Shown here piece by piece: positions 1 through 33,367 of a DNA stretch of 33,367 bases. The position numbers and the translations under genes were made by a program. Under the pieces are notes generated by a model that made no database searches, was not told the DNA's origin, and saw only the letters and a list, made by a program, of their open reading frames with translations. Origin of the DNA: Thermoguttaceae bacterium (GTDB lineage Bacteria > Planctomycetota > Planctomycetia > Pirellulales > Thermoguttaceae); assembly GCA_017435375.1 (NCBI GenBank), contig JAFSFF010000522.1, forward strand, positions 1 through 33,367, written 5' to 3'. Position 1 is the stretch's first letter, and the number at the start of each line of letters is the position of its first letter.

Positions 1-1
1 C

Positions 2-193
2 GCGCAGATCGCGACGCACGTCGCGGACGCTCGCACTTGCGTTCTTCACCCGGCGAACGCGACGCACCGTCAACTTTCGGAAGCGGAGCTGGAAGCGTGC
101 GGCGTCGGCGCGGACTTGATTCGCCTCTCCTGCGGTATCGAGGACGCGGACGACCTGATCGCCGACCTCGCGCAAGCGTTGGAAACCAAGTAA
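2..193 (+). CDS. metY: O-acetylhomoserine sulfhydrylase, C-terminal fragment
   Basis: The window opens inside this gene; 63 codons and a TAA stop are visible. The fragment contains [15 protein letters not shown] followed by [10 protein letters not shown] and [11 protein letters not shown]. This is the C-terminal signature of the Cys/Met-metabolism PLP enzymes, and the THxQLSE form is typical of O-acetylhomoserine/O-acetylserine sulfhydrylases rather than cystathionine gamma-synthases. Such enzymes make homocysteine from O-acetylhomoserine and sulfide in the cytoplasm. The PLP lysine and the substrate-binding half lie outside the window, so the sub-family call rests on the tail only. A strong hairpin terminator follows directly, so this is the last gene of its transcript. 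Confidence 0.75.
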
Positions 194-215
194 TCGCTTA
201 ACTTACAGCAAAATT

Positions 216-248
216 TAAACGCCGTTTCGTTTTCCGAGACGGCGTTTA
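216..248 (+). terminator. Rho-independent terminator after the sulfhydrylase
   Basis: A stem of TAAACGCCGT paired with ACGGCGTTTA, extended inward, closes a short T-rich loop and is followed by TTATTT. It begins 22 bases after the stop codon. Confidence 0.8.
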
Positions 249-279
249 TTATTTCCGATCAAAAGAACGACGATCGCTC

Positions 280-308
280 TTGCGCACTTGCGTTTTAATC
301 GTTATAAT
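280..308 (+). promoter_or_regulatory. Sigma-70-type promoter of the glycosyltransferase-like gene
   Basis: TTGCGC (-35) and a perfect TATAAT (-10) are separated by exactly 17 bases. Transcription would start near 315, giving a leader of about 37 bases. The TTG that begins the longest possible frame here is the -35 box itself, so the frame extension upstream of 352 is not coding. Confidence 0.75.
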
Positions 309-351
309 CGAGCGTCTTTATCCTTTGCAACCAGAGCAGAAAGGTCGCCCG

Positions 352-1092
352 ATGGATAACGTTCTTTGTATGAAATGGGGAACAAAATTCTCCGCCGAAT
401 ACGTTAATATCCTTGCGTCGCGCGTCAAGCGGCATTTGTCGCGTCCGCACCGTTTCGTTTGCTTTACCGACGACCCAACCGGTTTACGACGCGACGTCGA
501 AGTTCGCCCGCTCCCGGAAATGACGGGACTCGACGGTCGTCCAGAACGCGGTTGGCGCAAGTTAACGCTTTTTCAAGAGAAACTCGCCGACGTCGAAGGA
601 ACCGCGCTCTTTCTCGACCTCGACGTGGTGATTCTCGACTCCCTCGACCCGTTTTTCGAGGTTCCGGGCGAGTTCCGCATCGTCGAAGACTGGAATTTGC
701 CCGGCAAAAATATCGGCAATTCCTCGGTTTTCCGTTTCGAAGTCGGCGCGCATCCGGAAATTCTCGACTATTTTTTGAAGAACCGCGACGCCGTGTACGC
801 CGAACATCGCAACGAACAGGCCTATCTGAGTTGGGCGGCGCGGCGCGGCGGATTTTTCGATTATTGGGACGCGAATTGGTGTTTGAGTTTTAAGAGACAT
901 TATATGCGTCGTTTTCCGCTCGGTTATTTTTTTGAACCCAAGCAAAGACAAGGGGTTAAAATCGTCGTTTTTCACGGAAACCCGCATCCGGACGGCGTTC
1001 GAACCGGGTGGCGCGGAAACTGGGGCCTGCGCGCGGTTAAAAAAACGCCGTGGCTTGCCGAGAATTGGTCGGAAATCCCGCTCGAAGATTAA
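352..1092 (+). CDS. Glycosyltransferase-like protein
   Basis: This is a 246-residue protein without a signal peptide or membrane span. Residues 86-98 read ALFLDLDVVILDS, the acidic strand-end (DxD-like) motif that binds nucleotide-sugar and metal in GT-A-fold transferases. Downstream, GNSSVFRF, the aromatic-rich WDANWCLSFK and HGNPHPD match the general layout of small GT8-like or Gly_transf_sug-like enzymes. The ATG at 352 is chosen because AGAAAGG lies about 8 bases upstream and the promoter lies 44 bases upstream. The gene stands alone, facing away from the sulfhydrylase terminator and converging on the repeat-protein gene with a gap of only 26 bases. Donor and acceptor cannot be inferred. 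Confidence 0.6.
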   Translation: MDNVLCMKWGTKFSAEYVNILASRVKRHLSRPHRFVCFTDDPTGLRRDVEVRPLPEMTGLDGRPERGWRKLTLFQEKLADVEGTALFLDLDVVILDSLDPFFEVPGEFRIVEDWNLPGKNIGNSSVFRFEVGAHPEILDYFLKNRDAVYAEHRNEQAYLSWAARRGGFFDYWDANWCLSFKRHYMRRFPLGYFFEPKQRQGVKIVVFHGNPHPDGVRTGWRGNWGLRAVKKTPWLAENWSEIPLED

Positions 1093-1118
1093 GAAACTAA
1101 ACGTTTAAACGCCAAGAG

Positions 1119-2537
1119 TTAACGCAAAAAGAACGGCGCGCGTTCGAAGGGCGTCAACAACGCGCAGAGAACGAACGCCGTCTCCGCGTCGGTCGAAACG
1201 TTTGAGCGCCACAAGCCGTCGTCGCCGCGTCGCGACAATAAATTCGGATAAGCTCGTCTCGCCCAACGCGCCCAACGTTCTTTTGACGCCGCGTCGCGAG
1301 CCGCTCGCCAATACGCCGCCGCCGCGTAAAACTCGCCGTAAAAATAATATTCGATTCGCGTCGTCGGCAAACGCGGAATTTCGTCGTCGGCAACGAGCAA
1401 AAGGCTTTTTTCTTCTTCCGAACCGATTGACGTTAAACGCTTTACGCCTCCGCTCGAAGCCAATGGCGCCGCTTTTTCCAAATAGCGAAACGCCGCTTCG
1501 ACCGCCGCCGAATCGTCCGCGCCCCCGGTTTGCAACGCCAAAATCGCCGCCGCCGTCCTCGCGACGCCGCTCGGCCCGTCCAAGGTCATATAGCGAAAAC
1601 CGCCGTCGGCGTTTTGACACCGTTCGACGTAAGCCACCGCTTTCTCGATAGTTGCGTTCGGAACCAAAATTCCCGCGTCGCGAGCCGCCCGCAACGCAGA
1701 CAGTTGACACACTGTAACAGACAGATCGGCGACAGGAACGGGTTTTGGTTCGTAACGCCAGCCGCCTTCGGCGTTTTGAGCGCGCGCAATTAAGTCGACG
1801 GCCGCGCGCGTACGTTCGCGAACCTCGGAACGCTCGGTCATTCCTAAAATCGCGGCGAGAAAAAGGGTTGCGAATCCGTGCCCGTACATCGGCTTGCGTC
1901 CTTTTTCGCGAAAATTTGCAATTAAACCGTCGACCTCTCTTACCGATAACTCGTTTTCTTGCGAGTAATTACGAACGTTTGAATTTTGAGCGCCGTTCGC
2001 CGTTTTTTGCAAGTCGAACGATTGCGACAATATATAGCTAACGATTTTTTCCAACTCGCCGCCAAACCGTCCCCGCCCCGGAACGCTTCCCGCCGCCAAG
2101 AAAGCCAACCCGCATAAACCGGCGACGCCGGGATCGCGCCCAAACAATTCCGACGCGGAACCTAAGGAACCGTCGTTATTTAGACGTTCGGCCAATCGTT
2201 TTAAACTCTCGTCGATCGCTTCGCGGGCCGCCGTCGGCAACGAAAAAGAATCTGCGTCGAAAGTCCAATCTTCGCGAAACCAATCGACCGGCGCGTCAAC
2301 TCCCGCAACCTCTTGCATTTTTTCAAGTTGCGTTGATTCATTTCCGATAGCTTGCCTCGTTCGCGTTCTTACGCCGCTTATTCCCAAGCTCGACGCGACA
2401 GTTCCAAGCAACGCCAACGCGCCTAAAACGACGCGACGTCGTTCATTCGCAAACGATTGTCGTCGCTTAGATTCCGAAAGATTTCTCTTGGCGACGTTTT
2501 GCGTCGTCGAGACGCGTTCCGTTCTTCCCGAGTTCAT
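1119..2537 (-). CDS. Exported prenyltransferase/squalene-cyclase-fold repeat protein
   Basis: The 472-residue protein has an arginine-rich N-terminus followed by a hydrophobic segment (ERRRVVLGALALLGTVASSLG, about residues 32-52). This looks like a Tat or Sec leader or an N-terminal anchor. The rest contains alpha/alpha-toroid repeats with the usual QNxxGGW/F core: AQNAEGGWRYEP, CQNADGGFRYM and a terminal GDDGLWRSN. Such proteins are common in planctomycetes and usually lack the DxDD catalytic motif of true cyclases; I do not see one here. The ATG overlaps the TGA of the upstream epimerase gene (ATGA), with GAGAGG placed 4-9 bases before it, so the two genes are probably translationally coupled. 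The specific function is unknown. Confidence 0.7.
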   Translation of the reverse strand: MNSGRTERVSTTQNVAKRNLSESKRRQSFANERRRVVLGALALLGTVASSLGISGVRTRTRQAIGNESTQLEKMQEVAGVDAPVDWFREDWTFDADSFSLPTAAREAIDESLKRLAERLNNDGSLGSASELFGRDPGVAGLCGLAFLAAGSVPGRGRFGGELEKIVSYILSQSFDLQKTANGAQNSNVRNYSQENELSVREVDGLIANFREKGRKPMYGHGFATLFLAAILGMTERSEVRERTRAAVDLIARAQNAEGGWRYEPKPVPVADLSVTVCQLSALRAARDAGILVPNATIEKAVAYVERCQNADGGFRYMTLDGPSGVARTAAAILALQTGGADDSAAVEAAFRYLEKAAPLASSGGVKRLTSIGSEEEKSLLLVADDEIPRLPTTRIEYYFYGEFYAAAAYWRAARDAASKERWARWARRAYPNLLSRRGDDGLWRSNVSTDAETAFVLCALLTPFERAPFFLR

Positions 2538-3241
2538 CGTTCCTCTCGACGTAAAAACGGCTCGACCGGAACGCCAATATCGGCGACGTAAAGCTCTCCG
2601 ACGTAACGTTTTGCCGATTCCAGTAAAAGCCCGGGCTTGGCGACCGCAAGCGTCGTCGTCAACTTAGCGCGAACGGCGTCGGTCGCGACCGTCCCGTCGT
2701 CCGCGTTCAAACCGCTCGGAATGTCGACAGCGTAAACTGGCTTTCCGGAACGATTTAACGCGCCGACAACACTGTCGAACGGCGAACGCAGCGCCCCGAT
2801 CGCGCCGGTTCCAAGGAGCGCGTCGACCGCCCAATCCGCCTGCGCCAACTCGACTTCAAGCCGGTCAAACGCTTGCGACGAACCGTCGAAAAAGAAAATT
2901 TTCTCCGGACTTCGCGACGTCGCGGCGCAAACGATTTCCAAATTCGTTAAGGCGTCTCCCCGATAACTTTCCGGCGTTCCGACGACAAGAAGTCGACAAT
3001 CGATTCCAAACATTTCGAGCCGTCGAAAAAGCACAAAACCGTCGCCGCCGTTGTTGCCTTTTCCGCAGCAAATCAATACGCGACGCGGACTTACGCCGCC
3101 GCACAAACGCGCCGCGTTCGCAAGAAAAACCTCCGCCAAGCCGCGTCCGGCGTTTTCCATCAACAAAAGCGACGGAATCTTCCACTCGGCGACGACGCGC
3201 GCGTCAAGTTCTCGAACTTCGCGACAACTTGCCGTTTTCAT
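2534..3241 (-). CDS. nnrE: NAD(P)H-hydrate epimerase
   Basis: This 235-residue protein is the YjeF N-terminal domain alone, without the fused dehydratase. It interconverts the R and S forms of hydrated NAD(P)H so that a partner dehydratase can repair them. Diagnostic motifs are the opening CREVRELD, GKGNNGGDG at residues 60-68, DALLGTG near 140, and VDIPSGLNADDG near 171-182, which carries the catalytic aspartate and the potassium site. The start at 3241 is preferred over an upstream extension because AAAGGA lies 8-10 bases before it and the family begins at this residue. It sits between a methyltransferase and the toroid-repeat gene, overlapping the latter by four bases. Confidence 0.9.
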   Translation of the reverse strand: MKTASCREVRELDARVVAEWKIPSLLLMENAGRGLAEVFLANAARLCGGVSPRRVLICCGKGNNGGDGFVLFRRLEMFGIDCRLLVVGTPESYRGDALTNLEIVCAATSRSPEKIFFFDGSSQAFDRLEVELAQADWAVDALLGTGAIGALRSPFDSVVGALNRSGKPVYAVDIPSGLNADDGTVATDAVRAKLTTTLAVAKPGLLLESAKRYVGELYVADIGVPVEPFLRREER

Positions 3242-3328
3242 TGTTTCGTTCCTTTTAAAGTTTACAACAAGAGGCGCCCTTCTTTTACAAACGCAACTCA
3301 TTCAATACAGTATGTTAGAATTAACGCG

Positions 3329-4036
3329 CTACTTTTTGCGACAAACGTAAACACGAATAAACGCCGCGTCGTCGATCGTTTGCTCGACGGCGAAGCCGGT
3401 TCGTTTGAACGCTTCTTCGAGAAACCAATCGAAAGAGCTGAATTCTCGGGCGATATGCGCGTTCGCTTCGCCGCCGGCGCTTCGTTCCATTTCGTCGAGA
3501 ACCGCTTGCGTTCCCTCGCGCCAAGTCTCGACCGGAAAATGAAATACGACGTCCGAAAGGTAAAAAACGCCGCCCGGTTTGAGCGCGTCGGCGATTCGTT
3601 TCAACGCGACGACTTTCCAAAAATCGGGCAAGTGATGCAACGCCAACGACGAAACGACCGCGTCGACAGGCGCCGGAAACGTCGGAAACGTCAAAAATCC
3701 GGCCGCGAACGTCTCGATATTCTCGATTTTTCGCTCGGCGATCTTTTGCCGCAACAAACCGAGCATTGGCGCGGAAACGTCCGCTGCGTAAACCTTTGCG
3801 CAATAACGCGACGCCGGAATCGCGAACGCGCCGGTTCCGCACCCCAAATCCAGAACGACGTCGGAACGCTTTAGGGCGGCGCGCTCGCGAATTCGTTCAA
3901 ACTCGGCGTCAAAATCGCGAAATTTCAAATGGCGCGACTCGTATTTCCTTGCGACTTCTAAATTTGCGTAATCGACGCCCGCGTGTTGAAATTCATCGTA
4001 AAGCCAACTTGGCGCGCCGTCTATTCGTTCGCTCAT
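3329..4036 (-). CDS. Class I SAM-dependent methyltransferase
   Basis: The 235-residue protein carries motif I, VLDLGCGTGAF, at residues 61-71, the acidic motif II in VYAADVS ending near 88, and a post-motif VDAVVSSLALHHL followed by LKPGGVFYLSD. This is the standard Rossmann-like methyltransferase core (Methyltransf_11/25 type). The opening sequence, with WLYDEFQHAGVDY, resembles ubiquinone/menaquinone-type small-molecule methyltransferases, but the substrate is not readable. AAAGGA precedes the ATG. The gene ends with TAG, and an 87-base gap separates it from the hydrate epimerase on the same strand. Confidence 0.8.
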   Translation of the reverse strand: MSERIDGAPSWLYDEFQHAGVDYANLEVARKYESRHLKFRDFDAEFERIRERAALKRSDVVLDLGCGTGAFAIPASRYCAKVYAADVSAPMLGLLRQKIAERKIENIETFAAGFLTFPTFPAPVDAVVSSLALHHLPDFWKVVALKRIADALKPGGVFYLSDVVFHFPVETWREGTQAVLDEMERSAGGEANAHIAREFSSFDWFLEEAFKRTGFAVEQTIDDAAFIRVYVCRKK

Positions 4037-4137
4037 CGCCGTTATCCTTTCTTTGCGTTACCACAAACGACTCGTTATTTTTTCAAATTTCGTTCAACCT
4101 TTTTAAACGCGCATCAGGTTTTATTTCAACGCTTACA

Positions 4138-4587
4138 CTAGTTTCGTTTCATCTTGTCGTCTTTTTCTTTGTTTCGTTCTTCCAACCAGCCGACGAAACG
4201 TCGAAGTCCCGTCGCCCCCCAAAGCGCGCCGACCAACGCCGTCTGCGCGACCAACGCCGCGCCAAAGAAAAATTCGCAACGTGTTCCGTTCAAACGCGTT
4301 AAAAGCGTCGAAGTCGGAAAACCGGCAAGACGCGCCTTTTCCCAAACGCTCAAGGCGGAGCCGTCGAGTTCGTCAAACGCCGGATTCGTCGACGCCCAAA
4401 GGTAAACGCAAATTGCAAGTCCCAACGCCGCGCCGACTTCCGCCCCAAAAACGACGGGACGTCGACGCGGAAAATCGCCGCCTAAACGAAGCGCGCCGCG
4501 AGCGCAAACCGTCGCGGCAAGAATGGTTCCGAACGCAAAGAACGCAAAAATCTCCCAACTCGGACGGCTCCAAATCGAATCGTACAT
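4138..4587 (-). CDS. Small membrane protein of unknown function
   Basis: I do not recognise this 149-residue protein. Three hydrophobic segments are visible at about residues 11-29, 46-64 and 107-128, and the tail is highly charged (EERNKEKDDKMKRN), probably cytoplasmic. A loop between the second and third segments contains NPAFDELDGSALSVWEKAR. The ATG at 4587 is chosen over one 11 codons upstream because GATAGAGGAAAA ends directly before it. The gene ends with TAG and lies between the epimerase and the methyltransferase on the same strand. Its codon use matches its neighbours, so it is likely real. Confidence 0.6.
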   Translation of the reverse strand: MYDSIWSRPSWEIFAFFAFGTILAATVCARGALRLGGDFPRRRPVVFGAEVGAALGLAICVYLWASTNPAFDELDGSALSVWEKARLAGFPTSTLLTRLNGTRCEFFFGAALVAQTALVGALWGATGLRRFVGWLEERNKEKDDKMKRN

Positions 4588-4663
4588 TTTTCCTCTATCA
4601 ACGTTTACGCAGTTTCTCACGGCTCAACTACAAACGTTACCGTTTCAAAAGTTAGAGCGTAAC

Positions 4664-5842
4664 CTACCCCAATCGATTTTTCGGCGCGTCCAATTTGACG
4701 AGCCCCAACCCCGGGCGGTCGCTCAATAACAGTTTTCCGTCGGTCGCAAGCCCAACGCCGTCAAATAAGTCGTTGCCGATCAAGAAGTTACCGTCAAGAT
4801 CGGCCCAGTCGACCGCGGGCGAAAGTTGCGCGGCGGCGGAAATCGCGCACGACGTTTCCGTCATACACCCAACCATTACCTTCATATCGAGCGCTCGCGC
4901 TAAGTTCAGCATTTTCCAGGCTTCGCGCATTCCGGAACACTTCATCAACTTGATATTAATGCCGCTAAAAACGCCCTTCATTCTTGCGACGTCGGTTAGC
5001 CGTTGCAGCGATTCGTCGGCCATAATCGGAAGCGGGCTACGTTCTGTAATCCACGCGATTTCGTCCCAACGCGTTTTTTTCATCGGCTGTTCGACCAAAA
5101 CGACGCCTCGCTCGCTCAGCCACTCGACCATTTCGAGCGCGTAAACCTTGTCGTTCCAACCCTGATTGGCGTCGACGCAAATCGGTTTGTCCGAAACGGC
5201 GCGCACCGATTCGATCATTTCGCGGTCGCTCTTTTCGTCGCGACCGAGTTTCACCTTTAAGACCGCAAAACGCTCCGCTTCCAACGTCTTTTCTCGCACG
5301 ACTTCCGGCTTGTCGATCCCGATCGTATACATCGTCGGCGGCGTTTTCTCCTTGTCGAGTCCCCAAATACGCCACCAAGGTTGGCCGATCAGTTTGCCGA
5401 CCAAGTCGTGTAACGCGATATCGACGGAAGCCTTTGCCGCGCAATTATTTTCGCAAATTCCGTCGACATACGACAAAACGTCCTCCAACTCGAACGGACT
5501 CTTAAACTGCGACAAATCGACGCGTTCCAAAAACGCCAACACGGACGCCGTCGATTCGCTCAAATACGGCGGCATAGCGGCTTCGCCGTACCCGACGACG
5601 CCGTCGAGTTCGATTTCGACTTGCACGCCTTGCGTCGTTTTGCGCGTCGAGCCCGCGACGCCGAACGCGTGTCGCAGTTCGAGCAAATACGGACGAAACG
5701 AAAGACGCATCTTGCCGATTTTATTCGACTTACCGACTTCGTTAATCGTTTCTTCTCCCGACGCCTTCGCGCTTAAAATCCCGGAAGCGCTACTAAGAGC
5801 CGCGCCGGCGACGCCGGTTAAAAATCGTCGTCGAGTCGTCAT
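4664..5842 (-). CDS. Tat-exported dipeptide epimerase-like enolase-superfamily enzyme
   Basis: This 392-residue member of the mandelate racemase/muconate-lactonizing family resembles L-Ala-D/L-Glu (dipeptide) epimerases of murein recycling. Visible catalytic features are the KxK pair K196/K198 (VLKVKLG), metal ligands D224 (CVDANQGW), E251 (VLVEQP) and D276 (IMADES), and the opposite base K298 (NIKLMKCSG). The N-terminus, TRRRFLTGVAGAAL, is a twin-arginine signal, unexpected because characterised dipeptide epimerases are cytoplasmic. AAAGGAGAG lies just before the ATG. The upstream gene on the strand is an NlpC/P60 endopeptidase, the same pairing as ykfB/ykfC in Bacillus. Substrate is inferred from family and neighbour; other acid-sugar or peptide substrates are possible. 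Confidence 0.8.
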   Translation of the reverse strand: MTTRRRFLTGVAGAALSSASGILSAKASGEETINEVGKSNKIGKMRLSFRPYLLELRHAFGVAGSTRKTTQGVQVEIELDGVVGYGEAAMPPYLSESTASVLAFLERVDLSQFKSPFELEDVLSYVDGICENNCAAKASVDIALHDLVGKLIGQPWWRIWGLDKEKTPPTMYTIGIDKPEVVREKTLEAERFAVLKVKLGRDEKSDREMIESVRAVSDKPICVDANQGWNDKVYALEMVEWLSERGVVLVEQPMKKTRWDEIAWITERSPLPIMADESLQRLTDVARMKGVFSGINIKLMKCSGMREAWKMLNLARALDMKVMVGCMTETSCAISAAAQLSPAVDWADLDGNFLIGNDLFDGVGLATDGKLLLSDRPGLGLVKLDAPKNRLG

Positions 5843-5860
5843 TTTTCTCTCCTTTAATAT

Positions 5861-5875
5861 CGATAAGTATTATCG
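5861..5875. promoter_or_regulatory. Candidate operator palindrome at the epimerase promoter
   Basis: A perfect inverted repeat, CGATAA-GTA-TTATCG, overlaps the proposed -10 box and the expected transcription start of the epimerase gene. This position would suit a repressor site. No regulator gene is adjacent. Confidence 0.35.
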
Positions 5876-5898
5876 CAAAAGACGTTTAAAAATGCCAA
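5869..5898 (-). promoter_or_regulatory. Promoter of the epimerase gene
   Basis: On the minus strand, TTGGCA (-35) and GATAAT (-10) are separated by 18 bases, each matching the consensus at five of six positions. The leader would be about 20 bases and contain the strong ribosome binding site. The epimerase therefore seems to have its own promoter in addition to any read-through from the NlpC/P60 gene. Confidence 0.55.
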
Positions 5899-5973
5899 TA
5901 ACTAAAACAAACAACATACGACGTCAAGTAAACAGACGTTCGACGCAATACTCAAACCGCGTTATATACGTTC

Positions 5974-7296
5974 CTATCTCGCGCGATAAAAGGGGTTGTC
6001 GCCAATCCATCGGAAATAATCGTCCCTCGGAGCGCCGACGTATCGAACCGCTTTAATCAACTGCGACGCGTTGTATTTATCGAAATCAAGCGCGTCCGGA
6101 TTTAGACTATTAATGCGAACGCTTGTCGCCGAGTGTATGAAACGGTCGTCGCCGAGGTAAATCGCGACGTGCCTATAGTACGTCGATCCGTCGTTTCGTT
6201 TCGAACCGAAAATCAAGAGATCGCCGGGCTTTAGCGCGCTTCGTCCTTGCGTCAAATCGACCTCGACGCCTTCGCCTTGCAGAAGGCTGACGTCGCGTAA
6301 AATGTCGAAACCGTTCAAGTAAAAGGCAAGCGACGTCAACCCGCTGCAGTCGACGCCCTTCGCGGACGTTCCGCCCCAAACGTAAGGCGTTCCGAGAAAG
6401 CGTTTTGCGGTCGCGATCAACCGTTCGGCGCTCAGTTCCTTATTCACGTCGAGCCAAGCGCTCCATTCTGTCGCGCCGCTTTTGCGAATCCAACCGAGCC
6501 GCCCGTCCGGCGTCTCGACGCGATAAAAGTCGCCGCTCGTTTCCTCGTTTTTCCAAACCGTTATATTCCCAGCGGTTAAATCGGAAATTGGCGACGAATT
6601 TTCACTCGGTTCCGAGTAAATCGAGCCGAACGCGTCGAGCCAGATCAATTTTTTTGCGTTAACCCAACGGTTGAACTCGTCGCGTGTCGCCGCTTGAACG
6701 CTTCCGGAGGTCGTGTAACCCAAGTAACCGTCGGCGTTTTGAATCAGAAGCCAACCGCCGTTGCGCTTCAAAATCCGAACCGGCGTTCCCATCCGCGACT
6801 GCGTCGTCAGCTCCGCCGAGTAACGCGGTTCTTTGCGAATTTGAATCGTCGAAAAGTTCGCCCAACCGAAAAAGCGACCGTCGAGTTCGGCGTTTTCCTC
6901 CGGCAGTAAAACGGTTTCAACGCGCCATTTAGGCAACTCCGACGCGAACGTTTTTCGAACGGCGTCGCGAGCGGTTTCGAGGGTCGTTTCGAGACGAACC
7001 TTTTGCGACTTTTCGTCAATTTGCCAAGCGAAGACGTTCAAGCGCAAGTCGTTAATCGTTTCTTTGCGCAATTCGACAAGTCGTCGCTCGACTGCTTCCG
7101 CTTCGCTTTTCAGCGACGCCGCGTCGTTAGCAATCGCGACCGCCGACACGCCTTTGTCAAACGTTTTTTCGTCGTCGAAGCCTCCGCCTAACGCCGTCAA
7201 AATCGCCGCGATCGTCAAAGTTCGCCGTCTTAACGTCGCAACGCGTCGTCGAAGCGTCGAATTTTTCTCGTTTTTTTTCTTTTGTTTCGCGCGCAT
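5974..7296 (-). CDS. Exported NlpC/P60 endopeptidase with bacterial SH3 domains
   Basis: The 440-residue protein has a basic N-terminus and a hydrophobic segment (about residues 26-38), consistent with export. A helical region spans about 57-130, and two SH3b-like domains lie at about 143-200 and 215-275. The C-terminal NlpC/P60 domain has the catalytic Cys317 in GTSAKGVDCSGL, His376 in YYRHVAIYLGDD and a third polar residue near His388 (FIHS). YVWGGTSAKGVDCSGL closely resembles YkfC-type gamma-D-Glu-L-diamino-acid endopeptidases, which cut murein tri- and tetrapeptides. The epimerase follows 131 bases downstream on the same strand, supporting a joint role in peptide processing. The ribosome binding site is weak (AAGAAG). 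The gene ends with TAG. Confidence 0.85.
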   Translation of the reverse strand: MRAKQKKKNEKNSTLRRRVATLRRRTLTIAAILTALGGGFDDEKTFDKGVSAVAIANDAASLKSEAEAVERRLVELRKETINDLRLNVFAWQIDEKSQKVRLETTLETARDAVRKTFASELPKWRVETVLLPEENAELDGRFFGWANFSTIQIRKEPRYSAELTTQSRMGTPVRILKRNGGWLLIQNADGYLGYTTSGSVQAATRDEFNRWVNAKKLIWLDAFGSIYSEPSENSSPISDLTAGNITVWKNEETSGDFYRVETPDGRLGWIRKSGATEWSAWLDVNKELSAERLIATAKRFLGTPYVWGGTSAKGVDCSGLTSLAFYLNGFDILRDVSLLQGEGVEVDLTQGRSALKPGDLLIFGSKRNDGSTYYRHVAIYLGDDRFIHSATSVRINSLNPDALDFDKYNASQLIKAVRYVGAPRDDYFRWIGDNPFYRAR

Positions 7297-7371
7297 CTTC
7301 TTACGTGCCTTTCGTTAAGTCGACTTTGTTCGCAAATCGGCGCAAAATTCGCGTTTTTTCCGCAAAAACGC

Positions 7372-7400
7372 TTGCGAACGCGCCGCAAATCGGTTATACT
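7372..7400 (+). promoter_or_regulatory. Promoter of the transglutaminase-like gene
   Basis: TTGCGA (-35) and TATACT (-10) have a 17-base spacer. The start would be near 7407, with a leader of about 56 bases. The site lies in the short divergent region facing the NlpC/P60 gene. It also shows that an in-frame TTG at 7400 is part of the -10 box and not a start codon. Confidence 0.7.
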
Positions 7401-7462
7401 TGGGACGTTGGAGCGCGCCGGTCGCCGCTCCCGATTCCTCCCTTGCAACGAACGGTCGCCCG

Positions 7463-8914
7463 ATGAAAACGACGCTTCGCCGCGCCGCGTTCGCCCTCGG
7501 AACGCTCGCCCTCGTCTCCGTTATTGTACCTCTAAAATCGACTTTTGCCCAGCAGGACTGGGAAAAAAAGGCGATAAAATCTATTGAAAATAGCGATTTT
7601 TCCGCCGCCGTCGCCGAACTTTCCAGCCTCGAAGGGCTCTCCGAGGCCGAAAAGAGCCGCCGCGACTGGCTTATCGAGCTGACGCGCCGCATCCGGATTG
7701 AATTTCCTTACAACGAAACGGAAATCAAAGAGCAGCTGAAAGAGACCGGGCTCGATTCGAGCGACGAGCAGATGCGCGCTTGGGAGGCCTCGAAAGCGCT
7801 CGAAATGCGCCCGATCGACGGCGAGCGTCGCTACTTCAAGCACGCCGTTTCAAATTTGCGACGTATCGACCGCGAACTCGCGAAAACACGACCGGTTAGC
7901 GGCGGCGACCGTCAACGGTTCGACTCGCGCGTCGCCAATGTTCGCTCGATTCTCGACGCGTCGGACGGCGCCGGCAAGCTAACGCATAAAGTCCGCAACC
8001 GCTTCACTTGCGTCGCAACGATTCCGGCGAACGCCGTCCCGGCCGGCGAAACGGTTCGTTATTGGGCGCCCTTTCCGCGCGAGTCTTGCGGACGTCAACA
8101 GGACGTCAAGCTGATTTCGACCGATCCCGCCGACGGACGCGTCGCTCCGGCGGGCGACTTGCAGCGCTGCGTTTATCTCGAAAAGACCGCCGTCAAAGAC
8201 GAACCGACCGTTTTCACTATCGTCTTTGAAACAACGACTTACGCGCAATACTTTTCGCAAGATTACCTCAAGAAAAAGGCGAAACCCTACCTCGACGACG
8301 AATTTTACCGCTTCTATACCGAGGAACGCCTCCCGCATATGGTAAAGTCCGACAAAATCAAGACTTGGGCGCGCGAAATCGTCGGCGACGCGACCTGCCC
8401 GGTCGAGAAGCTCGTCCGCCTCTTCAACGCGATCGACGAACGCTATCCTTGGGCGTCGTCGAACGAATACGGCACGATGCTCTGCATTCCGGAATACGTT
8501 CTGCGCGAAGGACACGGCGACTGCGGCATGTTGTCGCTTCTGCTGATTTCGGCGCTCCGAAGCGAAGGAATTCCGGCGAAATGGCAAAGCGGCTGGGTCG
8601 CGAACGCTAGCGGAAGTTGCGGAATGCACGACTGGGCCGAGGTTTACTTCGAAGGCGTCGGTTGGGTTCCGGTCGATATGTCTTACGGGCTGATGGACGA
8701 CGATAACCTCGACGTTCGCGAGTTTTACGCCACCGGGCTCGACCAAACGCGACTTGTTGTCAACGACGACATTGGGCGCGACTTCACCCCGGCGAAAACG
8801 CATTTCCGCAGCGAACCGGTCGACTTCCAACGCGGCGAAGTCGAATGGAGCGGCGGCAACCTTTACTTCCCGGAATGGTCGTTCAAGATGACGGTCGAGT
8901 TCCCGGAAAAATAA
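7463..8914 (+). CDS. Secreted transglutaminase-like cysteine protease-fold protein
   Basis: The 483-residue protein starts with a clear signal peptide (MKTTLRRAAFALGTLALVSV, cleavage expected near residue 30 at FAQ-QD). An N-terminal helical region of about 140 residues is followed by a beta-rich part (about 175-265) and a transglutaminase core. The triad is Cys354 in HGDCGMLSLLL, His389 in CGMHDWAEVYF and Asp405 in VPVDMSYG. In bacteria this fold is used by proteases and amidases as well as cross-linking enzymes, so the reaction is not determined. The ATG at 7463 is chosen because it begins the signal peptide; only a weak Shine-Dalgarno is seen. The glycoside-hydrolase-like gene follows with no clear terminator between them. 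Confidence 0.8.
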   Translation: MKTTLRRAAFALGTLALVSVIVPLKSTFAQQDWEKKAIKSIENSDFSAAVAELSSLEGLSEAEKSRRDWLIELTRRIRIEFPYNETEIKEQLKETGLDSSDEQMRAWEASKALEMRPIDGERRYFKHAVSNLRRIDRELAKTRPVSGGDRQRFDSRVANVRSILDASDGAGKLTHKVRNRFTCVATIPANAVPAGETVRYWAPFPRESCGRQQDVKLISTDPADGRVAPAGDLQRCVYLEKTAVKDEPTVFTIVFETTTYAQYFSQDYLKKKAKPYLDDEFYRFYTEERLPHMVKSDKIKTWAREIVGDATCPVEKLVRLFNAIDERYPWASSNEYGTMLCIPEYVLREGHGDCGMLSLLLISALRSEGIPAKWQSGWVANASGSCGMHDWAEVYFEGVGWVPVDMSYGLMDDDNLDVREFYATGLDQTRLVVNDDIGRDFTPAKTHFRSEPVDFQRGEVEWSGGNLYFPEWSFKMTVEFPEK

Positions 8915-9087
8915 CGCAACCCCTTTAAAAGCGACGCTTGCGACGGACGTTTTCGCTTTCGTTCGACGCGGCGTCGTTTCTTTTATCGGGCGATCTTTCG
9001 CTCGTTCCCGTTTGTCGGACGTCCTTGCGAAATTCCCGTTTTTTTTTCACTCGCATTTTCCCGTTAACTCAAAGATCGGCAACCTTT

Positions 9088-10800
9088 ATGACAACGTTAA
9101 AACAACTTTCTCGCAAGCGCGGCGCCTTGTCGCGTTTTCTCGCTTTATCCTCCGCCTTAACCGCGACCGCCGTCTTATTCGCGCCGCCGACTTTCGCCCA
9201 AGACGCGCCGACGCAAGCGCCGTCTTCCGTTCGTTTTACGGTCGACGCGACAAAACGAAGCGACGCATTAATCGGCAACAAAGTCGCCGTCGTCAACGTT
9301 TGGTCGCCGAACTCGCTGACGCTTCCCGCCAAGGGCGAAGGAGGCGACCTAAGTTCTTTCGTTGAAACGGTTCAGCTGATGCAAGCGACCGGCGGTTCGG
9401 CGGAGCGCGACCTTTTCGTCGACCCGGCGAACCTCGACGTCCTCGACGATTACCGCTTCGATCCGTTGGTCGACGCTTGCCGCCGCGCGCTGCAACTCCG
9501 CGTCAAACCTTGGATTAAGTTAAGCGTCCCGGCGAAATTTTCCCGCGAAAGCAAGGTCGGCGTCTTCGGCGTCGACGTCCTGCCGCCGGACGATTACGAC
9601 GTTTATTACCGGTACGTCCGCGCGCTCGCTCGGAAGCTCGTCGACGAATTCGGGCTCGACGAAGTTCGCTCTTGGCGGTTCGGCGTTTTGACGGAATTCG
9701 AGAACGGAGACTGGTTTAAGGCGGCCGACGGAACGCCGGAGTCGAGCCGCGCGGCGTTTTTCAAGCTGTACGATTATTCGGTCGCGGCGCTCGACGACGA
9801 ACTCGGCGGCGAAGTTTGCGTTACGGCGCACGCAATGGCTTGCACCGAAGGACTTTGGGACGAGCGCGACTTCTTCGAGCATTGCGCCAAGGGCGTCAAC
9901 GCGAAAACGGGCAAAGTCGGAACCCGCCTAAATATTTTCGCCGTCTCGTTTTACGACGACGCGCCCGGCAAACCGCATCCGATGAATTTGGCGGAAACAG
10001 TCGACCGCGTTCGCGCTAAAGCCCGCGAATGCGGACTTAACGACGTCGTTTTCGGCGTCGACGAGGGGCGGATTCTCGCGTCGAAAAAGGGCGCGAAAGC
10101 GGGCGACCTCACTTGGCGCATCGTCGGGCAGACGTATCAGGCGGCTTACGACGCGCGGCTCTTCAAGATTATGCTCGATAACGACGTAAAGTATTTCTCC
10201 GCTTGGAGTTATTCGAGCGGCTCCGCTTGGAACGGATACCCGCTCGTCGCTCAACGCGTCGCGGAAAACGTCGCTAAGTTCAAAGATTCGAAGCGGTTGG
10301 AAACGACGGCGAAAAAAACGCTCGGTCAAGGCGTCGAGTGCGACGCGGTCGCGGCGTTCGACGAATCGACGCAAACCCTTCGCTTGACGGCGTTTAACTT
10401 CAAAGACGATCTCGAATACGCCGACGCTCTCGACGCCGAGTTCGCCGTTTCGGCGCCGTTTTGGGCCGGGCGCGATGTGAAAATCGTCGAAAAAACGGTC
10501 GACGACCGGATCAATTTTTTCCCGCAATGGTTGCGCGACAAGGCGGAACTCGGAATTTCCGACGACGTTTTCCCTTGGTCGCCGGACAGCGGGTGCCTCG
10601 ACTCCGGGATTTACGACGCCGCGACGCGTCAACTTTATTTCGAGAAGTTGCGCCCGAAATACGTCGAAATCGCGAACCGTCCTTACTCGACCGAGCGAAC
10701 CGCTAAAGTCGGCGACGACGGACGGTTAACGCTTCAAACGACGCTTGCGCGGCACGGCGTCGTCTTTTACGAAATTTCGCCGGTCAATCCGGAAAAATGA
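9088..10800 (+). CDS. Secreted glycoside-hydrolase-like protein (clan GH-A, GH39-like)
   Basis: The 570-residue protein has a signal peptide ending at TFAQ-DA (residue 38). The body resembles a GH39-type TIM barrel. Residues 196-206, SWRFGVLTEFE, take the place of the strand-4 motif with the acid/base glutamate (Glu203 candidate), and VVFGVDEGRIL near 320-330 offers Glu326 as the nucleophile. FAVSFYDD and a Trp-rich segment (YFSAWSYSSGSAW) fit an active-site cleft, and a C-terminal beta domain follows. The usual Asn-Glu-Pro is Thr-Glu-Phe here, so activity is not assured. The ATG at 9088 is chosen because the signal peptide begins there. It is probably co-transcribed with the transglutaminase-like gene. 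Confidence 0.55.
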   Translation: MTTLKQLSRKRGALSRFLALSSALTATAVLFAPPTFAQDAPTQAPSSVRFTVDATKRSDALIGNKVAVVNVWSPNSLTLPAKGEGGDLSSFVETVQLMQATGGSAERDLFVDPANLDVLDDYRFDPLVDACRRALQLRVKPWIKLSVPAKFSRESKVGVFGVDVLPPDDYDVYYRYVRALARKLVDEFGLDEVRSWRFGVLTEFENGDWFKAADGTPESSRAAFFKLYDYSVAALDDELGGEVCVTAHAMACTEGLWDERDFFEHCAKGVNAKTGKVGTRLNIFAVSFYDDAPGKPHPMNLAETVDRVRAKARECGLNDVVFGVDEGRILASKKGAKAGDLTWRIVGQTYQAAYDARLFKIMLDNDVKYFSAWSYSSGSAWNGYPLVAQRVAENVAKFKDSKRLETTAKKTLGQGVECDAVAAFDESTQTLRLTAFNFKDDLEYADALDAEFAVSAPFWAGRDVKIVEKTVDDRINFFPQWLRDKAELGISDDVFPWSPDSGCLDSGIYDAATRQLYFEKLRPKYVEIANRPYSTERTAKVGDDGRLTLQTTLARHGVVFYEISPVNPEK

Positions 10801-10842
10801 CGCGACGTCGACGACGAAATAAAAAAAACAGCGCTTCCCGAA

Positions 10843-10879
10843 AAACGCGACGCGTTGCGACACGCTCGGCGTCGCGTTT
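10843..10879 (+). terminator. Terminator after the glycoside-hydrolase-like gene
   Basis: A perfect 11-bp stem, AAACGCGACGC with GCGTCGCGTTT, encloses a 15-base loop about 40 bases after the stop. The T-run after it is short, so efficiency is uncertain. Confidence 0.6.
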
Positions 10880-10952
10880 CGAAAACGCTCTAACGTCGTC
10901 AACGGTCGCGTTTAGCCGTTCGTCGGCGACGTCCGTTGAGAACAAGAAGTAA

Positions 10953-11232
10953 AAAACGAATACGCCGAATGTTACGACGTTTCACAACGACGATTCGCGC
11001 GTCTTTCCTTTGTTTGGACAAGCCTTTACGGCGGCGGTCGACGCGCTCGAATACGGGAAAACGCGAGTTAATCGCGTCGAAAATATCGAAACCGTTCTCG
11101 GCGCCAAAACGCGACAATTTCATTACGACGCAACTTCTTTAACCGTCGAATTTGCAAATGGGCGCTTTCTTCGGCTCCGCGGCGTCGTGTCAACAAAACG
11201 ACGCGATGCAATATCAAACGTCGCCGTCGATA
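10953..11232 (+). pseudogene. Possible gene remnant, KTSC-like
   Basis: The roughly 350-base gap between two terminators holds no clear gene. One plus-strand frame, however, has the codon choice of real genes here and is not arginine-rich. It reads FTAAVDALEYGKTRVN, then ETVLGAK and FHYDATSLTVEFANG. The last part loosely resembles the KTSC fold pattern (YD-x-L-x-V-x-F-x-x-G). There is no ATG in frame and no ribosome binding site, and the frame runs into the opposing terminator without a stop. I read it as a decayed or frameshifted small gene; it may also be chance. Confidence 0.22.
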
Positions 11233-11271
11233 AAAAACGCCGCGCTCGACGGCTCGAGTCGCGGCGTTTTT
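11233..11271. terminator. Bidirectional terminator downstream of the MurQ/GKRP-like gene
   Basis: A perfect 12-bp stem, AAAAACGCCGCG with CGCGGCGTTTTT, provides T-runs on both strands. It lies 36 bases beyond the last stop of the minus-strand gene and would also stop plus-strand transcripts from the left. Confidence 0.8.
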
Positions 11272-11306
11272 GTTCGATTAAGCGCAAATCGTTTCAGCAA
11301 AAGCGG

Positions 11307-11648
11307 TTACGCGTTCTTTTTCGTCAATTTTTCGACCGCGTACGCCGCCGGGGAAATCGTCTTTTTGCGGTCGAGCGGCCAGCTCTCCATTTCGTCGAGC
11401 GCTTCAAAAATCGCGACGCAAGCCGTTCGATAGTCGACTTTAGCAATTTCGGAAACGAGACGGACGCTGCGGTCGATCAACTTTTTGTTCGTCGCGTCGA
11501 CGTGCGCCATCCAGTTCCCGTTCAGACGGCCGAACTTGCCCATCGTCGCGCTCGAAATATTGTTCAGCGCGAGTTTTAGGGCGATATGCGCGAAGACGTC
11601 GAGCGGCGTCGCGAGGATCGGCGCCTTAAATTGGAAAACGCGGGCCCG
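11307..11648 (-). pseudogene. C-terminal part of the MurQ/GKRP-like gene, displaced frame
   Basis: This stretch continues the preceding gene in the -1 frame. It reads RVFQFKAPILATPLDVFAHI, then LKLALNNISSATMGKFGRL, GNWMAHVDATNKKLIDRS and DYRTACVAIFEALDE, which is the conserved C-terminal helical region of MurQ and glucokinase-regulator proteins (about 111 residues). No start codon or ribosome binding site introduces it. It makes sense only when joined to the upstream frame at the GGGCCC around 11642-11647, giving a protein of about 626 residues, close to the length of animal GKRP. Confidence 0.75.
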
Positions 11649-13186
11649 TCGACCGTTTGGCGTTCGTTCGTTTCGCCGTTCGTTCCGCAAGCGCAATCGC
11701 AACCCGTTTTTCCGCAAGCGTTTGCGCCGAGCGAGTTTTCGACCAAAAACGCGATTTTTTGTTCGAACGGCGCCGCGCCCTTCTCATACGCGACGAACCA
11801 CTCGTCGGAACCGTCCCCCCAAATTTGCGTCTCCGCGTCGGCCAAGACCGCGACGGCGGCGTTCGGCGAAACCTCCGTTCGCGACGGGTCGGCCTCGTTC
11901 CCAATCGGGAAGCGATACACGGCGGCGCGCCCAATCTTCGGCGGGTCAAGGATTTGCGCCGACGTCCCGCCCATCGCGCGGTAATCGTCCGGCGTCCATT
12001 CGAGACAGCGCGGCTCGACCCCGCCGAGAAGCCAAATCCACGCGTCCTTCGCCGACCGCATCGGGTCTTTCACAAACGCCCACGGCGCGGGCGCTTCCGT
12101 CTCGTCGAGCGAACGGAACGGCGGGATTTTGAACGTCGGCGAACGCTCCGTCGTGTCGGTGAAAATGTCGAGTTCGTAATCGCGCGCAAAGTACGTAATC
12201 CGCCCGCCGCGCCGGTAAACGTTCGTTTCGAACTCGACGTAAGCGGCCGCCGTCTCGACGTTTGCGTCGGAACGAATCGCTTCGAGAAGCGCGTCGAACG
12301 CCTCCGCTTTTTCGGTCGGCGACTTTTCCTCGAACCCGAGCGCGGCGAACTCGTCGGCGGTCAACGTTTCTTTAAGTCGTTTAGTAACGGCGGTTTCGAA
12401 CGCAAACCCGGCGACGAGAAGCTCGATCGTCGTCGCTTGCATTCGCGTCGACCCGGCGATCGCCATCGGGCCGGTCGTTAGATTGACGACGGTAACTCGT
12501 TCGTCTTCAATCACTTGGCGCGAGCGTTCGACCCGCGACGCCATCAGGTCGCTCGGGTTGTTGAAAAGGAAAAAGGCGGGTATCCCAGCGTCGACGGCGG
12601 CGAAAATCGTTCCGATAACCGACGACGTTTCGCCCCCTTCGCTGATCGCGACGAGAACGTCGTTCGGGCCGATTCCAGCTTGTTCGAACTGTTTGCGGCC
12701 AAAGGAGATAAAGTCTTCGAAACTTTCGACGGAGCGAATCAGCGCGAAGTCGCCGCCCGTCATAACGGCGTTCGTTTGCGCGGCAAGCGTTCGGAAAAAG
12801 TCGGCGCGGTTCGGCAGCTTCTCGGCGCTCGTTCGGCAGAACTTTTTGTTCGCGGCGTCGAGGAGAATCGAGAGGCGCCCGGTCGCGCCGCACCCGCTGA
12901 ACGAGACGCGACCTCCGGCGCTTAACGCCTTATAAATCGCGGTTTCGAGCGCGGCGAACTCCGGCGACGCGATCGTTTTTTTCAGAACCGGCGGAATATC
13001 GTCGTCGACCGAAAAGAGTTGGCGCATCCCGGCCGCGACGTCGGTTTCGAGCGTCTGCGAGAGCGTCCGCGTCTTCGGATGCGACTGTTCCGTCGTCAGC
13101 GCGCCCAAGTGAAACTGCGTCTCGTTTTGAATAAAATCCTCGGCCTTTTCCAACGGCGTCGCCGCGCGTTCGAACGAAGTTTCCAT
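11576..13186 (-). CDS. murQ: MurQ/glucokinase-regulator-like double-SIS protein, frameshifted near its 3' end
   Basis: The reading frame gives 536 residues, of which about 515 belong to the family; the last 21 (an arginine/serine-rich tail) are out of frame. Two SIS domains are visible: SFSGCGATGRLSILLDAA at about 95-112, with TTGPMAIAGSTRMQATTIE near 217-235, and a second beyond residue 300. MurQ cleaves the lactyl ether of N-acetylmuramate 6-phosphate, whereas the longer animal homologue GKRP binds sugar phosphates and regulates glucokinase. Total length and the double SIS fit the GKRP-like branch. The glutamate following the first SIS motif in MurQ (LDASE) is replaced (LDAANKKF), whereas the second (near 144-147, SVESFED) seems kept, so etherase activity is doubtful. 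Confidence 0.75.
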   Translation of the reverse strand: METSFERAATPLEKAEDFIQNETQFHLGALTTEQSHPKTRTLSQTLETDVAAGMRQLFSVDDDIPPVLKKTIASPEFAALETAIYKALSAGGRVSFSGCGATGRLSILLDAANKKFCRTSAEKLPNRADFFRTLAAQTNAVMTGGDFALIRSVESFEDFISFGRKQFEQAGIGPNDVLVAISEGGETSSVIGTIFAAVDAGIPAFFLFNNPSDLMASRVERSRQVIEDERVTVVNLTTGPMAIAGSTRMQATTIELLVAGFAFETAVTKRLKETLTADEFAALGFEEKSPTEKAEAFDALLEAIRSDANVETAAAYVEFETNVYRRGGRITYFARDYELDIFTDTTERSPTFKIPPFRSLDETEAPAPWAFVKDPMRSAKDAWIWLLGGVEPRCLEWTPDDYRAMGGTSAQILDPPKIGRAAVYRFPIGNEADPSRTEVSPNAAVAVLADAETQIWGDGSDEWFVAYEKGAAPFEQKIAFLVENSLGANACGKTGCDCACGTNGETNERQTVDGPAFSNLRRRSSRRRSTSSRISP

Positions 13187-13216
13187 CGCTTTTCCTTTCC
13201 GAGCGTAAAATTTGTT

Positions 13217-13225
13217 ATATTACCA
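13217..13225 (-). promoter_or_regulatory. Extended -10 promoter of the MurQ/GKRP-like gene
   Basis: On the minus strand TGG-TAATAT forms an extended -10 element with no clear -35. The leader would be about 24 bases and include GGAAAGGAAAAGCG before the ATG. Confidence 0.4.
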
Positions 13226-13349
13226 GTTCCAAGTATCGCGCCGTTCGATCGCCAACTTAACGCGACCTTGCGCCGCTTGCCGCGCAAGCGTTGTTTCGAC
13301 GTTGTTATCGTCTCGCTTGCTCGCGCGGCATGTCGTTAGCGACGGGAAC

Positions 13350-16004
13350 TTACGGTTTCTCCGTCGTTCCCGTTTCGCCCGACGGAGCCGCTTCTTGTTT
13401 CGGCGCGATTTTTTCCCAATCGAGGCCCAATTTTTCCGCGGTTTTTCGGAGCGCGGTTAAGTCGCAATTTACCGATTCCGCCGCTTTGCGCAACCGCGTC
13501 GTCGCTTCCTCGACGTTCGCTTCGACGCCGTCGCCGGTCGCGCAACATTCGGCGAAACGCAAAATCGCCGGAAGGTAATCCGCGTCCGCCGCTTGACGGA
13601 AGAATTTCGCCGCCGTCTCGGCGTTTTGCGCGACGCCTTCGCCGTTCGCATACCGCTCGGCCAAGATATAAAGCGTCGGCGCGTCGCCTTGTTCGGCGAG
13701 TTTCACAAACCCTTCGCACGCCTTTTTAAAATACTCTTCCGCTCGCGCCGCGTCTTCGCCGACGCCCAAACCGTCGCGATAACAGATCGCCAACACGTTT
13801 TGCGCCAAGGGATTACCGTCGTTCGCCGGATCCTCGGCCATATTGAACGCCCGCGCGACGCTCGCCTCGACGCCGTCGCCGCCCGTCAACAGAAGCGCCG
13901 CCAACTCGGCCTGCGCGTCGAGCGAGCCCAAGTCGACCGACTTCTCCAACGCTTCCGAAGCGGCCGCGCTATCGATTTTACGTCCGTCGAGCCCCAACGC
14001 CAACGCCCGTCCTTCGCGATAAAGCCGTTCGGCTTCGTTTTTATGCGCCGTTACTTGCGTCGTTCCGTCGACCTTCGCGGCTTCTTCGGCGTTACTTAAG
14101 GTCGCGCCGTCCGGAATCAACGCCAAGCGGCAACCGTTCGCGGCGAAACGTTTATTCGGGTCGAAATTAAATCGATTGCCGGAACGACAATATTTCGCGC
14201 GTCCGCGCCAACCGCCGCCTCGCAACGCGCGGTCGGTCCCTTCGGTCGCGCCGGTCGGGTCGACGACCGGGTCGCCGGAATAGGTTCCGAAAATATCCGC
14301 GCACCATTCCTCGACGTTGCCGTGCATGTCGTAAAAGCCCCAAGGGTTCTTCTCATAACTTCCCACGTTCGTCGGACGCCCCTGATAAGAATCAGCGTCC
14401 ATTTGATACGGATAGTTCACGCCGTCGCAGTTTGCTTTATCGCCGTTCAACGAATCGCCCCAGAAAAACGGCGTCGACGTTCCGGCGCGGCAGGCGTACT
14501 CCCACTGCGCTTCGGTCGGCAACGCGAACTTCCAGCCCTTCGGCGCGCAACCGGCCGCGTTTAATTTTTCGGCAAATTCGCAACAATCATACCAGTTGAC
14601 GCTGTCGACCGGAAAACTCGCGGTTACAAGGCCGCGCATATCTTGTCGCTTTTCGAGCGTAAACTCGCTCGGATTTTCCCCGACGACGGCGGTCCAAAGC
14701 TGTTGCGTCGTTTCGGTTTCCATTAACCAAAACCCTTGCGTCAACGTTACTTCGCGCTGCGTTTCGTACGGCGCGCAACGCTCCGGCTCGGTATCCGGCG
14801 TTCCCTGCGTAAAGGTTCCCGGCGGCGCCCAACAGAAGCCGACTTCGATATCGGCGATCGTCAGCGTCATTCGTTCGCCGGCGGCGCTCGCATGATCCCA
14901 GTCGCCCGACGCGTCGTTCCCTTCGGGGTTTATGATAAAAGGATCGTATGAAAACAACTTAAAATTCGTCGTATCGCTAATAAAATGCGGCTCTTGGGAA
15001 CCGTTCGTCGCTTTTTCGACCGCCTCCGACGTCTTATTAAGCGCTTCAAAGAGCCGCACGTTGCCGTCTTGATCCATGTCCCCCTTTTCGCTCAAACACC
15101 GAGCAAAATGATAGGTAAAAACGCCGTGTTTCAGTTCGTCATATTCGTAACTAAATTGTCCCGCGTCGCAACTTTGCAACAATACCGAGCCAGTCGGAGC
15201 GTTCAAACGCCCCAGGGCCGTCGCGCCGTCGGTCAAACCTCCGCGCCTACGTCCGTTCGTCGCCAAGAGCATTTCCTCGGACGCCGGTTCCAACTTTTCC
15301 CGACACGCGTCGACGACAATCCACTTAAAACGCGCTTCCGTCTCCGCCAAACGCTTGAACAGTCTCGAAAGCGAATAAGTCGCTTCAAAATCGACGACGC
15401 CCGCCGTTTTCGTCGTGTCGTAAGGAGCGAAACCGACGTACGGAGAGTAGCCGCCGAAATTATCCGTTTGAAAACCGTGTCCGGAAAAGAAGATAAAAAT
15501 CGCGTCGTCCGGCCCGGTCGCGTCGATCGCCTTCATCAATTCGCGCTCGATATTCGCAACATTCGGAATCAGATTCGTGTCGTCTTTCCCGGCTTCGGTT
15601 GTTATCGCAACAATATTTTCCTTTTGGAAACCAAGACAGTCTTCCAAACGCTCGCGAATCAGCTCAACGTCGGCACTCGCGTACTTTAGATCGTTAAAAT
15701 GAAGATAATGATCGACGCCGATCAAAACCGCGCGGTCGACGGGCGGCGCCGGTTCTTTTGCATTTTCGCCGTTTTCCCGCGCTTGTTCGCTCGCTTGGCT
15801 CGCCTTCGCCGCTTCCGCCGTTTGCTCAGCTTCCGTCGTTTGACTCGCTTCCGCCGTCGCCGCCGGTTGGTCGAGCGCGTTTTCCGCCGTCGGTCGCACG
15901 CGTCCGAAACGAACGCAAAACATCGCCAACGCCGCGATTACCGCGCAAATCGCGATAACGTCGCCAATTCTCCAAGGTAGGCGACGTAAATTTTTCTCGG
16001 TCAT
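13350..16004 (-). CDS. Membrane-anchored caspase-like peptidase fused to SUMF1/FGE-like domain and Sel1 repeats
   Basis: The 884-residue protein has one N-terminal membrane span (residues 13-33) and an Ala/Glu/Gln/Thr-rich linker (40-87). A caspase-like (peptidase C14) domain spans about 90-350, with catalytic His176 in FFSGHG and Cys234 in VVDACRE. A SUMF1/formylglycine-generating-enzyme-like domain spans about 376-632 (LPTEAQWEYACRAG, GFYDMHGNVEEWCAD, RGGGWRG, GCRLAL). It retains only one cysteine (Cys606, AKYCRSGNR) where true FGE has two, so it is probably a binding domain. Three to four Sel1-like repeats follow (about 655-845: CYRDGLGVGED, RYANGEGVAQN, CCATGDGVEAN). The span orientation would place the enzyme parts outside the cytoplasmic membrane. 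Substrate is unknown; a signalling or cell-death protease is inference. Confidence 0.85.
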   Translation of the reverse strand: MTEKNLRRLPWRIGDVIAICAVIAALAMFCVRFGRVRPTAENALDQPAATAEASQTTEAEQTAEAAKASQASEQARENGENAKEPAPPVDRAVLIGVDHYLHFNDLKYASADVELIRERLEDCLGFQKENIVAITTEAGKDDTNLIPNVANIERELMKAIDATGPDDAIFIFFSGHGFQTDNFGGYSPYVGFAPYDTTKTAGVVDFEATYSLSRLFKRLAETEARFKWIVVDACREKLEPASEEMLLATNGRRRGGLTDGATALGRLNAPTGSVLLQSCDAGQFSYEYDELKHGVFTYHFARCLSEKGDMDQDGNVRLFEALNKTSEAVEKATNGSQEPHFISDTTNFKLFSYDPFIINPEGNDASGDWDHASAAGERMTLTIADIEVGFCWAPPGTFTQGTPDTEPERCAPYETQREVTLTQGFWLMETETTQQLWTAVVGENPSEFTLEKRQDMRGLVTASFPVDSVNWYDCCEFAEKLNAAGCAPKGWKFALPTEAQWEYACRAGTSTPFFWGDSLNGDKANCDGVNYPYQMDADSYQGRPTNVGSYEKNPWGFYDMHGNVEEWCADIFGTYSGDPVVDPTGATEGTDRALRGGGWRGRAKYCRSGNRFNFDPNKRFAANGCRLALIPDGATLSNAEEAAKVDGTTQVTAHKNEAERLYREGRALALGLDGRKIDSAAASEALEKSVDLGSLDAQAELAALLLTGGDGVEASVARAFNMAEDPANDGNPLAQNVLAICYRDGLGVGEDAARAEEYFKKACEGFVKLAEQGDAPTLYILAERYANGEGVAQNAETAAKFFRQAADADYLPAILRFAECCATGDGVEANVEEATTRLRKAAESVNCDLTALRKTAEKLGLDWEKIAPKQEAAPSGETGTTEKP

Positions 16005-16330
16005 TTTTATCTTTCTTTTCCGTTTTCGAGATCTCGAGCTCCGCGCCGACGCAACCGCGCCCGCTTTCGCCCCCGAACCGACAGCTTTCGGTTGAGTTTA
16101 TCGCGCCTCAACGTTTAAAAATATTTGTCAAAAAACGAATTCAAAGAAACGCGCCTAATTCAAGCGAACGAACGCTTCTTGTTCCCTTCCCGAAAGCCAA
16201 ACGTCGGGTCGTTTCCCGTCGTTGAAAAGCGCGTTTTTTATTATAAAGAAAACGCAAAAACATTTCAAGAGCTTCGACGGGAAATCGCAAGAATTTTGCG
16301 CCCTATTTCAACGCGCCGCTTTCAAAGAGG
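16005..16330. other. Intergenic region between MFS and caspase-like genes
   Basis: This 326-base gap holds the caspase-like gene's promoter and a leader of about 230 bases. I see no gene in it. It includes an AT-rich stretch with TTGACA near 16125 (minus strand) that has no matching -10 at a usable distance. Confidence 0.5.
16240..16268 (-). promoter_or_regulatory. Promoter of the caspase-like gene
   Basis: On the minus strand TTGAAA (-35) and a perfect TATAAT (-10) are separated by 17 bases. Transcription would begin near 16234, leaving an unusually long untranslated leader of about 230 bases. Confidence 0.65.
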
Positions 16331-17737
16331 TTAAGCGGCGGTTTCGGCGGACGTCGCGTTCGCGGTCTCCGCGTCGATTCGCTTTTGACGGTCGCGAGCG
16401 AACGTGCCGAACGCGGCGAAACCGACGCAGATCGCGCCGATCAGCCAAGCGCAAGACAAGGCGGTAAAAGCGGTTCGGTAACCGTCGACGTACCCTTGCG
16501 CCCGGCCCGCCTCTTCGCCCAGCTCCGCGACCGACGCCGCGACCGCCGAGTCGACGCACGCCCCGACCATCTGCGCCGACCAAGAACCGATCAGGAACGC
16601 GAACATAATCATAAAGCCGACCGTCGTCGAACGGTACTTCGCCGGAACCGTCTCGAACACCGCCGCGTGCGTGTTGCACTCGTAAAAACCGCGGCAAACG
16701 CCCATCAAAAAGAAGAGTCCGAAAAGCGCCTCCGGAGAACCGGCCCGCCCCATCGCCGCGACGACCGGAACGCCGAGCGCCATCGCCAAACATTGCAACT
16801 TCGGACGGAACGTCGGCCAACGGCGCGAAACTCGGTCGCTCAACGACGCGCCGACGAAGATGAAGATTAACGCCGCGATATGGTGCCAAAACATCCCGTG
16901 AAAACCGGCGCTCGTCGGCGTCAGCGCGAAACGGTCTTGAAGGAATTTCGGAACGACGTTCAAATAAGCGTTGTTGACGAACACGATCGCCGTAAAACCG
17001 ACCGTCAAGCAAAGCGCCGACGGATTGCGGAAAATCATCCCGAGGAACTCGCCGACCGAAACCTTGTCGCCGCTCGACTTAGCCGCTTCGCCGTCGTCGC
17101 TCGAGCCGCCGTCTTTCGCCGGGTCGCGGAGCCGCCAAATCAGGAGGCAACCGATCAAAACGCTGATCGCGCCGAACGTCCAAAACGCCGCGCGCCAACT
17201 CAACCGTTCGCTCAACCAACCGCCGACCAAGCCGCAGAAGATAACGCTCAAATAAACCGCCGTCTGGTGAATCGACAACGCAAACGACCGCGTTTCCTTG
17301 TGATACGACGCGATAAGACTCGTCGACGCCGGGCCGTAAAACGCCTCCGCGACAACCAAACCGACGCTGTTGAAAAGAATTAACGACAAAACGCTCCAAG
17401 ACGCGCCGGTCAAGAGCGTCGCCGCGCTCCAACAGAAAAGACAGCCGATCAAGAGTTTGCGTTTGTTCGCTTTGTCGCCGACGAACCCGGCCAGCGGAAC
17501 GACCAACGACATCAGCGCGAACATAATCGTTCGCGTCATATAGAGCGTTTGGTCGCTTAAGTGGAACTCCGATTTAATCGACGTCGCGACGACGCCGTAA
17601 ATCGCGCGATCCGACTGGTGGAAGAAGTACGCCAAAAAGAGAAGCGCGAGCAACTCCCAACGGTAAAACGACGAAATCGGTTTCGCCGGACGCGGAACGT
17701 CCGGAACGCGCTTTTCGCTCGACGACGAACGCGGCAT
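16331..17737 (-). CDS. Major facilitator superfamily transporter
   Basis: The 468-residue protein has about twelve hydrophobic spans and typical MFS features. These are FLAYFFHQSDRAIYG in helix 1, the loop 2-3 motif GFVGDKANKRK (motif A), and SLSDRVSRRWP as the matching loop in the second half. A hydrophilic central loop lies near residues 210-230 (KDGGSSDDGEAAKSSGDK). The opening helix resembles anion:cation symporters and sugar-acid carriers, but the substrate is not readable. The ATG at 17737 is chosen because GAAGGAGAGG lies just before it. Neighbouring GalT and MurQ/GKRP-like genes suggest a sugar or sugar-acid substrate; that is inference. Confidence 0.8.
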   Translation of the reverse strand: MPRSSSSEKRVPDVPRPAKPISSFYRWELLALLFLAYFFHQSDRAIYGVVATSIKSEFHLSDQTLYMTRTIMFALMSLVVPLAGFVGDKANKRKLLIGCLFCWSAATLLTGASWSVLSLILFNSVGLVVAEAFYGPASTSLIASYHKETRSFALSIHQTAVYLSVIFCGLVGGWLSERLSWRAAFWTFGAISVLIGCLLIWRLRDPAKDGGSSDDGEAAKSSGDKVSVGEFLGMIFRNPSALCLTVGFTAIVFVNNAYLNVVPKFLQDRFALTPTSAGFHGMFWHHIAALIFIFVGASLSDRVSRRWPTFRPKLQCLAMALGVPVVAAMGRAGSPEALFGLFFLMGVCRGFYECNTHAAVFETVPAKYRSTTVGFMIMFAFLIGSWSAQMVGACVDSAVAASVAELGEEAGRAQGYVDGYRTAFTALSCAWLIGAICVGFAAFGTFARDRQKRIDAETANATSAETAA

Positions 17738-17779
17738 TTTCCTCTCCTTCAACAAGTTAAAGTCGACAAGTTTTGTCGA

Positions 17780-17804
17780 GAAAACGCCGCTCGGACGGCG
17801 GCGT
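17780..17804 (-). terminator. Terminator after galT
   Basis: On the minus strand ACGCCGC pairs with GCGGCGT around a 7-base loop and is followed by TTTTCTCG, about 60 bases after the galT stop. It separates galT from the MFS gene. Confidence 0.55.
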
Positions 17805-17863
17805 CGCTCGAATTGCAAACGCCGCCTCCGAAACGCTTCGAAGCCGTTCAAGTCGGGCGGTCG

Positions 17864-19084
17864 TTAAATTTCGGCGTCGTTCCAAACGGCGCGCAACCGT
17901 TCGGCGGCGGTCTCCGGCGAAATCGGGTTGACGTCGACGCCGCTCCCCTGCTCGTACCCGGCTTTTTTCGCCAAACTCGGCAAAATCGACCAACGCGGTC
18001 GGACCAGCCCGGCGCCCTCGGCGAGCGAACCGTCGAGACGGCTCGGCGCGTTGCGGAAAACGACGTTGTGCGCCAGCTCCGACGCTTCTTTCGCGTCAAA
18101 ACGACGGCGAGAACGTTCGAGGGCGGCGACCAAATCGCGAGCAAGGCGCGCAAGCTCCGAAACGGTCGCGTCGTCGGCGTCTTCGTAGAAACCGTCGAAA
18201 CGTTGCCAAATCGCGACTTCCATCGGGAACCGACTCGCGAACGGGCAAAGCGCGACGAAACGCTCCGTCTCGGCGACGATTCGCGAACCGTCGGCCAATT
18301 CGGCGTTTAAGAGCGCGTCCCAAAAGCCGAGTTCCTCGCCGCGCGCCTTGCGGCCCCGTTCGTATCGGATCAGCCGCTCGACCTCGACGCGGACGTCCGG
18401 CGGAAGAAAGTTCGTCGCGGTCAGCTGGCAGTGCGAGTGTCCTTGCGACGCGCCGGCGTCGGAACCGACGTTCTTGAAAATAAAGGAGTAAGCGTATTTG
18501 CCGGAGTCGCGCAACGCGCGCAGGCGCCAACGAAACGCCAAAAACGCCGACTCGATTTCCGCGTCGGAAAAGTCGCTCCAACCGCGAGCGTGCCGGTCGC
18601 AGTCGACGATCACTTCGTGTTTGCCGAGCCCGGTCGCCGTTTGAAAGAGCGCGCCCGCTTCGAGGGCCGACGCGCCGTCGTCCTCGAACGCCGCCGACGG
18701 TTCTTCGTTCGCCGCGCCCGAAACGACGCTCGCCGGGCGAAACATCGGGAATTTGTTCTCAAAAACGCGAACGTTCCAACGCAAACCGTCGACTTCGGCG
18801 TCCGACTCGGCCTCGCGGAAGAGCGTTTTCCCGGTATCCAACCGCGCCCCGATGAGGCTGACGCGCGGCGTCATCGACTCCGAACCGGGGCAAAAAGGAC
18901 AAAAAGAGTCGGGGCCGTCGACCGTCGCGTTCGCGACTTTGTCGCCGCTCGGCTCCAAATTCGTCGGACGAGAACCGCGTCCTTCGGCGATCAGCGCCCA
19001 GCGCCCGGTCGCGGGATCGAGTCGAAATTCGGAGCCGGTCGCGTCGACCGCGGCGCCCCTTCCGCCGTTCAAAACGTTCTCCAT
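17864..19084 (-). CDS. galT: Galactose-1-phosphate uridylyltransferase
   Basis: This 406-residue HIT-superfamily enzyme transfers UMP between UDP-glucose and galactose 1-phosphate in the Leloir pathway. Visible features are the zinc-type CPFC pair at residues 62-65, WNVRVFENKFP, the nucleophile motif GHSHCQL at 215-221 with His218 as the likely nucleophile, and the late PFASRFPMEVAIWQR segment. HSH rather than HPH is common in one bacterial branch and also occurs in ADP-glucose phosphorylases, so a related nucleotidyl transferase is the main alternative. The ATG at 19084 is preferred over a TTG five codons upstream; neither has a good Shine-Dalgarno. No galK or galE is present in the window. 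Confidence 0.8.
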   Translation of the reverse strand: MENVLNGGRGAAVDATGSEFRLDPATGRWALIAEGRGSRPTNLEPSGDKVANATVDGPDSFCPFCPGSESMTPRVSLIGARLDTGKTLFREAESDAEVDGLRWNVRVFENKFPMFRPASVVSGAANEEPSAAFEDDGASALEAGALFQTATGLGKHEVIVDCDRHARGWSDFSDAEIESAFLAFRWRLRALRDSGKYAYSFIFKNVGSDAGASQGHSHCQLTATNFLPPDVRVEVERLIRYERGRKARGEELGFWDALLNAELADGSRIVAETERFVALCPFASRFPMEVAIWQRFDGFYEDADDATVSELARLARDLVAALERSRRRFDAKEASELAHNVVFRNAPSRLDGSLAEGAGLVRPRWSILPSLAKKAGYEQGSGVDVNPISPETAAERLRAVWNDAEI

Positions 19085-19327
19085 CGTTCGTCGTCGCAAG
19101 CGTTCCGTCGAACGCCGCCCAACCTTTCTCGTTAAAAAATCGTCGTAAACTTAATGGAACAAAGCGCGCCGACGCCCGTTTCCAAGCGCCGACGCGGCGT
19201 CGTCAAACGTCGCGAAGCGGCAAAACGCCCCCGGCGTCGCGAACGAACGCTTTAACGTTTTAACGCTAAATCGTTTCGTTCGCGAACGTTCGGAACGACC
19301 GTTTTTCCCGCCTTACGTTAAAGACGA

Positions 19328-20638
19328 CTAGCGGGTAACGGTGTGGTAAACTTGGCCGATACCCGGGACTTGAATCTTGTAACGGCCTTGTTCGTCTTGG
19401 ACGTTCCACGGGGTTCCGTCCCAAGCGTAGGACGACGGAGCGTAGGATTTTTCGCTCTTCATCGCGTCTTCCCAGGTGATCTTGGCGCCGGTGTAGCACG
19501 CTTCGCGAGCCATAATCCCCATCATCGTCGACTTGGCCATATATTCGCCGTTGTTGATCGTGTCGATCTTGCCGCGAATCGATTTGTACATTTCGATATG
19601 TTCGAGCGTGTACATATCGGACGGGACTTTCTTTTGTTGATAGATCACTTTGCCGTCGAGGTCGGTGATGCGAGCGCCGCCGAGGACGGTCGCAAAGCCC
19701 TTCGTCCCGGCGAAGTGCGCGTTGTTTTCGCCCCAGCAGCCGTTTTGTTGACGGCAGAGGGAGTAGAACGTCGTTCCGTTGCCGTATTCGAAGACCGCGG
19801 CCATCGAGTCGTAAATGTCGCCGTTGGCCGGTTGTTCGACGCGTTGCATACGAGCGCCGAGACCGTAGCAGGAGACCGGCGCGGCGTCGTTCATCGCCCA
19901 AAGCGCTTTGTCGAGCGTGTGGACGTGTTGTTCGACGTTGAAGTCGCCGGAGAGCCAAGCGTAGTTGTACCAGTTGCGGACTTGGTACATCATTTCGGTG
20001 TCGCCTTCTTGACGCGGGCGCTTCCAGAGTTGCGACGTCAGGTAGGTCAAGCGACCGGAGGTAACGTCGCCGATGGCGCCGTCGAGGATGCGTTCCATCA
20101 TATCTTTGACGTTAAGGTCGTAACGCCAGCAGAGACCGGAAACGAGGGTGAGGCCCTTTTTCTTGGCGATTTCGGTCGATTCGAGAACCGAGCGAATCCC
20201 GGCGGCGTCGGTCGCGACCGGTTTTTCGGCGAAGGCGTGTTTGTCGTTTTCGACGGCGTAACGGAGCGAACGAGCGCGGAAGGCCGGGGTTTCGCAGAGG
20301 AGCGCGACGTCGGCTTTGTCGATCGCTTGCTTGTAAGCGTCGAGGCCCCAGAAGACGCCGTCTTTCAGGTCGACGCGGCCTTCGAATTGCGCTTGGAGAC
20401 CTTCGGCGGCGCCTTTGGCGTTCGCTTCGAAGGCGTCGGCGATCGCGACGATTTTAACGTTCGGGTCGGCGTTGAGGGTGTTGACCGCCGCGCCGCGACC
20501 GCGACCGCCGCATCCGACCAAAGCGACCTTCAAAACGCCGTCGGTTTCCGCCGCGTGAACTTTCGGAAGACCGGCCGCCAAGACCGCGCCGCCGAGGGCG
20601 CTAGTTTTCAGGAAATTGCGTCGAGAAAAATTGCTCAT
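19328..20638 (-). CDS. Gfo/Idh/MocA-family oxidoreductase with Tat signal (paralogue A)
   Basis: The 436-residue protein opens with a clear twin-arginine leader, FSRRNFLKTSALGG, with cleavage likely near residue 29 (VHA-AE). The Rossmann motif VALVGCGGRGRGAAV spans about 38-52, and the family lysine motif AEKP ends at residue 140. The planctomycete version of this family has many secreted members of unknown substrate, probably acting on sugars with a tightly bound NAD(P). AAGGAG lies 7 bases before the ATG. It lies next to a close paralogue on the same strand and shares long blocks with it (GLTLVSGLCWRYDLNV, TINNG-YMAK). Codon choice is markedly biased, as in highly expressed genes. It ends with TAG. 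Confidence 0.85.
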   Translation of the reverse strand: MSNFSRRNFLKTSALGGAVLAAGLPKVHAAETDGVLKVALVGCGGRGRGAAVNTLNADPNVKIVAIADAFEANAKGAAEGLQAQFEGRVDLKDGVFWGLDAYKQAIDKADVALLCETPAFRARSLRYAVENDKHAFAEKPVATDAAGIRSVLESTEIAKKKGLTLVSGLCWRYDLNVKDMMERILDGAIGDVTSGRLTYLTSQLWKRPRQEGDTEMMYQVRNWYNYAWLSGDFNVEQHVHTLDKALWAMNDAAPVSCYGLGARMQRVEQPANGDIYDSMAAVFEYGNGTTFYSLCRQQNGCWGENNAHFAGTKGFATVLGGARITDLDGKVIYQQKKVPSDMYTLEHIEMYKSIRGKIDTINNGEYMAKSTMMGIMAREACYTGAKITWEDAMKSEKSYAPSSYAWDGTPWNVQDEQGRYKIQVPGIGQVYHTVTR

Positions 20639-20727
20639 TTGATTCTCCTTAAAATTTCGGATAAAACGGCGCCTTGCGACGCGCGCAAAATCGACGCGAC
20701 CCGACTCGTTAACGCCGAGCCCGCCAA

Positions 20728-20756
20728 AATATCGTTAACAACGTTAAATTCGACAA
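20728..20756 (-). promoter_or_regulatory. Possible promoter of oxidoreductase paralogue A
   Basis: On the minus strand TTGTCG and GATATT are separated by 17 bases, each with four of six consensus matches. The spacer contains the near-palindrome TTAACGTTGTTAAC, a plausible regulator site. Confidence 0.35.
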
Positions 20757-20815
20757 AACGCCCGACGTCGCCGACGCGGCGCCGGACGCTCCGTTTATTT
20801 TCTTAATCGGCGCGA

Positions 20816-22129
20816 CTAGCGTTTGACCGAATGATAAACCAACCCGGCGCCCGGAACCGCGACCTTATAACGACCGTTCGCGTCCGGCGTGTTGCGCGGC
20901 GTTCCGTCCCAAGTATATTCGCTCGGGCCGAACGTTTCGTCGCTATTCCAAACTTCGTCCCAACCGACGCGCTTCCCGGTGTAGCAGGCGGTTCGGGCCA
21001 TAATCCCCATCGCGGTCGCTTTGGCCATATAGTCGCCGTTGTTGATCGTGTCGATCTCGCCGCGCACCGACTTAAAGAGTTCGCGGTGTTCGAGTTCGTA
21101 CATATCGGACTCGACCTTTTCCTGTTGGTAGATCACCTTGCCGTCGAGGTCGGTGATGCGAGCGTTGCGCAGAACCGCGGCGTGTCCCTTCGTTCCGGTG
21201 AAGTACGCTTCGTTTTCGCTCCAGCAGTTGTCTTGTTGACGGCAGAACGTGTTGAGCGTCGTTCCGTTCGGGTACTCGAAGACCATCGCGGCGGCGTCGT
21301 AAATGTCGCCGTATTCCGGTTGTTCGACGCGTTGCATACGACCGCCGAGCGCGAAGCAGGAAGCCGGCGGAACGTCGCGCATCGCCCAGAGGCCCTTGTC
21401 GAGCGTGTGAACGTGTTGGCTGAGCATAAAGTCGCCGGAGCAGCCCGCGAAGTTGTACCAGTTGCGAACTTGGTACATCAGTTCCGTGTCCCCCTCTTGA
21501 CGCGGACGCGTCCAAAGTTTCCCGGCGAGGTAATTCAAGCGCGCCGACGTGATTTCGCCGATGGCGCCGTCGAGGATGCGCTTCATCATGTCTTGGACGT
21601 TCAGGTCGTAACGCCAGCAGAGCCCGGAAACGAGGGTGAGGCCCTTTTCCTTGGCGATTTGCGCCGACTCGACGACCGAACGAACGCCGGGCGCGTCGAT
21701 CGCGTTCGGCTTTTCGGCGAAGACGTGTTTCCCCTGTTCGACGGCGTAACGCATCGAGCGCGGACGGAACGCCGCGACTTCGCAGAGCAACACGACGTCG
21801 ACGCGATCGACGACTTCTTTATAAGCGTCGAGGCCCCAAAAGATTCCGTCTTTCAGGTCGACGCGGTCTTCGAATTGCGTTTGGAGCCCTTCGGCGGCGG
21901 CTTTGGCGTTCGCTTCGAACGCGTCGGCCAGCGCGACGACCTTCGTGTTCGGGTCGGCGTTCAGCGCGTTGACGATCGCTCCGCGACCGCGCCCGCCGCA
22001 CCCGACGAGGCCGATTTTCAGCTCGTTGCGCTCCGCCGCGTGCACGGCGCCCCACGTCAAGCCGGTGAAGACCGTTCCGGCGATCGTTCGAGAATTCAAA
22101 ATCACGTTGCGAGTAAGTTTCGAGGCCAT
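20816..22129 (-). CDS. Gfo/Idh/MocA-family oxidoreductase (paralogue B, degenerate Tat leader)
   Basis: The 437-residue protein is clearly homologous to the downstream paralogue over its full length. It keeps IGLVGCGGRGRGAIV, the AEKP motif and the SGLCWRYDLNVQDMM block. The leader differs: where the paralogue has SRRNFLKTSALGG this one has LTRNVILNSRTIAG, so one of the two arginines is lost while a hydrophobic stretch and an Ala-rich end (GAVHAAE) remain. Export by Tat is therefore uncertain; Sec export is possible. The ATG at 22129 is preferred because the homologous leader begins there; the Shine-Dalgarno is weak. It is probably transcribed from the promoter at 22240-22268 and may read through to paralogue A. 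It ends with TAG. Confidence 0.8.
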   Translation of the reverse strand: MASKLTRNVILNSRTIAGTVFTGLTWGAVHAAERNELKIGLVGCGGRGRGAIVNALNADPNTKVVALADAFEANAKAAAEGLQTQFEDRVDLKDGIFWGLDAYKEVVDRVDVVLLCEVAAFRPRSMRYAVEQGKHVFAEKPNAIDAPGVRSVVESAQIAKEKGLTLVSGLCWRYDLNVQDMMKRILDGAIGEITSARLNYLAGKLWTRPRQEGDTELMYQVRNWYNFAGCSGDFMLSQHVHTLDKGLWAMRDVPPASCFALGGRMQRVEQPEYGDIYDAAAMVFEYPNGTTLNTFCRQQDNCWSENEAYFTGTKGHAAVLRNARITDLDGKVIYQQEKVESDMYELEHRELFKSVRGEIDTINNGDYMAKATAMGIMARTACYTGKRVGWDEVWNSDETFGPSEYTWDGTPRNTPDANGRYKVAVPGAGLVYHSVKR

Positions 22130-22239
22130 CGTCGTCGTTCCGCGTTTAAGGGTGAAACGGTTTCGCTCGCGTTTCGACAAAACCGTAAAAATCGTCAAAG
22201 CCGCCGCTTCGCCACAGAAAGCGGGACTCGCCGATTACC

Positions 22240-22268
22240 GTTATACCAGCGACCGCCGCCCTTATCAA
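22240..22268 (-). promoter_or_regulatory. Promoter of oxidoreductase paralogue B
   Basis: On the minus strand TTGATA (-35) and TATAAC (-10) are separated by 17 bases. The start would be near 22234, giving a leader of about 105 bases. A long perfect inverted repeat begins six bases upstream of the -35. Confidence 0.6.
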
Positions 22269-22273
22269 GAGCG

Positions 22274-22338
22274 CGACGCGAAATTTTTTCGTTTTTTTAC
22301 CGATAATCGCCTTTTTTTGTCGAAAAAATTTCGCGTCG
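22274..22338. repeat. 18-bp perfect inverted repeat with 29-base loop
   Basis: The arms at 22274-22291 and 22321-22338 are exact reverse complements (CGACGCGAAATTTTTTCG and its complement). The loop has two T7 runs flanking CGATAATCG, itself a small palindrome. As RNA it would be a very stable hairpin; as DNA it could extrude or bind a dimeric regulator. Confidence 0.7.
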
Positions 22339-22386
22339 TCTTAAATTCCGCCCATTTTCGCCCGTTTTCCTAAATCTTCGCAACCG

Positions 22387-22430
22387 AGCCGACCGTTTTA
22401 ACCGCCGCAACCGTTTCAATCGATTCAACG
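22387..22430. repeat. 9-bp-periodic degenerate repeat
   Basis: Consecutive units of nine bases each end in ACCG, ATCG or AACG (ends at 22395, 22404, 22413, 22422 and, one base short, 22430). The surrounding region from 22339 to 22658 has no gene. It also holds an A/T-only tract at about 22431-22459 that could bend DNA. Confidence 0.4.
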
Positions 22431-22658
22431 ATTAAAAAATAAAAAAATATTTATTTTCCGTTTCGCGCCTTGGAAGTCGGCGTCAAATTTAGCAATTTGT
22501 TCGAATCTTCAGCGTCGTTTTCGAATACCGACGCCGTTTAGCGCGTTCTAACTTCGCCTTTTTCGCGCTTTACAAACCGCGACAAAACGCCGCTTCCTCG
22601 ACGCTTTAAAATCGCCGAAACGCCCTCCGCGTCGGTCGACGCTTTTTTGCGAAAACGC

Positions 22659-22687
22659 TTGACGAAAAGGAAAGCGCAAGTTATACT
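22659..22687 (+). promoter_or_regulatory. Upstream promoter of DUF1559 gene 1
   Basis: TTGACG (-35) and TATACT (-10) have a 17-base spacer. Transcription from here would give a leader of about 190 bases. Confidence 0.7.
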
Positions 22688-22828
22688 TAAGACGGAACGC
22701 CAAGGAGCGAAACGCCGCCGCGTCGCCCAAATCTTTGATTTTTGCGCGGCTTCCGGTTCGTTCCCCCTTTTCGCGCCGGATATTTTACGAGTATTCTACG
22801 TTGTTACGTTTTTAGGGTTCGCGCCTTT

Positions 22829-22857
22829 TTTATCGCGATCCCGCCTTATATTATACT
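22829..22857 (+). promoter_or_regulatory. Possible second promoter of DUF1559 gene 1
   Basis: TATACT preceded by TATAT lies 25 bases before the start codon. The -35 (TTTATC) is poor. It would give an almost leaderless transcript that still includes AAAGGAAA. Confidence 0.3.
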
Positions 22858-22882
22858 TCACGTTATTTAAAGGAAACCCGTT

Positions 22883-23992
22883 ATGACCTCTCAACGCGAC
22901 AAACGCTCGGGCTTTACGCTCGTCGAACTTTTGGTCGTTATCGCGATCATCGGCATTTTGATCGGCTTGCTCCTTCCGGCGGTTCAGGCCGCTCGCGAAG
23001 CCGCCCGCCGTATGCAATGCACGAACAACCTGAAACAACTCGGCTTGGCCGTCCAAAACTACCACGACGCGAACAACGCCCTCCCGGCGGCCCGTTCGAT
23101 GCTCGGCAAATGCGGCTACATCCACAACGGTTCGAAATCGGCCGGCGGCGGCTTCGGCGCGGTCGTCCACCTGCTGCCCTACGTCGAACAAAACGCCGTT
23201 TACACCGAAATCGTTTCCTACACGGAACCGACCCGCAACCCGTGGCTTCGCCACCCGTGGAGCGGCGACTTCACCGTCGACTATCCGGCGCTCGCCACGG
23301 TGATCACCGCGTTCCTCTGTCCGTCCGACGGCAACGCGACGCAACCGTCGACCGACGGTCATAAATCGGGTCGTTGCAACTATATGTCGAGCCGCGGCGA
23401 CTCGATGTGGAACAACAACCGCCACCCGGACGACGAAGGCTCCGCCGCCGCGAAAACCGCGCACCGCGGCGTCTTCCACGTCGGCGACTTCCCGAATATG
23501 GCCGCCGTTACCGACGGCACGAGCAACACCGTCGCTTGGTCCGAATGCGTTAGCGCGATCGGAAGCGCCGGTCGCCAAATCAAAGGGAACATGATCGGCG
23601 GCCTCGGCGCGATGTACGACGGCAACTCGAAACCGGGCCCGTGCCTCGCGATGAAAAACGGAACCGAGCTTAGCCAAGACGGGATCGCCGCCCAATGGCG
23701 CGGCCAACGCTGGGCCGACGGTCAAGTCATGATCAGCGGCTTCAACACCGTCCTTCCGCCGAACTCCCCGGTTTGCTCCTACTCCGGCGACAACGTTTGG
23801 GGCGCGGCGACCGCTCAATCGAACCACAGCGGCGGCGTCAACGCGGCGATGCTCGACGGTTCCGTCCGCTTCGTCAGCGAAACGATCGACTGCGGCGACT
23901 CCTACGCCAACGCCGTCGTCAGCGGCAAATCCCCGTACGGCGTTTGGGGCGCGATGGGTTCCAAAGCCGGCGGCGAAACCGACGTTCAATAG
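22883..23992 (+). CDS. DUF1559 prepilin-like surface protein 1
   Basis: The 369-residue protein has a type III (type IV pilin-like) leader: cleavage is expected after Gly10 in [13 protein letters not shown], with Phe at +1 and Glu at +5, followed by one hydrophobic helix to about residue 33. The conserved planctomycete continuation [20 protein letters not shown] follows. The globular part contains [23 protein letters not shown] and [11 protein letters not shown], and ends with the H-x9-DG motif [18 protein letters not shown]. The family is highly amplified in planctomycetes and is thought to form extracellular structures; molecular function is unknown. AAAGGAAA lies before the ATG. It has its own promoter and terminator. 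It ends with TAG. Confidence 0.9.
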   Translation: MTSQRDKRSGFTLVELLVVIAIIGILIGLLLPAVQAAREAARRMQCTNNLKQLGLAVQNYHDANNALPAARSMLGKCGYIHNGSKSAGGGFGAVVHLLPYVEQNAVYTEIVSYTEPTRNPWLRHPWSGDFTVDYPALATVITAFLCPSDGNATQPSTDGHKSGRCNYMSSRGDSMWNNNRHPDDEGSAAAKTAHRGVFHVGDFPNMAAVTDGTSNTVAWSECVSAIGSAGRQIKGNMIGGLGAMYDGNSKPGPCLAMKNGTELSQDGIAAQWRGQRWADGQVMISGFNTVLPPNSPVCSYSGDNVWGAATAQSNHSGGVNAAMLDGSVRFVSETIDCGDSYANAVVSGKSPYGVWGAMGSKAGGETDVQ

Positions 23993-24036
23993 TTTCGCGT
24001 TTCCTTGTTAAACTCGGCGCAAACCGCGCCTTTTAA

Positions 24037-24070
24037 ACGGCGACCCGTTCCGACGGGCCGCCGTCTTTTT
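24037..24070 (+). terminator. Terminator of DUF1559 gene 1
   Basis: ACGGCGACCCGT pairs with ACGGGCCGCCGT (one mismatch) around a 4-base loop, followed by CTTTTTT. Confidence 0.8.
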
Positions 24071-24186
24071 TGCGCCTTCTCTCCGCTGACGCCGCGTCGC
24101 CAAACTTCCTTTTCGTCGGGCAAAAACGCATTATTTACGACAAAACGTCGCCTTATAAAACATTGACGCCGCGCCGCTCTAATCCG

Positions 24187-24213
24187 TTAAAATCGTTAAA
24201 ATCGTTAAAATCG
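24187..24213 (+). repeat. Three perfect tandem copies of TTAAAATCG
   Basis: Three adjacent identical 9-mers end 63 bases before the -35 of the gene 2 promoter. Regulator binding sites or a short minisatellite are both possible. Confidence 0.6.
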
Positions 24214-24276
24214 ACGCCGCGATATTGAATTTTCGCGTCTTTTGGAAGAATTAAGGAAAAACTGAAAAAACGCTCC

Positions 24277-24304
24277 TTGACAAAACCGGATTTCAGGTTA
24301 TATT
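24277..24304 (+). promoter_or_regulatory. Promoter of the DUF1559 genes 2-4 unit
   Basis: A perfect TTGACA (-35) and TATATT (-10) have a 16-base spacer. It is the strongest -35 in the window, and no comparable promoter is seen between genes 2 and 3 or 3 and 4. Confidence 0.7.
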
Positions 24305-24474
24305 CCTCCAAACGTCTTTATAAATAGCCTCGCCGTCCCCGTTCGCCCAACTGTTCGTCTTTTTTGGACGCGCTCTATTTTATCCCGTTTACAGACGCGA
24401 CCGGTCGTCGCCGAGGTTAAAGAACGTAAAAAGACGCGAAATTAACATTCCGCTATTTCGATTGGAAACGTAGT

Positions 24475-25596
24475 ATGACCTTTCAACGCAAACAACTTGG
24501 TTTCACCCTCGTCGAGCTTTTGGTCGTTATCGCGATCATCGGTATTTTGATCGGTTTGCTTCTCCCGGCGGTTCAAGCCGCTCGCGAAGCCGCCCGTCGT
24601 ATGCAATGCACGAACAACCTGAAACAACTCGGGTTGGCCGTCCAAAACTATCACGACGCGAACAACGCCCTCCCGGCCGCGCGTTCGAAGGTCGGCGCCT
24701 GCGACGGTTGGAGCCACAACGCCGGCACCACCGCCGCCGGCGCGTTCGGCGCGGCCGTTCACCTCCTCCCGTACGTCGAACAAAACGCCGTTTACGAAGC
24801 CGTTAAATCCTACTGCGAAGCGGACGCGAACCCGCGCCTCACCTGCCCTTGGGGCTCCACCGGCGACAGCAACTTCAAAAATTCGCACCCGGCGATGTGC
24901 GCGGTCATCGACGCGTTCCTTTGCCCGTCCGACGGCAACGCGACGCAACTCTCGACCGACGGCCACCAAACCGGTCGCATCAACTATATGACGAGCCGCG
25001 GCGACAGCCTCTGGAACAACAACCGCCACCCGAACGACGAAAGCTCCGCCGCCGCTAAAACGAGCAACCGCGGCGTCTTCCACGTCGCTTCGTTCCCGAA
25101 TATGTCCGCCGTTACCGACGGCACGAGCAACACCGTCGCTTGGTCCGAATGCGTTACCTACTCCGGCCAAGGCGGTTTGGCGATCAAAGGGAACGTCGCG
25201 AACGGCGTCGGCGCGATGTACAACGGGCAATCGAACGCGGGCGCCTGCTTGGCGAAGAAAAACGGAACGCAACTGGTCGACGGCGCCTCGACCTGCGGTT
25301 GGCGCGGTCAACGTTGGGCCGACGGTCGCGTGATTCCGTCCGGTTTCACCACCGTTCTCCCGCCGAACGGCCCGGTCTGCTCCTACGCCAACGACGACGG
25401 TTGGGGCTGCGCGACCCCGCAATCGAACCACTCGGGCGGCGTCAACGCGGCGATGCTCGACGGTTCCGTCCGCTTCGTTAGCGAAACGATCGACGCCGGC
25501 GACGCTTACTCCAACACCGTTTCGAGCGGCAAATCCCCGTACGGCGTCTGGGGCGCGATGGGTTCCATCAACGGCGGCGAAACCAGCGTCCAATGA
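24475..25596 (+). CDS. DUF1559 prepilin-like surface protein 2
   Basis: The 373-residue protein has the leader [16 protein letters not shown] and the same nearly identical first 75 residues as the other three copies. It is the most divergent in the variable region: SKVGACDGWSHNAGTTAAG and CEADANPRLTCPWGS replace the MLGK and SYTEP/HPW blocks. It is richer in cysteine (CDG, SYCEAD, LTCPW, TCGW, GCATP), suggesting extra disulfides. [11 protein letters not shown] and the H-x9-DG motif are intact. The ribosome binding site is weak (GGAAACG). It appears to be the first gene of a three-gene transcript. Confidence 0.9.
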   Translation: MTFQRKQLGFTLVELLVVIAIIGILIGLLLPAVQAAREAARRMQCTNNLKQLGLAVQNYHDANNALPAARSKVGACDGWSHNAGTTAAGAFGAAVHLLPYVEQNAVYEAVKSYCEADANPRLTCPWGSTGDSNFKNSHPAMCAVIDAFLCPSDGNATQLSTDGHQTGRINYMTSRGDSLWNNNRHPNDESSAAAKTSNRGVFHVASFPNMSAVTDGTSNTVAWSECVTYSGQGGLAIKGNVANGVGAMYNGQSNAGACLAKKNGTQLVDGASTCGWRGQRWADGRVIPSGFTTVLPPNGPVCSYANDDGWGCATPQSNHSGGVNAAMLDGSVRFVSETIDAGDAYSNTVSSGKSPYGVWGAMGSINGGETSVQ

Positions 25597-25622
25597 TTTT
25601 CGGCGTTTAACGTCGATTCCGG

Positions 25623-25677
25623 GCGGCGAGTTTAACCGCTCGTCGCGTCCGAACGGCGACGTTTGAAAGAGCGCCGT
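25623..25677 (+). terminator. Duplicated hairpin pair after DUF1559 gene 2
   Basis: The first hairpin pairs GCGGCGAG with CTCGTCGC (one G-U), and the second pairs ACGGCG with CGCCGT around a loop containing TTTGAAAGAG. Only short T-runs follow, so it may be a partial terminator or a 3'-end stabiliser in the transcript rather than a full stop. Confidence 0.45.
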
Positions 25678-25812
25678 CGTTCCTCCTATTTTGCGCTCGA
25701 ACCGTTCGACCTTTCCGACGCTTGTCGCGTCCCCGTTTTTGTCCCGTTCTCAACGTTTTCGTCGACGGTTCGCCCTACTTGTTTACTATCTTTTCACGAG
25801 GACAAGGAACAA

Positions 25813-26928
25813 ATGACCTCTCAACTCAAAAAGCGCCAAGGCTTTACGCTCGTCGAGCTTTTGGTCGTCATCGCGATCATCGGCATTTTGATCGGTTTGC
25901 TTCTTCCGGCGGTTCAAGCCGCTCGCGAAGCCGCCCGTCGCATGCAATGCACGAACAACCTGAAGCAACTCGGGTTGGCCGTCCAAAACTACCACGACGC
26001 GAACAACGCTCTCCCGGCCGCCCGTTCGATGCTCGGCAAATGCGGTTACATTCACAACGGTTCGCAATCGGCGGGCGGCGGCTTCGGCGCGGCGGTTCAC
26101 CTCCTCCCGTACGTCGAACAAAGCGCGATTTACGACGAACTTATTTCCTACACGCAAGACAATTACGCGAACGGACGCCTCCAACACCCGTGGATGGGCG
26201 GCGACCACTCCGTCAACTATCCGGCGCTCGCCGCGACGATTACCGCGTTCCTTTGCCCGTCCGACGGCAACGCGACGCAACCGTCGACCGACGGCCACAA
26301 AACCGGTCGCTTGAACTATATGACGAGCCACGGCGACGGCATGTGGAACAACGAACGCCACCCGAACGACGAAAGCAACGCCAACGCGAAAACCGCGCAC
26401 CGCGGCGTCTTTCACATCGGCGCGTTCCCGAATATGGCGGTCGTTACCGACGGCACGAGCAACACCGTCGCTTGGTCCGAATGCGTTAGCTGCCTCGGCG
26501 CCGCCGGAACGCAAATTAAAGGGAACATGATCTTCGGTCTCTCCGCGCTTCACAGCTCCGGCGACTGCCCGGGCCCGTGCCTCGCGCTCAAAAGCGGCAC
26601 GGAACTTTCGCAAACCGGCACGGCCAACGCGTGGCGCGGCCAACGTTGGGCCGACGGTCAAATTATGATCAGCGGTTTCAACACCGTTCTCCCGCCGAAC
26701 TCCCCGATTTGCTCCTACGGCACCGACGGCACTTGGGGCGTCGCGTCCGTTCAATCGAACCACAGCGGCGGCGTCAACGCGGCGATGCTCGACGGTTCCG
26801 TCCGTTTCGTCAGCGAAACGATCGACTGCGGCGACGCTTACGCTCGCGCGGTCTCCAGCGGCAAATCCCCGTACGGCGTCTGGGGCGCGATGGGTTCCGC
26901 GGCCGGCGGCGAAACCGACGTCCAATGA
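25813..26928 (+). CDS. DUF1559 prepilin-like surface protein 3
   Basis: The 371-residue protein has the leader [17 protein letters not shown], with AAGGAA just before the ATG at 25813, which is why a longer upstream extension is rejected. In the first variable block (MLGKCGYIHNGSQSAGGGFGA) it is almost identical to copy 1, but it differs in the second (SYTQDNYANGRLQHPWMGGD). GDCPGPCLALKSGTELSQ parallels copy 1. The H-x9-DG motif is intact. The DNA spacer on its left is homologous to that on its right. Confidence 0.9.
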   Translation: MTSQLKKRQGFTLVELLVVIAIIGILIGLLLPAVQAAREAARRMQCTNNLKQLGLAVQNYHDANNALPAARSMLGKCGYIHNGSQSAGGGFGAAVHLLPYVEQSAIYDELISYTQDNYANGRLQHPWMGGDHSVNYPALAATITAFLCPSDGNATQPSTDGHKTGRLNYMTSHGDGMWNNERHPNDESNANAKTAHRGVFHIGAFPNMAVVTDGTSNTVAWSECVSCLGAAGTQIKGNMIFGLSALHSSGDCPGPCLALKSGTELSQTGTANAWRGQRWADGQIMISGFNTVLPPNSPICSYGTDGTWGVASVQSNHSGGVNAAMLDGSVRFVSETIDCGDAYARAVSSGKSPYGVWGAMGSAAGGETDVQ

Positions 26929-26958
26929 TTTCGTTTTCGGCGTTTAACGTCGACTCCG

Positions 26959-27015
26959 ACGCGGCGAGTTTAACCGCTCGCCGCGTTCGAACGGCGACGC
27001 TCGAAAGGGCGCCGT
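26959..27015 (+). terminator. Duplicated hairpin pair after DUF1559 gene 3
   Basis: A perfect 10-bp stem, ACGCGGCGAG with CTCGCCGCGT, and a second ACGGCG/CGCCGT hairpin match the pair after gene 2 in order and sequence. No strong T-run follows. Confidence 0.45.
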
Positions 27016-27159
27016 CGTTCCTCAACCAGTTTTCGCGCTCGAACCGTTTCGACCCATCGACGCTTGTCGCGTCGTCGTTATTCTTTTGCTTTTAACGATT
27101 CGTCGACCGTTCGCGCGCCCTTCCTTAATCGTTCGTTTCATCGAACCAAGAGAATTTCA

Positions 27160-28281
27160 ATGACCTCTCGCAACAATCGTCAAGGTTTCACGCTCGTCGA
27201 GCTGTTGGTCGTTATCGCGATCATCGGTATTTTGATCGGTTTGCTTCTCCCGGCGGTTCAGGCCGCTCGCGAAGCCGCCCGTCGTATGCAATGCACGAAC
27301 AACCTGAAGCAACTCGGGTTGGCCGTCCAAAACTACCACGACGCGAACAACGCCCTCCCGGCGGCGCGCTCGATGCTCGGCAAAGACAATTACGCGCACC
27401 ACACCAACGAAAAAGCCCCGAACACCGCTCGCGGCGCTTGGCACGCGACCGTTCACCTCCTCCCTTACGTTGAACAAGGCGCTCTTTACCAAGAACTCGT
27501 TTCCTACACCGAACCGACCCGCAACCCGCGTATGCAACACCCGTGGCACGGCGGCGACCACCGAACGAACTACCCGGCCCTCGCGGCGGTCGTTACCGCG
27601 TTCCTCTGCCCGTCCGACGGCAACGCGACGCAACCGTCGACCGACTCCCACAACACCGGTCGCTTGAACTATATGTCGAGCCGCGGCGACTCGATGTGGA
27701 ACAACGAACGCCACCCGAACGACGAATCCTCCGCCGCCGCGAAAACCGCGCACCGCGGCGTCTTCCAAATCGGCACGTTCCCGAATATGGCGGTCGTTAC
27801 CGACGGCACGAGCAACACCGTCGCTTGGTCCGAATGCGTCAGCGGTCTCGGAAGCGCCGGCAATCAAGTCAAAGGGAACATCGTTACCGTCGGTTCGATG
27901 TACACCGGCGGTCAATCGAACCCGGGCCCGGGTCTCGCGATCAAAAACGGCACGGAACTCAGCCAATCGGGTATCGCCCAATCGTGGCGCGGTCAACGTT
28001 GGGCCGACGGTCAAGTCCTGATCAGCGGTTTCACGACCACGCTCGCGCCAAACTCCCCGGTTTGCTCCTACGGCACCGACAACTCTTGGGGTTCCGCGAC
28101 GGCGCAATCGAACCACTCGGGCGGCGTCAACGCGGCGATGCTCGACGGTTCCGTTCGTTTCGTCAGCGAAACGATCGACTGCGGCGACTCCTACGCCAAC
28201 GCCGTTTCGAGCGGCAAATCCCCGTACGGCGTCTGGGGCGCGATGGGCTCCGTCAACGGCGGCGAAACCGACGTCCAATGA
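27160..28281 (+). CDS. DUF1559 prepilin-like surface protein 4
   Basis: The 373-residue protein has the leader [16 protein letters not shown]; the ATG at 27160 is preceded by AAGAGAATTTCA. Its first variable block is unique ([20 protein letters not shown]), while [19 protein letters not shown] shares SYTEPTRNP with copy 1 and HPW-GGDH with copy 3, a mosaic pattern. The central [22 protein letters not shown] and the H-x9-DG end are conserved. It is the last pilin-like gene of the unit and is followed by a good terminator and a lipoprotein gene. Confidence 0.9.
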
Positions 28282-28314
28282 TTTTAGCGTTCGCGCTTAA
28301 CTAGATTCACACGG

Positions 28315-28342
28315 AAACGCGGTCTCGAAAGGGCCCGCGTTT
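28315..28342 (+). terminator. Terminator after DUF1559 gene 4
   Basis: AAACGCGG pairs with CCGCGTTT around a loop containing TCTCGAAAGG. The loop sequence echoes the hairpins after genes 2 and 3. A short T-run (TTTT) follows. Confidence 0.65.
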
Positions 28343-28410
28343 TCGTCGATTCCCCACCGACTCGCGCTCGCCTTTTTTTTGCGACGCGCTCAACTAAAAG
28401 GAACAATAAC

Positions 28411-28902
28411 ATGAAAACGAAACAATTCTTCGCTTTCGCGCTCGCTTGCGTCTGCGCCCTCGCCGTCGGTTGCCAAAAGGGCCCGAAAAAACCGGCCGAC
28501 CTCCCGACTCTTTACCCGACGACGATCACGGTCGTTTACGACGACGGCACGCCGGTCGACGGCGCGACGGTCGCTCTCCGTCCGGCGGGCGGCGGAAACT
28601 CGAAATGGAACGTTACCGGCGTTACCGACGCGCAAGGCAAACTCGTCTGCAAGACGAACGGCAACTGGGACGGCGCTCCGGCCGGTTCCTACGAAGCGAT
28701 GGTTACGAAAGAAGTCGCCGAAATGGAAGAACCGACCGAACCGGGCGCTTCCGCCGTCGTCAAGAGCCGCACGAACTATATCGACACGAAATTCAACAAC
28801 CCGAAAACCTCCGGTTTGACCGCCGAAGTTAAAGAAGGCGACAACCAAATCGAACTGAAAGTCGGCGAAAAGATCGAAGACGCCGTCGACGGCGTCGAAT
28901 GA
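28411..28902 (+). CDS. Small lipoprotein with carboxypeptidase-regulatory-like fold
   Basis: The 163-residue protein has a lipoprotein signal peptide with the lipobox LAVGC (Cys21), so it is lipid-anchored after export. The mature part has the beta-sandwich pattern of carboxypeptidase-regulatory-like (transthyretin-like) domains: ITVVYDDGTPVDGATVALRP, VTGVTDAQGKLVCKT and NQIELKVGEKI. AAAGGAAC lies before the ATG. Such lipoproteins are often found beside DUF1559 genes in planctomycetes. It may act as an anchor or assembly partner of the pilin-like proteins; that is inference from position. It has its own terminator but no clear promoter, so it may depend on read-through from the array. Confidence 0.8.
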   Translation: MKTKQFFAFALACVCALAVGCQKGPKKPADLPTLYPTTITVVYDDGTPVDGATVALRPAGGGNSKWNVTGVTDAQGKLVCKTNGNWDGAPAGSYEAMVTKEVAEMEEPTEPGASAVVKSRTNYIDTKFNNPKTSGLTAEVKEGDNQIELKVGEKIEDAVDGVE

Positions 28903-28934
28903 TTTTCGCGTCGTTAACCGACGTTTAAACGCCA

Positions 28935-28966
28935 AAACGCGGAGCCTTTTCGGAGACTCCGCGTTT
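28935..28966 (+). terminator. Terminator after the lipoprotein gene
   Basis: AAACGCGGAG pairs perfectly with CTCCGCGTTT around a 12-base loop, followed by CCTTTTCTT. Confidence 0.8.
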
Positions 28967-29010
28967 CCTTTTCTTGCCGCCCCTTTCGTCGACGCCGTTC
29001 GCCGCAAGCG

Positions 29011-29037
29011 TTAAAATCGCGTCGACCGTTAAAACCG
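29011..29037 (+). repeat. TTAAAATCG/TTAAAACCG spaced repeat, copy 1
   Basis: TTAAAATCG and TTAAAACCG stand 18 bases apart in gene-free sequence between the lipoprotein terminator and hisN. A near-identical arrangement lies at 31290-31316, and tandem copies of the same 9-mer at 24187-24213. Confidence 0.45.
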
Positions 29038-29086
29038 GCTCCGCCGTCGACAAAAAAAGCGCCGACGCAACCGACGACGCTCTCTT

Positions 29087-29140
29087 GTTTTAACGTTTTT
29101 ACCGTTTTTGACGCCTTTACCGCTTTCGCCGTAAACGCCG
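29087..29140. repeat. 9-bp-periodic degenerate repeat beside the hisN stop
   Basis: Six consecutive 9-base units each end in ACG or CCG, starting GTTTTAACG, TTTTTACCG, TTTTTGACG, CCTTTACCG. The array ends seven bases before the end of the hisN-like gene. Confidence 0.5.
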
Positions 29141-29146
29141 TCGAAA

Positions 29147-29950
29147 TTAATGCGGCTCTTTCGTTTTCGGATAACGGCGCAAAATCTCGACGACGGCGTC
29201 CTTCAACTTGGCGTTCGTCGCGACGCCTTCGCGGCCTCGAATCGTCGCGTTCCCTTGCCAATCGCCGAAAAATCCGCCGGCCTCCTCCATAATCGTCTTG
29301 AGCGGCGCGGCGTCCCAAATCTCGAAATACGGGTCGATCATAATATGCGCTTTCCCGGTCGCGACGAGGTAATACCCGTAAGCGTCGCCCCAAGTGCGGG
29401 TCAGCCAAACCTTCCTTTCGATCTCGTCGTAAGCGCCGTCGCGGCCGACTTTATCGAAATCGAACGCGTCCGACGTCAAAAAGAGCGCGTCTTCGAGTCG
29501 GTCGACCGTCGTATCGACGCGGGCCGGAGTCGGTTCGGAAACGTCGCCGAAACGCCAAGCGCCCTTTCCTTTCGCCGCCCAAATTCCGCGTCCGAGCGCC
29601 GGGAGCCAAAGGACGCCGACGACCGGCTCGCCGTCTTTCTCGATTCCGATCAGGTTCGAGTAGAGCGGAACGCCGGTAATGAACGATTTCGTTCCGTCGA
29701 TCGGGTCGATAATCCAGCGATACCCGCTCGTCCCTTCTTTGTCGTCGAACTCTTCGCCGAGGATCGCGTCGTCCGGGAAAAACTCCGCGACGCGCCGCCG
29801 CACCAGCTCTTCCGCGCCGCGGTCGGCCAACGTTACCGGCGAACCGTCGCTTTTGCGTTCGACGCCCAAATCGTCCCGATTAAAATAACGCAACGTTAAT
29901 TCGCCCGCTTCCTGCGCGAGCTTGACCGCAAATTCGCAACGCTTTTCCAT
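29147..29950 (-). CDS. hisN: Inositol-monophosphatase-family phosphatase, histidinol-phosphatase type
   Basis: The 267-residue enzyme belongs to the metal- and lithium-sensitive phosphatase fold. Metal-binding motifs are GEEFDD at 65-70, the signature WIIDPIDGTKSF at 79-90 and IWDAAPLK at 211-218, with RTWGDAYGY near 185-193 in the substrate pocket. DPIDGTKSF followed by ITGVPLY and the RTWGDAYGY segment are typical of histidinol-phosphatases of this family rather than inositol or nucleotide phosphatases. It would then act in the cytoplasm on L-histidinol phosphate. No other his gene is nearby, so the substrate stays an inference from motif similarity. AAAGGA lies about 12 bases before the ATG. 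Confidence 0.75.
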   Translation of the reverse strand: MEKRCEFAVKLAQEAGELTLRYFNRDDLGVERKSDGSPVTLADRGAEELVRRRVAEFFPDDAILGEEFDDKEGTSGYRWIIDPIDGTKSFITGVPLYSNLIGIEKDGEPVVGVLWLPALGRGIWAAKGKGAWRFGDVSEPTPARVDTTVDRLEDALFLTSDAFDFDKVGRDGAYDEIERKVWLTRTWGDAYGYYLVATGKAHIMIDPYFEIWDAAPLKTIMEEAGGFFGDWQGNATIRGREGVATNAKLKDAVVEILRRYPKTKEPH

Positions 29951-30011
29951 CGGCGGCGCGTTCCTTTCGTTAAATTCGCTAAAAACGATAAACTTTCATT
30001 GATTCCCAAGG

Positions 30012-30042
30012 AAACGGCGGAGCGTTTTCCCCTTCGCCGTTT
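30012..30042 (-). terminator. Possible terminator after the rhomboid gene
   Basis: On the minus strand AAACGGCG pairs with CGCCGTTT around a 15-base loop, 20 bases after the rhomboid stop and 60 bases before hisN. The following T-run is weak, so part of the transcript may continue into hisN. Confidence 0.45.
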
Positions 30043-30061
30043 CGGCGTCGGCGCGTCGCGC

Positions 30062-31003
30062 TTACTTTTGCCGCTTTTGGTACTCGCGGCTGGCTCGGCG
30101 GAGCGTTTCGCGCTCGACCTCCGATAAACTCTCTTCGCCGGACTCGCTAATTTTCAGCAGAAGCCGGTCGACCTCCGCCTCCAACTTTTCAAACGCGATT
30201 TCCTCGGCGGCTTTTTTCGCGTCGTCGCGCTTGAACGGAACGGTCGACGGCCCGGACGCGGCGTCTTTTTTCGCCCGTTCGCGTTTTTCGAGCCAACGTC
30301 GCAACGACTTGCGATTGCGTCCCTTCCCGACGGCGAGTTCCGAAAAGTTGACGCCCGCTAAGTAATAAACGAGCGCGAACGCGGCGCCCGCCAAATGAAC
30401 GTCGTGCGCGATATTCCCGAGCCCGCTCCGAGCGCCGAGCGCGTCGTAAACGACGAAAAGCGCCCCGGCCAGCCAAGCCGGCGTCGGTATAATCCCAAAA
30501 ATCAGAATCTGCGCGTGCGGATAATAGAACGCGAAGAGCAACACGACCGCCGAAATCGCGCCGGACGCGCCCAAACACGACGCGTTCGCGCCGACGTTTC
30601 CGACGCTCCAAACGACGCCGCCGACTAAAAGCGCCGCGAAGTAAAAGAACGCAAACTCGCCGCGTCCGAGCCGACGCTCGATCGGCGGCCCGAAAAAGAA
30701 GAGCGCGAGCATATTAAAGAGCAAATGCGTCAAGCCGTTCGGGTCGTGCGCGAAGCCGTATGTCAAGCAGCGATACCATTGCGCCGGTTGGTCGGCGACG
30801 AGGCCGAAAAGCGCCATTTTGTTGAAAAGCGCGTTGTCGCCGGTCGCCGAATTGGCGAAGAAGAGCAGAACGTTCGCGGCGATCAACATCGCGCTCGCCG
30901 ACCAACCCGCCGGAATTAGTCCGCCGAAACCGTTGCGTTTGCGACGCGGACGCCGTCCGTCGCCGTCGTCGTCGCGAAAATAATCGCGGTCGTAAATTCC
31001 CAT
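30062..31003 (-). CDS. Rhomboid-family intramembrane serine protease
   Basis: The 313-residue protein opens with the charged MGIYDRDYFRDD-type N-terminus seen in many planctomycete rhomboids. Six membrane spans follow between about residues 35 and 215. Catalytic residues are Ser147 in LGASGAIS and His203 in AHDVHLAGA, with His93 and Asn97 (THLLFNM) as the oxyanion-side residues. The C-terminal 95 residues form a soluble, strongly charged helical tail, likely coiled coil (EKLEAEVDRLLLKISESG). It cleaves membrane-protein helices inside the membrane; the substrate is unknown. The ribosome binding site AGAGG is at a usable distance. Confidence 0.9.
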   Translation of the reverse strand: MGIYDRDYFRDDDGDGRRPRRKRNGFGGLIPAGWSASAMLIAANVLLFFANSATGDNALFNKMALFGLVADQPAQWYRCLTYGFAHDPNGLTHLLFNMLALFFFGPPIERRLGRGEFAFFYFAALLVGGVVWSVGNVGANASCLGASGAISAVVLLFAFYYPHAQILIFGIIPTPAWLAGALFVVYDALGARSGLGNIAHDVHLAGAAFALVYYLAGVNFSELAVGKGRNRKSLRRWLEKRERAKKDAASGPSTVPFKRDDAKKAAEEIAFEKLEAEVDRLLLKISESGEESLSEVERETLRRASREYQKRQK

Positions 31004-31289
31004 TTCAACCTCTATTTCTATTGCGCTTCAAAAAATCTTTTTCGCGCAATTTTCGTTTGAATCGTCTCGCGACGAATTTTTGTTTCCGTTGTCTTATTTT
31101 TTTCGTTCGCGGCGGCGTCGAACGCGCTTTTCGTTAGTTTCGCCGTCCGCGTTCCTTTATTATATCGGAAAATCGAAAAAAATGAAGAGCCGCCTCCGCT
31201 TTCCCGACGCGTTCCGAGAAGCGCGATTTTTTTTCCGTTTCCCCTCGACCGCCGCCAAGCGCCCCTTTTCCTTTTGCTTCATTTTACCG

Positions 31290-31316
31290 TTAAAATCGAC
31301 GCGACCATTAAAACCG
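31290..31316 (+). repeat. TTAAAATCG/TTAAAACCG spaced repeat, copy 2
   Basis: It has the same two 9-mers, 18 bases apart, as at 29011-29037, and flanking matches (CGACC before and GGC after the second unit) bring about 31 of 36 bases into agreement. Confidence 0.45.
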
Positions 31317-31401
31317 GCGCCGTCTTTTCCGCTCCGTCGAGGCTTTTCTCGTTTTCTAAGGAAGAAAAATCGCCGTTTTCGCAAAAAGCGGAAAAAAGCG
31401 C

Positions 31402-31430
31402 TTGCAAATTGCGCGCGATTCGGTCATAAT
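31402..31430 (+). promoter_or_regulatory. Promoter of coaE
   Basis: TTGCAA (-35) and CATAAT (-10) have a 17-base spacer. Transcription would start near 31437. Confidence 0.65.
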
Positions 31431-31548
31431 GGAAAAAAGTCGCGCCGTTTTCGCCCGCTCGCTTTTCGTCGAACGCCGCCGTTCGCCGCCCGCCCCCGTT
31501 GTCGCCGCCCGTTCGCCCCGCTTTTCCTCCTTTTATATATTAATAATA

Positions 31549-32262
31549 ATGACAAAAGACCGCGCGCTCCTTTTCGCCGTCGTCGGAGGAATCGGCTCCG
31601 GCAAAAGTTTCGCGACCGCGGCGCTCCGAGCGTTCGGCTTCCCCTGTTTCGACGCGGACGCCGAAGCCCGCCGCCTTTTCGACGATCCGGCGATTCTCGA
31701 CGTCCTTCGCGACCGTTGGGGCGCTTCGGTCGTCGCGCCGGACGGAATCGTCGACCGCCGCCGCTTGGCCGAAATCGTTTTCGCGCCGACCGCCGAAGCG
31801 CGAACCGAACTCGACTTTTTGAACCGAACGACGCGACCGCCACTGTTCGCCCGCTTTCGTCGTTGGCTCGACGCCGTTCGCGCCTCCGACGCCGAGTTCG
31901 CCGTTCTCGACGCGCCGCTTCTCTTCGAAGTCGGTTGGGAAAGCGACGTCGATTTCGTCATTTTCGTCGAAGCGTCCCGAGCGACTCGCGTCCGTCGCGT
32001 CGCCGAACGCGGTTGGTCGCCGGAGGAACTCGACCGTCGGGAGGCGAACCAACTTCCGCTCGACGTCAAACGGGCCCGCGCCGATTTCGTTCTCGTCAAC
32101 GACGCCGACGTCGAAAACGCCGTCAAAAACGGCAAAACCAATTCAAACGGCAAAAGCGAACAAGTCGCCGCTCCCGCCGAGCCCTTTTCCTCAAAGGACG
32201 CAACGTCGCCAATCGCCCGAATCGTCGAGGAAGCGCGACGCCGTCGCGACGCGCGGCTTTAA
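31549..32262 (+). CDS. coaE: Dephospho-CoA kinase
   Basis: The 237-residue enzyme performs the last step of coenzyme A synthesis, phosphorylating the 3'-hydroxyl of dephospho-CoA with ATP. The P-loop GGIGSGKS lies at residues 13-20, FDADAEARRLF near 34-44 carries the family Asp, and LDAPLLFEVG, RVRRVAERGWS and RREANQLPLDVKRARADFVLVND follow the CoaE order, with the C-terminal region extended by an Asn/Lys/Ser-rich insert (about 196-222). The ATG at 31549 is chosen because the conserved N-terminus begins there. No Shine-Dalgarno is present; an A/T-only stretch (TATATATTAATAATA) precedes it. The low-complexity frame follows 122 bases downstream. Confidence 0.9.
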   Translation: MTKDRALLFAVVGGIGSGKSFATAALRAFGFPCFDADAEARRLFDDPAILDVLRDRWGASVVAPDGIVDRRRLAEIVFAPTAEARTELDFLNRTTRPPLFARFRRWLDAVRASDAEFAVLDAPLLFEVGWESDVDFVIFVEASRATRVRRVAERGWSPEELDRREANQLPLDVKRARADFVLVNDADVENAVKNGKTNSNGKSEQVAAPAEPFSSKDATSPIARIVEEARRRRDARL

Positions 32263-32384
32263 ACCGGCCCTTTTCCCAAAATCCCGCCTATTTTAACATT
32301 AACGTTTGTTTTGCGACGACGGCCCCGCGCCGAACCCGCCTTTTTATCCCGCCTTAACCGCCTTTTTAACCTATTTTATCAACA

Positions 32385-32804
32385 ATGAATCGCAACGACG
32401 ACTCCTCTTCCCGCCCTCGTCCCCGCAAAACGGTCGACGAATTCCTCGACGAAATGGACGCTTGGGACAAAATCGCCGCCGGAATCGACGACGCCGAGTC
32501 CTTCGACTTCGACTCGAACGCCGAGTTCCCTTGGAGCGACCGCGCCAAAAAATCGAACGAAAATCCCGATCAAGCGTCGAACGTTCCCGAACCGTCGCAA
32601 AAACCGAGTCGACCCGGCGCCTACCTCGTCGATTACGACGACGCCGAGAAAATCGACGAAGATTACGAAACCCGCGTTAAACGCCGAGAAAAAAGCGTTT
32701 GGAATCGCGACGGAGCCCAGCGCGGAGACCGCCGCTTCGCTCCCGATTCCGCCTCCGAAGGCGGCGCTTATCGCGACGGGTATTACCGCGACCGCGACCG
32801 TTAG
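32385..32804 (+). CDS. Acidic low-complexity protein, N-terminal part up to an in-frame TAG
   Basis: The 139-residue frame begins at an ATG preceded by an A/T-rich leader without Shine-Dalgarno, like coaE. It is hydrophilic and apparently disordered: KTVDEFLDEMDAWDKIAAG and DDAESFDFDSNAEFPW, then a proline/serine part, LVDYDDAEKIDEDYETRV, and finally GAYRDGYYRDRDR. The last segment is the start of a Tyr-Arg-Asp-Gly-rich repeat that continues in the same frame beyond the TAG. I do not recognise a family. Position after coaE and the disordered basic continuation recall the N-terminal extensions of some Rho factors, but no Rho domain is within the window. Confidence 0.5.
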   Translation: MNRNDDSSSRPRPRKTVDEFLDEMDAWDKIAAGIDDAESFDFDSNAEFPWSDRAKKSNENPDQASNVPEPSQKPSRPGAYLVDYDDAEKIDEDYETRVKRREKSVWNRDGAQRGDRRFAPDSASEGGAYRDGYYRDRDR

Positions 32805-33240
32805 CGCGTTCCGTCCGAAAACGGCGACGAAGGCGACGGCGCGCGCCCCCGTTATTATCGACGGGACGAACGCGACGCTCGCGACGGCGGCGAACGATTC
32901 GACCGTCGCGACGGGCGCCGACCGCGCCAAGATTATCGCGATCGTTACCGTCGCGACAATTATCGCGAAAACGGTTATCGCAACGAAAACCGCGACGATT
33001 ACTCCGGCGCCGGTTATCGCGACGGAAACGAAAAAGAACGCTATTCCGCCGACGGACGCCGCCCTTATTATCGCGACGGCAACCGTCAAAACGGAAATTA
33101 TCGCGACGGCGGTTATCGCGAAAACGGTTATCGCGACGGAAATTACCAAAACGGCGGCTATCGTCGCCAACCGCGACGCGATTATCGGAATCCGAACGGC
33201 GATTATCGGCAAGACTACCGCCCGAATTACCGCGACAATT
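32772..33240 (+). repeat. Imperfect TATCGCGACGG-type coding repeats
   Basis: Short DNA units such as TATCGCGACGG and CGCGAAAACGGTTATCGC recur many times and encode the YRDG and RENGYR peptide units. Similar DNA copies make this stretch prone to slippage and to assembly errors. Confidence 0.65.
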
Positions 33241-33367
33241 ATCGACGCTTCGACGACGCCGGGCCCGGCTCCGACGGCGATTATTACTCGCCGCGCGGGC
33301 CTCGCCGCCGACGCGACTATTACGAGAACCTCGAACCGACCGTCGGCGCGCTCGGGAAACGGGGCGA
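32805..33367 (+). CDS. Continuation of the low-complexity frame beyond the TAG, open at the window edge
   Basis: The same frame stays open for 187 codons to the end of the window. It is rich in Arg, Tyr, Asp, Gly and Asn, with recurring YRDG, YRENGYR and NYRDN units (for example NYRENGYRNENR, then GGYRENGYRDGNYQNGGYR), and then leaves the repeat at DYYENLEPTVGALGKRG. There is no ATG, GTG or TTG codon in frame anywhere in this stretch, so it cannot be started independently by a usual start codon. It is most simply the same protein as the segment before the TAG, split by a nonsense mutation, a sequence error or a read-through stop. Confidence 0.55.

Follow-up and report, generated by a model that had tools for sequence, protein, structure and literature searches.

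The 33,367-nucleotide window analyzed here is an entire contig (C480) of a Thermoguttaceae metagenome-assembled genome (MAG; G000), and it closes with the 5' end of a rho gene that is interrupted by a single in-frame TAG. This TAG very probably has no adaptive role and stems either from faulty assembly or from a nonsense allele of recent origin. The MAG spans 4.0 Mb in 567 contigs, with 82.6% completeness and 4.8% contamination, and its species is represented by this one genome; the coaE gene that precedes rho finds matches in Thermoguttaceae MAGs of rectal origin (water deer and goat), and the source of the MAG is probably a ruminant gut. Because the window is the whole contig, the rho frame is truncated where the contig stops, which is not its biological end. 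The features on which the analysis rests are collected in Table 1.

Table 1. Features of the coaE-rho locus at the end of the window.
Feature	Position	Strand	Evidence
coaE (dephospho-CoA kinase), upstream neighbour	31549..32262	+	PF01121, 113 bits; conserved beside rho
rho 5' part: disordered R/D/G/N/Y-rich N-terminal region; contig end precedes the Rho core	32385..33367	+	Homology to Rho frames of relatives
In-frame TAG in place of a Tyr codon	32802..32804	+	Codon alignment: TAT in G001 and G007; of the G001 codon, only the last base (32804) differs
275-bp tract identical to species G001, beside the contig end	33084..33358	+	Exact match; cross-species assembly join or recombination

Re-reading of the frame opened by the ATG at 32385 agreed with an earlier sequence-only reading of this DNA, which had described a 139-codon frame ended by a single TAG and followed by 187 more open codons of the same composition without ATG, GTG or TTG. 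The TAG is codon 140 and the only stop among the 327 codons that run from 32385 to 33365; the R/D/G/N/Y composition is alike on both sides of it, and in-frame ATG, GTG, TTG, CTG, ATT, ATC and ATA codons are all absent from there to the contig end. When the bases following the TAG were shuffled, an open frame of such length was obtained in 0.2% of cases, and comparison with homologues shows that this stretch is coding. The earlier description of an open, low-complexity frame after coaE therefore stands as far as it went, but it recognized the frame neither as rho nor as truncated by the contig end.

By homology, the low-complexity frame is the predicted disordered N-terminal region of a Rho protein. 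It is homologous to the first ~327 residues of the full-length Rho frames in four relatives from the same genus (G001, G007, G008 and G006). In the relatives, coaE is followed by one long frame that comprises a similar N-terminus, an R/D/G/N/Y-rich stretch and, at its end, the Rho core. The G001 protein, whose N-terminus (MNRNDDASSRPRPRKTVDEFLDEMDAWDKIAAGIDD) is nearly identical to the start of the window frame, matches NCBIfam NF006886 with 451 bits over residues 375-790, carries PF07497 (101 bits) and PF00006, and aligns to solved Rho chains with an E-value of about 1e-110. The N-terminal stretch, biased to R/D/G/N/Y, is disordered by composition alone. The coaE gene is present in 17 of the 20 genus genomes, and a Rho frame adjoins it in the genus relatives read, as it does in the majority of the loci sampled from other genera. 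The ATPase half of rho in this genome lies for the most part on another contig, C110, where it is free of stops, contains the P-loop PPRAGKT and shares 87% identity with G001 over 296 residues; ~520 bp of rho are missing between C480 and C110, and the region corresponding to PF07497 falls within this gap. In a separate part of the window, the minus strand encodes an 884-residue protein (13350-16004) that joins a caspase-like peptidase (PF00656), a formylglycine-generating-enzyme-like domain (PF03781) and Sel1 repeats.

The coaE-linked Rho of 13 genus relatives is encoded by one uninterrupted frame of 599-890 codons, and in a fourteenth the frame stays open as far as the contig extends, with no stop within the frame in any of these 14; a pattern search found no Rho frame after coaE in G012 and G015. 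The sequence-only reading had proposed that orthologues be aligned to see whether the TAG position is a sense codon, and in both alignable close relatives, G001 and G007, it encodes Tyr (G008 and G006 present a small gap in this column of the codon alignment). The same reading had named an independent orthologue start after the TAG position as evidence against its view, and none was found directly 3' of it, the relatives having one frame. On these alignments, the TAG is a single Tyr (TAT)-to-stop substitution. A frameshift in its place was rejected, since the frame is the same on either side of the TAG and the relatives align without a shift, as was an independent downstream gene, since no start codon follows the TAG in the contig and the relatives have a single frame. 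Between this genome and G001, dN/dS is 0.29 before the TAG and 0.24 from the TAG to 33083, values similar to those obtained between uninterrupted relatives. A long-standing real stop should have relaxed the downstream part; since constraint there is unchanged, the stop would be very recent, rare in the population or false, and an old pseudogene was discarded on the same grounds. The conservation of the stop among orthologues by which recoding is recognized was not seen: constraint is present on both sides, but the stop occurs in no relative.

The two components of the preferred explanation were graded by judgement and not by computation. We give an even chance to an error of consensus or assembly in this repetitive and poorly assembled stretch close to the contig end, and somewhat less than an even chance to a nonsense allele that arose recently in the strain sampled. 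In favor of an error, the contig end, the 275-bp identical tract, the ~520-bp gap and a duplicate on C110 all break the same gene. The TAG and the contig end are 563 bp apart; identity to G001 is 84-92% just before 33084 and 100% across the tract, over which G007 and G008 show differences of 11-16%; and the first 79 bp of C110 are a misplaced duplicate of a sequence that occurs again 442 bp later. In favor of a real mutation, the bases flanking the TAG resemble native sequence of this genome, contig C565 encodes a second Rho in full, and the interrupted frame contains 31 Tyr codons, each one substitution away from a stop. A chimeric join exactly at the TAG was rejected, since the flanks are continuous with the relatives and the G001-identical tract begins 280 bp later. 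Exact G001 matches of 251-470 bp are also found in conserved genes of the window, and the rho genes of G007 and G008 (L024, L025) are almost identical to each other in the ATPase part (dS 0.025) but not in the RNA-binding part (dS 0.23), a mosaic pattern attributable to recombination or cross-assembly. Given this mosaic and the long exact matches in conserved window genes, natural between-species recombination of the coaE-linked rho is plausible. In the project that generated the named relatives, MEGAHIT was used both for individual assemblies and for co-assemblies (PMC8199421). Viral contigs were scanned for the same DNA, with no match. Elsewhere in the MAG, contigs C4 and C420 (L098, L100) carry the same tRNA-Val pair with the same 160-bp spacing and 98% identity over 269 bp, the result either of a true duplication or of strains mixed within the bin.

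If the TAG is real, translation would stop after 139 residues of disordered tail, the first restart candidate, judged from the relatives, would lie ~190 codons downstream, past the contig end, and Rho core would be produced at most in small amounts. The next in-frame start-like codon in the relatives is a TTG, 11-15 codons past the beginning of the GALGKRG motif with which C480 ends; two ATG codons come later, one within the N-terminal helical part of Rho (in 3 of 4) and one immediately ahead of the RNA-binding domain. The cell could tolerate such a nonsense allele thanks to its second, complete rho gene (L032:2504-4015, minus strand, on C565), whose product could buffer the loss of the coaE-linked Rho. 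The C565 gene is about 90% identical at the DNA level to the second rho of G001, which argues that C565 is not a stray contig of the G001 species.

Among the three options that the sequence-only reading had left for the TAG, error and recent nonsense mutation were thus both supported, whereas read-through fared poorly. Programmed or leaky read-through, yielding a short disordered peptide together with a long Rho, would preserve the downstream frame, and that frame is indeed conserved in this genome; its conservation, however, follows just as well from recency or error, the stop is absent from all relatives examined, the genome has a second rho that is complete, and neither a suppressor tRNA, for which that reading had suggested a check, nor PylS was found. 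The bases that follow the TAG (CGCGTT) are not known to contain an established read-through signal, and we regard read-through as very unlikely. A single in-frame TAG within a conserved gene could also be taken to mean that the codon has been reassigned to an amino acid in this organism, but the probability of this is negligible; the sequence-only reading had already called genome-wide reassignment unlikely, counting at least seven other window genes that end in TAG. The count is eight, several of them ending in TAG where the relatives use TAA or TGA; rho is the only window gene in which an interior TAG was seen in the comparison with G001 and G007; and no tRNA with a CUA anticodon (CTA) was detected among the 62 tRNAs found in this 82.6% complete genome. 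TAG is an ordinary terminator in this genome: genome-wide reassignment was rejected on the gene ends and the tRNA set, and pyrrolysine decoding was rejected because PylS was not found.

The high conservation of the first 50 residues of the coaE-linked Rho among close relatives would fit a 139-residue product that functions as a stand-alone gene, with the downstream frame separate or dying. Yet all relatives have this N-terminal part fused to the Rho core, the contig offers no start codon after the TAG, and the downstream part is still constrained, making a stand-alone gene highly improbable. Lower still is the credence given to a real TAG that is fixed in the species, with low-level read-through producing mostly free disordered tail and little full-length, possibly condensate-forming Rho; this we consider barely credible. 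One stop in one metagenome assembly is poor ground for inferring recoding, and assembly error or a recent nonsense allele remains the preferred reading.

The gene nevertheless merits attention for its disordered tail, for the presence of a second Rho and for the loss of the P-loop in related copies that maintain a constrained RNA-binding domain. Most of the 61 family genomes sampled have a pair of Rho genes whose PF07497 scores differ, at about 110-120 bits for one and about 40-60 bits for the other; both types match NCBIfam NF041509 ("Rho, short form") below its cut-off, and no paper on two Rho genes in Planctomycetota was found in the literature collection searched. The coaE-linked Rho copies of the genus form one group (support 100/100). 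Within it, the P-loop is kept in five members (G000, G001, G006, G007 and G008), and its GK[TS] motif is lost in 10 of the 14 genus relatives (L045-L050, L052, L056-L058), where sequences such as CPEREDEKT or APSCPEAQS are found in its place; PPRSGKT is retained by the other Rho at each of the 15 loci in which this part is covered. For the Rho copies lacking the P-loop, dN/dS is 0.01-0.14 in the RNA-binding domain and 0.12-0.19 in the former ATPase domain (three pairs, two of them near silent-site saturation). These values indicate that purifying selection acts on the P-loop-less Rho, most strongly on its RNA-binding domain, and point to a Rho paralogue that would keep RNA binding without the ATP-driven motor of Rho.

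Compared with known Rho proteins (NF006886, PF07497 and PF00006), the core of the relatives' proteins is Rho over its whole length, with both RNA-binding and ATPase domains, and the 3' half of this genome's gene on C110 retains the P-loop; one TAG interrupts the gene in this genome. Against TIGR00767, the coaE-linked Rho scores 446 bits, below the cut-off of 509 bits, and it bears an N-terminal extension of more than 300 residues that is absent from E. coli Rho. Disordered regions in Rho, including those of Planctomycetota, are already known: they have been counted in this phylum, and some Lachnospiraceae Rho proteins contain Y/Q/R/D-type repeats (PMC10284900). In Bacteroides thetaiotaomicron Rho, a disordered region drives the formation of condensates (PMC13269538). 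Like that protein, the coaE-linked Rho has a long low-complexity disordered stretch joined to a Rho core. The two stretches differ in composition, which is E/K- and Q/N-rich in parts in B. thetaiotaomicron and R/D/G/N/Y-rich here, and in position, since the insertion in B. thetaiotaomicron Rho is placed between the N-terminal helical part and the RNA-binding domain (PMC13269538, PMC10284900), whereas the stretch described here precedes the helical part.
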